A DNA stretch of 64,000 bases, from positions 455,957 to 519,956 of the forward strand of contig CP058896.1 of NCBI GenBank assembly GCA_013415865.1, read 5' to 3'. The stretch comes from Methanomassiliicoccales archaeon. GTDB taxonomy: Archaea; Thermoplasmatota; Thermoplasmata; Methanomassiliicoccales; UBA472. Numbering within the stretch: the first letter of the stretch is position 1; each line of letters starts with the position of its first letter. A model generated the notes under the pieces. It saw nothing but the letters and a program-made list of their open reading frames with translations, was not told the DNA's origin and ran no database searches. A program made the position numbers and the translations under genes. Positions 1 through 64,000 of the stretch are shown here, one piece after another.

Positions 1-822
1 GCAAGATTGCCGAGGCCAATGAGGTCTGTAAAGGAGGTCCTCGTGATCGGCGGGGCGGGAAAGATGGGGCTCTGGTTCGCCAGATATATGGCGATGAGGG
101 GTCACAAGGTCAAGATATTTGACAAGAAGAGGTGCAAGGAGTTCCCGAACGTGACCGACATGACGACATCGGTCAAGGCAGCGGACGTCATCATCGTGGC
201 GGTGCCGATCTCCGAGGCCAAAGGGGTGCTGGAGAAGATAATTGAGGCGAGACCGAAAGGGCTTGTCTTCGACATCATGTCGGTCAAGCAACCGATCATC
301 CGGACCCTGGAGAGAGCGGCCGAGGAGGGGCTGAAGGTCTGCAGCGTCCACCCGATGTTCGGGCCGGACGCGCTCTCGATGTACAGCAGGAACATCATCG
401 TATGCGACTGTGGTTCCACCAGAGGTGTTGAGGAGTTCCTGCCTCTGGTGGAGGGGATGGGGGCGAACATAACTGAGATGCCGGTGACCGAGCATGATAT
501 GCTCATATCCTATGTGCTTGGCCTGAGCCACGCGATAAACATCGCATTCTTCAGCTCACTTAGGGCCTCAGGCATAGAGTTCAAGAGCTTTGAGGACATC
601 GCCTCCACGACGTTCAAGAGACAGGCCTCGTCCGCCAGGAGGGTCGCCTTGGAATCCCCTGACCTATATTACGAGATCCAGCACGAGAACCCTTACACGG
701 AGAGGTGCTTCGATCTCCTGATGAAGGTCATAACAGACCTGAAGGATTCGGCCCTCTCCGAGGACAAGGAACGTTTCGTCCAGATGATGAAGGAAGGCAG
801 GAAGTATTTCGGAGATGATTGA
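1..822 (+). CDS. tyrA: Prephenate dehydrogenase (TyrA), 5' truncated by window edge
   Basis: Oxidises prephenate to 4-hydroxyphenylpyruvate in tyrosine synthesis. The frame is open to the first base of the window (a TTG lies at 7), so the true start is probably upstream. The visible part begins with a Rossmann nucleotide-binding motif (VIGGAGKMG) and carries the TyrA signature HPMFGPD near residue 118. The short linker before the Rossmann fold resembles the joint in chorismate mutase-TyrA fusions, so an AroQ domain may lie outside the window; this is inference. The stop abuts the asd start directly (TGA then ATG), so the two genes are probably co-transcribed. The family assignment is firm, the 5' end is not. 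Confidence 0.87.
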   Translation, partial: ARLPRPMRSVKEVLVIGGAGKMGLWFARYMAMRGHKVKIFDKKRCKEFPNVTDMTTSVKAADVIIVAVPISEAKGVLEKIIEARPKGLVFDIMSVKQPIIRTLERAAEEGLKVCSVHPMFGPDALSMYSRNIIVCDCGSTRGVEEFLPLVEGMGANITEMPVTEHDMLISYVLGLSHAINIAFFSSLRASGIEFKSFEDIASTTFKRQASSARRVALESPDLYYEIQHENPYTERCFDLLMKVITDLKDSALSEDKERFVQMMKEGRKYFGDD

Positions 823-1887
823 ATGGCGAAGATACAGGTTGCAGTGCTAGGCGCGACTGGAATGATAGGGCAGAGGTTCGTCCAGCTCCTCGAGGACCAT
901 CCCTGGTTCGAGATCGGCGGGCTCTATGCCTCCGAGAGGTCGGAAGGGAAGAGGCTGGCAGACGTCATGAAGGTCAAGGACCATGTCTTCAAGGAGGAGA
1001 CCCTCGAGAGAAGGATCGAGCAGCTGGACGCCAAGGCGGTCGCGAAAAGATGCCGCGTCGCCTTCTCCGGACTTCCATCGGACATCGCCAAGGACATCGA
1101 GACCTCCTTGTCGGAAGAGGGCGTCGCGGTCTTCTCCAACGCAGCCTCGCATAGGATGAGGCCAGATGTACCTTTGCTGATCCCTGAGGTGAACCCTGAC
1201 CATCTGGACCTCATCAAAAAGCAGAAATGCTATAAGGATGGGGGGTACATCGTCACCAACGCGAACTGCTCGACCACGGGTCTGGCGCTGCCGTTGAAGG
1301 CGATCTTAGAGGCGTTCGGGCTGAAGTTCGTCTGCGTCTCCACATACCAGGCCATATCGGGCGCAGGATATCCTGGCGTACCCTCACTGGATATCATGGC
1401 GAACATCGTGCCGTTCATCAAGAACGAAGAAGAGAAGATGGAAGAGGAGATCTTCAAGATGCTCGGCAAGAAGACCGCCAAGGGCATAGAGATGCCAAAG
1501 TTCGATATGGTGGCTTCATGCGCCAGGGTCCCCGTGATAGATGGACACACCGAGTCCGTGGTCATCAAGATGGATAAGGAGGCCTCGGTCGATGAGGTGG
1601 TGAAGGTGCTGACGAAGTTCAGGCCCGCCCCGCAGAGGCTGGGGCTCCCTACCGCCCCCTTGAGACCCATAATCGTCCGCATGGAGGAGAACCGCCCGCA
1701 GCCCCTATGCGATGTCTATGCTGGAGAGCCTTCGCGCGCAAGAGGGATGGCGGTGACGGTCGGAAGGGTGAGGCAGAGCGGAAACAAATATACGAAACTA
1801 TGGCTGTTATCCCATAACACCCTGAGGGGCGGTGCCGGAGGCTCGGTCCTCAACGCCGAGCTGGCAAGAGCTAAGAAATTGCTTTGA
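823..1887 (+). CDS. asd: Aspartate-semialdehyde dehydrogenase
   Basis: Reduces aspartyl phosphate to aspartate 4-semialdehyde (ASA), the branch point to threonine, methionine and lysine. The 354-residue protein has an N-terminal Rossmann motif (VLGATGMIGQRF) and the catalytic cysteine in NANCSTTGLALPL near residue 150, the archaeal/fungal-type arrangement. The start follows the tyrA stop immediately. Downstream lies the module that inserts sulfur into ASA to make homocysteine, so Asd probably supplies that substrate directly; aspartate kinase is encoded about 8 kb downstream in the same direction. Confidence 0.95.
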   Translation: MAKIQVAVLGATGMIGQRFVQLLEDHPWFEIGGLYASERSEGKRLADVMKVKDHVFKEETLERRIEQLDAKAVAKRCRVAFSGLPSDIAKDIETSLSEEGVAVFSNAASHRMRPDVPLLIPEVNPDHLDLIKKQKCYKDGGYIVTNANCSTTGLALPLKAILEAFGLKFVCVSTYQAISGAGYPGVPSLDIMANIVPFIKNEEEKMEEEIFKMLGKKTAKGIEMPKFDMVASCARVPVIDGHTESVVIKMDKEASVDEVVKVLTKFRPAPQRLGLPTAPLRPIIVRMEENRPQPLCDVYAGEPSRARGMAVTVGRVRQSGNKYTKLWLLSHNTLRGGAGGSVLNAELARAKKLL

Positions 1888-1897
1888 GGTGATGGGA

Positions 1898-3064
1898 TTG
1901 AAGAGGACCGTCGAGGAGATCAACGCCAGGATCAAAAAGGGCGATGCGGTCGTCATGACCGCCGAGGAGGCCATTGACCTGGTGAAGAAGGATGGCCTGG
2001 AGAAGGCCACCGAACAGGTGGATGTAGTGACGACCGGCACCTTCGGGGCAATGTGCTCCTCTGGCGCGTTCATCAATTTCGGTCACTCCGAGCCGCCGAT
2101 CAAGATGTCCAAGGTCTTCCTGAACGATGTGCCGGCCTATGGAGGGATAGCAGCGGTCGACGCCTACATCGGAGCGACCGAGGAATCCTCCAACGGCCGC
2201 CACGATTATGGGGGGGCACATGTGATCGAGGACCTCATCGCCGGCAGGCCTGTCAAGCTGAAGGCGACCTCAAAGGGCACGGACTGCTATCCTCGCAAGG
2301 AGATAGAGACGTTCATCACCCTCAAGACCGTTAACCAGGCATATCTGTTCAATCCTCGGAACATGTACCAGAACTATGCGGTCGCAACGAACTCCAGCGA
2401 TAGGACCCTGTTCACCTACATGGGAAAGCTCCTGCCCAACATGAAGAACGCCACATATTCCAGCTCTGGTCAGCTCTCCCCCTTGCTGAAGGACCCGAAG
2501 CTGAGGACGATCGGCATAGGCACGAGGATCTTCTTGGGAGGGGCACAAGGGTATGTGAGCTGGGAAGGTACCCAATATAAGACAAACGTCCCGATGCGGA
2601 ACGGAGTGCCCTCGGCCTCTGCCAGGACGCTTGCGGTCATCGGCGACATGAAACAGATGTCCACGGAATACATCCGGGCGCTGTACATGAACCGTTACGG
2701 CATCAGCTTGGCAGTTGGCATCGGGGTACCTATACCGGTCATCGATGAGGACATCATGCGCACCTGTGCCCTGACAGATGAGGAGCTCTTCGCGCCAGTG
2801 GTCGACTATGCCCTCCAGTCAAGGAACAGAAGGCCCATACAAGAGGTCTCATATGCAGAGCTCCGCTCGGGCACGATCAACGTGAAGGGAAAGAAGGTCA
2901 AGACCTCCTCGCTCTCATCATATTACAAGGCAAGGCAGATCGCCATCGAGCTCAAGCGGCAGATAATGGAGAAGGAGTTCCTGCTCACGCAGTTCGTTCA
3001 GGCGATGCCAGAGGAGCGGGCGATACGGCCTTTGGACGTCAGGTCGAGGGAGGAGGTGCTCTGA
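1898..3064 (+). CDS. L-aspartate semialdehyde sulfurtransferase (DUF39/COG1900 homocysteine synthesis protein)
   Basis: DUF39 proteins, studied in Methanosarcina acetivorans, convert aspartate semialdehyde to homocysteine with the NIL-ferredoxin partner encoded next. The protein reads MKRTVEEINARIKKGDAVV and contains conserved cysteines, for example in GAMCSSGAFINFG and KGTDCYP. I chose the TTG at 1898 because a full Shine-Dalgarno GAGGTGAT (1886-1893) sits 4 nt before it and homologs begin at this point; the ATG at 1892 overlaps that ribosome site. At 388 residues it lacks the C-terminal CBS pair found in some homologs. It follows asd by 10 nt and overlaps the ferredoxin gene. Confidence 0.9.
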   Translation: MKRTVEEINARIKKGDAVVMTAEEAIDLVKKDGLEKATEQVDVVTTGTFGAMCSSGAFINFGHSEPPIKMSKVFLNDVPAYGGIAAVDAYIGATEESSNGRHDYGGAHVIEDLIAGRPVKLKATSKGTDCYPRKEIETFITLKTVNQAYLFNPRNMYQNYAVATNSSDRTLFTYMGKLLPNMKNATYSSSGQLSPLLKDPKLRTIGIGTRIFLGGAQGYVSWEGTQYKTNVPMRNGVPSASARTLAVIGDMKQMSTEYIRALYMNRYGISLAVGIGVPIPVIDEDIMRTCALTDEELFAPVVDYALQSRNRRPIQEVSYAELRSGTINVKGKKVKTSSLSSYYKARQIAIELKRQIMEKEFLLTQFVQAMPEERAIRPLDVRSREEVL

Positions 3065-3468
3065 TGGGGTCGAACAGGTACATGCTGTTCTTCACACCGG
3101 ACCTGATCAATGAGCCGATAACGTACCGGATGGTCAAGGACTTTGACCTGATGATAAATATACTGAGGGCCGAGATCGATGACACCGGAGGGCGCCTTAT
3201 GATCGCGTTCGAGGGTAGCCCGCAACAGATCAAGAGCGCTTTGAAATATCTCACGGACAACAAGGTCCAGATCAAGGAGCTCAACGAATATGTGCACAAG
3301 GATGCGGACAGGTGCACCGATTGCGGGATGTGCGTATCCGTCTGCCCCGTCAGCGCGTTCGTGGTCGACAGGGGCACCTGGAAGATCATCTTCAACAGCG
3401 ACAAGTGCATCGCCTGCGGGATGTGCATCGACGCATGCCCTCCAGGGGCGATGAAGTTGGGCCAATGA
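3064..3468 (+). CDS. NIL-domain ferredoxin, partner of DUF39 in homocysteine synthesis
   Basis: The 134-residue protein has an N-terminal NIL (ACT-like) domain (about residues 5-75) followed by two [4Fe-4S] motifs, CTDCGMCVSVCP (about 84-95) and CIACGMCIDACP (about 115-126). In methanogens this NIL-Fer protein is required with the DUF39 protein to make homocysteine from aspartate semialdehyde and sulfide or persulfide, probably as electron or sulfur relay. The start codon overlaps the DUF39 stop and its own stop overlaps the next start (ATGA), so the three proteins are translationally coupled. Confidence 0.92.
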   Translation: MGSNRYMLFFTPDLINEPITYRMVKDFDLMINILRAEIDDTGGRLMIAFEGSPQQIKSALKYLTDNKVQIKELNEYVHKDADRCTDCGMCVSVCPVSAFVVDRGTWKIIFNSDKCIACGMCIDACPPGAMKLGQ

Positions 3469-4190
3469 TCGTCAGAAGGCATTTCGAACTCGGTGAGACG
3501 GCGGTCACCATCGTTGCAGAGGAGGAGCTCATAGGCCATGCCGAGAGGAGCATCTTCGATTCGAGGGAGGAGCTCCTTTCGTTCCTGGCCAAAGACCCCT
3601 TCTTCGGGCTGACATTGGAACCTTACGAAGAGCCGAGGGCCTCGCCCCCCATCGTCAAGAGGATGTGCGAGGCCGCGAGGGCCGCCAACGTGGGCCCGAT
3701 GGCGGCGGTCGCCGGGGCCATCGCTGAGGCTGCGCTGGAGGCCATGGTGGAGCGGGGGGCGGACCACGCCATCGTCGATAATGGCGGTGACATAGCGATG
3801 GTCCTGAGGAAGGAGACGGCGGTCGGTATCTATGCCGGGGACTCCCCATTCAAGGGGTTCGCGTATATGGTACCTCCCACCGATGGGAGATACGGGATAT
3901 GCACCTCCTCAGGGACCGTGGGACCTTCGATATCCTTTGGTATCGCGGATGCTGCGACCGTCTTCGCAAAGGACGTCGCCCTGGCGGACGCCTGCGCCAC
4001 AGCCCTTGGTAATATGGTAAGGTCGCCGGATGAGGATGTCCTGAGCGATGCCGTGAGGTCCATCTCAGGGATCAGGGGTGTTGATGGCTGCGTTGTCATC
4101 GTGGGCGACAGGCTCGCAATGAGGGGCAAGGTCCCTGACCTCGTGAGATGCGACGAGACACGATACAAGGTGTCGGAACGATACCTCTGA
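3465..4190 (+). CDS. UPF0280/COG2122 family protein, homocysteine-synthesis accessory
   Basis: A 241-residue protein of the UPF0280 (COG2122) family, related in fold to ApbE-like FAD transferases. Recognisable stretches include GPMAAVAGAIAEAALEAM and the glycine-rich NGGDIAM. COG2122 was linked genetically to homocysteine formation together with DUF39 and NIL-Fer; its chemistry is unsettled. The start at 3465 gives an ATGA overlap with the ferredoxin stop. It is the last gene of the tyrA-asd-homocysteine unit; an 88-nt gap with a promoter separates it from hisG. Confidence 0.85.
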   Translation: MIVRRHFELGETAVTIVAEEELIGHAERSIFDSREELLSFLAKDPFFGLTLEPYEEPRASPPIVKRMCEAARAANVGPMAAVAGAIAEAALEAMVERGADHAIVDNGGDIAMVLRKETAVGIYAGDSPFKGFAYMVPPTDGRYGICTSSGTVGPSISFGIADAATVFAKDVALADACATALGNMVRSPDEDVLSDAVRSISGIRGVDGCVVIVGDRLAMRGKVPDLVRCDETRYKVSERYL

Positions 4191-4222
4191 ACCTGCCATA
4201 ATGCCCGTCCCCGGCCCTCCTG

Positions 4223-4232
4223 ATATAAAAAG
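4223..4232 (+). promoter_or_regulatory. TATA box of the his operon
   Basis: ATATAAAAAG lies in the 88-nt gap between the COG2122 gene and hisG. Transcription would start near 4254, giving a leader of about 25 nt that contains the hisG ribosome site GGTGA (4270-4274). Confidence 0.6.
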
Positions 4233-4278
4233 GTTGAAGTACGCTGTCCCCATTCTCCGCCCTGCTACCGGTGAGCAG

Positions 4279-5142
4279 ATGGCATTGAAATTGGCCATAC
4301 CCAACAAGGGAAGGTTGAACGAGAAGTCCGTCCAGATGTTGAAGCAGGCGGGCCTGGAGTTCGATGACGCGGACGAGCGCAAGCTGTATGCGAACGTGAA
4401 GCGCAGGGACATCTCGATAATGTTCCTCCGCGCGAGCGACATCGTCAGGTTCGTGCATTCGGGGGCCGTCGACATGGGCATCACCGGTAAGGACCTGATC
4501 ATGGAGCAGGATGCCGACGTCAAGGTACTGGACGAGCTGAACTTCGGCCACTGCCGATTGTCCGTGGCCGCCCCGGAGTCATCTGGGATAGACAGCGTCG
4601 ACAAGGTCAAGGACGGCACGGTCGTGGCGACCTCCTTTCCCTCGATGACCAAACGTTACTTCTCCAAGCTCGGAAAGAAGGTCCAGATCGAGGAGATATC
4701 TGGCGCGGCCGAGATAACGCCCCATCTGGGCGTCGCTCAGATAATAGTGGACCTCGTCTCGAGCGGCTCCACCCTCAAGATGAACCACCTCAAGGAGATC
4801 GCCGTCATCGCCGAATCACAGGCAGTGGTGATCGCCAACAAGAAGGCCTTCAGGGAGCAAAGGGAAAAGATGGAGGAGCTGGTCTCTGCCATACGCAGCG
4901 TGCTCGACGCAGAGAACAAGAAGTACCTCATGGCCGATGTGCCGACCTCCTCATTGGAGGAGGTAAAAAAATTCTTCCCAGGCATCGCGGGGCCGACGGT
5001 CATGAACATCATGGGCAGGGACGATGTCGTCGCCATCCATGTGGTCGTGGACAAGGACAAGGTGTATGACGCCATCGTCAGGTTGAAGAAGATGGGAGCG
5101 AGCGGGATCCTCATAACCCCGATCGACCGGATGGTCCCGTGA
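4279..5142 (+). CDS. hisG: ATP phosphoribosyltransferase, long form (HisG)
   Basis: First step of histidine synthesis: ATP plus PRPP gives phosphoribosyl-ATP. The 287-residue protein starts MALKLAIPNKGRLNEKS and carries the catalytic bilobed domain (DMGITGKDLI; the PRPP site SSGSTLKMNHL near residue 170) followed by the C-terminal ACT-like regulatory domain (about 210-287), so it is the HisZ-independent, histidine-inhibited type. The in-frame start at 4201 is rejected because the TATA box lies inside that stretch; the ATG at 4279 has GGTGA upstream. It opens the his operon. Confidence 0.96.
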   Translation: MALKLAIPNKGRLNEKSVQMLKQAGLEFDDADERKLYANVKRRDISIMFLRASDIVRFVHSGAVDMGITGKDLIMEQDADVKVLDELNFGHCRLSVAAPESSGIDSVDKVKDGTVVATSFPSMTKRYFSKLGKKVQIEEISGAAEITPHLGVAQIIVDLVSSGSTLKMNHLKEIAVIAESQAVVIANKKAFREQREKMEELVSAIRSVLDAENKKYLMADVPTSSLEEVKKFFPGIAGPTVMNIMGRDDVVAIHVVVDKDKVYDAIVRLKKMGASGILITPIDRMVP

Positions 5143-5151
5143 GGTGAGGAC

Positions 5152-6213
5152 ATGAAGCAGCGATGGCTCAGGTCCACCGTCAGGGACCTTCAACTGTATT
5201 ATGACCCAGATATCAAAGGTTCCCCCTTGAGGATGGACACCAACACCAACCCGCTCGGGGAGAACCCCGCCGTGAGGGAGGCCCTGGCCGAGGGCGCATC
5301 GCTGGGCCTTGAGCAGTACCCGTCCACATACGGCGATGGTCTGAGGAGGGAGCTGGCCTCGTTCTATGGCCTGAGAAAGGAGAACTTCGTTGTCGGAAAC
5401 GGCTCGGACGAGATACTGGACATCATCTTCAAGACATTCATGGAGCCGGGAGGCAATGTGGTCATGGCCTACCCTTCCTACTCCCTCCACGGGTGGTTCG
5501 CACAGGTCAACGGGGGCGGAGCGGTACAGGTGGACCTTAGAGAGGGGTATCAGTTGGACGTCGACGGTATGCTCGATGCAAAGGGGGACCTTGTCATCGT
5601 CTGCACGCCGAACAACCCCACCTCGAACTCCTTCATGAAAGAGGACGTATTGCGCCTGGTATCGGAATCGGACAGGCCCGTCGTGGTCGACGAGGCATAT
5701 GGCGAGTTCGCCCCTGCAGGCAGCTCGTTCATCCCACTGGTGGAGGACTTCGAGAACCTCATCGTCACAAGGACATTCTCCAAAGCATATGCATTAGCGG
5801 GTATGAGGATAGGCTATTCGATCGCGAACAAAGACCTCACTCTGGCGATGCAGAAGGTCCGGGTGCCTTACTCCCTGAACAAGATCAGCGAGCTCGTTGC
5901 CATAAAGGCATTGAGGGACCAGGATTTCGTAAGGAGGACCATTGAGGTGGTCTCCTCTGAGAGAAAGAGGCTGGAGGACGGGCTATCGGCCCTTGGCCTC
6001 GAGGTCTTCCCATCCCAGGCCAATTTCATATTGTTCAAATGCCCGATGGGCTCGGATGTCCTCGTTTCCAGGCTGAGGGAGAAGAACGTCCTGATAAGGG
6101 ACTTTGGAAACAAGAGGCTGCTCAAGGACTGTGCCAGGACCACGATAGGCACGAGGGAGCAGAACGACATCCTACTTGAGAAGATGGCCGAGGTGGTCAA
6201 GGAATGTCGCTGA
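5152..6213 (+). CDS. hisC: Histidinol-phosphate aminotransferase (HisC)
   Basis: PLP-dependent transamination of imidazole acetol phosphate with glutamate to give histidinol phosphate. The 353-residue fold-type I aminotransferase shows DTNTNPLGENP at the N-terminus, CTPNNPTSN, VDEAYGEF and the PLP-lysine segment TFSKAYALAGMRIGY near residue 210. ATG at 5152 follows GAGGTGAGG. The 3' end overlaps hisH by 10 nt. A second fold-type I enzyme in the window (the CobD homolog) is assigned separately by context. Confidence 0.95.
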   Translation: MKQRWLRSTVRDLQLYYDPDIKGSPLRMDTNTNPLGENPAVREALAEGASLGLEQYPSTYGDGLRRELASFYGLRKENFVVGNGSDEILDIIFKTFMEPGGNVVMAYPSYSLHGWFAQVNGGGAVQVDLREGYQLDVDGMLDAKGDLVIVCTPNNPTSNSFMKEDVLRLVSESDRPVVVDEAYGEFAPAGSSFIPLVEDFENLIVTRTFSKAYALAGMRIGYSIANKDLTLAMQKVRVPYSLNKISELVAIKALRDQDFVRRTIEVVSSERKRLEDGLSALGLEVFPSQANFILFKCPMGSDVLVSRLREKNVLIRDFGNKRLLKDCARTTIGTREQNDILLEKMAEVVKECR

Positions 6214-6803
6214 AGGTCACGTTGGCAGATTACGGGGTAGGCAACCTTCACTCGATCCGCAAGGCATTGGAGAACTGCGGCGCCAAGGTCGAGGTCGTCG
6301 CGGAGATGAGGGCGTTGCTCAATGCGGAGTGCATCGTGCTGCCCGGTGTCGGGGCCTTTGACAAGACGATGGAAAGGCTTCAACCATATAAGGAAGATCT
6401 TGTCAAGATGTTGCTCTCTGGCACTCCCTGCCTGGGTATATGCATAGGAATGCAGATCATGTTCGGGTCGAGCGAGGAAGGGCAACAACCCGGCCTCGGC
6501 CTCCTGGGAGGGAAGGTCGTCAGGCTGAAGGCCGATAGGGTCCCGCACATGGGGTGGAACTCGGTACAGAGCAGCGATCCAATCTTCAAAGGCCTGCCAT
6601 CACCTTATTTCTATTTCGCGCACTCCTTCCATGCCAGCCCGAAGGAGGATGTCACCATCGGCACCACTGAGTATTATGGAAGGGTCCCGACGCTGTTCAA
6701 GAAGGCGAACACGTATGGCACACAGTTCCACCCTGAGAAGTCCTCGGCGTCGGGAATGGTGTTCCTACGCAACTTCATCACATTCGCGGAGGAGCAGTTA
6801 TGA
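6204..6803 (+). CDS. hisH: Imidazole glycerol phosphate synthase glutaminase subunit (HisH)
   Basis: Class I glutamine amidotransferase that supplies ammonia to HisF. The 199-residue protein shows the oxyanion/nucleophile segment PCLGICIGMQIMF with catalytic Cys near residue 77 and the His-Glu pair in GTQFHPEKSS near 178-182. The start lies inside hisC; the stop overlaps hisA as ATGA. Confidence 0.96.
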   Translation: MSLKVTLADYGVGNLHSIRKALENCGAKVEVVAEMRALLNAECIVLPGVGAFDKTMERLQPYKEDLVKMLLSGTPCLGICIGMQIMFGSSEEGQQPGLGLLGGKVVRLKADRVPHMGWNSVQSSDPIFKGLPSPYFYFAHSFHASPKEDVTIGTTEYYGRVPTLFKKANTYGTQFHPEKSSASGMVFLRNFITFAEEQL

Positions 6804-7507
6804 TAGTGATGCCGGCCATCGATATCCTGGGAGGGAAGGTCGTCCAGCTCGTGGGAGGCGTCCCTGGTACTGAGCAGATAAAGCTCCCAGACCCGCTGAC
6901 CTCCGCCAAGGGATGGGAGGAAAGGGGGGCCCCTATGTTGCATGTCATCGACCTTGACGCGGCCTTGGGAAGGGGCAACAATGTTCAGATCATGAGGAGG
7001 ATAGTCGAACGTTGCAATGTGCCAGTACAGGTCGGAGGAGGGGTGCGCTCCACCGAGGTGGTTCAATACCTTCTCGATTGCGGGGCGGCAAGGGTCATTG
7101 TCGGCACCAGGGCGATAAAGGACCGTAGTTGGTTGTCCTCGATCTCAACCTCCAACCCTGGGAAGGTCGTCCTGGCGCTCGATGTCAAAGGAGGGAACGT
7201 ACAGGTCAAAGGATGGCAGGAGGCCGCCCCTTACTCGCTGGAACACATGTTCGGGGCCATCGCCGACCTCCCTCTCGCCGGTGTCCTGTACACGAACGTG
7301 GACGTGGAGGGGCGGTGCAAGGGCATCGACGCAAAGGCCGTCAGGTCGTTCGTGGAAAGATGCCCCCACAAGGTGATAGCCTCAGGAGGGGTCTCTAGCC
7401 AGGAGGATATCGATGAACTTGAGGCGCTAGGGGTGTCCGAAGCGGTCGTCGGGCTAGCCATTTATACTGGCAAATTGAATCCTGACAAGCAGTGGAGGAA
7501 GAATTGA
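6800..7507 (+). CDS. hisA: ProFAR isomerase (HisA)
   Basis: TIM-barrel isomerase converting ProFAR to PRFAR. The 235-residue protein begins MIVMPAIDILGGKVVQL with the catalytic Asp of strand 1 and shows the phosphate-binding repeats VGGGVRS and ASGGVSS typical of HisA/HisF half-barrels. The ATG at 6800 overlaps the hisH stop; the ATG at 6809 would remove only three residues. The stop overlaps the hisB start as TGATG. Confidence 0.95.
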   Translation: MIVMPAIDILGGKVVQLVGGVPGTEQIKLPDPLTSAKGWEERGAPMLHVIDLDAALGRGNNVQIMRRIVERCNVPVQVGGGVRSTEVVQYLLDCGAARVIVGTRAIKDRSWLSSISTSNPGKVVLALDVKGGNVQVKGWQEAAPYSLEHMFGAIADLPLAGVLYTNVDVEGRCKGIDAKAVRSFVERCPHKVIASGGVSSQEDIDELEALGVSEAVVGLAIYTGKLNPDKQWRKN

Positions 7508-8058
7508 TGAGCAGGAGTGCGAGCGTGCAACGGAAGACCAAGGAGACCGAGGTCACAGTAACGGTAGACCTGGACGGGTCGGGAAGGTATACGGTCAGAT
7601 GCGAGGACCAGTTCCTGAGGCATATGCTCGAGACCTTTGCCAGATACTCTTCTTTCGATCTCGAGGTCACGGCCTCGGGGGACAATGTCCATCACCTGGT
7701 GGAGGATGTTGCGATAGTGCTCGGAAGCGCGGTGAAGGAGGCCCTCGGTGATGTCCCGATAGAGAGGATTGCGTCATCCATAGTGCCCATGGACGACGCC
7801 CTGGTGGAGGTGACCCTTGACATCATCGACCGCCCGTACGCTGACATCGATTGTCCAGACGTCATCTATCATCATTTCCTGAGGTCCTTCGCCATGTCGG
7901 CCGGGGTCACTTTACATGTCATTGTCAAACGGGGCTTCGACGAGCACCATATCGTCGAGGCGAGCGTCAAGGCGCTAGGGACCGCGATGCGCAAGGCCAC
8001 GGCTCCGAGGAAGGATGTCCTGAGCACAAAGGAGAGGCCTAAGATAAGGAGGGGCTAG
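7507..8058 (+). CDS. hisB: Imidazoleglycerol-phosphate dehydratase (HisB)
   Basis: Manganese-dependent dehydration of imidazole glycerol phosphate. The 183-residue monofunctional enzyme carries metal-binding histidines in [29 protein letters not shown] and DEHHIVEA. The ATG at 7507 overlaps the hisA stop and has GGAGGA upstream (7494-7499). It is not fused to a phosphatase; histidinol phosphatase is probably the PHP protein three genes downstream. Confidence 0.95.
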
Positions 8059-8060
8059 GG

Positions 8061-8813
8061 CTGCTGACCAAGCGGATCATACCGTGCCTTGACGTCAAGA
8101 ACGGAAAGGTCGTCAAGGGGATAAGGTTCCTGGACCTTCAGGACGTGGGAGACCCTCCGACGATGGCCTCGGAGTATGAGCGCCAAGGGGCGGACGAGAT
8201 CGTCTTCCTTGACATCTCGGCCTCTGCAGAAGGCCGAAAGACCATGCTGAACGTGGTCGAGAGGACGGCGGAGAGCCTGTTCATACCACTGACGGTCGGA
8301 GGAGGCATCAGGAGCAAGGAGGACATGAGGGAGGCTTTGAACGCAGGGGCGGACAAGGTGTCGGTGAACACGGTCGCCGTACAGCATCCTCATGTCATCT
8401 CAGAGTGCGCCAAGGATTTCGGGAGCCAGTGCGTCGTATGCGCAATAGATGCCAAAAGGACCGGGGGGTCTTGGAAGGTCTATACGCATGGTGGACGGAG
8501 GCCCACCGACCTCGATGCGGTGAAGTGGGCCGTCAGGGCGCAGGAGCTCGGGGCGGGCGAGATACTCCTGACCAGCATGGACGCCGACGGCACAAAGAAC
8601 GGTTATGATATAGAGCTCACGGCGGCAGTGGCAGAGGCTGTGACGATCCCCGTCATCGCGTCGGGAGGGTGCGGGACCCTTGAGCACATCTACGAGGTCC
8701 TGACAAAGACCAAGGCCGAGGCCGCCCTTGCCGCCTCGATATTCCATTATGGGGAGCTGAGCGTGGAGGAGTGCAAATCATATCTCAGGGAAAGGGGAGT
8801 GAGGGTCAGATGA
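8061..8813 (+). CDS. hisF: Imidazole glycerol phosphate synthase cyclase subunit (HisF), apparent CTG start
   Basis: The cyclase partner of HisH. The conserved N-terminus with catalytic Asp ([19 protein letters not shown]) is present in frame immediately after hisB, but no ATG, GTG or TTG precedes it: the frame has a stop at 8040, and the first usual start would be a GTG in the residue-27 region or ATG at 8145, deleting the first beta strand. CTG at 8061, with AAGGAGGGG at 8046-8054, restores M-L-T-K-R exactly as in homologs and gives a normal 250 residues. The second catalytic Asp lies in [14 protein letters not shown]. Translation from CTG is inferred. Confidence 0.88.
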
Positions 8814-9412
8814 CAGAGCTGAAGTTCAATTCTGAAGGACTGATACCCGCGATCGTACAGGACGCGGATACGAACGAGGTCCTGATGATGGCCTACATGA
8901 ACGAGGAGTCCTTCCGGCTGACGAAGGAGACGGGCCTCACTCATTTTTATTCCCGTTCGAGGCAGAAGCTTTGGAAGAAGGGCGAAACCTCTGGCCATGT
9001 GCAGAAGGTGGTCTCCATCCAGCTGGATTGCGATGCGGACACCCTTCTGGTGAGGGTGAGGCAGGAAGGGGTTGCCTGCCACCTCGACAGGATGTCCTGC
9101 TTCGAAGAGGTCATTTATGGCGATGTCGATGGCACCATGGCCATCATCCCTGAGCTGTCAAGGGTCATCAGGGACAGGAAGCTGCATCCGAAAGAGGGGA
9201 GCTATACCAACAAGCTCCTTGACGATGAGGACAAGCGGCTGAAGAAGGTCGTGGAAGAGGCTGCAGAGACCGTGCTGGCCTTCAAAGGCGGCGACCGCAA
9301 GGCCATGGCATGGGAGCTCGCGGACCTTTTGTATCATCTGATGGTCATGCTCGAGGCCTCGGACATGCGGATGGAGGATGTCTATCGGAAGCTGTCGGAG
9401 AGGAGAAGATGA
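8810..9412 (+). CDS. hisI: Bifunctional PR-AMP cyclohydrolase / PR-ATP pyrophosphohydrolase (HisIE)
   Basis: Catalyses steps 2 and 3 of histidine synthesis. The N-terminal HisI half (about residues 1-110) shows [10 protein letters not shown], the metal-binding aspartates in [13 protein letters not shown] and Cys in [11 protein letters not shown]. The C-terminal HisE half (about 115-200) shows the helical [11 protein letters not shown] and [11 protein letters not shown]. The ATG at 8810 overlaps the hisF stop (ATGA), and its stop overlaps the PHP gene in the same way. Confidence 0.95.
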
Positions 9413-10068
9413 GGATAGACCTTCATACCCACACAATATTGAGCGATGGGGAGCTGCTACCGGTCGAGCTTGCTAGGAGGGCCTTTGTAAAGGGCCACAG
9501 CGCCATAGCCTTCACGGACCACGTCGCGCTGTCGACGATGGAGCGCGTGCTGAAAGAGGCGGCCTTGGACATCGAGCTGGCGGAGACATGGGGCCTGGAG
9601 GTCCTGCTCGGCGTGGAGATTACACATGTCCCGGCCTCTAAGATCGACCAGGTGGTCTCCAAGGCCAGGAAACTTGGGGCCGAGATCGTCGTGGTCCATG
9701 GCGAGACCATCTCGGAGCCGGTGGAGAAGGGCACGAACCTTGCGGCCGTCAGCAACCCCGAGGTGGACATCCTGGCCCACCCTGGCATGATCACGGAGGA
9801 GGAGGCCGAGAGGGCCAGGACCAACGGTGTCCACCTGGAGATAACCTCAAGGTCATCGCATTGCAGGACGAACGGGCACGTTGCCTCTATCGCAAGGAGG
9901 GTCGGCGCAAAGATGGTGGTGAACACGGACGCCCACTCGCCATCCGACCTTATCAACACCGCCACAGCGCTCATGGTCGCGCAAGGGGCCGGCCTGAGCA
10001 GGAAGGAGGCCGAGGAGGCCGTCATGGTCAATCCGGCCGAGCTTGTAAAAAGGAGGAGGTCGAGATGA
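9409..10068 (+). CDS. PHP-family phosphatase, probable histidinol-phosphatase
   Basis: A 219-residue PHP-domain metallophosphoesterase with the expected metal ligands: [12 protein letters not shown] (residues 4-15), FTDH, GVEITH, VVHGE, LAHPGM and NTDAHSP. It is embedded by ATGA overlaps between hisIE and lysC. The operon otherwise lacks a histidinol-phosphate phosphatase, and PHP proteins fill that role in several lineages, so this function is a good inference from context. Residues do not by themselves prove the substrate. Confidence 0.8.
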
Positions 10069-11432
10069 AGGTGCTGAAGTTCGGAGGAAGCTCGCTGAAG
10101 ACCGCGCAGTCCATGCTGGAGGTCGGCAACATCATCGCGTCCGAGGTGGGTAGGAAGGTGGTGGTGGTCAGCGCAGTGTCGGGCGTTACAGAATCGTTGC
10201 TGGACTTTATTTCCGTCCCTAGGAAAGAAGAGGAGGTCAAGGCCTTCGTGAAGAGATTGAGGGACATGCACGTATCATTGCTGACCGAGGCGATAAAGGA
10301 CGAGAAGATAAGAGAGGAGGGCATCGACCGGATCGACAAGAAGCTCGTCCGGCTGGAGCGCATGCTGTACGGCATCAGCTACCTCGAAGAGGTCACGCCC
10401 AAGACCAAAGACTTCGTGCAGTGCTATGGCGAGAGGTTGAGCGTCATCCTGGTGGCGGCGATGCTCAACGACATGGGAGTGAGGTCCGTCCCGTGTGATG
10501 CAGACCAGCTCGGGATAATGACCGATGGGCAGTACGGTACGGCCACCGCGGACCTTGACGCTACGCGCTGGAGCATAGTACCAAAGGTCCAAGAGATGTT
10601 CTATGCTGGCCTGACACCTATAGTGACGGGGTTCTTTGGAATAGGGCCTGATGGTTCGGTCACCGTGTTCGGACGGAACGGGTCGGACTACTCGGCAGCG
10701 GCCATAGCCAACGCCCTGGATGCGGAGGTGTTGGAGATCTGGAAGGACGTCGATGGTTTCATGACAGTGGACCCAAAGATCGTCCCTGAGGCCGTCCCCA
10801 TCAAGGTGCTCTCATATGATGAGGCTGCCGAGCTCGCGTACTTTGGCGCAAAGGTCCTGCATCCGATGACGGTCGAACCGGCAAGGGCAAAGAACATCAA
10901 GATAAAGGTGAAGAACGTCTTCAACCCTCAGGCCGAGGGGACCGTCATCCAACAGAAATCCGACGAGCACCTTGACCGCATCAAGAGCATCTCCTGCATG
11001 AGGAACCTCGCCATCGTGAAGGTCTTCGGGGAGGGGGCCGGTTATCGGACCGGTGTCATGTCCGTCATCTCACAGCGCTTGAGCGAGGGCGATGTGAACA
11101 TATATTCAGCGGTCACATCCCAGACCTGCATAGCGCTGCTGATAGACAGGAAGGACCTTTCCAAGGCAAAAAAGATCCTCGCGGACATCAGGGAGGGCTT
11201 CATCTCCAAGATCGAGACCAATGATGACCTCGCCCTGCTCTGCATAGTCGGTGAGGGGCTTGGATATAGCAAGGGCATTGCCAGCCGCGTGTTCAATGCC
11301 GTCGCTAGGGAAGGGGCCAGCATAGGTCTGATCTCGGCCGGCGCATCGCTGGTCGCGTATCATTTCACGGTCGACAAGAAGGACCTGGAGAAGGTCACCA
11401 GGGCGGTGCACAAGGAGTTCTTCGGGTGCTGA
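10065..11432 (+). CDS. lysC: Aspartate kinase with C-terminal ACT domains
   Basis: Phosphorylates aspartate, feeding the Asd reaction encoded at the left end of the window. The 455-residue protein begins [17 protein letters not shown], shows the kinase signature FGRNGSDYSAAAIANAL near residue 205, and has two ACT domains (about residues 310-455; VKVFGEGAGYRTGVMSVIS and CIVGEGLGYSKGIASRVF), so end-product feedback inhibition is likely. It starts inside the PHP stop codon (ATGA) and is followed one base later by pheA. Confidence 0.95.
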   Translation: MKVLKFGGSSLKTAQSMLEVGNIIASEVGRKVVVVSAVSGVTESLLDFISVPRKEEEVKAFVKRLRDMHVSLLTEAIKDEKIREEGIDRIDKKLVRLERMLYGISYLEEVTPKTKDFVQCYGERLSVILVAAMLNDMGVRSVPCDADQLGIMTDGQYGTATADLDATRWSIVPKVQEMFYAGLTPIVTGFFGIGPDGSVTVFGRNGSDYSAAAIANALDAEVLEIWKDVDGFMTVDPKIVPEAVPIKVLSYDEAAELAYFGAKVLHPMTVEPARAKNIKIKVKNVFNPQAEGTVIQQKSDEHLDRIKSISCMRNLAIVKVFGEGAGYRTGVMSVISQRLSEGDVNIYSAVTSQTCIALLIDRKDLSKAKKILADIREGFISKIETNDDLALLCIVGEGLGYSKGIASRVFNAVAREGASIGLISAGASLVAYHFTVDKKDLEKVTRAVHKEFFGC

Positions 11433-11433
11433 T

Positions 11434-12279
11434 ATGAAGGTTAAGGTAGCGTTCCAGGGGGTCCATGGCGCTTACAGCGAGGATGCGATATTCCGCTACT
11501 TTGGTGAAGGGACCGACACCCTGCCCTGCGCAGAGTTCGTCGACCTTTTCCAGGCGGTCGACAGGGGATCGGCGACGCACGGGGTTCTCCCGGTAGAGAA
11601 CTCGATAGAGGGGTCGGTGACCGTCGCCAACGACCTCCTGCTGGAGAGCGACCTCACGGTCGTCGGGGAGGTGCTTGTGTGGGTCAGGCATTGCCTCATC
11701 GGCCATCCTGGGGCGACCTTGGAGATGATAAGGAAGGTGTACAGCCACCCGCAGGCGCTTGGGCAATGCATGAACTACCTATCAAAACATCCTGAATGGG
11801 AGAAGGTCCCGAGCTTTGACACCGCCGGGAGCGTCAGGATGATAAAGGAGAGGGGGTCGTTGGATGAGGCCGCCATCGCCTCGAGGAGGGCGGCCGAGCA
11901 TTATGGCATGAAGGTGCTCAAGGAGGATATCCAGAACCATGCAAGAAATTTCACGAGGTTCTTTGTGCTCGAGAAGAACCCGCCCGTGAACATGCCGGGG
12001 GACAAGACGTCCCTGGCCTTCACGACGAAGAATGTCCCAGGGGCCCTCCATAAGTGCATCGGGGCCTTCGCTGAGCATGGGGTGAACATCACCAAGCTGG
12101 AATCAAGGCCTCGGCGAGAGAGGACCTGGGAGTATGTGTTCTATGTTGATATCGATGGCCATATCTCCGAACCTGAAGTAAAGGAGGCCTTGATAGACCT
12201 CATGAGGAAGGCGTCCTTCGTCAAGATCTTCGGCTCTTACAACAAAGCAAGACCGTTGGAAGGCATTGACAAAGGCTGA
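11434..12279 (+). CDS. pheA: Prephenate dehydratase with ACT domain (PheA)
   Basis: Converts prephenate to phenylpyruvate. The 281-residue protein has the catalytic domain (about 1-185; FQGVHGAYSEDA, LPVENSIEGSV, and the catalytic Thr-Arg-Phe in NFTRFFVLE) and a C-terminal ACT domain with the phenylalanine-binding ESRPRRERTWEY motif. It is monofunctional. The ATG at 11434 is one base after the lysC stop. It closes the long amino-acid operon. Confidence 0.95.
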   Translation: MKVKVAFQGVHGAYSEDAIFRYFGEGTDTLPCAEFVDLFQAVDRGSATHGVLPVENSIEGSVTVANDLLLESDLTVVGEVLVWVRHCLIGHPGATLEMIRKVYSHPQALGQCMNYLSKHPEWEKVPSFDTAGSVRMIKERGSLDEAAIASRRAAEHYGMKVLKEDIQNHARNFTRFFVLEKNPPVNMPGDKTSLAFTTKNVPGALHKCIGAFAEHGVNITKLESRPRRERTWEYVFYVDIDGHISEPEVKEALIDLMRKASFVKIFGSYNKARPLEGIDKG

Positions 12280-12286
12280 AGATCAA

Positions 12287-12303
12287 GGGAGAGGCCCCTC
12301 CCT
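12287..12303 (+). terminator. Possible stem-loop terminator after pheA
   Basis: GGGAGAGGCCCCTCCC can form a GC-rich hairpin with one mismatch seven bases after the pheA stop. It is followed by a T-rich then AT-rich stretch up to the convergent flavin reductase gene. Archaeal termination relies mainly on T-runs, so the hairpin's role is uncertain. Confidence 0.35.
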
Positions 12304-12420
12304 CAACAAGGCATCACTTTAATCTAATTTAATTAATAACATTATTAAAATTAAAATATAGGCCATGAATGAAAGGATGAGCGTGGAAGCATGCTTATCC
12401 AAATATATCTCCGCTCATTA

Positions 12421-12960
12421 TCATTCTATCTTCTTGATCATCGGGCCCGCAGTTCTGAACTCCCCGTCCCAGAAAAGCAAGGCCTTCGACCTGTCATAAT
12501 CGACGACCGCATCGGTATGGACTATCTTTCCTAGATACCAGGTATGATCCCCCTTCTCAAAGGACTCCAACTTCTTGCATTCGATGTTCATCAGGGCCTC
12601 TTTTATCTTTGGAGACCTCACCCTCTTGCCAGGTTCAGCAGTAAGGCCCGCCTCTGTGAACTTATCCGTCCTTTTCCCGCTCTTGCTTCCGCAGATGATG
12701 ACGGCCTCGAGCATGTCCTTGCCTGGAACGTTGATGACAAAATCGTCGTTCTCCTCTAGTAACTTGTAAGATTGCCTTGACGTCATGACCCCGATACCGA
12801 TTATCGGAGGCTTGAGCGAGAACATGTTGAACATTCCCACCGTGATTATGTTCTTCTCCTTTCCTTCCTTGTCCCCAATGGATACAAGCAATACAGGGGC
12901 CGGTGGGAGCATCTGCACGGCCTCCATATGTTGTACATCCACCTTCTCTAAGTCGGTCAT
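12421..12960 (-). CDS. Flavin reductase-like FMN-binding protein (flavoredoxin family), copy 1
   Basis: A 179-residue split-beta-barrel flavin-binding protein of the flavin reductase/flavoredoxin family. Typical features are NIITVGMFNMFSLKPPIIGI, FVINVPGKDMLEAVIICG and a C-terminal HTWYLGKIV. The ATG at 12960 is preferred over the upstream TTG because AGGTG sits 7 nt upstream and this start matches the N-terminus of the neighbouring paralog. It is probably an electron carrier or flavin reductase; the partner is unknown. Confidence 0.82.
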   Translation of the reverse strand: MTDLEKVDVQHMEAVQMLPPAPVLLVSIGDKEGKEKNIITVGMFNMFSLKPPIIGIGVMTSRQSYKLLEENDDFVINVPGKDMLEAVIICGSKSGKRTDKFTEAGLTAEPGKRVRSPKIKEALMNIECKKLESFEKGDHTWYLGKIVHTDAVVDYDRSKALLFWDGEFRTAGPMIKKIE

Positions 12961-13020
12961 CGATGACACCTGAGCTACAATTTGGTACTGGCGGGATAAT
13001 AAGTTTTGCATTGTGCGGTT

Positions 13021-13554
13021 TCATCGTCTTCTGATGATGTCGCCTAAGACACGGAACTCTCCAGACCAGTACATCAACGCCTTCTCTCTGGGAGCGCCTT
13101 CCTCCATCTCCGCGTGGACGACCTCCCCCAAGAACCATGTGTGGTCCCCCGCATCCACCTTATTGACCTTCCTGCATTCCAGGTTGACCATGCAATCCTT
13201 AATGACGGGGGAATTGATCTTTTTGCCCTTCGAAAAAGAGAATCCGCACTCCTCGAACTTGTCAACATCCCTGCCAGACTTTTGGCCACAGTAAAGGACC
13301 TCCTCTACAAGGTCCTTCTGAGGCACATTGATGGAAAAATCATCACAACGGTCGAACAGACCATAGCTGTACCTCGTTGGTGATATCCCAACACCTAGGA
13401 CAGGAGGGTTGAAAGAGAACATGTGGACCAGCACGACGGTCAGGACGTTCCTCTGTCCGCCCTCGGCCCCGTCCCCCACGGCCGCCAGGACCACGGGATA
13501 TGCTGGGAATGCCCTACATGCCCAAATGGGATTGACCTCGTTCTTTTGACCCAT
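13021..13554 (-). CDS. Flavin reductase-like FMN-binding protein, copy 2
   Basis: A 177-residue paralog of the adjacent downstream gene, alignable over its whole length (VVLAAVGD, NVLTVVLVHMFSFNPPVLGV, FSINVPQKDLVEEVLYCGQKSG, HTWFLGEVV). The start at 13554 is chosen because the TATA-like element at 13583-13594 would place transcription start about 8 nt upstream of it, inside the longer frames. The two copies run in the same direction 60 bp apart and look like a tandem duplication that has diverged considerably. Confidence 0.82.
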   Translation of the reverse strand: MGQKNEVNPIWACRAFPAYPVVLAAVGDGAEGGQRNVLTVVLVHMFSFNPPVLGVGISPTRYSYGLFDRCDDFSINVPQKDLVEEVLYCGQKSGRDVDKFEECGFSFSKGKKINSPVIKDCMVNLECRKVNKVDAGDHTWFLGEVVHAEMEEGAPREKALMYWSGEFRVLGDIIRRR

Positions 13555-13582
13555 GATATTTTCGGGGGGCATTAGTTGACCG

Positions 13583-13594
13583 TTTAAAATAATA
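13583..13594 (-). promoter_or_regulatory. TATA box for flavin reductase copy 2
   Basis: TATTATTTTAAA on the - strand, about 33 bp before the ATG at 13554. The predicted transcript has a very short leader. Confidence 0.45.
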
Positions 13595-13670
13595 CTTTCG
13601 AAAAACCTTCTTAAAATGTGAAAATTCGTCCTTTTTTCAGATCTTGCTGCAGAGGTCATGAGTCAACGGA

Positions 13671-13683
13671 ATAAAAATTTAAA
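13671..13683 (+). promoter_or_regulatory. TATA box for MTA phosphorylase
   Basis: ATAAAAATTTAAA on the + strand. Transcription start near 13703 implies an essentially leaderless mRNA for the ATG at 13710. Confidence 0.55.
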
Positions 13684-13709
13684 TGAGATGTGCATCCACA
13701 ATTGATAAA

Positions 13710-14495
13710 ATGAAGGCCAGGATAGGGATCGTGGGCGGGACCGGTGTGTACGATCCAGATGTGTTCGAGCTTGAGGAGACGGTCAGACCTCACACACCAT
13801 ATGGTCTGCCGTCAGACGAGATTCAGATCGGTACGATAAAGGGGACGAGGGTCGCGTTCATGCAAAGGCACGGCAAAGGACACATTTACCCTCCCCATAT
13901 GGTCAATTACAGGGCGAACATCTGGGCGCTCAAACAGGTGGGCGTGGAGAGGATAATATCCCCCTGTGCGGTCGGCTCGTTGCAGGAAGAGTTTGAACCT
14001 GGTGAGATCGTGATCGTAGACCAGTTCATAGACCTGACCAAGAAAAGGGATTACACCTTTTATAATGGCCCGAAGACCGTCCACATCTCGACCGCGGACC
14101 CTTTCTGCCCTGAGCTGGCATCGATATTTTCGCGAGAGGCCAAGAAGGCGAAGATCAAGTTCCATCAGAAAGGGACGTATGTCTGCATAGAAGGACCGAG
14201 GTTCTCGACCAGGGCCGAGAGCCAGATGTACAGGGCGTTCGCGGACGTGATCGGGATGACGCTTGTTCCTGAATGCCAGCTCGCGAGAGAGATGGAGATG
14301 TGCTATTGCAGCCTTGCGATGATAACGGACTATGATGTCTGGGCCGACCATCCTGTCGACACCGCTACCGTCCTCAGGACCATGTCGGAGAACGTCGATA
14401 AGATCAGGGCCTTGATCTCCTCAGCTCTCCCAAAGATACCTGAGGAAAGAAAGAAATGCGCCTGCCCGGACACGCTCAGGGCTGCGGGCGCGTAA
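13710..14495 (+). CDS. mtnP: S-methyl-5'-thioadenosine phosphorylase (MtnP)
   Basis: Cleaves methylthioadenosine with phosphate to adenine and methylthioribose-1-phosphate. The 261-residue PNP/MTAP-family protein shows GIVGGTGVYDPDVF, the phosphate site RHGKGHIYPPHMVNYRAN and GPRFSTRAES. The segment ITDYDVW retains the two aspartates that select 6-aminopurines, favouring MTA over methylthioinosine. I use the ATG at 13710 because the TATA box overlaps the longer frame. It recycles a product of SAM metabolism. Confidence 0.92.
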   Translation: MKARIGIVGGTGVYDPDVFELEETVRPHTPYGLPSDEIQIGTIKGTRVAFMQRHGKGHIYPPHMVNYRANIWALKQVGVERIISPCAVGSLQEEFEPGEIVIVDQFIDLTKKRDYTFYNGPKTVHISTADPFCPELASIFSREAKKAKIKFHQKGTYVCIEGPRFSTRAESQMYRAFADVIGMTLVPECQLAREMEMCYCSLAMITDYDVWADHPVDTATVLRTMSENVDKIRALISSALPKIPEERKKCACPDTLRAAGA

Positions 14496-14511
14496 ATATA
14501 CGATGCGGGCC

Positions 14512-14901
14512 TCACTTGGCCTGCTCGATCAACTTTTTATATGTGGCCGCATCCATCAAAGATGAGAGCTCCGACGGGTCGTCCATTTTTATGACAGCTA
14601 TCCATCCATCTTCGTATGGGCTCTTATTTATCACCTGAGGGTCCTCCTCCAACGGCGAGTTGATGTCCACCACTTCGCCGGAGACAGGAGCATAGACGTC
14701 CGCTGTGTTCTTTACGCTCTCGACTATCCCTAAGACCTCCCCCTTTTTCACTTTCTGTCCCTTGGTTGGCAGTTGAATGAACGCCAGCTCTGTCAGCTGA
14801 TGCTGGGCGTGGTCGGTGATGCCTACCCTCGCCATCTCGCCCTCTGCCTTAACCCATTCATGGTCTTTGGAATACCTCAGCCCTTCCCTTACATCGCTCA
14901 T
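14512..14901 (-). CDS. gcvH: Glycine cleavage H-protein (GcvH-like)
   Basis: A 129-residue lipoyl-carrier protein. It has KDHEWVKAEGEMARVGITDHA and the lipoylation site ESVKNTADVYAPVSGEV, with the target lysine near residue 61. The ATG at 14901 has GAGGTTGAT upstream. No gcvT, gcvP or lipoate ligase gene lies nearby, so it is an orphan here; partners may be elsewhere, or it may serve another lipoyl-dependent reaction. It is convergent with mtnP, 16 bp apart. Confidence 0.92.
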   Translation of the reverse strand: MSDVREGLRYSKDHEWVKAEGEMARVGITDHAQHQLTELAFIQLPTKGQKVKKGEVLGIVESVKNTADVYAPVSGEVVDINSPLEEDPQVINKSPYEDGWIAVIKMDDPSELSSLMDAATYKKLIEQAK

Positions 14902-15274
14902 CGGATCAACCTCATCTAGAGCATTTTTCAATCAATAAAAACTTATGGATTGGGTCTTTAAATGATAAGAAGGGGGGATGATTTTTTCATTCCTAGGCCT
15001 GTTTACATCATTTTTTTCATGAACTATTGGTGATGAGATTAAAAAAAGCCTACAATGCTGTGGTAAGTACAGGACCTTGGATCGCCCCACGGTGTTACCT
15101 ACCTCATCGAAAGCCGCTCTTGATGATGTCTTTATTGAGTTGATTCCGCTTCTAATCCGGAACCAGAGATGTGGATGGGGCATGTCACGGTTTTCCTTCC
15201 ATCGCTGTTCTATTTGACCTACTGGTAATCCTACTGATAATAATTATATAACAGGGGCCATGTTCGAAAGTTCA
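14902..15274. other. AT-rich intergenic region between gcvH and hypF
   Basis: About 370 bp holding the divergent promoters of gcvH (ATTTAAAG near 14958-14966, - strand) and hypF. A further TATA-like stretch (GATTAAAAAAAGC near 15037) faces the centre, where an imperfect inverted repeat GGTAA...TTACC (about 15061-15101) could fold. No convincing protein gene: the 83-codon frame on the - strand is low complexity and lacks a ribosome site. A small RNA is possible but unsupported. Confidence 0.4.
15241..15250 (+). promoter_or_regulatory. TATA box of hypF
   Basis: TAATTATATA; transcription start near 15272 implies a leaderless start at the ATG of 15275 rather than at 15260. Confidence 0.55.
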
Positions 15275-17461
15275 ATGAAAATAACCATCCATGGGGTCGT
15301 CCAGGGGGTCGGTTTCAGGCCGACCGTTCACAGGATAGCCACTAGGATGGGGTTGAATGGATACGTTCAGAACAATGGGTCCAATGTCGTCATCGAGATC
15401 GATGGTGACCCATCAGAGTTCCTCTCCCATCTGATGTCCGAGCTCCCTCCCTTGGCAAAACTGGATGATATATCGGTGGACGAGGGGACTATGGATGAAG
15501 AGATCAAGAAGGGCGGATTTCGGATCATCGAGAGCGGGCAGGGGGAGAAGGGGGTCGCGATCCCGAACGACCACTCGATATGTGACAATTGTATCAAGGA
15601 GATGTTCGATCCAAAGGACCGAAGATACCTATACCCGTTCACAAACTGTACGGACTGCGGGGCAAGGTTCACGATAATCGATGACCTGCCCTATGACCGT
15701 GAGAAGACCTCGATGAGGTCTTTCCAGATGTGCGATGAGTGCAGAAAAGAGTACGAGGACCCGACCGACAGAAGGTTCCATCATCAGACCATTTCCTGCA
15801 AGGTCTGCGGGCCATCGTATTACGTGTTGGATAAAAACGGGGCCCCGATAGAGGGGGACCCTGCCACTTTGTTCGCTCAAGCTCTCTCCGAAGGCAAGGT
15901 CGGGATCATCAAGAGCTGGGGTGGCATGCATATCTGTTCTTCGCTCGACAATCTCCGCCATTTGAGAGAATGGTACCGAAGAAAGGAGAAACCTTTCGCC
16001 ATAATGGTCCGGGACCTTGACGCTGTCTTTAGATACTCGAGACCAACAAAGAAGGAGATCGAGCTTCTCACCTCGGGCCACCGACCGATCGTTCTGGTCG
16101 AAAAGGTCAGGAACGCCCTCACCGAGCTTGTCTCCCCCGGTCTCGGGAACATAGGCATATTCCTCCCCTACACCGAGATGCAGCACATACTATTCTCGAA
16201 GCTTAGGTTCGATGCCCTGGTGATGACCTCGGCGAACGTTCCTGGCGAGCCTATGGTGCTGACGGACAAGGGGGCTCTCGCCCTCGGTGCTGATGTATAC
16301 CTTATGCATAACAGGGAGATATTCAACCGATGTGATGACTCAGTGGTAAGGACCTACGGTGACCGGACCTTTTTTATAAGAAGGTCAAGGGGGCATGTGC
16401 CGTTCAACATATCATTTCCATTGAAAGGGACGGCGATCGGCCTTGGAGCGCAGGAGAACATTGTCGGTTCCTTGGCCTTCAAGGGAAGGCTCCATTGTAC
16501 CCAGTACATCGGGGATTCGAGCTCTGCCGGTGTCCTGGAATATCTTGAAGGGGCCATAGGGCATCTCAGGAACATGCTGGGAGCAGAGAAAATCGATGCT
16601 ATCGGCATCGACCTTCATCCTGGATATTCGACAAGACGTCTCGGGATGAGGTTATCCTCTGAGACCGGTGCCCGGGTCGTGGAGGTCCAGCATCATTGGG
16701 CACATGGGCTCGCACTTATGCTGGATAATGGTCTTGATGACCTGGTCACGATAGCGATCGACGGTACCGGCTATGGAACAGACGGGAAGGCGTGGGGCGG
16801 TGAGGTCCTGGACTGCAGCCCAACGGGCTTCGAGAGGGTCGGTCATCTTCAAGAGGTTCCCCTGCTCGGAGGGGAGAAGGCCGTCTATGACATCAGACGG
16901 CTCGTGTTCGCAATAGAGAGTTTGTTAGGTCGGGACGGGTCTCATTTCTCTGGCAAGGATGCTGAGCTTTTCATGAAGATGCTCCCAAGGAGCACCACCT
17001 CAACGAGCCTTGGCAGGCTCATGGACGCTGTGTCGTGCGCACTGGGTGTATGCATGTATCGTAGCTATGATGGGGAGCCGGCGATGAAGTTGGAGCCATT
17101 GCTGGCCACGGGGAAGGTGGACAGGTCTTTGAGACCGATGAGGGAAGGAGATGTGATCAGGTCGGTCGAGATGTTCTCGTATATCTTGGACCGAAAAGGG
17201 ACCAGGGAGGATGTTGCCGCGACCTTCATTCATGCTGTACTTGAGGGGCTGGTCGACATCGCGGCCGAGCGGGCGAAGGAGAAGGGCGCCAAGGTCATAG
17301 GGGTGACGGGCGGGGTCAGCTACAACAGCACGGTCGCAAGGTGGCTGGAGGAGATGGCGACGGACCGGGGCCTCAGCACCGTATTTCCAAAGGACCTTCC
17401 GAACGGGGACGGATGCATCTCGGCAGGCCAATGCCTTGCTGCGTTGGCATACGTCAGATGA
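15275..17461 (+). CDS. hypF: Carbamoyltransferase HypF, [NiFe]-hydrogenase maturation
   Basis: Transfers the carbamoyl group that becomes the cyanide ligand of [NiFe] hydrogenase. The 728-residue protein has the full order: acylphosphatase domain (GVVQGVGFRPTVHRIA, residues about 6-90), two zinc-finger pairs (CDNC...CTDC and CDEC...CKVC, about 105-180), YrdC-like domain (about 190-370) and Kae1/TobZ-like carbamoyltransferase domain (VEVQHHWAHG, IAIDGTGYGTDGKAWGGE, VTGGVSYN). No other hyp gene is in the window. It implies the organism makes a [NiFe] hydrogenase, consistent with the cobalt/nickel transporter near 52-54 kb. Confidence 0.96.
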   Translation: MKITIHGVVQGVGFRPTVHRIATRMGLNGYVQNNGSNVVIEIDGDPSEFLSHLMSELPPLAKLDDISVDEGTMDEEIKKGGFRIIESGQGEKGVAIPNDHSICDNCIKEMFDPKDRRYLYPFTNCTDCGARFTIIDDLPYDREKTSMRSFQMCDECRKEYEDPTDRRFHHQTISCKVCGPSYYVLDKNGAPIEGDPATLFAQALSEGKVGIIKSWGGMHICSSLDNLRHLREWYRRKEKPFAIMVRDLDAVFRYSRPTKKEIELLTSGHRPIVLVEKVRNALTELVSPGLGNIGIFLPYTEMQHILFSKLRFDALVMTSANVPGEPMVLTDKGALALGADVYLMHNREIFNRCDDSVVRTYGDRTFFIRRSRGHVPFNISFPLKGTAIGLGAQENIVGSLAFKGRLHCTQYIGDSSSAGVLEYLEGAIGHLRNMLGAEKIDAIGIDLHPGYSTRRLGMRLSSETGARVVEVQHHWAHGLALMLDNGLDDLVTIAIDGTGYGTDGKAWGGEVLDCSPTGFERVGHLQEVPLLGGEKAVYDIRRLVFAIESLLGRDGSHFSGKDAELFMKMLPRSTTSTSLGRLMDAVSCALGVCMYRSYDGEPAMKLEPLLATGKVDRSLRPMREGDVIRSVEMFSYILDRKGTREDVAATFIHAVLEGLVDIAAERAKEKGAKVIGVTGGVSYNSTVARWLEEMATDRGLSTVFPKDLPNGDGCISAGQCLAALAYVR

Positions 17462-17474
17462 TCGTGCTGGCACA

Positions 17475-17486
17475 TTTTTAAAATAA
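17475..17486 (+). promoter_or_regulatory. TATA box of the ApgM-like gene
   Basis: TTTTTAAAATAA lies about 26 bp before the ATG at 17508, predicting a leaderless mRNA. Confidence 0.5.
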
Positions 17487-17507
17487 TATCATGGACATGC
17501 TGTATGG

Positions 17508-18566
17508 ATGCTCTATAGGAACGTGCTGATCATCTTCCTTGATGGGGCCACCGACCACGGCATCCCGATGCTGGATGGTAGGACACCGTTACAGGCGGCC
17601 AATAAACCGTACCTGGACTCGGTCGCGTCACATGGGAGGATGGGGTGCACGATGTCAAGGGAATATACCCATCACTACCTTCTGGAACTGTTCACTGGTA
17701 AGAAGGCCGAGATACCCAGGGGCGTCATAGAGGCCCTAGGGCTCGAGCTTCCATTGGGCCCTAAGAGGGTGGCCTACAGGATGACCCCTGCCATCATCCG
17801 TGATGGGAAGGTGGAATGGTACTACAAGATATCCTGCCAAGATGAGATGAACCTTCAAAAGGCCGTGCTGAGGAGCAGGGACAGGATAAGGGAGATGGAC
17901 CCTAAGATCATGTTCTACAATGGAGGAAAGGCGGTAATGACCGTGAAGGGCACCGAGGTCCTGGACCTGCCCAGACCGCCTTCTCCCGCCGACGTCCTCC
18001 CTTCGGACCTAGGCGATTTCCGTCCCTTCGCTGAGTCGATCGCAGAGATCATGGGAGGGATAACACTTCTGCCATGGGGGGGAGGGTCGGGTCTAGAAGC
18101 TGAAAGGTTCAGGAATGATGTCAGGCCCCTGCCGAAGATGACGATGATATCGAAGAGCCCGTCCGCCCTTGGCGTCGCGGCATTTCTAGACATAGAGAGG
18201 CTGAGGGTCGCTGGCTTCAAGCAGGGGATCAAAGAGGCCAGGAGATTGATCAGGACACGCAATGTCTTCCTCCATATCGAAGAGACAGATGATATCAGCC
18301 ACAAGCGTTCTCCTCTGGAAAAGGTCGAGCTGTTGGAGGAGATAGACAAAGAGCTGCAACGGGCGTCCAAGGAGTTCAAGGACTGTAGGAACGTCATACT
18401 GGTGGACCATGGCGCATCTTCGCTGACCGGAGACCACATAACCATGGAGGTGCCCTACGCGATCGCAGACAAGGTCCTACCGCTCTCAAATGAGAGGTCC
18501 TATGCCGAGAACGGATGGGAAAGGACAGAGCTGCGCGACCTCTTGCAAACCATCTTTAATGAGTAA
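17508..18566 (+). CDS. ApgM-like (COG3635) phosphoglycerate mutase family, divergent
   Basis: A 352-residue alkaline-phosphatase-superfamily protein most like archaeal cofactor-independent phosphoglycerate mutase. It has the metal site IIFLDGATDHG, PRGVIEALGLELPLG, ETDDISHKRSPLEKVELLEE and VDHGASSLTGDH. The region of the nucleophile, usually a Ser (or Thr) followed by Asp/Glu, reads YTHHYLLELFTG here, so the candidate nucleophile is Thr and the neighbouring acid is replaced by His. It is about 50 residues shorter than usual ApgM. It may be a true mutase, an inactive relative or a phosphatase with another substrate; it lies 80 bp upstream of cobT. Confidence 0.7.
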   Translation: MLYRNVLIIFLDGATDHGIPMLDGRTPLQAANKPYLDSVASHGRMGCTMSREYTHHYLLELFTGKKAEIPRGVIEALGLELPLGPKRVAYRMTPAIIRDGKVEWYYKISCQDEMNLQKAVLRSRDRIREMDPKIMFYNGGKAVMTVKGTEVLDLPRPPSPADVLPSDLGDFRPFAESIAEIMGGITLLPWGGGSGLEAERFRNDVRPLPKMTMISKSPSALGVAAFLDIERLRVAGFKQGIKEARRLIRTRNVFLHIEETDDISHKRSPLEKVELLEEIDKELQRASKEFKDCRNVILVDHGASSLTGDHITMEVPYAIADKVLPLSNERSYAENGWERTELRDLLQTIFNE

Positions 18567-18591
18567 TGATTGAGATGATGCCGCCGAGAAC

Positions 18592-18601
18592 CTTTTAATA
18601 G
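18592..18601 (+). promoter_or_regulatory. TATA box of cobT
   Basis: CTTTTAATAG, centred about 29 bp upstream of the centre of the cobT palindrome. Predicted transcription start is near 18623, inside the palindrome. Confidence 0.55.
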
Positions 18602-18617
18602 GAAACACCAGATATCG

Positions 18618-18634
18618 TTGGATTATACATCCAA
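18618..18634 (+). promoter_or_regulatory. Palindromic operator upstream of cobT (TTGGAT-N5-ATCCAA)
   Basis: A perfect 6-5-6 palindrome, extended to 7-5-7 by G at 18617 and C at 18635. It covers the predicted transcription start and ends 14 bp before the cobT ATG, just ahead of the ribosome site AGGTGA. The same palindrome with a different spacer occurs at 27298-27314 upstream of the btuF operon. Its position suggests a repressor site. Confidence 0.65.
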
Positions 18635-18647
18635 CTTAGGTGAACCA

Positions 18648-19760
18648 ATGAGGCCCGATGTCCCTGAGAGCATCATCCTAGCACACGAGAAAGACCTGGC
18701 GAGCGATTTTGTTTCAAGGATCTGGGGAAAGAGACCTACCTTCGTATGTACGATCGGGACGACCGAGACCGCGAAGATACCAGGCCTTTCCGCGGCAGGA
18801 GCGAACCCCGCGCTCACGGACTACACGCCTCCGGCCGATGTCGAGCTGCTGTTCTACGGGAGATGCAAGTGCATTCCGGGGGTTCCCGTGACCCCAGATG
18901 GCATCCCGACCCCTGGCCTCATAACGATGACGGCCGTGAATGCGGTCAAGATGCCTGTCTTCGCCGTCAACGGCGGGGCCAGGATAAGGCCGATAGCGCC
19001 GTTCTTCGAGCTCGATGGGGCCCCTGGCGATGATATCAGGACCGGTTCGGCGGTCAAGGACCCGAAGAAGGTGTATGAGAGCGCGGTCCTGGTTGGGGAG
19101 AACCTCTCGGCGAACGTGGACTACCTTATCGTCGGTGAGAGCATACCAGGGGGCACCACGACGGCGATGGCCGTCCTCATGGCCCAAGGGTACGACGCCA
19201 AGAACAAGGTAAGCAGCACCCTGCCGGTCAATCCTCATGACATCAAAGAGGCGGTGGTGAGGGAAGGCCTTGCCAGGACGAAGCATTCATCTGAGGAGAT
19301 GAAAAGAGATGCCATGGTGGCGGTCTCGGCGGTCGGGGACCCCATGATGCCTGCAGCGGCTGGGGTCATAGTCGGGGCGGCAAGGAAGGTGCCTGTCCTG
19401 CTCGCAGGCGGTACGCAGATGGCCGCGGTGCTGAGCATCGTCAAGGCCATGGACCCTTCGGTCCTGGGCAATCTGGCCCTAGGCACCACGAGATGGATAG
19501 TGAACGACGGGATGTCCGATATCCGCTCACTGGTCAAGCAGATCGGGGAGGTGCCGGTCATCGCCGCCGACCTGAACTTCTCAACATCGAGGCTGAGCGG
19601 GCTGAGGATCTATGAGACCGGCCTGGTGAAGGAAGGGGTGGGGTGCGGCGGGGCGACCATAGCGGCCATCTGTAACAGCAGGGGCAAGCTCGACTCTAGG
19701 ACCATGCTGACCGAGATAGAGAAGAGCTATGACAGGTTGATGGCGCATGTCAAAAAGTGA
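18648..19760 (+). CDS. cobT: Nicotinate-nucleotide:dimethylbenzimidazole phosphoribosyltransferase, archaeal CobT (UPF0284)
   Basis: Activates the lower-ligand base as alpha-ribazole phosphate for cobamide assembly. The 370-residue protein matches the archaeal CobT-like UPF0284 family: CTIGTTETAKIPGLSAAGAN, a glycine-rich GESIPGGTTTAMAVLMAQG, and LLAGGTQMAAVLSIV. The ATG at 18648 has AGGTGA 5 nt upstream; the TTG at 18618 lies inside the operator and is rejected. Its last 11 bases overlap the convergent cobY gene. Confidence 0.9.
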   Translation: MRPDVPESIILAHEKDLASDFVSRIWGKRPTFVCTIGTTETAKIPGLSAAGANPALTDYTPPADVELLFYGRCKCIPGVPVTPDGIPTPGLITMTAVNAVKMPVFAVNGGARIRPIAPFFELDGAPGDDIRTGSAVKDPKKVYESAVLVGENLSANVDYLIVGESIPGGTTTAMAVLMAQGYDAKNKVSSTLPVNPHDIKEAVVREGLARTKHSSEEMKRDAMVAVSAVGDPMMPAAAGVIVGAARKVPVLLAGGTQMAAVLSIVKAMDPSVLGNLALGTTRWIVNDGMSDIRSLVKQIGEVPVIAADLNFSTSRLSGLRIYETGLVKEGVGCGGATIAAICNSRGKLDSRTMLTEIEKSYDRLMAHVKK

Positions 19761-20388
19761 CCTTCGTTACTTCTCTTTCCTTCAATATCCTTTCTGCCAC
19801 TGAGAGGTCCCCCGGCGTGTTCACGTTGACGGCGAAATCGATGCTATCCGTGAACATGTACGCCGCTTCGACATAGCTATCCTTGAGCATCTCCTTCCTT
19901 TCGACCACGCTGACCCCACAGAACGTCGTCTCCCTACCGTCGAGCACGTCGGTATAGGTCACATCGAGACCGACAGACCTGATGGTCGCTGGGTCCAGGG
20001 CGACCGTCAGCGAGGCCTTCCCTGCGCTCAAGAACTCCCTTAACACCGTCTCCACGCTCTTCTTTGTAAGCAATGGCATGTCCACAGGGATTATCACGAC
20101 GATGTCCTCCTGTATGGACGACATGATCTCGTGAAGGTCCTCAACATATCCCCGGCCTGACGTCCTGATCACAATGACCTCTTTCCCTTTCAGATATTGC
20201 TCGGTCCTCGGGGTGGATGTCGAGGTCGAGACGTAGACCTGGGACACCATCGGCGATGATGCCGCATCGATGGCCCGGTCGATCAGTTTCTTTCCAAGGA
20301 CCTCCACCAACGGTTTCTCCATCCCCAGCTGGGATATCCGGGTCCCTCTCCCCCCAGCAGTGATCAGAGCAGCTTTTCCGCAAGCCAT
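19750..20388 (-). CDS. cobY: GTP:adenosylcobinamide-phosphate guanylyltransferase (archaeal CobY)
   Basis: Transfers GMP to adenosylcobinamide phosphate, the archaeal replacement for CobU. The 212-residue MobA-like nucleotidyltransferase shows ALITAGGRGTRISQLGMEKP (residues 7-26) and the metal-binding VIIPVDMPLL near 98. The start overlaps the 3' end of cobS by 25 bp, so translation is probably coupled. It is the last gene of the btuF operon and converges with cobT. Confidence 0.93.
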   Translation of the reverse strand: MACGKAALITAGGRGTRISQLGMEKPLVEVLGKKLIDRAIDAASSPMVSQVYVSTSTSTPRTEQYLKGKEVIVIRTSGRGYVEDLHEIMSSIQEDIVVIIPVDMPLLTKKSVETVLREFLSAGKASLTVALDPATIRSVGLDVTYTDVLDGRETTFCGVSVVERKEMLKDSYVEAAYMFTDSIDFAVNVNTPGDLSVAERILKEREVTKVTF

Positions 20389-21149
20389 AGTGCACCGCTC
20401 AACGCTAATAGGACCATCGGCCTGGCTATCTCGTTCGTCGCACCAAGGATGTCGCCGTTGACGACCCCGAAGTGCTTCATAGCGGTCCTTGCAACGACCG
20501 CTCCTGTGACAAGGGAGGCTATGATCATCATCAGCAGGACCGATGTGAGCTCCGCCAGGTCAACGCGCGCAGGGGCCAGAAGGATGTATGCTGGGACGGT
20601 CGCGACCAGTCCTATCGCCAGAGCCACGGCCACGGTCCCTGAACTGGTATTCTTGACGAATATGCCCCCCAGCCCTTCCCTCGCCTCGCCGAGGGCGGCG
20701 CAGGTGACCATCGACACCTTTATGAGCACCTCAGCGGCAAAAGGTGCCAGGAAATAGAAGCCCCTATCAACGTTTGCCAGGGCCGATATAGAAAGAAGCA
20801 CGAACAGCATGGCATAGGCCAGTCCACCCGCTCCGACATGAGAGTCCTTCATAACGCTGAGCTTGCGCTCCTTGTCCCCGAGGACCATTAGACCGTCCCC
20901 CATATCGCTCAGGCCGTCGAGGTGCAGGAACCTGTTCAGGCCCATGATGACGAAAATGACGATCACCGCAGAGATCAGAGGACCATAGACCTCGGTCAGC
21001 ACGTACATGAGGATACCGCTCAGGAGGCCTAGGAACACCCCCACCAACGTCACAAGATAGAACCTTTTGGCCAGGGACATGACCTCCTCACCCTCGACAT
21101 CCAACGGGACGATGGTGAACATCGAGAAGGCCGCCTTGACCGCCCCTAT
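20364..21149 (-). CDS. cobS: Adenosylcobinamide-GDP ribazoletransferase (CobS), apparent ATA start
   Basis: Membrane enzyme joining AdoCbi-GDP with alpha-ribazole to complete the cobamide. It has several hydrophobic helices and the signature NRFLHLDGLSDMGDG, then KDSHVGAGGLA. CobS proteins begin about 8-10 residues before a segment of the type FSxxTIVP. Here that stretch, GAVKAAFSMFTIVPLD, is in frame upstream of the first ATG (21122), back to an ATA at 21149 that overlaps the cbiS stop as ATAG, with GGAAGGATC upstream. I therefore place the start at ATA 21149 (261 residues); ATG 21122 is the conservative alternative. Confidence 0.85.
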   Translation of the reverse strand: MGAVKAAFSMFTIVPLDVEGEEVMSLAKRFYLVTLVGVFLGLLSGILMYVLTEVYGPLISAVIVIFVIMGLNRFLHLDGLSDMGDGLMVLGDKERKLSVMKDSHVGAGGLAYAMLFVLLSISALANVDRGFYFLAPFAAEVLIKVSMVTCAALGEAREGLGGIFVKNTSSGTVAVALAIGLVATVPAYILLAPARVDLAELTSVLLMMIIASLVTGAVVARTAMKHFGVVNGDILGATNEIARPMVLLALSGALWLAEKLL

Positions 21150-22282
21150 TGTAGAGATCCTTCCACCTCCAGAAGCTCAGAGTATATCATTGACATCACG
21201 CTCCCTATCAGAGAGCCCACTATATCGTCCAGGAACGGACCGAGATCCCCAAGTATGCCTGGTTTCTTCCTGTCGTAACGGATGTACTCGAATACGCCCT
21301 TGGTACCTGTAAGGTACTCGGCAAGACCTATCCCAAGGACCTCGTCGGCGAGAAGATGGACGGGGTCCTGCTTGAACCTGTCTCCATCCAGTCCATGAAG
21401 TTCGTTCCTGTTTCCCTTGTCCTCCAGAAGGATCGCCGCATGGACGAGGGCGTTCACGTTGACATCCTGGCGCAGGACGTTGATCTTATGCATGAACTTC
21501 TGTCTGAGAAGTTCCTCGCTCCAGTTCTCGTTCGGGAAGATCAGCTTCCTGGCCGCATCCCACATCGCGTCGACCGTGATCCCTTGGTCATCCAATAATG
21601 TGACGAAATCTGGAGGTGAGGTCCTGGCATACCATTTAAGGGTCGACTCTTTGACGGCCATCCTTACGGCGCGGGCTAGACATATGCCAGCGTCCGTGGC
21701 GGTGCCGGCGTACTTTTCCCCATCTCCGACCGGACACGTTATGGCCACCGCATCGCTGGTCGTCCCGGTGCCCCGGACGCCACAGTCCATGAGCGCGGCC
21801 GACTTTGCCTCTGTCGCGGTTATTATCGCATTGGTCATCCCTATATCATGCAACGGAGAGCCCATTATCACCATGATGTTGATGGTGTGAGCCCCCCCTC
21901 CCAACTGGGCCTTGATATGGTCTGGGATCAGCTCTCCTGCATATACTGCGTTCTTCACCCCCGCCGTAGCGATCGCCACGACATGAGAGCCTTTGTACTC
22001 CATCTCCACGACCGAAACGACCTTTTCCATGTCAGCTGCGGTCATGAACGTCACTGTGCGCTCCGGCAGGCCCAGCTCCCTGACGGTCCTCATCGCATCC
22101 TCCTCTGGGTCGTCGTTGACATAGTCCAAGGGGACCTGGACCATGGCAATAGTGTCGGTCATGGTGAACCCGCCGTTCAGGATGGTCGTGCTGAGGACGC
22201 GCATCTCATTTGGAAGGCCTACTACCATGACCTTGTAACCGTTCGCCCTCTTGAACTCGACCTTGATGTCCTTTGCTCTCAT
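21146..22282 (-). CDS. cbiS: CbiS: adenosylcobinamide amidohydrolase fused to alpha-ribazole phosphatase
   Basis: A 378-residue fusion. Residues about 1-220 are a CbiZ-type adenosylcobinamide amidohydrolase (TTILNGGFTMTDTIAMVQVP, TAGVKNAVYAGE, GTGTTSDAVAITCPVGDG). Residues about 225-378 match CobZ/PgpA-like alpha-ribazole-phosphate phosphatase (HLLADEVLGIGLAEYL, KPGILGDLGPFLDDIVGSL). This architecture was described for CbiS of Methanopyrus kandleri, which has both activities. One gene thus opens salvaged cobinamide to cobyrate and produces alpha-ribazole for CobS. GGGGGA precedes the ATG; the stop overlaps the cobS start. Confidence 0.93.
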   Translation of the reverse strand: MRAKDIKVEFKRANGYKVMVVGLPNEMRVLSTTILNGGFTMTDTIAMVQVPLDYVNDDPEEDAMRTVRELGLPERTVTFMTAADMEKVVSVVEMEYKGSHVVAIATAGVKNAVYAGELIPDHIKAQLGGGAHTINIMVIMGSPLHDIGMTNAIITATEAKSAALMDCGVRGTGTTSDAVAITCPVGDGEKYAGTATDAGICLARAVRMAVKESTLKWYARTSPPDFVTLLDDQGITVDAMWDAARKLIFPNENWSEELLRQKFMHKINVLRQDVNVNALVHAAILLEDKGNRNELHGLDGDRFKQDPVHLLADEVLGIGLAEYLTGTKGVFEYIRYDRKKPGILGDLGPFLDDIVGSLIGSVMSMIYSELLEVEGSLQ

Positions 22283-22292
22283 CTTTTTCCCC

Positions 22293-23282
22293 CTATAACC
22301 ACCATGTCAGGACCTCCTCAAGGAGCAGCTGCACATGTACTCCCAACAATATGAACAATGGCAATGCCACCATCAAGAAGAACAGGAACGCCGAGAGCTT
22401 CATCACCGACACGGTCCTTCCGATGACCGCAGGGTCCGAGGGCAGGGGCCCGTCCCCGAGAACATATGTCCCTGGCTTCTCGAACCTTACACCAAGTCCC
22501 CCAGCGAAAGCGGACATGGACCAGCCCTTGTTAGGAGATGTTGTCGCGCCCTTGTACTTCTTGGCCATCGCCCATCCCTGTCTCCAATCCAGACGGAGGA
22601 GGGCCATGGCCAATAGTATGAACGGAACGCATAGCCTGGCGCAGACCCAGTTGGTGGCGTCATCAAGTTTTGCACTGAACCTTCCGATATTGATGTGCTC
22701 CATGGACATGTAGCCGACCATCGCGTCAAGCGTATTGGATACCCTATAGAACACCATCAGGGGCATGCCACCAAGGCCGAGGTAGAAGAGCGGAGAAAAT
22801 ACAGAATCCACCGTGTTCTCCGCCGCTGACTCGGCCGCGCATGATATCACATGCTCTTTGTCCAATTTGCTGACGTCCCTTGAGACGATCATGGATGCGC
22901 CTCGGCGGGCCGCATCCAGGTCGTCCCTCTCCAAAGCCTCCATTATGGGCCTGACATGCCTGTCCATCGCATTGATGGCGAACATGGTCTTAACGACGAC
23001 CGCAGAGACCACGGCCCAGACGACCGCCCCAAAAAGGTCGTGGATGACCCCTAGCATCAACGTGAAGGACAGGGGGAAGATGCACAACGGGACCAGTGCG
23101 AGAAATACCCCTTTCAGCCGGTCGGCCCTCTGCGACGTTCTCTTGATTCTTTTGTCCAAGTAACCTATCATCTTGCCCATCCATACCACAGGGTGCAATG
23201 GGGTAGGAGGTTCCCCGAGCAACAGGTCGATGAGCAGGGCCAATACCGGTATCGCCAAGGCCAATAGAACAAGCTCCGTCAT
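22293..23282 (-). CDS. cbiB: Adenosylcobinamide-phosphate synthase (CbiB)
   Basis: Membrane amide synthase that attaches aminopropanol phosphate to adenosylcobyrate. The 329-residue multi-pass protein has the N-terminal signature DLLLGEPPTPLHPVVWMGK, then SAAENTVDSVFSPLFYLGLGG and ATNWVCARL. The ATG at 23282 overlaps the cobD stop (ATGA). Together with CbiS it remodels imported cobinamides. Confidence 0.94.
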   Translation of the reverse strand: MTELVLLALAIPVLALLIDLLLGEPPTPLHPVVWMGKMIGYLDKRIKRTSQRADRLKGVFLALVPLCIFPLSFTLMLGVIHDLFGAVVWAVVSAVVVKTMFAINAMDRHVRPIMEALERDDLDAARRGASMIVSRDVSKLDKEHVISCAAESAAENTVDSVFSPLFYLGLGGMPLMVFYRVSNTLDAMVGYMSMEHINIGRFSAKLDDATNWVCARLCVPFILLAMALLRLDWRQGWAMAKKYKGATTSPNKGWSMSAFAGGLGVRFEKPGTYVLGDGPLPSDPAVIGRTVSVMKLSAFLFFLMVALPLFILLGVHVQLLLEEVLTWWL

Positions 23283-24394
23283 CTCCGTTCACTCTCCTCG
23301 GCCATCTTCCTGAAGGCGGATATCAGAATGTCATTCTTTTCTGGGGTCCTGACCGCAAAACGGACGAAGCGGTCGAAAGGATGACCGAACGAGGCGCAGT
23401 CCCTTACCAGCACCCCTTGTGACAACATGGCCGATTGGACCTCCGCGCCCTTGAGCCGTTTGCATCTGCTGAAAAAGAAGAACGACTCCGGGGTCTTTGC
23501 CTCCACCATCCCTGTCCCGTTTATCTCCTTGGCCATCCTAGGACCTTCCTTGGCCATCATCTCGGCCGCCTTCCTCACATGTCCTTGGCATTCCGTGATG
23601 AGCCTGGCCCCTACATGCTGCTCCAACCTCCCAAGGTTCCATGAGAGCCTCGCCTTGGACATCGTCGCTATCATCCTCTCGCTCCCTATGCCATAGCCTA
23701 TGCGCATTCCGGGCATTGCGAAGGATTTCGTCAGGGAGCGGATGACGAACATGTTGGACAGGTCCGTGGCCTCCTTTGCACAAGAGATGGTGTCCCCACC
23801 CCTCACGAGGTCCAGAAGGGTCTCGTCCAGGAACAACAACGTTCCCGTCCTATCGAACTCCTGCGCGAGCTCGAGCACTTCCCTCTTCCTGAGGATGTTG
23901 CCGGTGGGATTGTTAGGATTGCAGAGATATACCGCCTTAGCACCTTTGCACTTAAGTCTTAGCCTTTCGAGGTCGATCCTTAGGCCATTATCCTCTCTTA
24001 GTAGGACCTCCTCTATTTTTGCGCCCATCAATCTGCATGCAAAGGAGTATTCGGAGAAGGTAGGGGCGGGGATGACGACGATATCTCCCCTCTCAATGAA
24101 CGTCTCAGGGAAAAGCCTGATCAGCTCGGCAGTGCCCGCTCCCGCTATCGTGTTTCTGACATCGACATGATGATGTTCCGCGACAGCAGAAAGGAACTCC
24201 TCGGCGCTGTCGTCAGGATAGTGGTCGAGACCTTCAGAACCCTCGAGGATATATTCTCTGAGCTCTGGAGGTGGACCGTATGGGTTAAGGTTCGAGCTGA
24301 AATCCTCCACGCCCTTGTAGCGCCACCCAAGACCACCATGTACAGGGCGCTCAAGTTCGATCACCTCTCTCCTTGCCTTGCTCATAGGGTCCAT
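23279..24394 (-). CDS. cobD: L-threonine-O-3-phosphate decarboxylase (CobD-like aminotransferase fold)
   Basis: A 371-residue PLP enzyme of fold-type I. The N-terminal HGGLGWRYKGVEDFSSNLNP matches CobD/CobC-type threonine-phosphate decarboxylases, and the cofactor lysine lies in VIRSLTKSFAMPGMRIGYG. CNPNNPTGN is the usual aminotransferase motif. The product, (R)-1-amino-2-propanol phosphate, is the substrate of the adjacent CbiB, so context separates this from the HisC paralog at 5.2 kb. AAGGTGATGGC precedes the ATG. Confidence 0.88.
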   Translation of the reverse strand: MDPMSKARREVIELERPVHGGLGWRYKGVEDFSSNLNPYGPPPELREYILEGSEGLDHYPDDSAEEFLSAVAEHHHVDVRNTIAGAGTAELIRLFPETFIERGDIVVIPAPTFSEYSFACRLMGAKIEEVLLREDNGLRIDLERLRLKCKGAKAVYLCNPNNPTGNILRKREVLELAQEFDRTGTLLFLDETLLDLVRGGDTISCAKEATDLSNMFVIRSLTKSFAMPGMRIGYGIGSERMIATMSKARLSWNLGRLEQHVGARLITECQGHVRKAAEMMAKEGPRMAKEINGTGMVEAKTPESFFFFSRCKRLKGAEVQSAMLSQGVLVRDCASFGHPFDRFVRFAVRTPEKNDILISAFRKMAEESERR

Positions 24395-24398
24395 GCCA

Positions 24399-25184
24399 TC
24401 ACCTTATCGCCCGTCTGGGGATGGCGTATATCTCGTCGCCATCCCGGAACACCGAGACCTCAACGTTATAGATATCTCGGATCCGGTCCTCTGTGATCAC
24501 GTCTGCTGGCTTTCCCATTGCGATGACCTTGCCCGATCCTAGCATAATGACCTTGTCACAGAATTTTGAGGTCAGGTTCATGTCATGTGATGCAGTGATG
24601 ACCGTCACCCCTTGCTTGGATAGAGCCTTCAGATTCTCCATGACCTCCAGCTTATATCTCAGGTCAAGGTGCGCGGACGGTTCGTCCGCCAATAGGACCT
24701 TCGGCCTCTGGACGACGGCCTTGGCCAACAATGCCCTTTCCTTTTCCCCGCTGCTCAGCTCGTTGAGCTTCCTGTCAACGAGAGCCTCGAGCTTGAACTC
24801 CTTGATGGCCTCCATGACGATCCCTTCATCCTTCTTGCTCTCCCACCACATACCATCGACATGCGGGTACCTGCCAAGAAATATAAGCTCCTGGACGGTG
24901 AGATTGAAGTCCTCATTGCAGTCAGCTGGTACGTTCGCACAGATCCTCGCGATCTCCTTTATCTTCATCCTGTCGACCCTTCGCCCGTCCATCACTATCG
25001 AGCCGTGCTGGGGTCGCAGAAGTCCGTTGATGCACCTCATCAGAGTGGTCTTCCCTGATCCGTTCGGTCCGATAAGACCTATGAACTCTCCTGGTCGGGC
25101 CTCGAATGAGATGCCGTGTAGTATCTCCTTTCCTGCATAACCGAAACTGACGTCCTCGACCTTGACCAATGGATCAGTTGACAT
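24399..25184 (-). CDS. btuD: Corrinoid ABC transporter ATP-binding protein (BtuD)
   Basis: A 261-residue ABC ATPase of the BtuD/FepC group with Walker A GPNGSGKTT, signature LSSGEKER, Walker B VLLADEPSAHLD and switch His in ASHDMN. It overlaps the btuC stop by 11 bp. The family covers iron-siderophore and B12 importers; the salvage genes on the same operon argue for corrinoids. Confidence 0.9.
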   Translation of the reverse strand: MSTDPLVKVEDVSFGYAGKEILHGISFEARPGEFIGLIGPNGSGKTTLMRCINGLLRPQHGSIVMDGRRVDRMKIKEIARICANVPADCNEDFNLTVQELIFLGRYPHVDGMWWESKKDEGIVMEAIKEFKLEALVDRKLNELSSGEKERALLAKAVVQRPKVLLADEPSAHLDLRYKLEVMENLKALSKQGVTVITASHDMNLTSKFCDKVIMLGSGKVIAMGKPADVITEDRIRDIYNVEVSVFRDGDEIYAIPRRAIR

Positions 25185-26205
25185 AGTCCTTTCCTCTGCT
25201 GACCAATAGATAGCCGAAGAACGGCGCCCCCACCAAGGATATGACCGCCCCGATCGGTAGCTCCCCTACATATCTGGTGAATATATCGGCGGCGACCAGG
25301 AAGTTTGCACCTATGATCATTGATGCGGGAAGGAGCAGTCTGTGGTCGCCTCCCACAATGATCCTTGCCATGTGCGGAACGATGAGGCCTAGGAAAGCGA
25401 TGACACCCGTAAAGGCCACGCACACGGCCGTGAGAAGGGACGAGAGCACCATCATCATGAGCTTGACCTTTCTCACATCGACCCCCAATTGACTTCCCTG
25501 TTCCTCCCCCAGCAATATGACGTTGAGCTCTCTGGCGTAAACAAGCACCACCGCACCGATCACCCCTACCGTCAAAAGGATGATGGAGCACTGCGTCAGG
25601 TCCGGAGCGGTAAGGTTCCCGAACATCCAGAACAATACGCCCTTCAGATGGTCGGGGTTCTTCACGACCAATATGTTCGTGACCGAGGAGAATGCGAAGC
25701 CCACTATGACCCCGCTCAGGACAAATGTTATCGGCCTTCCCCCTGCCGCCTCAGAGAGGCCTATCGTTAAGAAGAAGGCGACCGCCGCCCCTATAAAAGC
25801 GGATATTGGGAGGGCATAGACCGCGAAAGAGCCGCTGAGGAAACCAAGCATTAGGAACGAGGTGGCGCCGAAAGATGCACCTGAGGAGACCCCTGTTATG
25901 TAGGGGTCCACCAGCGGGTTCCTCACCACTGCCTGCATGACCACCCCGGCTATCGCCAGCCCGACCCCGACGCCCACTGCCGCCAAGAACCTTGGGAAGC
26001 GCACGAGGTAGACGATCTTTTCTTGGACCGAGATGACCTCCCCCCCGCTCATGACGGCCTTCACAAAGGCATCTAGGGCATCGGTCCAACCTATCGGGAC
26101 GGAACCGACCGTGAGGGAATAGACGAACAGGCCTAGCAAGGACAGGGAACCGAGACCAAGGATCAGCAGTAGCCGGACCTTGGTCCTTCCCACAAGAGAT
26201 TCCAT
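25174..26205 (-). CDS. btuC: Corrinoid ABC transporter permease (BtuC)
   Basis: A 343-residue FecCD/BtuC-family permease with about ten hydrophobic helices. Family motifs include NPLVDPYITGVSSGASFGA and GVIAFLGLIVPHMARIIVG. It lies between btuF and btuD in the standard order. Substrate assignment rests on the operon. Confidence 0.91.
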   Translation of the reverse strand: MESLVGRTKVRLLLILGLGSLSLLGLFVYSLTVGSVPIGWTDALDAFVKAVMSGGEVISVQEKIVYLVRFPRFLAAVGVGVGLAIAGVVMQAVVRNPLVDPYITGVSSGASFGATSFLMLGFLSGSFAVYALPISAFIGAAVAFFLTIGLSEAAGGRPITFVLSGVIVGFAFSSVTNILVVKNPDHLKGVLFWMFGNLTAPDLTQCSIILLTVGVIGAVVLVYARELNVILLGEEQGSQLGVDVRKVKLMMMVLSSLLTAVCVAFTGVIAFLGLIVPHMARIIVGGDHRLLLPASMIIGANFLVAADIFTRYVGELPIGAVISLVGAPFFGYLLVSRGKDYVN

Positions 26206-26218
26206 CGCAGTTACATCC

Positions 26219-27253
26219 TCAATCTGCCCACGTTATAGGGAGGTATTCAGAGTAATCGTCGCCCAATTCCTTTGGGACCTTGCCATCGAACAGGTCTGGA
26301 TGAGCTATCCTCGCGCAGATGTAGGTCGCATCGACCATCCGTATGCTCTGTCTCATGAAGATGTTGTCAGATTGGCCGAAGATCGAATAGATCTCATCAG
26401 AGACGACGGCCGGCAGCCCCGCCATGAGCGCATCGCTCTTAAGGACGGATAATGCTGTGTTGACGTCGCCCATCGACATCGCAGCAAGTATGATGATGTC
26501 AGGGTCGGCTGCCACGACATCCTCCCTCGTGACCATTGCCCAGGCCTCCTTTTCCTCAAAGGCATTGACCGCCCCCGCGCGCTCGATGATCTCATCAACG
26601 AATGAACCCCCACCGCTCACCCAGATGCTGCTCTCATCCCACCATATGACCAACATGATGCGAGGCCTGTCCTCGCTATTCTCGACCTTCGACCTTATGG
26701 CCTCGAACTTGTTGTCCATCGTAACTATCAATGACTCGGCCTTATCTTCCTTATGAAGCGCCTTTCCCATGATCTCGATGTTGTCTTTAATCAAGGTGGA
26801 GTTGTAGCATGTGAACATCACGACGACAGTTATCTCTGCCTGTTCCAGCTTTGGTATCATGCTGATCTGCTCTGAGACGCTCTCCTCTAAAAAGACCACA
26901 TCCGGGGCCAGCAAGATTATCTTCTCCACATCTATGCCATAAAAGAATCCGCCCACCGTCTCGAGGTCTCCATTTTCTACCCGTTCCGTGACATCAGATG
27001 GGAAATCACAATAATTGGTCACACCGACAAGGTCCTCACCTGAACCGAACGCATAGACCATCTCTGTCAATGCAGGGGACACGGATACGATGGAATGAGG
27101 GGCCTTCTCTATCGTCACCGACCTTCCTTTCGCATCGGTAAGTGTGACGGGGATGTCCTCCTCATCATTGGATGATATGACCGCCCATAGGCCCGCTCCC
27201 AGCAATACCGCCACTATGAAAATGGCGGCCAAGACCTTTCCTTTCTTCTCCAT
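26219..27253 (-). CDS. btuF: Corrinoid ABC transporter substrate-binding protein (BtuF)
   Basis: A 344-residue class III periplasmic-binding-type protein. Residues about 7-25 form a hydrophobic signal or membrane anchor (KVLAAIFIVAVLLGAGLWAV), consistent with an archaeal membrane-tethered binding protein. Family features include VTLTDAKGRSVTIEKAPHSI, VSVSPALTEMVYAFG and VGVTNYCDFP. GGAGAGG precedes the ATG. It heads the eight-gene btuFCD-cobD-cbiB-cbiS-cobS-cobY operon. Confidence 0.9.
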   Translation of the reverse strand: MEKKGKVLAAIFIVAVLLGAGLWAVISSNDEEDIPVTLTDAKGRSVTIEKAPHSIVSVSPALTEMVYAFGSGEDLVGVTNYCDFPSDVTERVENGDLETVGGFFYGIDVEKIILLAPDVVFLEESVSEQISMIPKLEQAEITVVVMFTCYNSTLIKDNIEIMGKALHKEDKAESLIVTMDNKFEAIRSKVENSEDRPRIMLVIWWDESSIWVSGGGSFVDEIIERAGAVNAFEEKEAWAMVTREDVVAADPDIIILAAMSMGDVNTALSVLKSDALMAGLPAVVSDEIYSIFGQSDNIFMRQSIRMVDATYICARIAHPDLFDGKVPKELGDDYSEYLPITWAD

Positions 27254-27297
27254 TCAAACCTCTCCTGGATATACAAACTTTCAACTTAGTTCATTAA

Positions 27298-27314
27298 TTG
27301 GATATATCATCCAA
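27298..27314 (-). promoter_or_regulatory. Palindromic operator upstream of btuF operon (TTGGAT-N5-ATCCAA)
   Basis: Same 6-5-6 palindrome as at 18618-18634, here with spacer ATATC. It lies 45-61 bp upstream of the btuF ATG and overlaps the transcription start predicted from the TATA box at 27335-27343. A looser half-site-like TGGATATAC lies closer to the gene near 27266. Confidence 0.65.
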
Positions 27315-27334
27315 CCCATACTGAACAGCACCAT

Positions 27335-27343
27335 GATATAAAT
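27335..27343 (-). promoter_or_regulatory. TATA box of the btuF operon
   Basis: TTTATATC on the - strand, centred about 33 bp upstream of the centre of the operator; predicted transcription start near 27313. Confidence 0.55.
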
Positions 27344-27384
27344 CACTTTTCAATCCTTACGTGCTTGGATGGGGGATTTATCCA

Positions 27385-28995
27385 TCAGACCTCGCCAATG
27401 GGCGCCGACCAAGCATCTTCGCGCTTGGAGGCCGTCATTATGATAAGCACATGACCGTCCCTGTCGATCTTAATGACGTTCAGCTCGCATGGCAGGTTAG
27501 ACCCGTCCTTGGTCATCGCATCGGCCAGGAACTCGACCTCGTCCCGCGGTCCCATTTCCGATATTATCTCTTCCACCATCTGCCTCTCCTTTGGAACGAA
27601 TATGTCCTCGAGGTCGATCGTCTCCATCTCTTCCTTCTGGTAGCCCATGATGCTATAGAATGCTGGGTTGGCATAGATCACGCGCATATCGCAGTCCCCG
27701 ACCAGCATTGAAATCTTGCTGCGCTCAAGTATGCGGACGAGAGATAGGAGCCTTCCCTCGGCAAGGATCCTTCTTTCCTGCTCGAATGTGATGTGCTCCC
27801 TCAATGAGATGATCTCTTTTGCCTGTCCCTTCATAAGATTGGATAGCTGCTCCCTTAATCTGATGAGCTCGTCCTTTGTCCTGCGCTGCTCTGTGACATC
27901 ACGGATGACGGACACGACCCTGCCCACCTCATCACCGTTCATGATAGGGGCCCTTTTGACCTCAAAGACCAGCTCTTTCCCTTTGAATTTGATCCTTCCT
28001 TCTTTCAATGAGCCTCTTCCGGTCTTTACGACCTCTCCGAGATCGTCCAATGTGGTCCCCTTGATGAAGGGCATCACGTCATTGATGTCCTCACCGATGA
28101 CATTGCCATAGATCCCCAACGAATCCAATTTTGACAAGAAAGCATCATTGGCCACGAGTATCTTGTTGTGCTTGTCCGTCACAAACAACATCTCCTCGAT
28201 GGCGTTAATTGCGGTCTTGTGGTCATTATCAGACCTTAGCAGGGCCCACTCTACCATCTTCCTGCGCTCTACCTCTGCCTGAAGTTTGATGTTCAGGACC
28301 CTGAGGTCCTCTTCCGAGCATCTTCCTTCAAGCTCGGACATCTGGACCTCGAGCAATTTGTCCAAGATGAAGTTCATATTCGGTGGGCCCGCATCGACCC
28401 TTGAACATTTCTCTGGGTCCATATAGAAATGATTGCGGCAGACGTGACCTTTGATCAGAAGGGTCGGATGCGTCATTATCGAGTTCATTATGGTCGACCT
28501 TCCACCATATGCATCGATCATACAGACCCCGACGGCCCTCTTTTCCTCAAAGACCTTGTTGCTGAGGGATTCGAACGATATGTGCTCCTTTTGGCCCATC
28601 ATCCTCTTCAGATGTTCAGATTCTGTGAAGACCCACACCGCATTGTAGCCTTCGTCCGTCGCGAGGTCGATCGTATCGCCAAGGACCGCTAGCATGGACT
28701 CGGCGGTCGGTGGTCTCTCAAGACCTGTATACGGATGTGGGACCTTGGCACTTCCATCCATGCCTATACATATCTGTCCCACCGCTGTATCATCTAGAAT
28801 ACCTTTTACAATTTGTTCCTTTTCCTCGCTTGCCAAGAAAACGCATGCCTCTTTGCGGTCGGATACCAACCGTAGAACCCTTGATAATAATGTCACCATG
28901 TTCTCATGGTCCTCGTAGTAAAATGCGACGTGGTCATGAACGTCCAGTTTGTCTAACCCCATGTTCTTTCCTACGAGGTTGCGATGGCCATGCAT
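27385..28995 (-). CDS. MEDS-PAS sensory protein
   Basis: A soluble 536-residue sensor. Residues about 15-190 match the MEDS domain (DVHDHVAFYYEDHENM, EACVFLASEEKEQI, VCMIDAYGG). This is followed by a short coiled coil, a first PAS domain (about 285-400; FVTDKHNKILVANDAF, with PAC-like RVVSVIRDVTEQRR), a second coiled coil and a second PAS domain (about 435-536; VIYANPAFYSIMGYQKEEME). No kinase, cyclase or DNA-binding domain follows, so output is probably by protein interaction. MEDS domains occur in methanogen/methylotroph sensors; the ligand is unknown. ATG 28962 is an alternative start. Confidence 0.8.
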   Translation of the reverse strand: MHGHRNLVGKNMGLDKLDVHDHVAFYYEDHENMVTLLSRVLRLVSDRKEACVFLASEEKEQIVKGILDDTAVGQICIGMDGSAKVPHPYTGLERPPTAESMLAVLGDTIDLATDEGYNAVWVFTESEHLKRMMGQKEHISFESLSNKVFEEKRAVGVCMIDAYGGRSTIMNSIMTHPTLLIKGHVCRNHFYMDPEKCSRVDAGPPNMNFILDKLLEVQMSELEGRCSEEDLRVLNIKLQAEVERRKMVEWALLRSDNDHKTAINAIEEMLFVTDKHNKILVANDAFLSKLDSLGIYGNVIGEDINDVMPFIKGTTLDDLGEVVKTGRGSLKEGRIKFKGKELVFEVKRAPIMNGDEVGRVVSVIRDVTEQRRTKDELIRLREQLSNLMKGQAKEIISLREHITFEQERRILAEGRLLSLVRILERSKISMLVGDCDMRVIYANPAFYSIMGYQKEEMETIDLEDIFVPKERQMVEEIISEMGPRDEVEFLADAMTKDGSNLPCELNVIKIDRDGHVLIIMTASKREDAWSAPIGEV

Positions 28996-29075
28996 ACAAC
29001 TATCTGTTTTAATCTGTGTGCTATTAATGGTTTGGATTGGGTTATTTTCTGGATAATGCCGCCCCTTGATAGGAA

Positions 29076-29086
29076 CTGTAATATCC
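29076..29086 (+). promoter_or_regulatory. TATA-like element of the dCTP deaminase/dUTPase gene
   Basis: CTGTAATATCC, about 26 bp before the ATG at 29108, consistent with a leaderless transcript. Confidence 0.4.
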
Positions 29087-29107
29087 ATTCCATACATTGT
29101 AGCGTCG

Positions 29108-29599
29108 ATGTGCATCATACCTGACCATGAGATCGTGGTACTGTTGAGGCAAGGAGCACTTGTCATAGAACCTTTCTCTGAGGATGGGCTTACGCCTAAC
29201 GGATACGACCTGAGGGTGGCGGAGGTCAGACCTGCATCGTCCATGGAGACGGTGAGGGAAGGGGTGGCCGACCTTGCACCTGGCTCAATGTCGTTCGTGA
29301 GCACCTTGGAAAGGGTCGAGCTCCCGGATGATGTGTCTGCGCAATTATGGACCAGGACCAGCTGGATCAGGAAAGGTCTATTGGTGGGCCTCGGCAAGGT
29401 AGATGCGGGTTTTCATGGTACTCTCACCTTCATGGTCTTCAACGCCTCCTCTAATATCGTCGAGCTGCCTATCGGCTCAAGGTTTGTCCAGATCGTCTTC
29501 GAGACGATGAGGTCCAAGGTGGCGATGACCTACGAGAAAAGGAGCGGGAACTATCAGGACCAGAAGGGGATCACTCTAGAACCAGTCAAGAAGCTTTAG
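29108..29599 (+). CDS. dCTP deaminase / dUTPase family protein
   Basis: A 163-residue trimeric-dUTPase-fold protein. Motifs are NGYDLRVAEV (residues about 34-43), WTRTSWIRKGLLVG, GKVDAGFHGTLTFMVFN and IGSRFVQIVFE. In dCTP deaminases the segment after GFHG contains a catalytic Glu (as in TLEL); here it reads TLTFMVFN, so that Glu is absent and the protein may be a dUTPase rather than a deaminase. The last 24 bp overlap the convergent trm5 gene. The start at 29108 is favoured over 29066 by family length and promoter position. Confidence 0.8.
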   Translation: MCIIPDHEIVVLLRQGALVIEPFSEDGLTPNGYDLRVAEVRPASSMETVREGVADLAPGSMSFVSTLERVELPDDVSAQLWTRTSWIRKGLLVGLGKVDAGFHGTLTFMVFNASSNIVELPIGSRFVQIVFETMRSKVAMTYEKRSGNYQDQKGITLEPVKKL

Positions 29600-30607
29600 G
29601 TCGATGGAGAATACGCTCGAGGATGGAGAGTAGGTCTTGAGCTCCTCATATCTGACTATCTCGACCTTCACGCCCATCCCCATTGCATCACCCGCCAGAG
29701 ATCTCATGACATCGTCTATCTCACCCTTTTCACAGATGTGATAAAGATGCAACGTCCCGCCGAAGTTCAACCTCGTCAGGGCATCAGCATAAAATTCCCT
29801 GGCCGAGTGAGGGAGGTTCATCACTATCCTGTCCGAGCATGGGATCTCGAAAATCACCTGTCTTGAATCCCCCTCTATCGGGACTACGTTCGTGGCCCGG
29901 TTTGCGACGATGTTCCGCTTCAGATATTCTACTGCATCATGGTTTATGTCGATCGCGAATACTGTCGACGCCTTAGAATACTTGGCTATCATGATGGCAA
30001 AAGGGCCTACCCCGGTGAACATGTCGACCACCATCTCTCCTGGCGTCACGAGCTTGGCAACCCTCATCCGCTCATTGGCCAATCGTGGATTGAAATAGAC
30101 CTTGCTGGGATCGACATGGAGACGAAGTCCATATTCCTGATGGACGGTCTCCATTTCACCCTCCCCAGAGATGTTCGTGAGCTCCCTGACCCTGTGCTCC
30201 CCCTTCACCCCTCCGTCCAAGGCGACCATGCGGAGGCGGGGCAAGGCCTTCCGCATCGCATCTCCCACCTGCCTTTTATATGGAAGGAGGGCGTCAGGCA
30301 ACCTGATGATGCCGATATCGCCTATTGTGTCAAATGATGTTGGCAACAGGCCTTGAAGTTCCTCAGGTATATCCGCCAGTGCCTTATAATCCCCTTCAGA
30401 AAGGTCACGTTCCTCGAACTCTTCCTCCGATATTTCAAACACACCGATGTCCTCTGGCTCCTTCAGGACTGGAATGAGTATATGCGTATCGGTACGCACT
30501 ATCCTCAGCCCGATGTCGAGGATGCCCTTCTCTATAAGCTTTTTACGAACGGACTCTCCTTCACCCTTCGGGACCTTGACACAAAGGGAACGCACGGTGT
30601 TGTCCAT
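29576..30607 (-). CDS. trm5: tRNA (guanine(37)-N1)-methyltransferase, Trm5 family
   Basis: SAM-dependent methylation of G37 next to the anticodon. The 343-residue protein has the N-terminal D1 region (LCVKVPKGEGESVRKKL), the middle domain (YGLRLHVDPSKVYFNPRLANER), SAM motif I DMFTGVGPFAIMIAK and the catalytic-site motif VMNLPHSAREF. The ATG at 30607 shares the tetranucleotide CATG with the divergent dphB start. Longer in-frame starts would run through dphB. Confidence 0.93.
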   Translation of the reverse strand: MDNTVRSLCVKVPKGEGESVRKKLIEKGILDIGLRIVRTDTHILIPVLKEPEDIGVFEISEEEFEERDLSEGDYKALADIPEELQGLLPTSFDTIGDIGIIRLPDALLPYKRQVGDAMRKALPRLRMVALDGGVKGEHRVRELTNISGEGEMETVHQEYGLRLHVDPSKVYFNPRLANERMRVAKLVTPGEMVVDMFTGVGPFAIMIAKYSKASTVFAIDINHDAVEYLKRNIVANRATNVVPIEGDSRQVIFEIPCSDRIVMNLPHSAREFYADALTRLNFGGTLHLYHICEKGEIDDVMRSLAGDAMGMGVKVEIVRYEELKTYSPSSSVFSIDLKLLDWF

Positions 30608-31400
30608 GGGAGAATTGATATTTGTTGGTTTAGGGCTGGGCTCAGCGAAGGACATGAGCATCCGGGCGCTAGAGGAGCTGAGGTCATGCGAGATGATATT
30701 CGGTGAGTTCTACACCTCGAGATTGGTCGGATCCAGCATTGAGGACGTGGAGGAGCTCGTAGGAAAGAAGGTCGTGAGGCTCAAAAGAGCGGATGTCGAA
30801 GAGGGCGAGGAAATGATCGTGGCTGCCAGGGACCATAAGGTCGCATTCATCACGGCAGGGGACACGATGGCGGCCACCACGCATGTTGATATACGGATCC
30901 GTGCAGAGGAGGGGGGGGTCCCTACAAGGCTTGTTCATGGCACCTCGATCTTCTCAGCAGCGTCATCCGCCCTTGGTCTCCAGCCATACAAGTTCGGTCG
31001 TACCGTGACCTTGCCGTTCCCAGAACCTGGGTACGTCCCTCTCAGCCCCTACGAAAGGATCCTGGAGAACAAGGAGCGCGGCCTTCATACGCTGGTCCTT
31101 TTGGACATCAGAGAGGAGGAGGGGAGATATATGACCTCTCGGGAGGCGGTGAGATGGCTTCTGGACGCCGAGACCAGGGCCGGCTTGGGCCTGATAAATG
31201 ACCGGACGGTGATATGCGCGGCGGCAAGGATAGGGGGGATCGACGAGAAGGTCGCCGCAGGCTACCCAAAAAAGATGTTGGACCTCGACATGGGCCCGCC
31301 ATTGCATACCCTTGTCATACCAGGTAAGCTCCATTTCATGGAATCGATGGCGCTCGTCATGTTCGCCGGCGCTCCCGAGGAGATTGCCAAAGAGGATTGA
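30606..31400 (+). CDS. dphB: Diphthine synthase (DphB)
   Basis: Methylates the modified histidine of elongation factor 2 on the way to diphthamide. The 264-residue tetrapyrrole-methylase-fold protein begins MGELIFVGLGLGSAKDMSIR and shows FGEFYTS, ITAGDTMAATTHVD, HGTSIFSAASSALGLQPYKF and PLHTLVIPGKLHFME. The start codon overlaps the divergent trm5 start by two bases, so upstream control elements must lie within trm5. It is convergent with the FtsZ-like gene with no gap. Confidence 0.94.
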   Translation: MGELIFVGLGLGSAKDMSIRALEELRSCEMIFGEFYTSRLVGSSIEDVEELVGKKVVRLKRADVEEGEEMIVAARDHKVAFITAGDTMAATTHVDIRIRAEEGGVPTRLVHGTSIFSAASSALGLQPYKFGRTVTLPFPEPGYVPLSPYERILENKERGLHTLVLLDIREEEGRYMTSREAVRWLLDAETRAGLGLINDRTVICAAARIGGIDEKVAAGYPKKMLDLDMGPPLHTLVIPGKLHFMESMALVMFAGAPEEIAKED

Positions 31401-32327
31401 TCATCTCGACCCTAACAGGACCGTGACCTGCGCCTTTCCGTTCATAGAGGGGTCGGTGCGTGCAGCATAGGTGATTGGGGCGTGTGGGATTCTGTTCGCG
31501 ATGTCATATGCCATGGACCTCGCCAGGTCCGTGTTGTCCTCTCCCGTCACCATCATCGCCAGGCAGGAAGATACCTTGTCCATCGATATGTCGAACCAGG
31601 GCGAAGCAAAAGCCTCTGACACGGCAGTTCGGTCGGCAAAGATGCCTGTCCCCATCCCGACGCCCAAACGGCATTGAGAGCATCCCTTGAACAGCTCTTT
31701 GACCTCCTTCAAGGATCCTGTCGTCAAAGCCTGCCTCATCTCGCCCGGTACGAAGTTCATCACCTGGTCCATGACCCGGAAGGCCTTTCGGAACTGAAGC
31801 TGAGGCGCCGCCTTTGCGAGACCGTCGTTCTCCAGCACCACGCAGATATCGGAAAGTCCTGAGAGCTTGACCAGCCCCTCAGCGGCGTGCTTATGCCGGT
31901 CCTTCCCTTCCACTGAGAAAGGGAGGCAGACCACTGAGACCACCATCCTCACCTGCCTCCTCGATATGCTGGCAAGGACTGGGGCAGTATGACTCCCGGT
32001 CTCCCCTCCAAGACCTACGAATATGAACACGATGTCCCTCTCGTCGACGATCTCGGACATGCGGCCCACCGATGGAATGACCTTGGTCAATAGGTGCGGG
32101 GAAGTTGTCCTGAAGACCTCAAGGTCTGTGCTCGAGATCTTTACCATTTCGAAGGGGCGCCTGTCACAATCCTCTTTTTTGGCTATCCCGAACCTCTCCA
32201 GACCTGACGCCGCCACGGCGTTGCACCCTGCACCTCCAACGCCCACGACAATAACGGAGGGCTTTTCATTCCCAGAAGGAAGGCACCGTGGCTCAAATCT
32301 CATGCCTTCAGGATGGCGATTTTCCAT
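31401..32327 (-). CDS. Non-canonical FtsZ/tubulin-family protein
   Basis: A 308-residue protein with an FtsZ-like GTPase plan. The N-terminal VIVVGVGGAGCNAVAASGLE matches the FtsZ G1 region, but the tubulin signature GGGTGTG is altered to GLGGETGSHTAPVLA and the T7 synergy loop reads WFDISMDKVSSC, only partly preserving the acidic residues. It is therefore probably not the main cell-division FtsZ. The start at 32327 lies 37 bp after the RHH gene stop; ATG 32303 is possible. It probably forms an operon with the upstream RHH gene. Confidence 0.75.
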   Translation of the reverse strand: MENRHPEGMRFEPRCLPSGNEKPSVIVVGVGGAGCNAVAASGLERFGIAKKEDCDRRPFEMVKISSTDLEVFRTTSPHLLTKVIPSVGRMSEIVDERDIVFIFVGLGGETGSHTAPVLASISRRQVRMVVSVVCLPFSVEGKDRHKHAAEGLVKLSGLSDICVVLENDGLAKAAPQLQFRKAFRVMDQVMNFVPGEMRQALTTGSLKEVKELFKGCSQCRLGVGMGTGIFADRTAVSEAFASPWFDISMDKVSSCLAMMVTGEDNTDLARSMAYDIANRIPHAPITYAARTDPSMNGKAQVTVLLGSR

Positions 32328-32364
32328 ATTATCCTTACTGGTTGTCCCAGATGGTCCTCTGCCT

Positions 32365-32748
32365 CTATTTTCTCTGGACGACCGCATCTATGTTCTTTGA
32401 TCTGGACAGGACCTGCAGTTTCGAAAGAGATGGAGGTATCACTACCTTATCTATATTGGTGATGCTCTCGACCTTTTCTTTGAATGTCTGCCAGTCCACA
32501 TCTGACATGAACTCCAGCTCATCGATGTTGGCAAAGGAGACCATTCCGTCCATGGAATCCAGATCGCTCTTTGAGACCGTTATTGTATCGATGTTCTGGA
32601 TCTTGTAGGACCTGGGAGCGTCCCTGTCCACGAATGCCCTCATGACCTCTGTCGTGAGCTCGCCTATCGACTTACCATTCTTCTTGGCCTCGGCTGCAAA
32701 CTTGGAGTAGACCTCATCATCGATGCCTCTGATGGTCACATCGGTCAT
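32365..32748 (-). CDS. Ribbon-helix-helix domain protein with novel C-terminal region
   Basis: A 127-residue protein. Residues 1-42 (TDVTIRGIDDEVYSKFAAEA...) look like an Arc/CopG-type ribbon-helix-helix DNA-binding domain. The remainder is not recognised; it shows a loose repeat around NIDTITVSKSDLDS, NIDELEFMSDVDW and NIDKVVIPPSLSKL. AAGGTGATC precedes the ATG. Its partner downstream is the FtsZ-like gene, not an obvious toxin, so it may be an autoregulator of that unit. Confidence 0.7.
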   Translation of the reverse strand: MTDVTIRGIDDEVYSKFAAEAKKNGKSIGELTTEVMRAFVDRDAPRSYKIQNIDTITVSKSDLDSMDGMVSFANIDELEFMSDVDWQTFKEKVESITNIDKVVIPPSLSKLQVLSRSKNIDAVVQRK

Positions 32749-33210
32749 TTAGATCACCTTTGGAGGGTGCCATCTCAACACTCTCCATCTTCTATATGTC
32801 TTTGATGATTATTATGATTTTGATGAATTTGGTGAAAAAAGGAATAATGAAATCATCTGTTCCAACAACTTGACCGAGTCGACGATATTGCGACTGAAAT
32901 ATCCCTTTCACAATTGCACGGCCTACATGGCGTCCGATGATCCCTCTTATTAAGTGCATGAGGGGGCGTTGTTCTGGATATTCTGATAAAGAGTTCCCAT
33001 AGAACGTCTATGATCTTATCGTTCAATTTCCTAGACCGATGGTCTTTAATTGTTTTCATATTTATCATCAATATCACCAATATCACCATTAGCATATAAT
33101 GAATACTTATATGTTTGCTTGTTCCTGATCGAGAGACCATCATCACTTTCGACCGACCGACGAAAAACGATATGGTCTGCTAGTCATACCCTCGGCTGGA
33201 GGAGAACTTG
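32749..33210. other. AT-rich intergenic region before herA
   Basis: About 460 bp between the divergent RHH gene and herA. It holds a TATA-like GACATATAG near 32802-32810 for the RHH gene, a tandem ATATCACCA repeat (about 33072-33090), a TATA-like TACTTATATG near 33107-33116 for herA, and a leader in which AGACCAT (near 33134) can pair with ATGGTCT (near 33172). The 97-codon - strand frame here has unlikely composition and I do not call it. Confidence 0.4.
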
Positions 33211-34755
33211 ATGGACTACATCGGACGCGTCTGCGGGAGAACGGTCATGAGGATCGTGTTCAGGACCTCTTATGACACGCCCATACAGGTGGGCGAGATG
33301 CTCGTGATAGAGGACGGTGCGAGCGATAGAAAGTTCCTGGTACGTAGCCAGGATGTTGAGTTCGGGACGGAGTCCGATGATGACAAATGGATGGAGATCG
33401 AGGCCGGCAAGGCATTATCATCACACAGTCAAGGAAAAGGATATGATGTGAACGGACACGGGGAAAGGATATTCAAGCTGGTCCATTCGTTCCCGCTCGG
33501 CTATATGGAAGGTAAGGAGTTCAAAAAGACCAAGACCATACCCGAACACTTTTCAAGGGTAAGAAGGGCATGTCCTCAGGACTATGAGTTCTTGAGACCA
33601 TTGATGGGAGACCTGTCAATAGGTCATCTGAGGTCGGGCGACCGCGTACTTGATTTTGAGGCTGGCATATCTGGGTCGGCAATCCCTTATCACATAGGGG
33701 TCTTCGCCACGACAGGTATGGGAAAGAGCAATCTGATGAAGACCCTTGCATTGTCTTGCATGGCTTCCCGAAAGTATGGCTTCTTGATACTTGACCCGCA
33801 TGGCGAGTATTTCGATGGGGGAGAGCTCGGAAAAGAGGGGCTTAGGCACTCGCCTTTCGCCAAGGAAGGGCTCGAGGTCTACAGCTCGAGGAAGCTGGAT
33901 GGTGCCTATAGCTCGATCCATGTATCGTCGACGGAGATCGATATACCTGACCTGGCGAACCTTTATGAGTTCTCCGGGGTCCAGCTTGAGTGCCTCCAGT
34001 TCGCGCAATATAAGTATGGTGCATCCTGGCTCCTTGAGCTCCTCAAGAGGGATGTGAAGACCATCGTCTCTGACTCGGGTGCCAAGTTCGGTGAAGGCAC
34101 AGTGAATGTCATCAAGAGGCGGTTGGAGAGCGTCTTCCGTTTCAATCTCATCTCCACCGACCCGAAATTGTCGGTCACGAAGAACATCATCGAAGCCCTA
34201 CATTGCGGGAAAGTCGTCCTGGTAGACACCAGCAATATGTTCGAGACGGAGGAGCTGTTGATCTCGACGGTCCTTGCCAGGGCGGTATTTGAAAAACACA
34301 AGGCCCTTTACTCGGATAAGAAAGAATTCGACAGGACCCCTCCGGTGCTCATCGGTATGGAAGAGGCACAAAGGGTCCTATCACAGTCGAAGGGGACGGT
34401 GTTCTCGCAGATAGCAAGAGAGGGGCGTAAGTTCAAGGTAGGCCTTTGCGCTGTTTCACAACAGCCGAAGCTGATCAATGAAGAGGTCATTAGCCAGTTC
34501 AACACGTTGTTCATCATGGGCCTCGCAGACAAGAATGACAGGGACATTTTGAAGAGCTCGGCGAAGCAGGACCTATCTATGCTGGACAATGAGATACAGA
34601 TGCTAATGCCAGGGGAGGTCCTGATCACCTCGGCATTCACACCTTTCGCAGTTCCGGCAAAGGTCGAGCTCTATGAGAAGTATCTTGAGAGGTGCAGGTC
34701 CAAGGCCACATCTACGAAAGCGATAAGTAAGGGGTTGGACTCTCAATTCTTCTGA
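33211..34755 (+). CDS. herA: HerA-type DNA translocase ATPase
   Basis: Hexameric FtsK/HerA ATPase that acts with Mre11-Rad50 (and usually NurA nuclease) in DNA end resection. The 514-residue protein has an N-terminal HAS-barrel (about 1-100), Walker A FATTGMGKSNLMK near 164, Walker B GFLILDPHGEY near 193, catalytic IGMEEAQRVL and the AREGRKFKVGLCAVSQQP sensor segment. The ATG at 33211 follows GGAGGAGAA. A CPA2 antiporter and mre11-rad50 follow; no nurA is present in the window. Confidence 0.9.
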   Translation: MDYIGRVCGRTVMRIVFRTSYDTPIQVGEMLVIEDGASDRKFLVRSQDVEFGTESDDDKWMEIEAGKALSSHSQGKGYDVNGHGERIFKLVHSFPLGYMEGKEFKKTKTIPEHFSRVRRACPQDYEFLRPLMGDLSIGHLRSGDRVLDFEAGISGSAIPYHIGVFATTGMGKSNLMKTLALSCMASRKYGFLILDPHGEYFDGGELGKEGLRHSPFAKEGLEVYSSRKLDGAYSSIHVSSTEIDIPDLANLYEFSGVQLECLQFAQYKYGASWLLELLKRDVKTIVSDSGAKFGEGTVNVIKRRLESVFRFNLISTDPKLSVTKNIIEALHCGKVVLVDTSNMFETEELLISTVLARAVFEKHKALYSDKKEFDRTPPVLIGMEEAQRVLSQSKGTVFSQIAREGRKFKVGLCAVSQQPKLINEEVISQFNTLFIMGLADKNDRDILKSSAKQDLSMLDNEIQMLMPGEVLITSAFTPFAVPAKVELYEKYLERCRSKATSTKAISKGLDSQFF

Positions 34756-34762
34756 CCTACCG

Positions 34763-36532
34763 ATGGACAATAATTCGATTTTGCTCTTTGAGATCGCGGC
34801 CATCATGATCGCTGCAGGACTTGCGGCCATATTGTTCTCAAAGTTCAGGGCCCCGGTCATTATCGGTTATATCTTCGCGGGGATCCTGCTCAGCAATGAG
34901 GTCCTATCGCCTATCTGGAGCATCGAGATTGAAACGATCAACTTCCTGGCCAACCTGGGTATAATCCTTTTGATGTTCTCGATAGGGATCGAGTTCAATC
35001 TGAAAAGATTGAAGGAGATTGGTGGGTTCGCGATTCTCGCTGGCTCCATAGAGGTCGTCATAATGATCGTCGTCGGGTACGAGGTCGGAAGGGCGATGGG
35101 TTGGGGGGACACGCAGTCCGTATTCCTCGGCGCTGTTCTTGCCATCAGCTCCACGGCCATCATATTCCGTACGCTAAGCGAGACCGGCAGGATGAGAAAA
35201 CCGTATGCAGATGCGATGATAGGTATCCTCATCATAGAGGATCTGGCTGCCGTGATCATCCTTACCATGGTCTCACCTCTCGCAGCTGGAAAGGTGCCAG
35301 GGCTGGAATCGTTCTTCGCGCAGATCGTTGCCATCCTGGCGTTCCTTGCTCTTTCCCTGGTCCTTGGCGTCGCCATCGTACCGAAAATGATAGACCGCAT
35401 TGGAAGCTCCTTCGATGACGAGGTGATGCTGCTCGTATCGATGGGGCTCTGTTTCGGGATGGCGATATTCGCTTTTTGGCTGGGCCTCTCTGTGGCCATC
35501 GGCGCCTTTATCATCGGTGTCATCATCTCAGAGTCCTCACAGGGGGAGCGGATATCAAAGAAGGTCTGTTCGATCAAGGAGATGTTCATGGCAATATTCT
35601 TCGTCTCGATCGGTCTCCTGATCGACCCCTTCACGGTCCTCGCGAACCTTCCATTGGTGCTCATCATAGCGGCCATCTTCATAGTAGGTAAGACCGTGGC
35701 CGTCTCGATAGCCTGCATGGTCTCTAACAAGGACATCAGGACCTCCCTGACGACAGGGCTTGGGATGGTGGCCATGGGGGAGTTCTCCTTCGTCATCGCG
35801 AAGGTAGGTGTTGATACTGGTGCTGTCTCTGGGTCGTTCTATTCGGTGGTCATCGGTGCGGCGATAATCACGATGGTGGCCATGCCGCTTGTCTTCAAGA
35901 ACTCGGATGCTCTCATAGATGTCCTCGCGAGAAGGGCCCCGAGGAATGTCATCGTTTTCGTCAAACGGATCGAGGGGATGAGGCTCGAGCTGGACAAATG
36001 TCTGGCCGTCAGGGCGGACAGGAGAAGGCAGATAAGCTATCAGCTTTTCTGGATATTGATCGATTTCACTTTGGTGTTCCTGATCCAGATATTTGTACTG
36101 GCCATCAACGACCTCACCGCCCCATTGAGGCCGATAGCGGAGTGGATGAACATCGTACCTTCCCTCCTGGCCTCCATCGTCTCCGTCGCCCTAATCATCC
36201 CACCTGTCGTGGACATGCTGTTCCGGGTCCGTAAGATAGGATATGTGGCCGTCCAGGGCATCCTGGAAGGCGGCCGATATAGCAAGGACAGCGGAAGGTT
36301 CGTCCTGAAGATGTTCGTAAATCTGACCACGGCCGTGCTTGGGGTTATCTTGTTCCTTTCTGTTCTGCCCTTCGCTCCAATATATGAGGAGCTGCCGATC
36401 ATACCGGTTGCCGGCATCGTCATCGGTGGTATTGTTGCCTGGTTGCTCTGGGATGCGAACAAGGCCACATATGCAAAGATGTGCACAGTGCTGTCCGAAG
36501 GTCTGCTCAATGAGCCCACGGATAAAAAATGA
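34763..36532 (+). CDS. CPA2-family cation:proton antiporter (KefB-like)
   Basis: A 589-residue membrane protein. Residues about 5-385 form the Na+/H+ exchanger domain with around twelve helices (FRAPVIIGYIFAGILLSNE, GILIIEDLAAVIIL, AISSTAIIFRTLSE, AMGEFSFVIAKVG). The C-terminal 200 residues hold further hydrophobic segments (about 435-460, 475-495, 530-570) instead of a TrkA-N regulatory domain. It starts 7 bp after herA, so it is probably on the repair operon, an unusual place for a transporter. Ion specificity cannot be told. Confidence 0.88.
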   Translation: MDNNSILLFEIAAIMIAAGLAAILFSKFRAPVIIGYIFAGILLSNEVLSPIWSIEIETINFLANLGIILLMFSIGIEFNLKRLKEIGGFAILAGSIEVVIMIVVGYEVGRAMGWGDTQSVFLGAVLAISSTAIIFRTLSETGRMRKPYADAMIGILIIEDLAAVIILTMVSPLAAGKVPGLESFFAQIVAILAFLALSLVLGVAIVPKMIDRIGSSFDDEVMLLVSMGLCFGMAIFAFWLGLSVAIGAFIIGVIISESSQGERISKKVCSIKEMFMAIFFVSIGLLIDPFTVLANLPLVLIIAAIFIVGKTVAVSIACMVSNKDIRTSLTTGLGMVAMGEFSFVIAKVGVDTGAVSGSFYSVVIGAAIITMVAMPLVFKNSDALIDVLARRAPRNVIVFVKRIEGMRLELDKCLAVRADRRRQISYQLFWILIDFTLVFLIQIFVLAINDLTAPLRPIAEWMNIVPSLLASIVSVALIIPPVVDMLFRVRKIGYVAVQGILEGGRYSKDSGRFVLKMFVNLTTAVLGVILFLSVLPFAPIYEELPIIPVAGIVIGGIVAWLLWDANKATYAKMCTVLSEGLLNEPTDKK

Positions 36533-36569
36533 CCTCACTTTCGATAAAGTCCCAGCAATCAATTAATCA

Positions 36570-36580
36570 CCCCTAAGGGG
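36570..36580 (+). promoter_or_regulatory. Palindrome CCCCTAAGGGG before mre11
   Basis: An 11-bp perfect palindrome in the gap between the antiporter and mre11, just downstream of a TATA-like CAATTAATC (36558-36567). It could be an operator or a small RNA hairpin at an internal mre11 promoter. Confidence 0.3.
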
Positions 36581-36601
36581 TTCATGATTTGGAAGAATAA
36601 G

Positions 36602-37720
36602 ATGAAAATAGCGCACATCTCGGACACCCACCTTGGTTTCTCCGCTTACAGGAAGGTCGATGAAGAGACCGGGATGAATCAACGGGAGATCGACATATAT
36701 CGAGCGTTCCAGAGGAGCGTCGATGCGATGATATCAGAAAGGGTGGACCTAGTTCTGCACTCTGGTGACCTCTTCGACACAGTCAGGCCATCGAACAGGG
36801 CCATATCCTTTGCGATGGAGCAGTTCGTAAGATTGACGAAGGCTGGGGCGAAGGTCGTCGTCATAGCGGGGAACCACTCAACGCCCAGGATGCGCGAGAC
36901 CGGAAGCGTGTTCAAGATCTTCGAGCATCTGCCAGGCGTAAGGCCGGTCTATCAGGGGATATATGAGACGGTCGATGTGGGGGAGGTCATCATACATGCC
37001 GTCCCTCATGCTGACAGGGACGAAATGACCAGAGAGCTGGACAAGGTCATTCCTGTCGAAGGTAGGTTGAACGTCCTGATGCTTCACGCAGGGATAGCTG
37101 GCGTAGATGTCCATGGAGGTGTCGAGCACAATGAACAGGTCCTTCCCAGCTCTTATCTCAAAGAGGATATGGACTACATCGCGCTCGGTCATTATCATGA
37201 CATGAAAAAGGTCTCGGACAACGCGTACTATTCTGGATCTACGGAGAGGCTCTCGTTCGCTGAGGTCGGACAACGAAAGGGCTTCATCCTTCTGGACACC
37301 GATGGGATGAGGGTGGAGGAGAGGTGCATGCCTGTCCGACCGATGTTCGACCTTACGCAGATCGATGCCAAGGGGAAGGACGCAAATGAGGTCATGGCTG
37401 AGGCCAGGTCACTTCTGGAAGGGGTCGACCTCAAAGGAGCGTTGGTACGGCTGAACGTGAAGCGGCTCACTGGTGCGCAGTACCGTTCCCTTGACCTCAG
37501 GTCGTTGAGGCAGCTGGCCAATGGCTGCGTGCATTTTGAGCTCAGGTTCGATATGACGACGGAGGATGTCTCGGTCCAGGCCGACGATATCTCCATCACG
37601 GACCTGGAGGGGGAGTTCGCCTCTTACATCGATGGGCGTCCCGTTGAGGGCGTCCCTAAGGAGCGGGTCGCGAGGATGGGCCTTGAATACTTAAGAAGGG
37701 GGCTGGAAGGATCCGGATAA
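36602..37720 (+). CDS. mre11: DNA double-strand break repair nuclease Mre11
   Basis: Manganese-dependent nuclease of the Mre11-Rad50 complex. The 372-residue protein shows all phosphoesterase motifs: HISDTHLG, LHSGDLFD, IAGNHSTPR, LHAGIAG and ALGHYHD. The ATG at 36602 follows GGAAG and leads directly into MKIAHISDTHLG; the in-frame ATG at 36584 would add six residues. The stop TAA overlaps the proposed rad50 ATA start. Confidence 0.94.
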   Translation: MKIAHISDTHLGFSAYRKVDEETGMNQREIDIYRAFQRSVDAMISERVDLVLHSGDLFDTVRPSNRAISFAMEQFVRLTKAGAKVVVIAGNHSTPRMRETGSVFKIFEHLPGVRPVYQGIYETVDVGEVIIHAVPHADRDEMTRELDKVIPVEGRLNVLMLHAGIAGVDVHGGVEHNEQVLPSSYLKEDMDYIALGHYHDMKKVSDNAYYSGSTERLSFAEVGQRKGFILLDTDGMRVEERCMPVRPMFDLTQIDAKGKDANEVMAEARSLLEGVDLKGALVRLNVKRLTGAQYRSLDLRSLRQLANGCVHFELRFDMTTEDVSVQADDISITDLEGEFASYIDGRPVEGVPKERVARMGLEYLRRGLEGSG

Positions 37721-40131
37721 GGTCTGTGGAGCTGACCAATTATCGACGTTTCAACCACGCTTCGGTCGAGCTCGGTGATGGTATCATCGGCATATTGGGC
37801 CAGAACGGTACTGGCAAATCAACCTTCGTCGAGGCTATAGCCTGGGCGATATATGGTAACGAGACCTCCATACTAAGGAACGGGAAGGAGGGTGTGAAAA
37901 GGAGCGGGGCGCTCCCCAGCGAGGAGTGCCAGGTGGTGCTGGAGTTTGACCTGGAGGGGGATGTGTATCGGCTCGTCCGTTCCATGAGGGGCAGAAGCTC
38001 GTTGAGCGATGCGGCCCTCTTGGTGAACGGGAAGGTGCTTGCCAAAGGGGACCGTGCGGTGACCGAGACAATGATCAAACGGCTGGGCATGGACCACAAG
38101 GCCTTCTTCACATCAGTGTTCGCAAGACAGAAAGAGCTCAACTCGCTCAGCGTCCTAAGGCCTGCTGACAGAAAAAAGCTTGTCCTGAGGATGCTAGGGA
38201 TAGATGTCCTGGACGATGTGGTGGAGGAGATCTCGAAGGATGCAGGCTCGCTAAAGGGGACGTTGGAGGCCCTGAGCTCCACCCTAGTAAACCTGAACGG
38301 TAGAGCGAAGGTCGAGGCTCTCAGGGAGGAGGTCGCGGAGATGAGCTCCAAGAAGGTCGCGATCAGGAACGACCTTCTTCACATCGAGGATAGTCTGAAG
38401 GTCCTGGAGGGGGAGGTCGAGGCCGCGAGTAAGCACATGGAGGTGGTAGAGGCAAGGTCTGCGGCCCATAGAGAGCTTGAATCAAAAAGAACGTCGCTTA
38501 CCTCAGACCTGAGGAACCTAGGGTCGAGAAAGGAAAGGGCCCTGAAGGAAATATCGACGTTAGATGAGAAGGCCAGGACGCTGTCGGCCCTGGGGGACGT
38601 CGAGGCCAGGGCGACCGAGCTGGAGAGAAGGAAAGAGGCTTTAGAGGAGGTCAGGGCGAAACATTCGAAGGCCATGGCGTTGGAGGCGTCGATGATGTCC
38701 AGGTCCGCCCAATTACCTGTCCTGAGGGAGGAGCTTAAAAGGCTGGAGGGGGAGGCCCTGGCCATCGGGACCCCAGAGAGGACGGTGGCAGCGGCTGAAG
38801 AGGCCATAGAGGGTTACCGTATGGCCGAATCGGCCCAAAAGGAGAAGGCCAACATGTGCGCCGAGGAGGCAAAGCGGCTTCTAGACGAGATCCGATCGCG
38901 GGAAGAGAGGGCTGAGAAGGTCAGGTCCTTGGGCCCTGAATCTGAATGCCCAACGTGCGAAAGAAAGCTGGGGGACCATCACCATCTGCTCCTTAAGAAA
39001 ATGACCGCGGAGATAGAGGCGATGAGGGCCCAAGTGGCCTCGCTCATGGAGGAGAAGCTGGCCGCAGAGGAGATGGCGAGACGCTCTGCCGAGAGGCGGG
39101 CCAAGAGCGATGAGAGGAGAAGGAATGCTCTGAAGGAGAAAGACCTCCAGGTGAGGCTCCGTGCAGAGGCCGAGGCCAAGCGCTCAATGATATTGTCCAT
39201 CGAGGAAGAGGTCGCGCGGGCGGCAAAGGAAAGGGCGGAGCTGGGGAAGATAGAGTTCGACCAGGTAGAGTATGAATCGGTCAAGGCCGCCCTGATGGAT
39301 ATCAGACCTAAGGTGGATGCCTGCATCAGGCTGAGGACTGAGATCTCAAGGAGGCCATCGATCGAAAGGGAGCTCGAGGAGATGGACCGAAAGATCTCGT
39401 CGATATCGGAGGAGCTTTCTTCAATAACAAAGAAGCTGGAAGAGCTTTCCTTCGACCCTGCGGAGCTCTCGACGAGCAGGGCCGCCTATTCAAGGCTGAG
39501 GGACATTAAGGACAACAAGGCGAAAAAGGCCTCAGATCTACGAGAGGAGCTCTCAAGGACCGATGGGGCCATCGGCTCGGCCTTGGCGAGGATCTATGAG
39601 CTGGAAGCAGATGCAAAAAGGCTTGAGGAGGTCAGGGCCCGGCACATGGAGATGAACGTCCTGCTGAACGTGATGAAGGACTTCCGGACCAATGTCATGG
39701 CAAGGGTCGTACCGACATTGTCCAGGAACGCGTCCGAGCTCTTCAACGACCTCACTGACGGGCGGTTCGGGGGCATCGAGCTGGACGAGGACTATGAGGT
39801 CTTTATCTATGACGGTGGCGAGAAGTACCCGCTCAGCAGGTTCTCAGGGGGGGAATCGGACCTTGCGAACCTCTCGCTGAGGCTAGCGATATCGAGGATG
39901 ATAGCAGAACGGTCAGGAAGGCATGTCGACCTCCTTGTCCTTGATGAGATATTCGGCTCGCAGGACAATATAAGAAAGAGGAACATCCTGGACATGTTGA
40001 ATAAGCTCCAGAGACAGTTCGCTCAGATCTTTGTCATAACCCATATAGAGGATGTCAAGGATGCGGTCGACGACCTGATCGTCGTCAGAGAGGCCGGGGA
40101 CGGATGCAGTCAGATCGGACGGGTGGGATGA
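37717..40131 (+). CDS. rad50: DNA repair ATPase Rad50, apparent ATA start
   Basis: SMC-like partner of Mre11. The roughly 804-residue protein has Walker A GILGQNGTGKST, two long coiled-coil arms, a zinc hook CPTC near residue 411, signature FSGGESDLANLSLRLA near 707 and Walker B LLVLDEIFGSQD near 738. Rad50 proteins begin with a strand of about eight residues before the NFR/NYR motif; here IRSVELTNYRRF is in frame from an ATA at 37717 that overlaps the mre11 stop as ATAA, with GGAAGG six bases upstream. GTG at 37726 is the conventional alternative but shortens the strand and has poor spacing. Confidence 0.93.
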   Translation: MRSVELTNYRRFNHASVELGDGIIGILGQNGTGKSTFVEAIAWAIYGNETSILRNGKEGVKRSGALPSEECQVVLEFDLEGDVYRLVRSMRGRSSLSDAALLVNGKVLAKGDRAVTETMIKRLGMDHKAFFTSVFARQKELNSLSVLRPADRKKLVLRMLGIDVLDDVVEEISKDAGSLKGTLEALSSTLVNLNGRAKVEALREEVAEMSSKKVAIRNDLLHIEDSLKVLEGEVEAASKHMEVVEARSAAHRELESKRTSLTSDLRNLGSRKERALKEISTLDEKARTLSALGDVEARATELERRKEALEEVRAKHSKAMALEASMMSRSAQLPVLREELKRLEGEALAIGTPERTVAAAEEAIEGYRMAESAQKEKANMCAEEAKRLLDEIRSREERAEKVRSLGPESECPTCERKLGDHHHLLLKKMTAEIEAMRAQVASLMEEKLAAEEMARRSAERRAKSDERRRNALKEKDLQVRLRAEAEAKRSMILSIEEEVARAAKERAELGKIEFDQVEYESVKAALMDIRPKVDACIRLRTEISRRPSIERELEEMDRKISSISEELSSITKKLEELSFDPAELSTSRAAYSRLRDIKDNKAKKASDLREELSRTDGAIGSALARIYELEADAKRLEEVRARHMEMNVLLNVMKDFRTNVMARVVPTLSRNASELFNDLTDGRFGGIELDEDYEVFIYDGGEKYPLSRFSGGESDLANLSLRLAISRMIAERSGRHVDLLVLDEIFGSQDNIRKRNILDMLNKLQRQFAQIFVITHIEDVKDAVDDLIVVREAGDGCSQIGRVG

Positions 40132-40132
40132 C

Positions 40133-41305
40133 ATGCCCCACGCGTTCAAAGTTGTAGAGGACCCAAGGCTCCTCAGGATGGCCGTCTCTCTGTCAAGGGA
40201 GCCTCGGCCCTGGGTCGAATGGGCGAGGATAGGCGAGGGCTTCACCACAAGGCTTGCCAGAGAACTGCTGTCAAGATGTGGACCCCCTGGAAGGGTGTTG
40301 GACCCTTTCGCCGGGGCCGGGACGACGCTGATCGCAGCGGATTTGTGTGGCTGGAAGGGGACCGGCATAGAGCTGATGCCCTTGGGGCCGGCGAAGTTCG
40401 AATGGGTCCGTTCGTGGAAGGATGCGGACATCCATGACCTGGTCGCCCTGGCCGAGAGAATGAGGGAAAGGGGATGGAGATGTTCGGATGCCCATTTAGT
40501 GCCCTATAGGGCGGCACGGGCCCTGGACCCTAAGGACCTTGAGCAGGCGATCGCATTGAAGATGTTTATCGAGCAGATCGCCTCCTGGCCAGAAAAGGCC
40601 TTCTTCCAGGCAGCGGGCCTTCTGGCCTTGAGGGACCAGACAAAGGAGTTCAGACCGTTATTGAGGTCCTCCAGAGGAGGTGGATGGAAGACCAGGACCA
40701 TCAAGAGGCCGCGATACGACAGTCTAGAGAACGCCTTCGGGATGAGATTTTTCAAGATGTTGTTGGCGTTCATGGAAGCCGTCGAACGGGATGCGATGCG
40801 GGAACTTGACGGGCAGGAGATGGTCCAAGGCAGCGCCCCAGCTGTCCTTGCGGACCTTGGTGGACCGAGCTTCGATGCCTGTATAACATCTCCCCCATAC
40901 TTCAATGGCTTTGACTACCTAGAGGAGTATCTCATCGACCATTGGTTCCTCGGCCTGGACGAGGGACTGCTGAAAGTGGCCGACGAACTTTTCCCGACGA
41001 GATATGTTCCTGAGACAGAAATGTCCGAGGAGGAACAGTTCGAACGCTATATCGAGATGCAAGCGGAAGTCATGAGGGGCGTGGCCAGGGTCCTGAGGCC
41101 GGGGGCAAAGGTCTTCTATGTCATCGACGACGCCATCGTCAGGGGTGAGGATGTGGCGGTAGGAGATAGGCTCGCACTGGTCGCTGAGGAATCAGGTCTA
41201 CGACCTGTTGCCGAGCACAGATATTCAAAAGATAGGTCCGATGTCGCGTCCGCCCTGAGGCTCGAGCGTGAGAGGACCGCGATATATGAGTGGGAAAAGG
41301 CCTGA
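40133..41305 (+). CDS. DNA methyltransferase-like protein (N4-cytosine/N6-adenine type)
   Basis: A 390-residue Rossmann methyltransferase with SAM motif I VLDPFAGAGTTLIAADLCGW (about 56-75) and catalytic motif IV CITSPPYFNGFDYLEEY (about 250-266). The SPPY form is typical of amino-methyltransferases on DNA, with about 190 residues between the motifs, an alpha-like order. No restriction endonuclease gene is adjacent. It starts one base after the rad50 stop, so it belongs to the repair operon in the place where nurA is often found. Substrate (DNA or RNA) is unproven. Confidence 0.78.
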   Translation: MPHAFKVVEDPRLLRMAVSLSREPRPWVEWARIGEGFTTRLARELLSRCGPPGRVLDPFAGAGTTLIAADLCGWKGTGIELMPLGPAKFEWVRSWKDADIHDLVALAERMRERGWRCSDAHLVPYRAARALDPKDLEQAIALKMFIEQIASWPEKAFFQAAGLLALRDQTKEFRPLLRSSRGGGWKTRTIKRPRYDSLENAFGMRFFKMLLAFMEAVERDAMRELDGQEMVQGSAPAVLADLGGPSFDACITSPPYFNGFDYLEEYLIDHWFLGLDEGLLKVADELFPTRYVPETEMSEEEQFERYIEMQAEVMRGVARVLRPGAKVFYVIDDAIVRGEDVAVGDRLALVAEESGLRPVAEHRYSKDRSDVASALRLERERTAIYEWEKA

Positions 41306-41310
41306 GAGGT

Positions 41311-41592
41311 TCACTTCTGGTCGATGATCTTGATCAGGTGGAAACCGAACTGGGTCTTGACAGGTCCGATTATCTCGCCCTTCTTTCCATTGAAGGCCGC
41401 TTCCTCGAACTCCTTCACCATTACCCCCTTCTTGAACCACCCAAGGTCCCCGCATTTGGCCTTCGATGGGCACTCCGAGAACTTCTTCGCCATCTCATCC
41501 CAGCTCTTGCCGGCCTTGATGTCCTTCATTATCTGCTCTGCCTGCTCTTTCTTCTTGACGAGGATGTGCGCCGCGTGGACTTCCTTTACCAT
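41311..41592 (-). CDS. Parvulin-type peptidyl-prolyl isomerase
   Basis: A 93-residue single-domain cytosolic parvulin. It shows HAAHILVKKKEQAEQI, the catalytic-region CPSKAKCGDLGWFKKG and the C-terminal VKTQFGFHLIKI. It has no signal peptide. The ATG at 41592 coincides with the transcription start predicted from GGTATAACC at 41614-41622, so the longer frame is rejected. It is convergent with the methyltransferase. Confidence 0.93.
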   Translation of the reverse strand: MVKEVHAAHILVKKKEQAEQIMKDIKAGKSWDEMAKKFSECPSKAKCGDLGWFKKGVMVKEFEEAAFNGKKGEIIGPVKTQFGFHLIKIIDQK

Positions 41593-41613
41593 GCCATGAC
41601 GATAGCCGTGAAC

Positions 41614-41622
41614 GGTTATACC
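41614..41622 (-). promoter_or_regulatory. TATA box of the parvulin gene
   Basis: GGTATAACC on the - strand, 26 bp upstream of the ATG at 41592; implies a leaderless mRNA. Confidence 0.5.
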
Positions 41623-41632
41623 TTTACCGGTC

Positions 41633-42631
41633 TCACTCGAAGAGCGCTCTGATGTCCACATGCTCACGGACCGTGTTCCTGACAAGGTCAAGACGGTCCT
41701 GATGGTCAGGGTCTATCCTTGCGATCAGATGTTCCACCTTCTCTGCCGCCTCGAGTGTGTCCTGCCTTGTGACCAATATCGGGACCCCGGTCTCGTATGC
41801 CTTGGCGACGACCGTCGCGGCGGGATAGAGGCCTCCTGTGAGGACCAGGCATGACGTGTCGGTCTGAAGGGCGGCCATCTGTATATCCGAACGGTCCCCT
41901 CCTGTGATGATCGCCTTCTTGGCATGACGCCTGAGGACAGTTATTGCCGTCTCAGGGGTCATCGCACCTACCATCACCCTTTCTACCTCCTTGTTCAGAC
42001 GGTCATCTGCCACGACCACGTCCGCATCAAGGGCCTCCTTCACCTCTCTGACCGTGAAGGTCCTGAGCTGCCGAAGGGTGGGGATGCGACCGAGCACCGT
42101 GATCCCTTTCCTCTCAAGGAGCTTCGCCATGCGGTCATCCTCGCTCTGATTGAGTATGACCCCGCGGAACCTGACATTGTAGCTCTTGAGGAGCTGGTTG
42201 AACATCCCGATCTTGTCCAGATCGGTCGGTTGTGCGGTGGATATCAGCACCATGTCCGCATGGAGCGCCTGTGCTATCGCCATTCCAGAAAGGTCGTTCA
42301 GATAGCCGGTCGTGACCTCCCTGGTCCCCTCGACGAACATCTCATCGCAATCGCACTTGACCGTATTGAACCCATGAATGACATCGTCCATAGAGACCGG
42401 GTTCGACACATCATAGAACAGCGGGGAGAGCTCCTCCTCCGTCCTTTTAAGGTTCAACACCTTCCTCATCAGGTAGGTGTCCTGGTCGATGACCCGGTCA
42501 CCTCTGCTGATGAGCCGTTCCCTGAACGGCTTATAATATCCAACCTTTCCGGGATGGTTCAGCGCCAGCCCGAGCGTGATCATCGTCTTGCCCGACCTCT
42601 CCACTACAGAACCTAGGAACAGGGTCTTCAT
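41633..42631 (-). CDS. BioD-like P-loop / DRTGG domain protein (COG0857)
   Basis: A 332-residue protein with an N-terminal dethiobiotin-synthetase-like P-loop domain (LFLGSVVERSGKTMITLGLAL) and a C-terminal DRTGG-type domain (about 200-310; GAMTPETAITVLRR, AIITGGDRSDIQMAAL). The same pair forms the N-terminal regulatory part of long phosphotransacetylases, but no Pta catalytic domain is present. The ATG overlaps the stop of the acyl-CoA synthetase (ATGA), suggesting a role in acetyl/acyl-CoA metabolism or its control. The function is not established. Confidence 0.78.
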   Translation of the reverse strand: MKTLFLGSVVERSGKTMITLGLALNHPGKVGYYKPFRERLISRGDRVIDQDTYLMRKVLNLKRTEEELSPLFYDVSNPVSMDDVIHGFNTVKCDCDEMFVEGTREVTTGYLNDLSGMAIAQALHADMVLISTAQPTDLDKIGMFNQLLKSYNVRFRGVILNQSEDDRMAKLLERKGITVLGRIPTLRQLRTFTVREVKEALDADVVVADDRLNKEVERVMVGAMTPETAITVLRRHAKKAIITGGDRSDIQMAALQTDTSCLVLTGGLYPAATVVAKAYETGVPILVTRQDTLEAAEKVEHLIARIDPDHQDRLDLVRNTVREHVDIRALFE

Positions 42632-44727
42632 TCGCTCTCCCTCCTTATCGTCACCAATGCGTCCACCGCGCCGGCCCCCTGGCCCTCGTCCCCTACCATG
42701 ACGGGGTTGACCTCGAACTCGGCGATCTCGGGGAGGTCAGCTGCTATCTGCGCTATACGGAGGATGACGTCCTCCAAGGCCTTGATGTCCGCCGGCCTCC
42801 TCCCCCTCGCGCCCGTCAATATAGGATATGCCCTTATCGACCGTATCATCTTTCCAGCGTCGTGACGCGAAAGGGGCGCGATCATCTGCGTCACGTCCTT
42901 CAGGATCTCGACGAATATGCCCCCGAGACCGAATGTGATCACCGGGCCGAACTGGTCGTCCCTGACCATCCCGACGATCACCTCTCTTCCCTTGAACATC
43001 CTTTGGACAGATATGCCCGATATCCTGGCCGTTGGGACCTTGCCCCTCGTCCTGGACATTATGAGCATGAAGTCCTGACGTACCTGCTCCTCGTTGTTCA
43101 CGTCCAGGACGACCCCTCCCACGTCGGTCTTATGCGCAATGTCAGGGGACTCTATCTTCATGACAACGGGGTACCCTATCCTGTTGGCGATCCTAACGGC
43201 CTCATCAGCTGTCCTGGCGAGCCCTTCCTCAGGTACGTTCACTCCATACGCTCTGAGGATCTCCTTCCCTTCCTCCTCGGAGAGCTGCAGCCTCCCCTGG
43301 TCCCTTGCAGCCCTGATGATGGCCTTTGCCCTTTGGACATCGCCTGGGACCGGCATGACCTCCTCGACAGGCGGCGGCTGCACCATCTCTTTATACTTTA
43401 ACATGGCGCTCAGTGCAAAGGCGGCCCTGTCGGGGGTCTCATAGTTGGGAATACCAGACCTCCTCAGTATCGACACCGCCCCTTTGAGGCCCTCGCCACC
43501 TACAAAGGAGGTGAGCATCGGTTTTTGCTCCTTGCCTGAGAAAGCGGCTATGGTCCTCGCCACGGAGTCCACATCGACAAGGTCGGTCGGGGCCATCAGG
43601 GCCAGGACCGCTGATACATTCTCATCCTTTACCACGGTCCTTATGGCGTGCTCATACCGCTCGGCGTCCGCATCCCCGATCACATCGACAGGGTTGTAGA
43701 AATTGGCCGATGGGGGGAGCTTCGATTTCAGCTCTTCAACGGTCTCAGGTGAGAAGTTGGCCAACGCAAGTCCATGGTCGGCCAGTGCGTCCGCGGCCAT
43801 GACCCCCAGCCCACCGGCGTTCGTGACTATGGCCACCCTGTTGTCCTTAGGGAGAGGTTGTGATGAGAATATCATCAAAAGGTCCAGCATCTCATCGATG
43901 GTCCTCACACGTATGATACCGGACCTCTGGAAGACCGCGTCGTAGATCTTATCGCTGCCGGACATCGCACCGGTGTGCGAGGATGCGGCCTTGGCCCCAG
44001 AGCTCGTCCTCCCTGCCTTAATGGCGACTATCGGTTTTCGACGAGAGGTCTCATAGGCCTCTTTCATGAACTCCCTGCCCTTGTTCACACCTTCGATGTA
44101 AAGGCCGATGACCTCCGTCCTAGGGTCGTTCCTGAGATATTCCAGTAGATAGGACTCCTCTATGTCCATCTTGTTTCCCACGCTTATGAACTTCGAATAT
44201 CCCATGCTGGTGCTGGCCGCCCAGTCCAACAGGACCGAGCATATCGCCCCTGACTGCGAGCTTATCGCCACCGTCCCCTCGTTCGGGAAGTTCTGAGTGA
44301 AGGTCGCGTTCATATGGTGATGCGTGTTGATCAGGCCCAGGCAGTTTGGACCAAGCACCCTTATGTCATAACGTCTGGCGATCGCGGCAACTTCAGATTC
44401 CAATGCGGCCCCCTCGAGACCTGCCTCCTTGAAGCCCGCCGAGATGACTATGCATGCCTTGGTGCCCTTCTGCCCTGTCTCCTCCATTATCGACGGGACG
44501 AACTTCGCCGGGGTGACAATGATCACCAGGTCGACCTTTCCAGGCACATCGGTGAGCGTCTTATAGCACTTGACACCAAGGATCTCCTCGGCCTTCGGGT
44601 TCACGGCATAGAGCTTCCCCTTGAAACCGTCCTCGATGAGATTGCGTAGCACGGCATTGCCTACCTTGTTCGGTTCCCGTGCGGCGCCGACCACCGCGAT
44701 GCTCTCGGGCTCGAAAAGCTCCTTCAT
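42628..44727 (-). CDS. ADP-forming acetyl/acyl-CoA synthetase, fused alpha-beta
   Basis: Interconverts acyl-CoA, ADP and phosphate with acid, ATP and CoA. The 699-residue protein has the CoA-binding domain (PESIAVVGAAREPNKVG), ligase-CoA domain (VLGPNCLGLINT, SSQSGAICSV) with the phosphorylated-His segment SSHTGAMSG near 250, and a C-terminal ATP-grasp domain (about 465-699; GYPVVMKIESPDIAHKTDVG, FGLGGIFVEILKDV). Alpha and beta subunits are fused in one chain. The ATG at 44727 follows a TATA box; longer frames run through it. Confidence 0.92.
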   Translation of the reverse strand: MKELFEPESIAVVGAAREPNKVGNAVLRNLIEDGFKGKLYAVNPKAEEILGVKCYKTLTDVPGKVDLVIIVTPAKFVPSIMEETGQKGTKACIVISAGFKEAGLEGAALESEVAAIARRYDIRVLGPNCLGLINTHHHMNATFTQNFPNEGTVAISSQSGAICSVLLDWAASTSMGYSKFISVGNKMDIEESYLLEYLRNDPRTEVIGLYIEGVNKGREFMKEAYETSRRKPIVAIKAGRTSSGAKAASSHTGAMSGSDKIYDAVFQRSGIIRVRTIDEMLDLLMIFSSQPLPKDNRVAIVTNAGGLGVMAADALADHGLALANFSPETVEELKSKLPPSANFYNPVDVIGDADAERYEHAIRTVVKDENVSAVLALMAPTDLVDVDSVARTIAAFSGKEQKPMLTSFVGGEGLKGAVSILRRSGIPNYETPDRAAFALSAMLKYKEMVQPPPVEEVMPVPGDVQRAKAIIRAARDQGRLQLSEEEGKEILRAYGVNVPEEGLARTADEAVRIANRIGYPVVMKIESPDIAHKTDVGGVVLDVNNEEQVRQDFMLIMSRTRGKVPTARISGISVQRMFKGREVIVGMVRDDQFGPVITFGLGGIFVEILKDVTQMIAPLSRHDAGKMIRSIRAYPILTGARGRRPADIKALEDVILRIAQIAADLPEIAEFEVNPVMVGDEGQGAGAVDALVTIRRESE

Positions 44728-44756
44728 CTTCCCAGCCACCCTATCTGGTGCGCCAG

Positions 44757-44765
44757 GGATATACC
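44757..44765 (-). promoter_or_regulatory. TATA box of the acyl-CoA synthetase operon
   Basis: GGTATATCC on the - strand within AAAAAGGTATATCCC; predicted start near 44735, a leader of about 8 nt. Confidence 0.5.
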
Positions 44766-44886
44766 TTTTTCGCAAAGGGCCTTGATCGGTCCCGTCAAAG
44801 CTGTTTTCTATGGACCGTGATCCCTCTTGAGATGTCGGAAAGGTTCATTACCATCGCGCTCCGAGCTTATACCATTAGGTGATCTT

Positions 44887-45111
44887 ATGATAGAGGAAGA
44901 GGAGGAGCTCGAGACCGAGGAGGACCGGAAGAACGATGATTGGCTTAAGAAACATTTCATCGAGATGGTCCAAAAATACCCTCGACAGTGGATCGCTGTG
45001 CTAGAGAGGAACGTCATTGCGGTCGGAGCAACAAGGGCCGAGGTCGAACTGAGGGCGGAGGAGATCGCAGGAGAAAGGGAATATTCGGTCTATTTCATAC
45101 CGCAGACATAG
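44887..45111 (+). CDS. Small acidic DUF5678-like protein
   Basis: A 74-residue protein starting MIEEEEELETEEDRKNDDW, with a core of the type seen in short archaeal DUF5678 proteins: YPRQWIAVLERNVIAVGATRAEVELRAEEI. AGGTGATC precedes the ATG, which supports translation. No function is known. It is divergent from the acyl-CoA synthetase. Confidence 0.75.
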   Translation: MIEEEEELETEEDRKNDDWLKKHFIEMVQKYPRQWIAVLERNVIAVGATRAEVELRAEEIAGEREYSVYFIPQT

Positions 45112-45418
45112 GTGTACCATGATAGGACCGACGCCTTGGTCAGATGATGAGCAGGTAGGGTCCCTTCTTATGGTGAGCGCTATTTTCTCGTCATGTTCTA
45201 ATATATCATCCGTCGATGAACATGCGCCGTCGGTAAAAGCGAGGGTGAAATGTGATCCCTATAACAACCTGGCGGCGCACAGTGCTCGTAATTTGGGTCC
45301 CTGCAGGAACTTGCGATGAGACGTCGCGTCATGACTGGAGGACAACCCCGATGCACGACAAAACCCCCGGCCCGGGTCAGTGTGGGGAGAGGAGGTAGCT
45401 CCACCATGAACCAATCTG
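45112..45418. other. Intergenic region without a recognisable gene
   Basis: About 300 bp between the DUF5678-like gene and the convergent exonuclease gene. It contains a + strand TATA-like CTAATATATC (about 45197-45206) followed by GC-richer sequence with complementary segments (GACGTC; GGCCCGGGTC), so an unidentified structured RNA is conceivable. I could not match it to SRP RNA, RNase P RNA or a tRNA. Frames of 66 and 99 codons overlap here on opposite strands and look spurious. Confidence 0.35.
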
Positions 45419-46426
45419 TTAGGGTCCGGGGGACACGTTCTTCCTTGCCTTGGAGTCCTTGAGATATATCGATCCGACATCCTCCCTGTATGTCCAATCG
45501 TCCTCTGTATTTGTTTTCTTCATGAGCCTTATCATCTTGTCCAGCCTTGCCTCGAGGTCGTCGACGACGCTGACCGCCAGTGCCTCTGGGAACATAGGCT
45601 CTATGGGTGACCCATATTCCCGCTTGTTATGACTGCTGAGGACGATGTGCACGACCTTCCACCCTAAGACCTCCGGGAAACCTTCCATTGATGATATCGC
45701 CTTTCTTACCATCTCGGCCCCCAGGTACAGATGGTCCATAAGCCTTCCTGGGTCTGTAGCATGTATGTTAGTCGTGACCTCATAGACGTCGATCTTGCCG
45801 ATATCGTGCAACATTGCTCCTGTGATCAGAAGGTCGCGCTCGAGCTCGGGATACGAGTTCGACAGGGAGTGGCAGGTCTGGACGATCGCCAAGGTATGCT
45901 CGACCAAACCCCCGACCACATTCCCATGTTGTTTTATCGCGGCGGGGCAGACCTTGAACCTCTTGGCAAAGACCTCGTCCTCAAAGAAATAAAGCAACAG
46001 ACGCCTCAGGTCGCTATCCTCGACGGAGCGGGCGAAGTCCATCAGCTCCGCGTACATCCCTTCAATATCCTTCTCAGACCGCGGGACGAACCATTCAAGC
46101 TCGTAATCGTTGGGACCTATCTTCTTGATGCCCCTCTTATCGTGCGGATCTGCGACTATCTCCAACTGATTGTTGTAAGGGTTGGTTTTGACATGGCCGG
46201 TGACAAGAACAACATCGTTATCCCTGATCGAATCGTGTATGACCTGAACTGCCTCTTGATTGTTAGGGCCGAAGTATTTCACCATCATCTCCCCCGTACG
46301 GTCGCCCACCCTCACCTCGAACATATACCCATTAGCATACTTTCGGACGGGCCTTTTGAAGCTCACATAAAATGCGTTGGAGATCTGCTCGCCCTCCACC
46401 AGGTCCGCAATATACTTCTTTTCCAT
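45419..46426 (-). CDS. OB-fold / HD-domain 3'-5' exonuclease, YhaM-like
   Basis: A 335-residue protein with an N-terminal OB-fold nucleic-acid-binding domain (about 1-110; FYVSFKRPVRKYANGYMFEV, VVLVTGHVKTNPYNNQLEI) and an HD hydrolase domain (about 155-320; GGLVEHTLAIV, ITGAMLHDIGKIDVYE, VVHIVLSSHN). The architecture is that of YhaM/CBF1-type 3'-5' exoribonucleases. The ATG at 46426 lies just after the start predicted from GATTTAATCG (46454-46463). Confidence 0.85.
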   Translation of the reverse strand: MEKKYIADLVEGEQISNAFYVSFKRPVRKYANGYMFEVRVGDRTGEMMVKYFGPNNQEAVQVIHDSIRDNDVVLVTGHVKTNPYNNQLEIVADPHDKRGIKKIGPNDYELEWFVPRSEKDIEGMYAELMDFARSVEDSDLRRLLLYFFEDEVFAKRFKVCPAAIKQHGNVVGGLVEHTLAIVQTCHSLSNSYPELERDLLITGAMLHDIGKIDVYEVTTNIHATDPGRLMDHLYLGAEMVRKAISSMEGFPEVLGWKVVHIVLSSHNKREYGSPIEPMFPEALAVSVVDDLEARLDKMIRLMKKTNTEDDWTYREDVGSIYLKDSKARKNVSPGP

Positions 46427-46490
46427 CTTGATCATACTCCGAACCCGTTACATCGATTAAATCATTGTCGCAGCGTACCGCCCTCGGACA

Positions 46491-47216
46491 TCAGATTCGG
46501 CCCGAGGCTATCCGCCTTAGGGCGACCTCCGCCTCCTTCCAGCGGGGATATTTTCTCTCTTTTGTCCTGAACGCGGCATCGTGGTGGGAGCCCAAGGCCT
46601 TGAGGCCATCGTTCAGATGCAACAGTTCGTGATAGAGCACATAATCGGACACGAACTCGGGGACCTCCCCGGAGTCCAATGCGCTGCTGACCGCCACCAC
46701 TCTCATGATGACCGAACAATATCCCATCCTCTGGAGGTTTGGTCTCTTTGTCCATGTGATGTAATTATCAGGAATATCGGGCAACAGACCTTCCGAGAGC
46801 AATCTGGTCCTAGCCTCCTCGAGGTCGTAATGTATCCCTTTCGCCGTGTATGCCAGGTTCCTGCTCCTTTGAAGGTATGTGGACCTGTTCAGCTCAACGA
46901 ACTCCTGTGATTGCAGCCATTCCTTCATGACAGGGGTGTAGATCTCATCGGACCTTTTACAGATGATCCTTCTGCATATGCAGTCGGCGAACTCTTCCAG
47001 TATGTCCTGCCGTGCCCCCGCCATATAATCCGTCACCTTCAATTCAAGCGCGCCCCCGCGCTTGGTCCAGACCGTCTTGAACTCCTTGAACGGGAAAAAA
47101 TCTGCGTACAGGACCGAGAGGCCCCTTTTTGAACCGGCCCTTTGAAAATAGTCCGTCAAGGACGACCTATCGATGTTCCCGACATCAGTAACGTTTGGCA
47201 GGCTGTATGTGACCAT
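46491..47216 (-). CDS. SprT/YgjP-like zinc metalloprotease
   Basis: A 241-residue protein with a zinc-binding HELLH in DYVLYHELLHLNDGLKALGSHHDAAF near residue 195 and a third His downstream, the layout of SprT-like/YgjP-like (DUF45) proteases. The N-terminal half resembles the strand-rich part of that group (LSVLYADFFPFKEFKTVWTKR). The ATG at 47216 has AGGAG 8 nt upstream; the ATG at 47225 has it directly adjacent. The substrate is unknown. Confidence 0.75.
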   Translation of the reverse strand: MVTYSLPNVTDVGNIDRSSLTDYFQRAGSKRGLSVLYADFFPFKEFKTVWTKRGGALELKVTDYMAGARQDILEEFADCICRRIICKRSDEIYTPVMKEWLQSQEFVELNRSTYLQRSRNLAYTAKGIHYDLEEARTRLLSEGLLPDIPDNYITWTKRPNLQRMGYCSVIMRVVAVSSALDSGEVPEFVSDYVLYHELLHLNDGLKALGSHHDAAFRTKERKYPRWKEAEVALRRIASGRI

Positions 47217-47755
47217 CTTTTCCATCTCCTACAGGCCGAGTCCTGTTCCCACGATATAACCGATGAGCGTACAGGCAACATACACGCAGAGGTGCCAGAG
47301 CGAAAAGGTCTGTGACCAAGTGGCGTCATTTTTCTTTGACCATCTCATACATATGCTCTGGACCTGATGTGGTCCTAAGGACCCTCCTGTCAGTGGAAGA
47401 TCTCTGGTACCTTCGTGCAAGAACGTTCTTTCCGACATTGACCGGTCTGTCCCGTTGGGCGTCCACGTGCCAATGTCAGGAGCGATAATCAGGCCTATAT
47501 GACGGACGAGCGACCTTGTCATCTCATGATCTATGATCGCCAACAAGGTGGCCATGTCCACTTTTTGTGTGTAATATACACTGCTGGCCATCCGACCGCT
47601 CATAACCAGCCCGCACCTCGATGACAGGTCCGCCCTCGCTGAGCTATTGACCGTGCTCCATCCCATCCAATGGAATTCACTATCCCGTCATAATTATTTA
47701 AATACAATAGATTCAAATAGTCCAGAGATGAATTTGTCATACTCGAGGATTGTCA
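47217..47755. other. Intergenic region with one doubtful ORF
   Basis: About 540 bp. A - strand frame of 145 codons (47229-47666) has a hydrophobic C-terminal segment (LCVYVACTLIGYIVGTGLGL) and a TATA-like element at leaderless distance, but its Ser/Thr/Gly-rich, Glu/Lys-poor composition is unlike its neighbours and I recognise no family. It may be a decayed gene or a lineage-specific membrane-tail protein. Confidence 0.35.
47691..47704. promoter_or_regulatory. Nearly symmetric TATA element, possibly bidirectional
   Basis: TAATTATTTAAATA. On the + strand it would start transcription near 47726 for the DHH gene; on the - strand near 47671, five bases before the ATG of the doubtful 145-codon ORF. 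Confidence 0.4.
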
Positions 47756-48727
47756 TTGGATTCCTTGTCCAGGGATGACCGAGACAAACACCTTATAACC
47801 CGTGGCAATGTTGACGGGATAGCATCTGCTGCGGTCTTTCTGAGCAGATACCCTTCGTCAAAGATCTCTTTTGTCACCTCCCCAAGGGCCGGGGCCAACG
47901 CGCTGGTCAAAGACCGCTCATCAAGGGAGATATTCCTTGTGGACATTGCCCTGACCAGGGATGTGGTGGAGGCCGTTGGCCATAGGAAGGCCCAGACAGT
48001 ATACTTGCTGGACCATCATCCTTCCTCTATGACGGAAGGCATGAGCGGCATCAGGATAGTCCAGGAGGGGATGAGCGCGGCGCACGTGCTTTACGACCAT
48101 CTAAGGGCTGGAACGCATCTGAAAAGGCTGGTCTCCATAGCTGACCATCTGGAGTATTGTGAGACCGACCTTCTCAAGGACACCCTCAGGAAACACGGTA
48201 GACAGAGGCTCGAGGAGGAGGCGCGGATCCTTGACTTCTCCTGGCGACTGAACATTGAGGATGATGAGTTCAGACTGGTCGCCAGCAAACATCTTTCGGA
48301 AGGTCATTGGCCTTCGCAGGTGGGGGCGGTCAAGCGAAGATATATCCAGGTGCTCAATGAGAACCGATGGGGGAAGGCGGTGGCCCGCGTGAAGGCCGGC
48401 CTGGAGGTCCGGGAGGGCGTCGGGATATTCCAATGCAATGAGAAGAACCGCTCGTTGTATGGGTTCGGAACGAGGGCCCTTGTGGATGTCGCGCAGCGCA
48501 GGGGATGCTCCTACGCGATGATGTTGAACGACAGGAAGGACAACTGCTCGGTGTCGATAAGGGGGATGAGCGACCGAGGCCTGGATATCGGGCGTTTTGT
48601 CGAGGAGTTCGTCACATTACATGGCATGGACGGAGGAGGGCATCCGAACAGCGCGGGTGCGAGGATACCTTTGCCGATGGAGAACAGGTTCGTCGACGAG
48701 TTCGTCTCGGCATCGCTCATTCGGTGA
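47756..48727 (+). CDS. DHH-family phosphoesterase
   Basis: A 323-residue DHH/DHHA1 protein. Motif I reads TRGNVDGIASAAVF, with Asn where many family members have the first Asp; motif II is FLVDIALT and motif III VYLLDHHPSS. The C-terminal DHHA1 domain has GMDGGGHPNSAGARIPL. Likely substrates are short RNAs or cyclic/oligo-nucleotides. TTG at 47756 is chosen because GAGGAT lies 5 nt upstream; TTG 47750 is also possible, and the frame has no ATG before the conserved region. The 3' end overlaps the convergent transporter gene by 11 bp. Confidence 0.82.
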   Translation: MDSLSRDDRDKHLITRGNVDGIASAAVFLSRYPSSKISFVTSPRAGANALVKDRSSREIFLVDIALTRDVVEAVGHRKAQTVYLLDHHPSSMTEGMSGIRIVQEGMSAAHVLYDHLRAGTHLKRLVSIADHLEYCETDLLKDTLRKHGRQRLEEEARILDFSWRLNIEDDEFRLVASKHLSEGHWPSQVGAVKRRYIQVLNENRWGKAVARVKAGLEVREGVGIFQCNEKNRSLYGFGTRALVDVAQRRGCSYAMMLNDRKDNCSVSIRGMSDRGLDIGRFVEEFVTLHGMDGGGHPNSAGARIPLPMENRFVDEFVSASLIR

Positions 48728-50978
48728 TGTCCACAAGCTCTACCTCTTCCTCTTCCTTCTCCTCAAATGTCGCGACGCGCTTGTAGACCAGGACCGGGCA
48801 CTTCGCGTTCTTCACTATCCTGTCCTGGACGTATCCAAAGTCGCTCCTGTGCACCCTCTTGACGGCGCTGGAGCCCATGACCAGCAGGTCATATTCGATC
48901 GATTCTCCCACCACCCCGCCCACGACGGTCTCCGGGCGTATCTCCTTGACCACGACGGGCACATTCTCCTTCCTAAGGATCTCTGCCAGTCTACGAGAGT
49001 ATTGTCTGGCGGTGTCCAGATACCTCTCTTCCGCGATGACGTTCAGGATCGTCACCCTCGACCCGTTCTTCTTGGCGATGAGGGCGGCAACCTCGGTCGC
49101 CCTGCTGACGTGCCACAGTCCGCCTGAGAGAATGAGGATCCTGTTCGGCCTCCATCGCTCCTCTGCCTTGAACAATAGGACATCACAAGGTGTCAGCCTA
49201 AGGAGAAGGTCCATCTTCTTGCCAAGTATGCGCTTCTGCGTCTTTGTGTATCCTTTCCACCCGACCACGATCGTGTTCGCCTCTTCTTCCTTGGCCGTAT
49301 CTATGAGAGCGGTCACCACATCGTGCGAGACGGTCACCATCGCTCTTGTGAAGACGCCGTTCGCCTCCGCATGCTTCTTCAGCTTCTCTAGCATCTTGCG
49401 GCGCTCTTCCACAAGTTTACGGTCGACCTCGTTTATCGGGACGGTCGAGGGGGTCTCGACGACGCTGACCAACAGGAGCTCCCCGTTGTGCTCTGCCGCC
49501 ACCAATGAAGCGATGTCTATGATCGACTCGCTCCTCTCGTCCTCTATCGGGACCATGACACGGAACTTCTCAAGCTCCTCCATGGTGAGCGGGACGCGCT
49601 CCGCCAAAGGGGCTTCCTCTATCTCCTTCTTCCCTTTAGCGAAATAATGGATCAGGAGACCGACGTTTATGATCGCTATGGCCATGTACCATGCGATAGG
49701 CTCGTAGTCGATGAGGGTCGCGGCAAGCACCATCTTGGCGGTTATGCCTGCCAACGGGAATAGCGGGAAAAGGGGCATCATGAAATGGCGCTTGGCGTCC
49801 GGTCTCTTCCTCCTCAATGATATCGCTGAGATGTTGACCAATGTGAACAACAAGAGTATCAGGATGTCGGCGACCGCGGCCACCTGGTCCATTGGAAGAA
49901 GGATGCACATCATGATGATTATCGAGCCTGACACCAACAGTGCGGTGGTAGGCGTCTGGTTCTTCTTATGCAGCTTGCCGAACCTGGCGGGGAGGTTCCC
50001 ATCCCTTCCCATTGCGAAAGAGACCCTGGACACGGAGAATATGATCGAATTGACCGCCGCCACCGACCCGATTATGATGCCGAACGCTATCAGGTCGCCT
50101 CCAAAATAAGGTATCACCCCTTCGGCCGAGCGTGCTATGGCCAGGTCCTTCCATCCTGCTATGTTCTCCCATCCTGAGACCCCTATGGCCGTCACTGCGA
50201 CGGCGACGAAGAGGAAGGTGCTTATGCCGATACAGAGGAACATCGCCTTTGGGACGGTCCTCTCGGGGTCCTTCGCCTCCTCTCCTGTCTGCGCCACGAC
50301 CTCATAGCCCTCGAAGACCATGAACGTGAAGGCCATCGACGTCAATATGCTCAGCGTTCCTTTTGGCATAAGCTCGGTGAAGTTCCTTCCAGGGTCGGGG
50401 TCGATGAGTATCTTATATGCGCCGAACACCACGAAGGTCGATATGACCAGGATGAGGATCAGCGAGACGACGATCTCCGAGCGCCCCGCACCTTTGACAC
50501 CGCGATAGTTCAGATAGATGAAGACGACGGCGATCATGACGGAGAAGACCACCCTTATCATATGCTCCGACATCCCCAGGTCGATGTCCATCGCATCTAT
50601 CATCCATAGCATGCCTGCGCCAAAGCCGAGGGCATAGACGCTGCACGCGATGCAATGCCCTACCCAGGACATCCATCCCCCTAAGAAACCGAAAGGAGGG
50701 AACATCCCCTCCTTTATCCAAAGGTATCCCCCGCCCGTCTCTGGGAATGCGGAGGCTAGCTCGGCATATGAGAATGCCGTGCAGATGGTGACGAAGAAGT
50801 TCAGAATGAAGGCGAGTATAATGCCCGGTCCCGCTATACCGGTGCCGGTCCCGATCAGGATGAAGATGGTAGAACCGATGTTGGGACCGATGCCTATCAT
50901 CAGCACCTCAAGAAGGCCCAGGTCCCTCCTAAGGGTGACCTCCACCTCGCTCTGTTTCCCGACCTCTTTCTCGGCCAT
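48717..50978 (-). CDS. APC-superfamily amino-acid permease fused to two USP domains
   Basis: A 753-residue protein. Residues about 15-445 form an APC permease with twelve predicted helices (GIGPNIGSTIFILIGTGTGIAGP, AELASAFPETGGGYLWI, GYEVVAQTGEEAKDPERTVP). Residues about 470-753 contain tandem universal-stress-protein domains (FRVMVPIEDERSES, ILILSGGLWHVSRATEVAAL, LLVMGSSAVKRVHRSDFG), probably a cytosolic nucleotide-responsive regulatory part. A TATA-like ATTAATAAAA lies near 51004-51013. The transported amino acid is unknown. Confidence 0.9.
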   Translation of the reverse strand: MAEKEVGKQSEVEVTLRRDLGLLEVLMIGIGPNIGSTIFILIGTGTGIAGPGIILAFILNFFVTICTAFSYAELASAFPETGGGYLWIKEGMFPPFGFLGGWMSWVGHCIACSVYALGFGAGMLWMIDAMDIDLGMSEHMIRVVFSVMIAVVFIYLNYRGVKGAGRSEIVVSLILILVISTFVVFGAYKILIDPDPGRNFTELMPKGTLSILTSMAFTFMVFEGYEVVAQTGEEAKDPERTVPKAMFLCIGISTFLFVAVAVTAIGVSGWENIAGWKDLAIARSAEGVIPYFGGDLIAFGIIIGSVAAVNSIIFSVSRVSFAMGRDGNLPARFGKLHKKNQTPTTALLVSGSIIIMMCILLPMDQVAAVADILILLLFTLVNISAISLRRKRPDAKRHFMMPLFPLFPLAGITAKMVLAATLIDYEPIAWYMAIAIINVGLLIHYFAKGKKEIEEAPLAERVPLTMEELEKFRVMVPIEDERSESIIDIASLVAAEHNGELLLVSVVETPSTVPINEVDRKLVEERRKMLEKLKKHAEANGVFTRAMVTVSHDVVTALIDTAKEEEANTIVVGWKGYTKTQKRILGKKMDLLLRLTPCDVLLFKAEERWRPNRILILSGGLWHVSRATEVAALIAKKNGSRVTILNVIAEERYLDTARQYSRRLAEILRKENVPVVVKEIRPETVVGGVVGESIEYDLLVMGSSAVKRVHRSDFGYVQDRIVKNAKCPVLVYKRVATFEEKEEEEVELVDITE

Positions 50979-51065
50979 TATGTTCTAGCCGTTATTGGAT
51001 GCGTTTTATTAATCCTTTGGATGGGGCCGATGCACTGCTGGTGGACCGTTTGATCTTATCAACCT

Positions 51066-52205
51066 TCATAACCTTGCAAGCCTTATCGGGGAACCGAACT
51101 CGGACCCGAGCCTCTCCAATCTCTGCTCGATGTCCTTCCGCCAGTTCTCATCGCCTATCATGATGAAGTCCCGGCCATGGCCCATCTCTATCAGGGCCTC
51201 GTCATACGAATCGAACCTGTGCTCGACCTGAAGCCCGAGGTCGTTCCCGACCTTCCTGGCCCTGGTCCCTATAAGTCCGATCGCGGCCTGCGGCATCATG
51301 TGCCTGATGGTCTTGATGGTCTCCTTGCTGAGGTCGGTCACTGGATAGAAATAAAGCTGTCCCATCTTGCCTGTATGCTGCCCGAACTTCTGGTTCAGCT
51401 CGAAGATGTTCTTGGGATAAGGTGCAAGTTCCATCTTCCTATGTCTGCTCATGGTCCTGTTCAGGTCGTAAAGTATCGGCTCGGTAAGGCCCATGTTCCT
51501 TGCCCTCTGACCGTCGGAGAAGAAACCGTCGGGGCCCCCCGAGTAGATGATGCGCCCCTTGTTCAACACCCGGACCTCGTCGGCCCAGGCATATGCTGTC
51601 TCGACATCGTGCGTGGACATGATGACGGTCATCCCCTGCTGGTTCAGCTCGTCCGCCAGTTCCAGAAGCTCGTGGACCATCCTTGAGTCCAGCCCGGCGG
51701 TGGGCTCATCCATGACCAAGACCTCAGGCCTCATCGCGATCGCTCCGGCGAGGGAGACCCTCTTCCTCTGACCGAAGGAGAGCTGCTGCGTCGGTTTTTC
51801 GCGAATGTCATAGAGGTCGACCTGGTCCAAGGCCTCGTTGACCCTTCTCTCGACCTCATCCCTTGGCAACCCCATGTTCATGGGCCCAAAGGCAACATCC
51901 TCCTCGATGGTGGCCGAGAAGATCTGATCATCCGGGTTCTGCATCACCAGGGAGACCTTGGAGCGGACCTCTTCAAGGTCCTTTTTTCCATACCGGACCT
52001 CCTTGCCGTTCAGATAGACCTTCCCTGACCTTGGCCTTAGTATCCCATTGAAATGGAGGAACAATGTGGATTTCCCGGCACCATTTGGGCCCAGCAATAT
52101 GATCTTCTTGCCCCTGGGGATCTCCAGGTTCACATCCTCGAGTGCCACTGTCCCATTAGGATAGGTGTAAACGAGTTCCTCGGTCTTGAGCACGGGGTCG
52201 TTCAT
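51066..52205 (-). CDS. cbiO: ECF cobalt/nickel transporter ATPase (CbiO) with C-terminal extension
   Basis: A 379-residue ABC ATPase of the ECF type: Walker A LLGPNGAGKSTLF, Q-loop VMQNPDDQIFS, signature LSFGQRKRVSLAGA, Walker B VLVMDEPTAGLD and STHDVET. About 100 residues after the ATPase domain form an extra region of unknown role (YFYPVTDLSKETIKTI, AAIGLIGTRARKVG, GRDFIMIGDENW). The ATG at 52205 follows TTGGTGAAC. It is the last gene of the fur-cbiMN-cbiQ-cbiO operon. Confidence 0.9.
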   Translation of the reverse strand: MNDPVLKTEELVYTYPNGTVALEDVNLEIPRGKKIILLGPNGAGKSTLFLHFNGILRPRSGKVYLNGKEVRYGKKDLEEVRSKVSLVMQNPDDQIFSATIEEDVAFGPMNMGLPRDEVERRVNEALDQVDLYDIREKPTQQLSFGQRKRVSLAGAIAMRPEVLVMDEPTAGLDSRMVHELLELADELNQQGMTVIMSTHDVETAYAWADEVRVLNKGRIIYSGGPDGFFSDGQRARNMGLTEPILYDLNRTMSRHRKMELAPYPKNIFELNQKFGQHTGKMGQLYFYPVTDLSKETIKTIRHMMPQAAIGLIGTRARKVGNDLGLQVEHRFDSYDEALIEMGHGRDFIMIGDENWRKDIEQRLERLGSEFGSPIRLARL

Positions 52206-52209
52206 CGGT

Positions 52210-52998
52210 TCACCAAGAAATTCTCCAAATCGGTTCAAGGAAATTATCTATGATATAGATGATGATGGCAAGGCCTATCGGTCCGATGACCCACGCCAAT
52301 GTGAGCCGCCTTGGCGGCCTGTAGATCGGGAAGTCTCCTTTATAATTCCTACAGTTAAGTGCCACCTGAGATCTCTCCGCCATAGAGAGCGAGCGGGAGA
52401 AAAGGCCCACCGCCAATCGGGATGATGTCCTCAGGCTGTTGCGGATGCCCTTGAACCCCAATCTAGATGATGCGGCGATGGTCATGGTCTCAAGCTGTTC
52501 CAGCAACAAGAAAGAATATCTGTAGACAAGCACGGTCAGTTCCATGATCTCTTTTGGGACCCTGAGCTGTCTCAAAGCCATTGCGAAATGTGGCACGGGG
52601 GTCGAGGTGATAAAGGCCAGCATTATGGTGATGCCCGCCAAAGCTCTCATCAGGACAAGTGTGGAGAGGTTGAGGCCGTCCCTGTCCAAGGTCAGTGTCC
52701 AGCCCATGACATCGAACCTCGCTACCTCGCCTCCTCCCTTGGTTATGAGCGCGATCACCAGGCAGCCCACCAAGATGACCACGAGACCGTCCAAGATGAG
52801 CATCCCGATCATCCGTGGAAACCGAAGGCCGGTCGAATAGACCAGGAGACATGCTCCGATGAAGAAGGTCATCAGCGGTATCAAGATGGAATCGGTCGTT
52901 AGCGCCACTATCAAAAGGGACAAGGTGAGAAGGAATTTGCCCAATGGGGGCCATTGCCTCAGCCTTGATTGATAGGCGAGCTCGTCTATCCCTCTCAT
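52210..52998 (-). CDS. cbiQ: ECF transporter transmembrane component CbiQ
   Basis: The 262-residue T component with about six hydrophobic helices and the coupling-helix motifs AASSRLGFKGIRNSLR and SLSMAERSQVALNCRNY, equivalent to the paired A-R-[GA] elements of EcfT proteins. The ATG at 52998 overlaps the cbiMN stop (ATGA). It couples CbiMN to the CbiO ATPase. Confidence 0.92.
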   Translation of the reverse strand: MRGIDELAYQSRLRQWPPLGKFLLTLSLLIVALTTDSILIPLMTFFIGACLLVYSTGLRFPRMIGMLILDGLVVILVGCLVIALITKGGGEVARFDVMGWTLTLDRDGLNLSTLVLMRALAGITIMLAFITSTPVPHFAMALRQLRVPKEIMELTVLVYRYSFLLLEQLETMTIAASSRLGFKGIRNSLRTSSRLAVGLFSRSLSMAERSQVALNCRNYKGDFPIYRPPRRLTLAWVIGPIGLAIIIYIIDNFLEPIWRISW

Positions 52999-53960
52999 TT
53001 CTTCATCTCAGGCATTTTGTTCTTCCCATACCTTTTCATCGCTATGTATAGCACAGCGATTATGATGACGACGCCTATCGCCAACTGCAATTTGAAGAGC
53101 CAGGGCTCCAGACCCTCGGAGGGTTGGAAGAAGCCTTCGAACCATGGCTTATAGTCCGGAACGATGGACTGTATCGCCTCGCCGCCCCTGTCATCGGCCC
53201 CATCGAGCTCTTGACCGGCATACATCAGGGCGGGGACCGAGGCGATGCAAATAGCTATGATCGCTCCGACGACCATCCTCGAACCCCATGGTATCCTGCT
53301 CCCTTTCTTGATCCTCAGCTCTGGTCTGATCAGTTCAGGTCTGGAGTTAGAGAGGAAGTCGAAGAACATGACGATGAGCACCGCCTCCAACAGGGCCAAA
53401 GGCACCTGGGTAAGGGCAAAGATGCCCAGGAAGGTCGAGAGCGATATCAGTACGCTGCCGTCCGAAGGGTACGCCAAGGCGAGCTGGAGGCTCGTCATCA
53501 GATAGGTCGCGAAGTCCGCGACGAATGCCGTTGCGAATATGGTCGGTATCATGTGGACCTTGGCCTTCGTCATGGCCTTGAACACCATATAGGCGACAAA
53601 GGGCCCGAAGATGCCCATGGAGAAGACGTTCGCGCCCAAAGTGGTTATGCCTCCATGGGCCAGCAATAATGCCTGGAACAAGAGGACGATGGTGGCCAAT
53701 ATGCTAGTTATCCACGGACCGGACAGTATCGTCGACAGGCCAGTGCCGGTCGGGTGGGATGATGACCCTGTGACAGATGGTAATTTCAACGAGGAAAGGA
53801 CGAATATGAACGCGCCCGAGATGGCCACGGTCAACTTGCTCTCAGGATTCTCTTCGAACATCTTCTTGAGCTTCAACGCCCCGATGAACAAGAACGGGAT
53901 GCAGACAACATACCAGAAGATGCACCAGTATATGTTCAGGAAGCCTTCCATTATGTGCAT
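52995..53960 (-). CDS. cbiM: Cobalt ECF transporter substrate component CbiM-CbiN fusion
   Basis: A 321-residue membrane protein. The N-terminus MHIMEGFL carries the Met-His needed for Co/Ni binding in CbiM/NikM, which fixes the start at 53960. Later CbiM motifs are GSSSHPTGTGLSTIL and LLAHGGITTLGANVFSMG. The C-terminal 90 residues resemble CbiN: an extracytosolic loop AGQELDGADDRGGEAIQSI then a final helix. CbiN association suggests cobalt rather than nickel. The start overlaps the fur-family gene by 10 bp. Confidence 0.92.
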   Translation of the reverse strand: MHIMEGFLNIYWCIFWYVVCIPFLFIGALKLKKMFEENPESKLTVAISGAFIFVLSSLKLPSVTGSSSHPTGTGLSTILSGPWITSILATIVLLFQALLLAHGGITTLGANVFSMGIFGPFVAYMVFKAMTKAKVHMIPTIFATAFVADFATYLMTSLQLALAYPSDGSVLISLSTFLGIFALTQVPLALLEAVLIVMFFDFLSNSRPELIRPELRIKKGSRIPWGSRMVVGAIIAICIASVPALMYAGQELDGADDRGGEAIQSIVPDYKPWFEGFFQPSEGLEPWLFKLQLAIGVVIIIAVLYIAMKRYGKNKMPEMKK

Positions 53961-54337
53961 TTGCTCTCACACTCCTTGCAGGTGCCCACCACATGAAGGG
54001 AATACTTCTCGATCTTCATCCCGATCTTCCTTGACATCTCCAGGACGTTCAGGTCCAGGGGGATGCTTGTCAGGCGATGACATCGAGAGCATTCAAATGT
54101 CGAGTTTGGGAAGGGATGGCGGAAGAACAGACTGACGCCGTTATTGTTGGTCTCTGATATCAAACCCTCAGCGAGAAGCTTGTTCAGGTTACGGTAGACA
54201 GTGCCAAGGCTGATGTTCGGTAATTTTTCCTTGGCATGATGATACACCTCATCGGCCGTCATCGGATTTGTGCTCTCGTAAATGGTATCGACGATGACCT
54301 TGAGCTGTTTGGTCCACCTTGTCGCCTTCCCGTTCAT
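53951..54337 (-). CDS. Fur-family metalloregulator heading the cbiMNQO operon
   Basis: A 128-residue Fur/PerR/Zur-type repressor: winged-helix DNA-binding domain (about 10-80; TADEVYHHAKEKLPNISLGTVYRNL) and a dimerisation domain with two CxxC pairs for structural zinc (ECSRCHRL near 91-97 and GTCKECESKC at the C-terminus). The HHxH-rich iron-site residues of classical Fur are not obvious. It is translationally coupled to cbiMN, so a cobalt- or nickel-responsive role is the best inference. A Fur-box-like palindrome lies on its own promoter. Confidence 0.9.
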   Translation of the reverse strand: MNGKATRWTKQLKVIVDTIYESTNPMTADEVYHHAKEKLPNISLGTVYRNLNKLLAEGLISETNNNGVSLFFRHPFPNSTFECSRCHRLTSIPLDLNVLEMSRKIGMKIEKYSLHVVGTCKECESKCT

Positions 54338-54341
54338 TATT

Positions 54342-54360
54342 AGTAATGATTATCATTATC
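54342..54360 (-). promoter_or_regulatory. Fur-box-like operator
   Basis: A perfect 7-1-7 palindrome TAATGAT-T-ATCATTA (54344-54358). The 19-bp span matches the classical Fur consensus GATAATGATWATCATTATC at 17 of 19 positions. It lies between the TATA box and the ATG of the Fur-family gene, overlapping the predicted transcription start, which implies autoregulation. Confidence 0.8.
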
Positions 54361-54372
54361 AATATATCTATC
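54361..54372 (-). promoter_or_regulatory. TATA box of fur-cbiMN-cbiQ-cbiO
   Basis: GATAGATATATT on the - strand. The predicted start near 54340 is three bases from the ATG at 54337, so the transcript is effectively leaderless. Confidence 0.55.
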
Positions 54373-54456
54373 TTACTTGGATGGATGGTGGATGCATATG
54401 CTGGTGATGAGAAAATATTATAAACAAAAATTATTATAAAATTTAAAAATTATTTG

Positions 54457-54948
54457 TCACCTGAACGTCTTCTTGACCAGAACCCATATCGCAATGACGG
54501 ATATCTGTATGGCCACTACCCCTAACACCAGAGCGATTATCGATATCCACATCTCATTGCTTGAAGGGCTGGTCTTTATGATGACATTGCTCTCGGTGGT
54601 CGCCACCACGGCATTGCTGACGGCGCTCTCTCCCTCAGGACCGACCGCTGTGACGACATAGTAATTGGTCGTCCCTACGCTCAGACCACCATGATGGTAG
54701 GCCGTCTGGTTAGCGCTCACGTTCGCTATGACCTTCATCGTATCGAATGATCTGCCTCCATAGACAAGATAATGGCTCAGATTTCCGTCCTCTGGAGGTT
54801 TCCAAGAGAGGTCTACATATGTCTCTCCTACGGTGCATGTGAGGTCGAGTGGTGGGGATGGGGGCGCCGCACATGATAATATGGCCATGGTCGGCGTGGT
54901 GAACAGCAATAGGCCAAGTAACAAGGGCAGGCATCGCCGATACTTCAT
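54457..54948 (-). CDS. Secreted, membrane-anchored fibronectin type III protein
   Basis: A 163-residue protein with an N-terminal signal segment (CLPLLLGLLLFTTPTMA), one fibronectin type III domain (about 33-120; PPLDLTCTVGETYVDLSWKP, YYVVTAVGPEGESAVSN) and a C-terminal transmembrane helix ending in KK (about 135-160). It would be displayed outside the cell on a single anchor. The ATG at 54948 is chosen because the signal peptide begins there. It follows the GNAT gene on the same strand by 26 bp. Confidence 0.78.
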   Translation of the reverse strand: MKYRRCLPLLLGLLLFTTPTMAILSCAAPPSPPLDLTCTVGETYVDLSWKPPEDGNLSHYLVYGGRSFDTMKVIANVSANQTAYHHGGLSVGTTNYYVVTAVGPEGESAVSNAVVATTESNVIIKTSPSSNEMWISIIALVLGVVAIQISVIAIWVLVKKTFR

Positions 54949-54974
54949 GAGCAAGTGGAGAGCGGGCGGGGATA

Positions 54975-55448
54975 TCAATCCTTCTGAGACGCGGTCTCGG
55001 ACCGTATCTGTTCTGCCGATTTCCTCAGGAGGAAGTTATTACCTCTTCTGCATACCTTACGGTAACCAAGGGTGCTATAGAAAGCAAGGGCCTTTTCATT
55101 GCATTCCTGGACGCAGAGCTCCACGCCCTCGGTGCCCTTCTCCAGCACGGAAGCCTCGATCTCCCGCATCATCGTCCTCCCATATCCTTTGCCCTGTTTG
55201 TCTGGCCTGAGCTGGATGGACATTATGAAAAGGTAACTGTCCAAGACCTCGATGGAAAAATATCCGATTATATCGCCATCTTCCTCAAGGACCATGGTCT
55301 CGACGTCCTTGTCAGCAAACCATTCGAGGAGCGGCTCGTCCGTCCATTCAATGCCCCATGAACGTCTGACAATGGAGGACATGTTCTCCCTTGTCATGAC
55401 GACCAAGGAAGGTATGTCCGCCCTGACGATGGGGCGCAGGCGAAGCAT
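54975..55448 (-). CDS. GNAT-family N-acetyltransferase
   Basis: A 157-residue GCN5-related acetyltransferase with the acetyl-CoA site QLRPDKQGKGYGRTMMREIE and the C-terminal ECNEKALAFYSTLGYRKV. The region resembles RimI-like proteins, but the substrate is not predictable. It probably shares a transcript with the fibronectin-domain gene. Confidence 0.9.
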   Translation of the reverse strand: MLRLRPIVRADIPSLVVMTRENMSSIVRRSWGIEWTDEPLLEWFADKDVETMVLEEDGDIIGYFSIEVLDSYLFIMSIQLRPDKQGKGYGRTMMREIEASVLEKGTEGVELCVQECNEKALAFYSTLGYRKVCRRGNNFLLRKSAEQIRSETASQKD

Positions 55449-55530
55449 GGCGTGAGGCAGTGCTCCTACAGGATTTAATGTTTCGGTGGCGGTGCTTCCA
55501 ACGCCTGACCGCTAGGAATCGTCACAATGG

Positions 55531-55540
55531 TTTAAATATC
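55531..55540 (+). promoter_or_regulatory. TATA box of the A-type Fe-S carrier gene
   Basis: TTTAAATATC; predicted start near 55562 leaves a 14-nt leader with AAGGTGAAC (55562-55570) before the ATG. Confidence 0.5.
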
Positions 55541-55575
55541 GGTTGATAATTTGAAACCTCCAAGGTGAACTTAAG

Positions 55576-55896
55576 ATGGTAGAAGTCACTGCTGAGGCGT
55601 CCAAGTACATACTGGACCTTATAGCAAAGAACAACAAGCAGGGCCATGGGATCAAGATCTACCTGTCCGGTATGGGCTGCTCTGGACCTCAGTTCGGAAT
55701 GGCGTTCCAGCAAGGAGCAAAGGAAGGGGACATCGAGCAGAAGGTCGATGGTTTCTCGTTGTATTACGATAATGAGACAAAAGAGGTCCTGGATGCGTGC
55801 ACCGTGGACTTCGTGGAGACACCGTACGGTTCAGGCCTTATCGTTCATAACCCGAACGTCACGAGCTGCAGCTCGTGCGGCGGCGGATGTCATTAA
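55576..55896 (+). CDS. HesB/IscA-like iron-sulfur carrier family protein
   Basis: A 106-residue A-type carrier relative: VTAEASKYILDLIAKN, first conserved Cys in GMGCSGPQFGMAF and C-terminal NPNVTSCSSCGGGCH. The tail has three cysteines plus a terminal His instead of the usual CGCG, so cluster binding may differ from IscA. AAGGTGAAC precedes the ATG. It is a single-gene unit. Confidence 0.85.
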   Translation: MVEVTAEASKYILDLIAKNNKQGHGIKIYLSGMGCSGPQFGMAFQQGAKEGDIEQKVDGFSLYYDNETKEVLDACTVDFVETPYGSGLIVHNPNVTSCSSCGGGCH

Positions 55897-55949
55897 GGTG
55901 GACCTGACCCATCTAAACCATTTTCATCCTGTTTTAATATTCATTGTAT

Positions 55950-57545
55950 GTGTTCATTGAGCATCCTCTTATCAAGAAGGATAGTGTAGAGCTCAGAGAA
56001 TACCAGGTCTCCCTGGCAAGGTCCGCGCAGGAGCGTTCCACCCTTGTGGTATTGCCCACTGGCATGGGCAAGACCGTCGTCGCGCTCCTCGTGATAGCGG
56101 ATGTTCTGTTGAAAAAGAAGGGGAAGGTCCTTCTGATGGCCCCTACAAAGCCATTGGTGGAGCAGCACAGCAGGTTCCTGATCGAGTTCTTGGTCGGGAA
56201 AAAGGTGGCGGTGATGACTGGAGACACCTCCCCCGAAGAGAGGGAGGCGCTATGGGTCGAGAACGATGTGATAGCGTCGACCCCTCAGGTCGTGGCCAAT
56301 GATCTTAGGAACGGGCGGGCGTCGCTGAAGGATGTCAGGCTGATAATATTCGATGAGGCGCATAGGGCCGTCGGCAACTATGCCTATGTGGCCGTGGCGA
56401 AGGAATACAAGGAATATGGGGGGCTCGTCCTAGGGATGACCGCGAGCCCTGGAAGCGACCGGGAGAAGGTGCGGGAGGTCTGCACGAACCTTGGAATAGA
56501 CAATATAGAGGTCAGGACCGAGCACGACCCTGATGTTGCCAAATATGTACAGGATGTAAAGGTCCAGTTCATCGAGGTGGAGCTCCCCGCGGAGATCAGG
56601 AAGGCCACCTCGATATTGAGCTCTCTTTATGAGACCTACTTGAAACAGCTGGTCGGCATGGGATTTCTTCAGGACAGCGACAAGGTGGGCACCAAGGACC
56701 TACTTGCGCTCGGCAACGAGCTCTCTGCGAGGCTGAGGTCGGGCGAGAGGTCGAAGAGATTGTATCAGGCCCTCAGCGTGAACGCCATGGCCATAAAGGT
56801 GGAGCATGCGATCGACCTGGGAGAGACCCAAGGAGGGACGGCGATGCTGGCATATCTCGAGCGCATGAGGGAGGAGGCGGCCTCCGACGATGGCTCTAAG
56901 GCGACGAGGGCGATCGTGGAGACGGAACAGTTCAAGGCCGTCATGAAGATGATGAAGGACCTCAAGGTCGAACATCCGAAGCTCTCGAGGGTGATGAGCG
57001 TGGTCTCGAGGCAGATATCGGAGAACCCTGGGTCGAAGGTCCTGGTCTTCACACATTACAGGGACACCTGTGAGCTCGTGGCAGGGAAGCTCGCAAAGAT
57101 CGATGGGGTCAGGGTGGCGAAGTTGATAGGCCAGGCGGGGCGCGCCGGGGACAAGGGGCTCAAGCAGAGAGAGCAGGTGGGGGTGCTCCAACAATTCCGC
57201 GACGGGGAGTACAACGTGCTTGTGGCGACATCGGTAGGAGAGGAGGGCCTTGATGTCGCAAGCACCGACATGGTGGTGTTCTATGAACCGGTCCCATCGG
57301 AGATACGCAGCATACAGCGCAGAGGGAGGACCGGCCGCAGGAGCGCCGGCAAGGTCGTCATCTTCGTCACCAAGGGGACCAGGGACCAGGCGTTCTACTT
57401 CAGCAGCCTCCACAAGGAGAGGCAGATGAAGAGCAGATTGCTCACCCTGAAGAGGGAGCTTGAAAACGGGCCTGAGAAGAGCGTTGAGGAGGATGAGAAG
57501 AACAAGGAGCTTCCAAAGGGTCAGCGCAGCCTCTTGGATTTCTGA
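55950..57545 (+). CDS. hef: Hef-type superfamily 2 helicase without nuclease domain
   Basis: A 531-residue relative of archaeal Hef/FANCM helicase. It has Walker A LPTGMGKTVVALL, APTKPLVEQH, DEAH box, TASPG, LVFTHYRDTCELV, TSVGEEGLDV and QRRGRTGRR. The Hef-specific insertion lies between the RecA domains (about 205-335). The ERCC4 nuclease and HhH regions are absent. The chain ends GQRSLLDF, which fits a PCNA-interacting (PIP) box. GTG at 55950 gives VFIEHPLIKKDSVELREYQ, the family N-terminus; TTG 55944 is possible. Confidence 0.92.
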   Translation: MFIEHPLIKKDSVELREYQVSLARSAQERSTLVVLPTGMGKTVVALLVIADVLLKKKGKVLLMAPTKPLVEQHSRFLIEFLVGKKVAVMTGDTSPEEREALWVENDVIASTPQVVANDLRNGRASLKDVRLIIFDEAHRAVGNYAYVAVAKEYKEYGGLVLGMTASPGSDREKVREVCTNLGIDNIEVRTEHDPDVAKYVQDVKVQFIEVELPAEIRKATSILSSLYETYLKQLVGMGFLQDSDKVGTKDLLALGNELSARLRSGERSKRLYQALSVNAMAIKVEHAIDLGETQGGTAMLAYLERMREEAASDDGSKATRAIVETEQFKAVMKMMKDLKVEHPKLSRVMSVVSRQISENPGSKVLVFTHYRDTCELVAGKLAKIDGVRVAKLIGQAGRAGDKGLKQREQVGVLQQFRDGEYNVLVATSVGEEGLDVASTDMVVFYEPVPSEIRSIQRRGRTGRRSAGKVVIFVTKGTRDQAFYFSSLHKERQMKSRLLTLKRELENGPEKSVEEDEKNKELPKGQRSLLDF

Positions 57546-57592
57546 ACCACGAATTGATGCGATTGGATTATCTACTCAGGAGGGTCTTTCCG

Positions 57593-59359
57593 ATGGCGAT
57601 GCTGTTCAGCGAGCTGGCGGAGGTGTATAGGCGCCTCGATTCTACCACGAGCAGGTTGGAGATGGCCGAGATACTGGCATCTTTCTTCAAGGGGGCAGAG
57701 CCGTCCGCATTGAGGCGGTCCGTCTATCTGACCCAAGGTCAGCTTTACCCTGATTTCTATCCTCAGAAGCTCGGCATGGCCGATAAACTGTTGATAAGGA
57801 CGTTGGCGTCGGTCATCGGGGTAAAAGAACAGACCATCCAGGAGCTCCAATTGAAGGAGGGCGACCTGGGTTCGGTGGCAGAGCAGCTGTATCGGTCGAA
57901 GAGGCAGCAGACGCTGTTCTCCGAACCGCTCACCCTTGACAGGGTCTATAGTGCTCTGGAAAAGGTCTCGGTCTCTGAGGGGGGTGGCTCACAGGATTCA
58001 AAGATGAAGCAATTGGCCGACATACTCCACGACGCCTCCCCCATAGAGGCCAAATACATCTGTAGGATGGTCACTGGGAAGATGCGGCTGGGAGTGGCGA
58101 GCATGACGGTCATCGATGCCCTCGCCATCGCTTTCGCCAGCAAGGAGGAGAGGGACGTCATAGAGAGGGCTTTCAATATCACGTCCGACCTGGGCATGGT
58201 CGCCGAGACGCTGAGCCTACATGGGCTGGAAGGGGTGAGGGCACTAAGGGTCAAGGTCGGGAACCCCATTAGGGCCATGCTCGCCGAAAGGATGTCCTCG
58301 CCCGCGGAGATCCTCGAGAAGATGGGGGGTGCCTGTGCCTTCGAGTACAAATATGACGGCGTGAGGGTCCAGGCGCACATCGATAAAGGCAAGGTGAAGC
58401 TGTATTCAAGAAGATTGGAGGACCTGACCGGGCAGTTCCCGGACGTGGTATCGGCCATCAAGGCCTCGTTCACAGGCTCCAGCGCGATCGTGGAGGGGGA
58501 GTGCGTCCCGATCGATATCAACACCGGCGAGTTCCTCCCTTTCCAGGAGGTCTCCCACAGGAGGGGGAGGAAACATGGATTGGACGAGGCCATGGAGGAG
58601 TACCCGGTCAGATTCTGCCTTTTCGACCTGCTTTACCTCGATGGAAAGGACATGACGGAAGAAACTCTCCTCAAGAGAAGAGCTGCCTTGGCCTCATGCT
58701 TCAGCCCGAACGACCAGCTCAGACTGTCTGAGATGAGGGTTCTGGACAATGAGGAGGCTGTGCAGGAATTCTTCATGGAGGCGGTCCGGGACGGATGTGA
58801 GGGCCTCATGGCGAAGTCCATCGGACCGGACTCGGTCTACAGGGCAGGCAACAGAGGGTTCCTGTGGATCAAGTACAAGAAGGAGTACCGCTCGGAGCTT
58901 AACGACACCGTGGACCTTGTCGTCGTCGGAGCGTTCGCTGGAAGGGGCAAGAGGAAGGGTCTCTACGGTGCGCTTTTGATGGCCACCTATAACGAGGAGG
59001 AGGACCGTTTCGAGACGGTGTCCAAGCTTGGGAGCGGATTCGACGATGCTGAGCTCGCAAAGATGGTCGAGGTCCTTGAAAAATTCAGGGTGCCTGAGAA
59101 GCATCATCAGGTCTCATCGAAGATGCAGGCGGATTACTGGTTCGAGCCGGGCGTTGTGCTGGAGGTGCTCGGCGCCGAGATCACGGTCTCTCCCATTCAC
59201 ACCGCGGCGTTCGGGGCCGTGAGGAAGGATGCGGGACTGGCCATAAGGTTCCCCAGGTTCACAGGAAGGATACGCGACGACAAGGGGCCCAGAGAGTCGA
59301 CGACCAGCAAGGAGCTCCTGGAGATGTACAAGATGCAGCTGAAGCGCATAGACGAGTGA
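57593..59359 (+). CDS. lig: ATP-dependent DNA ligase
   Basis: A 588-residue archaeal type I-like ligase: N-terminal DNA-binding domain (about 1-215), adenylation motif I FEYKYDGVRVQAH with active Lys near 253, motif IV EGLMAKS, motif V LWIKYKKEY and a C-terminal OB domain (RFPRFTGRIRDDK). The ATG at 57593 has AGGAGG nine bases upstream and begins MAMLFSELAEVYRRL like homologs; starts at 57554-57557 lack this. It follows hef on the same strand. Confidence 0.95.
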   Translation: MAMLFSELAEVYRRLDSTTSRLEMAEILASFFKGAEPSALRRSVYLTQGQLYPDFYPQKLGMADKLLIRTLASVIGVKEQTIQELQLKEGDLGSVAEQLYRSKRQQTLFSEPLTLDRVYSALEKVSVSEGGGSQDSKMKQLADILHDASPIEAKYICRMVTGKMRLGVASMTVIDALAIAFASKEERDVIERAFNITSDLGMVAETLSLHGLEGVRALRVKVGNPIRAMLAERMSSPAEILEKMGGACAFEYKYDGVRVQAHIDKGKVKLYSRRLEDLTGQFPDVVSAIKASFTGSSAIVEGECVPIDINTGEFLPFQEVSHRRGRKHGLDEAMEEYPVRFCLFDLLYLDGKDMTEETLLKRRAALASCFSPNDQLRLSEMRVLDNEEAVQEFFMEAVRDGCEGLMAKSIGPDSVYRAGNRGFLWIKYKKEYRSELNDTVDLVVVGAFAGRGKRKGLYGALLMATYNEEEDRFETVSKLGSGFDDAELAKMVEVLEKFRVPEKHHQVSSKMQADYWFEPGVVLEVLGAEITVSPIHTAAFGAVRKDAGLAIRFPRFTGRIRDDKGPRESTTSKELLEMYKMQLKRIDE

Positions 59360-59408
59360 CGGTCAAGGGGGCCAGTGGGACGACCGATGTCCAAATCGAT
59401 ATGAAAAT

Positions 59409-59418
59409 CCTTATAAGG
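59409..59418 (+). promoter_or_regulatory. TATA box of rpo11
   Basis: CCTTATAAGG, itself palindromic, centred 27 bp before the ATG at 59441; predicts a leaderless transcript. Confidence 0.6.
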
Positions 59419-59440
59419 CGGACCGGTATAGGTGGCTCTC

Positions 59441-59716
59441 ATGGAGATCGATCTTTTAGAGAAGGACAAGGACTCCATCAAGATCCGGATCAGGAACGCG
59501 GACATGACGTTGATCTCACCACTTGTCAAGGAGCTCCTGCTGGACAAGGCCATCGATGAGGTGAAGTACACCGCAGGTGCTGCCCACCTCTCTGAACCGA
59601 CGTTGTATGTCAAGGTGAAGACCGGCAAGCCCCAGGCGGCGCTCAAGCGCGCGGCGACCTCCCTTGCAAATGATGTCAAGGAAGGCAGGGACAAGCTGGT
59701 AAAGGAACTGAAGTGA
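59441..59716 (+). CDS. rpo11: DNA-directed RNA polymerase subunit Rpo11 (RpoL)
   Basis: Small assembly subunit that dimerises with Rpo3. The 91-residue protein begins MEIDLLEKDKDSIKIRIRNA, then ADMTLISPLVKELLLDKAID and EPTLYVKVKTGKPQAALKRA, the strand-helix plan of the family. The usual HTLGN segment reads MTLIS here. The ATG at 59441 sits at leaderless distance from the TATA box. It is followed two bases later by truD. Confidence 0.92.
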   Translation: MEIDLLEKDKDSIKIRIRNADMTLISPLVKELLLDKAIDEVKYTAGAAHLSEPTLYVKVKTGKPQAALKRAATSLANDVKEGRDKLVKELK

Positions 59717-59718
59717 AC

Positions 59719-61023
59719 ATGCCCTTTTCTAAGCCCCCCGAGCCCGAGAGGGAATTGGGCATGGAGGTCTACATGACCTCGAGCAAGGGGACAGGGGGTA
59801 GGCTCAAACTGCTTCCCGAGGATTTTATCGTCGAGGAGATATCAAGACAGCTACCAAAGGTCGAGAACGGAAGGTACACGATCGCCAAGATAAGGGCGAC
59901 GAACTGGGAGATGAACCGTCTCGTAAGGCAGCTTTCTAAGAACCTAGGCATAGGGCGGGGGTCCATCGGTTTCGCAGGTACTAAGGATAAAAGGGCCGTC
60001 ACCACGCAGCTCATGTCCTTCGAGGCCCCACTGGATGCCGTAAGGGCGATGCGCGTACACCAGGTAGAGGTCCTGGAGGCCTACCGCTCCTCGAAACATC
60101 TCACCATCGGGGACCTTATCGGAAATCGCTTCGATGTAAAGGTCAGGGAGTGCACGCTCAAAGGCGACGATCTGAAAGGGGCCATCCTTGAGACCGAGGC
60201 GGAGCTCTCCGCCAACGGAGGTTTTCCGAACTTTTTCGGCGTCCAGAGGTTCGGGTCGGTGCGACCGATCACCCATCTCGTGGGAAGGAGCATAGTCAAG
60301 GGCGACCTGGAAGAGGCGGTGATGTGGTATGTCGGGCACCCCCATGACGCCGAGGACGATGAGGCCAAGGAAGCTAGGTCGCGCCTGCAAAAGGAGCGTG
60401 ACTTCAAGGCGGCGATGGGATATTTCCCGCAGAAACTGACCTTCGAAAGGACCGTGATAGGCTGGCTGGCCAAGAACCCTGATGACCATGCTGGTGCATT
60501 GCGTGTGCTTCCAAGCAACCTCCAGATGATGTTCGTGCACGCGTACCAGTCATACATGTTCAATAGGATACTGAGCGAGAGGATGCGTCGCGGCCTTCCG
60601 CTCAATGAGCCTCTTATCGGCGACGTGGTCCTTCCTGCTGACAAGGACGGCCTGCCTGACCACGACAAGCATGTGCCAGTGACCAGAGAGAATCTGGACC
60701 TTGTTGCCAAACAGGTCAAGGAGGGTAGGGCCTTTGTCTCTGGGGTCCTTTTTGGGCAGGACAGCGAGCTCGCAAAGGGAGAGATGGGCGAGATAGAGGC
60801 AAAGGTGATCGAGGACGAGGGGGTCATGCCCTCGGACTTCAAGGTCCCGCAGGTCCCTGATTGCAATTCGAGAGGGAGCAGGAGGGAGCTCCTCTGCAGA
60901 TATGAGGGGCTCAGGTCCGTTCCCTATGACGACAGCTATGAGGTCTCGTTCTCCCTAGGCAAGGGCTGCTATGCCACCGTGCTCCTGAGGGAGTTCATGA
61001 AGGCGGACATATTGGACTACTGA
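59719..61023 (+). CDS. truD: tRNA pseudouridine(13) synthase TruD
   Basis: Isomerises U13 in tRNA. The 434-residue archaeal TruD shows LKLLPEDFIVEEI, the catalytic Asp in GFAGTKDKRAVTTQ near residue 88, GGFPNFFGVQRFGS and HAYQSYMFNRIL. The ATG at 59719 lies two bases after the rpo11 stop; a GTG at 59713 overlaps that stop and is an alternative. It converges with the TPR gene. Confidence 0.94.
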   Translation: MPFSKPPEPERELGMEVYMTSSKGTGGRLKLLPEDFIVEEISRQLPKVENGRYTIAKIRATNWEMNRLVRQLSKNLGIGRGSIGFAGTKDKRAVTTQLMSFEAPLDAVRAMRVHQVEVLEAYRSSKHLTIGDLIGNRFDVKVRECTLKGDDLKGAILETEAELSANGGFPNFFGVQRFGSVRPITHLVGRSIVKGDLEEAVMWYVGHPHDAEDDEAKEARSRLQKERDFKAAMGYFPQKLTFERTVIGWLAKNPDDHAGALRVLPSNLQMMFVHAYQSYMFNRILSERMRRGLPLNEPLIGDVVLPADKDGLPDHDKHVPVTRENLDLVAKQVKEGRAFVSGVLFGQDSELAKGEMGEIEAKVIEDEGVMPSDFKVPQVPDCNSRGSRRELLCRYEGLRSVPYDDSYEVSFSLGKGCYATVLLREFMKADILDY

Positions 61024-61024
61024 C

Positions 61025-64000
61025 CTAGAGCCTTGTCCAATCCCTTTCTTTCGGTCCTTCATCCTGCTCCTCGGCCTCTTCGGCCCCTTCCGCTCCCTCT
61101 TCGACAGGCTGCCTTTCTTCCACATCGACCTTCTCCAGCTCGAGCTCGTCGACGGCGAGGTCGGTCTGCCGGCCGCCCTTTGAACCTTTTGCATCCTGAT
61201 CCAGGTGCTTCACACGGATGGGCGTCTGGCATCTGGGGCAGAGTCCGCTTGCTATGCAGGACCTGCAAAGCAACGAGCCACATTCAGGGCAAGAGCCAGC
61301 GGCAGTCTCTCCATGGAAAAGGCATTTACGGGACCTGATCGAGCCCGTCCTCTTCTCTCCTTTATCACTGCCGTAGAAGGTGGAATAAAGCTCTTTCTCC
61401 GCCGCCCCGAAGAGCAAGGGGCCCCCTTCCGGGCCCCTCCTCCGCGGTTCGGGGATGGGCTCCTGTTCAGGAACGTTAGGCGGAAGAAAGACCGCATCGG
61501 TACCAACGGTCTGGGGGGGCTCCTCCATCTCGGGCTCAGGCATTGGGGGCGGGGCGACCTCCGCCCGTGCTAACGCGCGCGATGACCTGGAAGGGGCCTT
61601 TCTCTTGGTCTTTGCAATTGTCTTTGGGGCCGTTATCTTTGGTGACGCCCGCTTCCTCGTCCTTGGCGATGGTACGATGTCCTCGGAGATCGCCCGGAAG
61701 GCCTTCATGGCGACCTTCAGCCTCCTGGCCTTATAGATCCCTATGCCGAACGTCTCCATCAGCCCTATGACGCTCCTTCTGTCCTCTGAGAGATCGAGGG
61801 CCGTTCTCAGCAGCTGCTGGACATCCTCATCTGGCATGGTCCCGCTGAGGTCCATGGCGTTGACCGTCTCTATATATCCCAACACCTTCTTGGCATCAGA
61901 GATCTCAAGATGTGGCAGAGCCGCGATCACGTCCGCCAGCCTGAGCCCGTAGGTCGCCACGGTGGGGTTCCGATAGGCCATCAGGAGGACGGTCCGCGAT
62001 GCGTCCTCGTACCAGTCCATCTCTTCCCTGCTCATCGAGGTGACATCGACCTTTTCCTTCTCATCGATGAGGCTGGACACCTCATCCAGGAATTCATATG
62101 GGATGTTGCATATGCGGAACATGTCCTCCTTGGAAAGCCTTCTTCCCATACGGTTCTCCATGGAAAGCACTTGTGCAGCATACTCCTTCACCTGCCTTTG
62201 GTGGAGATCGCGCTGAACCATCTCCAGCCCTTCTGCCGCCGAGGACATCGCCGGGTCAAGTTCCAACGCCTTCTCGAAGGCCCGCTGGGCAGCCTCGCTC
62301 TTTCCCATCCTGAGCAAGGCCATCCCCTTCCCGTTCCAGGCGATCGCATCGGAGATGTCCAGGCCCAGGACGGCATCGTAGGACCTGAGCACCTCCTCAT
62401 CCTTGCCTAGTCCCTCCGCGATCGCCGCACGCTCCATCCAGACCCTTTTAGATGATGGGTCCAGGACAGAGGCCCTGTCTATCGCGGCAAAGGCGTTGTC
62501 CAAATACTGTTGCTTCTCCTCTATCAATGCCAGGCGTTCCCAGGCCAAAGCATCGTTGGGCGCCACCACCGTCGCCCTCATGTAGGTCTCCCGGGCCTCC
62601 TCGACCCGGCCCATCGCCTCCAGCGCCTTCCCCTTGGACCGCAGCAGGGGACCGTCCTCGGCACCTAGGTCGATCGCGGTGTTGTAGGCCTGTACGGCCT
62701 TTGGCATCTCCCCCAGTCTGAGGTGCGCATTGCCCTTGAACTTCCATGCCTCCGCATGCGTCCGGTCGACCGAGATCGCCTGCTCGAAGGCATCGACGGC
62801 CTCCTGCATCCTGTTCAGGGATGCCAGCGCCCTTCCCATGTCCGTGTGGAACCTTGGGTTGGCAGGGTTCGACCTCACGCATCTTTCGAAGCAATCGAGG
62901 GCCTCCTCGAACCTCTGCATGTGCAGCAGCGTCCTTCCCTTGTTGTCGAGGATCATCATGTCCGAATCGTCCAGTCTCCACGCCTCGTCAAAGGCGGCCA
63001 ATGCATCTTCCATCCTGCCGATCGAGGTCAAAAGTATGCCGTTGCGGACGTGCAAGGCCTTGTCTGCAGGGTCCATCTCGATGGCCTTGTTCAAGACCTC
63101 GGCGGCGGCCTGGGCCTGTCCCAAGGCCTCCAAAGCGTTCACCTTGTCGATGAGCGCTGACCTGTTGCCAGGGTCGACGGCAAGTATGTCATCGCAGATC
63201 GCAAGGACCTTCTCCTGTTCATCCATCGCGATTAGGGCCATCTTCTTCAGCTCAAGTATCTTGACCTCGTTCGGGGAGGCCACAAGAGCCTGATTGAAGG
63301 ACGCGATCGCCTTCTTGTACTGCTCCAGACGATAATATGCCACCCCCTGGTCGACATAAGCGTCCACGTTCTTGGGGTCCAGACGGGATATCCGGTCGCA
63401 TACCTTTATGACCTCGTCAAGCCGTGCCAGCTCTATAAGGGACCGTTTCTTTCCCTCCAGGACGTCCAGGTCCTTGTGGTACATCTCAAGGGCCCGGTCG
63501 AAGGACCTCACCGCCTCCTCGTGCATGCCCATCTTCGCAAGGGCATGGCCCCTACGGACCATGGCGAAACGCATTCTCTTATCAAGGTTCAGGGCATAAT
63601 CATAGCATGTCAGGGCCTCGCTGTAACGGTCGAGCCATTCCAATGTTATGCCTTTGCTGATCCAGATGTTCTTGTCCCGGGGGTCCAGTTCCAGGGCGAC
63701 ATCATAGGCCAAGGCCGCCTCCTCATATCGCTTGGCCGCCTCAAGGGCCAGGCCGGTCGAGTAGGCGATGGACTTGTCCCTGGGACTTACCTCCCTTGCC
63801 TTCATGTAGGCGTCCACCGCCTCATTATAACGTTTAAGTGCGAACAGGCTGTCCCCCTGGACCCTCCAGAAAAGGACGTCGTCCGGGAATAGCTGGGCGG
63901 CATAGCTCGCGGTCTCCAACGACTCATCATATTTCTCCAGCTGGAAAAGGACCATGCTGGCATCTTTTAGGACGATGTGGTCCTGGGGGTGGATCCTCAG
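61025..64000 (-). CDS. Large TPR protein with zinc ribbon, 5' end beyond window
   Basis: At least 991 residues; the frame stays open to the right edge with TPR-like sequence, so the start is outside. Around 18 or more tetratricopeptide repeats (for example LDPRDKNIWISKGITLEWLD, NPANPRFHTDMGRALASLNR) fill the N-terminal two thirds. A helical region follows, then a basic Pro/Lys-rich linker (KRASPKITAPKTIAKTKRK), a B-box-like zinc region with CPECGSLLCRSC and CPRC, and an acidic Glu-rich tail. This suggests a cytosolic scaffold; no enzymatic domain is seen. Confidence 0.82.
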   Translation of the reverse strand: MRIHPQDHIVLKDASMVLFQLEKYDESLETASYAAQLFPDDVLFWRVQGDSLFALKRYNEAVDAYMKAREVSPRDKSIAYSTGLALEAAKRYEEAALAYDVALELDPRDKNIWISKGITLEWLDRYSEALTCYDYALNLDKRMRFAMVRRGHALAKMGMHEEAVRSFDRALEMYHKDLDVLEGKKRSLIELARLDEVIKVCDRISRLDPKNVDAYVDQGVAYYRLEQYKKAIASFNQALVASPNEVKILELKKMALIAMDEQEKVLAICDDILAVDPGNRSALIDKVNALEALGQAQAAAEVLNKAIEMDPADKALHVRNGILLTSIGRMEDALAAFDEAWRLDDSDMMILDNKGRTLLHMQRFEEALDCFERCVRSNPANPRFHTDMGRALASLNRMQEAVDAFEQAISVDRTHAEAWKFKGNAHLRLGEMPKAVQAYNTAIDLGAEDGPLLRSKGKALEAMGRVEEARETYMRATVVAPNDALAWERLALIEEKQQYLDNAFAAIDRASVLDPSSKRVWMERAAIAEGLGKDEEVLRSYDAVLGLDISDAIAWNGKGMALLRMGKSEAAQRAFEKALELDPAMSSAAEGLEMVQRDLHQRQVKEYAAQVLSMENRMGRRLSKEDMFRICNIPYEFLDEVSSLIDEKEKVDVTSMSREEMDWYEDASRTVLLMAYRNPTVATYGLRLADVIAALPHLEISDAKKVLGYIETVNAMDLSGTMPDEDVQQLLRTALDLSEDRRSVIGLMETFGIGIYKARRLKVAMKAFRAISEDIVPSPRTRKRASPKITAPKTIAKTKRKAPSRSSRALARAEVAPPPMPEPEMEEPPQTVGTDAVFLPPNVPEQEPIPEPRRRGPEGGPLLFGAAEKELYSTFYGSDKGEKRTGSIRSRKCLFHGETAAGSCPECGSLLCRSCIASGLCPRCQTPIRVKHLDQDAKGSKGGRQTDLAVDELELEKVDVEERQPVEEGAEGAEEAEEQDEGPKERDWTRL

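Follow-up and report, generated by a model that had tools for sequence, protein, structure and literature searches.

Start codons other than ATG, GTG or TTG have been described in bacteria, where infC (ATT in E. coli, ATC in Streptomyces), pcnB (ATT), sigR (GTC) and the S. aureus genes ccpN and citZ (AUA) and cvfC1 (AUU) keep such starts across species, as do the genes considered here (PMC13009471, PMC5472188). The non-canonical starts of S. aureus are served by strong or extended Shine–Dalgarno (SD) sequences, a property shared by the four cases that we describe from one archaeal genome, and in S. aureus reporters non-canonical starts gave 10–30 per cent of the expression obtained from AUG (PMC13009471). 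Archaeal start codons have been described as AUG, GUG and UUG (PMC7531240). Translational coupling at overlapping genes is known in archaea (PMC6728339), and the termination–reinitiation pairs of the ATGA/TGATG type (Huber et al. 2019, PMC6728339) resemble the present locus in that the genes are co-directed and overlapping and the SD lies inside the upstream gene.

The locus is the junction of cbiS and cobS within a window of 64,000 nt (the whole stretch of DNA that was analysed, G000:C1:455957-519956) from a complete 1.82-Mb archaeal genome of the order Methanomassiliicoccales, here called G000. Its features are as follows.

21146-22282, minus strand: cbiS, encoding a CbiZ domain (adenosylcobinamide amidohydrolase) and a PgpA/CobZ-like phosphatase domain (Pfam PF01955, PF04608); 13-nt overlap with cobS.
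21163-21170, minus strand: SD GGAGGTGG of cobS, within the end of cbiS; −14.0 kcal/mol with AUCACCUCCU, percentile 1 among 123 genes of the same genome with conserved starts.
21156-21158, minus strand: proposed cobS start codon ATC; ATC in all three genomes of the genus and ACG (9), ATT (14) or ATA (4) in 27 others; SD 4 nt away.
21147-21149, minus strand: ATA favoured by the original prediction, probably codon 4 of cobS; unconserved across relatives; SD 13 nt away.
21146-21148, minus strand: cbiS stop TAG, read from the sequence; an ordinary stop in a genome with no PylS over the cut-off.
21120-21122, minus strand: ATG, the first standard codon in the cobS frame and an internal Met; unconserved in relatives, with conserved coding sequence upstream.
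20364-21158, minus strand: cobS, cobalamin-5-phosphate synthase, 264 codons if ATC at 21158 is the start; Pfam PF02654, E 1.2e-39, full profile.

On the minus strand the cobS frame reads, from the stop TGA at 21179-21177, GCT TCT GGA GGT GGA AGG ATC TCT ACA ATA GGG GCG GTC AAG GCG GCC TTC TCG and then the ATG at 21122. The original prediction had noted that no ATG, GTG or TTG is available between that in-frame stop and the ATG, and that the ATA at 21149-21147 overlaps the cbiS TAG as ATAG; both statements are exact on re-reading the bases. The product is identified as CobS by Pfam PF02654, with a score of 137.1 bits where the cut-off is 23.2.

To place the start, cobS N-termini were gathered from 110 genomes of the order, and codons were numbered back from the Phe of the motif FTIxP. 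A standard start is absent in 30 genomes (species) belonging to nine genera of families f1, f2 and f5, and in all 30 of these codon −13 is one base from ATG: ATC in 3/3 genomes of the window's own genus, ACG in 9/9 of genera g2 and g7, ATT in 14/14 of family f5, and ATA in 4/4 of g5, g6 and f2. From codon −13 to codon −8 no standard codon is found in 28 of the 30, the exceptions being G133 (GTG at −11) and G014 (GTG at −8). Four f5 genomes have a stop codon directly before the ATT, so that a cobS start further upstream is impossible there. Of the 31 degenerate third positions at the f5 cbiS end only 5 do not vary, and two of these are the very ones that spell ATT-A, the cbiS Leu codon at this site being TTA in 14/14. 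Family f6 has standard cobS starts, family f4 has ATGATG, and two further genomes (G132 and G018) are exceptions in which a standard start accompanies a moved junction. At exactly column −13 no relative has a standard codon, unlike the rad50 and hisF columns treated below.

SD energies were calculated against a 16S end taken to be AUCACCUCCU, an assumed sequence, with 123 genes of the same genome that have conserved standard starts as the reference. On this scale the cobS SD is stronger than about 99 per cent of the reference genes. It stands 4 nt from the ATC, 13 from the ATA and 16 from the ATG at 21122, whose own SD is weak; spacings in this genome are mostly 2–7. Given that the codon −13 column and the spacing and strength of the SD point to the same place, cobS very probably starts at the ATC at 21158-21156, a codon with one mismatch to ATG.

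The original prediction had put the start at the ATA, which shares bases with the cbiS stop (ATAG); ribosomes would then begin cobS by termination–reinitiation. An exact stop–start overlap of this kind is the classical geometry of reinitiation (PMC6728339), and the column of the ATA (−10) holds an ATG, within a cbiS overlap, in f4 and the f6 genera g23, g26 and g29; the ATG of f4 and f6 lies at −10 to −12 and cannot be aligned without gaps to codon −13 of f1, f2 and f5. The codon itself, however, does not hold: it is GTA in G002 of the same genus, GTA or CTA in g7, and GTA, CTA, CTG or TTA in f5, mostly two mismatches from ATG. In all clades with such an overlap it is NTA or CTG because it adjoins the cbiS stop base (NTAG, NTAA or NTGA). 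With an SD 13 nt away as well, the ATA appears an unlikely start, and the ATC at spacing 4 fits better. Since the interval holding the ATC, the ATA and the ATG is short, an additional start at the ATA would escape notice.

The case for the ATA had also leaned on rad50, a second gene of the window for which an ATA start was proposed, and whose junction contains the following.

36602-37720, plus strand: mre11 (Pfam Metallophos), with stop TAA at 37718-37720; 10-nt overlap with the rad50 start.
37696-37703, plus strand: SD AAGGGGGC of rad50; spacing 7, −9.1 kcal/mol.
37711-40131, plus strand: rad50 (SMC_N/AAA_23), proposed start ATC at 37711-37713; in the ortholog column ATC 20, ATG 9 and TTG 1 of 30.

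The mre11–rad50 junction reads GGAAGG ATC CGG ATA AGG, and over the 30 genomes the column of the ATA at 37717 does not behave as a start: the relatives place their ATG (eight genomes of g7, and G001 of the window's own genus) or TTG in the column of the ATC at 37711, not in that of the ATA. The rad50 ATA must therefore be given up as a start, and it offers the cobS ATA no precedent. About 12 of the 20 genomes with ATC have no standard codon nearby; in the window's own rad50 a GTG five codons in is possible, but it would remove the first strand of the protein. The motif GGAAGGATC was said to precede the ATA in both genes, and it is indeed common to cobS and rad50, but it does not merely precede a start, as it consists of the spacer plus the likely start ATC itself. 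In f6, the gut family, Rad50 matches are weak SMC-like ones only, and the mre11–rad50 pair seems absent there and present in f1–f5.

A start codon could be dispensed with altogether if ribosomes shifted to the −1 frame ahead of the cbiS stop and made CobS as a CbiS–CobS fusion, and the frame relation of the two genes is in fact constant (−1) wherever they overlap in f1, f2 and f5. Such constancy is nevertheless the expected remnant of an ancestral ATGA overlap, and when the junctions were read by eye no clade had a slippery heptamer, nor did the clades have any sequence in common where the shift would take place. Where the junction has moved (G132, G018, f4 and f6), cobS moreover has a standard start of its own, and at the near-cognate starts of hisF and of a RACo-like gene the preceding gene has already ended, all of which makes a fusion very improbable. 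Pyrrolysine reading of the cbiS TAG was also considered and rejected, PylS being found over the cut-off in 4/22 genomes of family f1 (G001, G128, G138 and G141) and not in the window's own genome. This patchiness implies that pyrrolysine coding differs among close relatives. Elsewhere in the same genome, a methyltransferase-type corrinoid protein gene (G000:C1:591378-592157, minus strand) is interrupted by a TAG in frame, at a position that is a Glu codon in G001; in a genome with no PylS over the cut-off this may be a nonsense mutation or a site of readthrough.

Less probable again is a true start at the ATG at 21122, the first standard codon, with the conservation upstream of it accidental. 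Many relatives have CTG, CTC, CTA, TTA or TTG in place of the Met, which f5 and most of g7 lack (CTG/CTC/CTA/TTA), and the SD of this ATG is weak and 16 nt distant. The preceding residues GAVKAAFS are identical in two same-genus relatives that also have no standard start, and the codon differences there are almost all at third positions; because the protein is kept while third positions vary, the stretch in front of the ATG is coding. The Pfam CobS profile is matched whole by the open reading frame from 21158, at residues 10–251, and so begins upstream of the Met. The original prediction was right on both counts here, that the conserved CobS N-terminus extends beyond the first ATG and that this ATG is not the start. 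Weakest of all is the proposal that cobS is a pseudogene or that an ATG was lost to a sequencing or assembly error. In one genome a single-base departure from ATG would look the same, but here there are 30 genomes with four codons, each constant in its clade, and cobS is otherwise intact and conserved. Base error or chance cannot account for the missing start, because 30 genomes of the order share it; what the original prediction called a real habit and not an error is upheld in that respect, cobS and rad50 both being without a usable standard start.

A tree of cbiS, some long branches of which (G010, G003) are uncertain, places the non-AUG state of cobS within one group formed by f1, f2 and f5, with f4 adjoining and f6 outside, and needs two reversions to a standard start, both at moved junctions. 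The cobS start has stayed non-AUG while switching among ATA, ATT, ATC and ACG. In g7 the rad50 junction is ATGA with an mre11 stop TGA; elsewhere that TGA is TCA or TCC and mre11 is two codons longer. The ATC(A) of cobS in the window's genus and the ACG(A) of g7 can likewise be read as a former ATGA in which one base of the stop has changed. With ATG at −13, cbiS would have to encode Cys or Trp or else stop at that point, so that once the ATGA was lost there would be no easy return.

There is reason to think that the habit extends to other genes. Besides cobS and rad50, hisF in the window also has no standard start, and its features are the following.

8046-8053, plus strand: SD AAGGAGGG of hisF; spacing 7, −10.5 kcal/mol.
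8061-8813, plus strand: hisF, proposed start CTG at 8061-8063; from the ortholog column; Pfam His_biosynth.

In the hisF open reading frame (8043-8813, plus strand) the first standard codon is residue 34, and the start is sharply set by the motif KRIIPCLDV. It is standard in all but five of the roughly 50 genomes read, a rate biased by the choice of a gene whose copy in the window was unusual. The column is CTG in G000, G002 and G128 and ATA in G008 and G009; the relatives have GTG in G001, ATG in most others, and TTG as well. No near-cognate hisF start was found among the f6 genomes read. In a sample of the genome, 185 genes of one 224-kb stretch compared with G001, near-cognate starts occur in about 2 per cent, that is, in cobS (ATC), rad50 (ATC), hisF (CTG) and the RACo-like gene at G000:587950 (CTG, where G001, G002 and G128 have ATG). 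All four have SD energies in percentiles 1–15 and spacings of 4–7.

Further cases come from one syntenic block in up to 22 genomes, f6 being covered at cobS and hisF only, and were judged by reading columns, since automated calling of consensus starts (27 genes, 22 genomes) was unreliable at gene overlaps. The start of mre11 is CTG in G020, G021, G023 and G025, directly behind a TAG stop in the last of these, and ATA in G022; the start of cbiB is ACG in G022, and in G017 it is CTG; ACG also starts a HisC-like gene in G133 and G017, with GTG two codons later in G017; the gene at 33184 starts with ACG in G020; and an ABC ATPase gene starts with ATT in G002. It is an even call whether these observations reflect a relaxed start rule in the lineage f1–f5, as distinct from the gut-strain family f6, under which a few per cent of genes would start at ATC, ATT, ATA, ACG or CTG with strong SDs compensating, and cobS and rad50 would have been kept across families as low-yield settings, possibly through a lineage-specific change of the initiation apparatus. 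Loss of the fidelity factor aIF1 was considered as a cause and rejected, the gene being present in 19/22 genomes and the window's own copy having an intact RYGK loop. A simple cause of the relaxed start selection was not found, aIF1 being present and intact in appearance.

Taken as a whole, the cobS junction is best explained, with good though not complete confidence, by weak initiation at the ATC, driven by the strong SD in the end of cbiS and coupled to cbiS. The near-perfect SD in the last cbiS codons, 4 nt upstream, would position the 30S subunit and so set the initiator Met-tRNA over the one-mismatch ATC, where initiation would work but weakly. Because the site lies inside translated cbiS, it is probably fed by ribosomes finishing that gene, and both initiation at the ATC and its coupling to cbiS are what the layout of the junction leads us to infer. 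The likely effect would be a low, fixed yield of CobS relative to CbiS, which would be made first. The same arrangement of a strong SD and a one-mismatch start, mostly at operon junctions, may serve rad50 (ATC), hisF and the RACo-like gene (both CTG), and in relatives mre11, cbiB and others.

The C-terminal PgpA/CobZ-family domain of cbiS is of an archaeal phosphatase type and, by the established role of CbiS/CobZ, the phosphatase of the next step. In E. coli an excess of CobS is lethal and dissipates the proton motive force, and the phosphatase CobC relieves the effect (PMC8749415). A low dosage of CobS may perhaps be the benefit of the weak start, a suggestion that we hold somewhat short of even confidence. 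A neutral alternative is that the weak start persists as a by-product of the overlap rather than through selection for low dosage, and both may act.

A non-AUG start kept in 30 species over four near-cognate codons amounts to a natural experiment on why a weak start should be kept, and for cobS a hypothesis is at hand, in that too much CobS is lethal in E. coli and the gene is here tied to an upstream phosphatase gene. It also raises the question of how a normal-looking aIF1 lets near-cognate codons through. To our knowledge gene finders generally accept ATG, GTG and TTG starts only, and the N-termini of such genes are likely to be truncated or misplaced in annotations of the lineage. In one relative (G134:C188) cobS is preceded by 376 codons without a stop in the −1 frame of cbiS, and gene callers could be lured into a false long cobS. 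We found no report in the open-licence literature of near-cognate starts in Methanomassiliicoccales, or of such starts as a habit in any archaeon.

The bacterial cases are isolated genes, some of them under IF3, whereas the present ones belong to an archaeon with aIF1 in place of the bacterial IF3; and unlike the bacterial starts they lie mostly at operon junctions, switch among ATC, ATT, ATA and ACG from clade to clade, and affect many genes within a single lineage. In the pairs of Huber et al. a standard start codon shares bases with the stop, whereas here the start is near-cognate and the genes overlap by 13 nt (cobS) or 10 nt (rad50). Sharing of bases between start and stop does not occur at the cobS junction of the window, where the first base of the ATC lies 10 nt upstream of the cbiS TAG; it would occur with the rejected ATA, and does so in g5, g6 and f2 (ATAG). 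A further counterpart is found within the order itself, in the cbiS–cobS junctions of f4 (G010) and of the f6 genera g23, g26 and g29, which have the same overlapping pair but have kept an ATG at −10 to −12.
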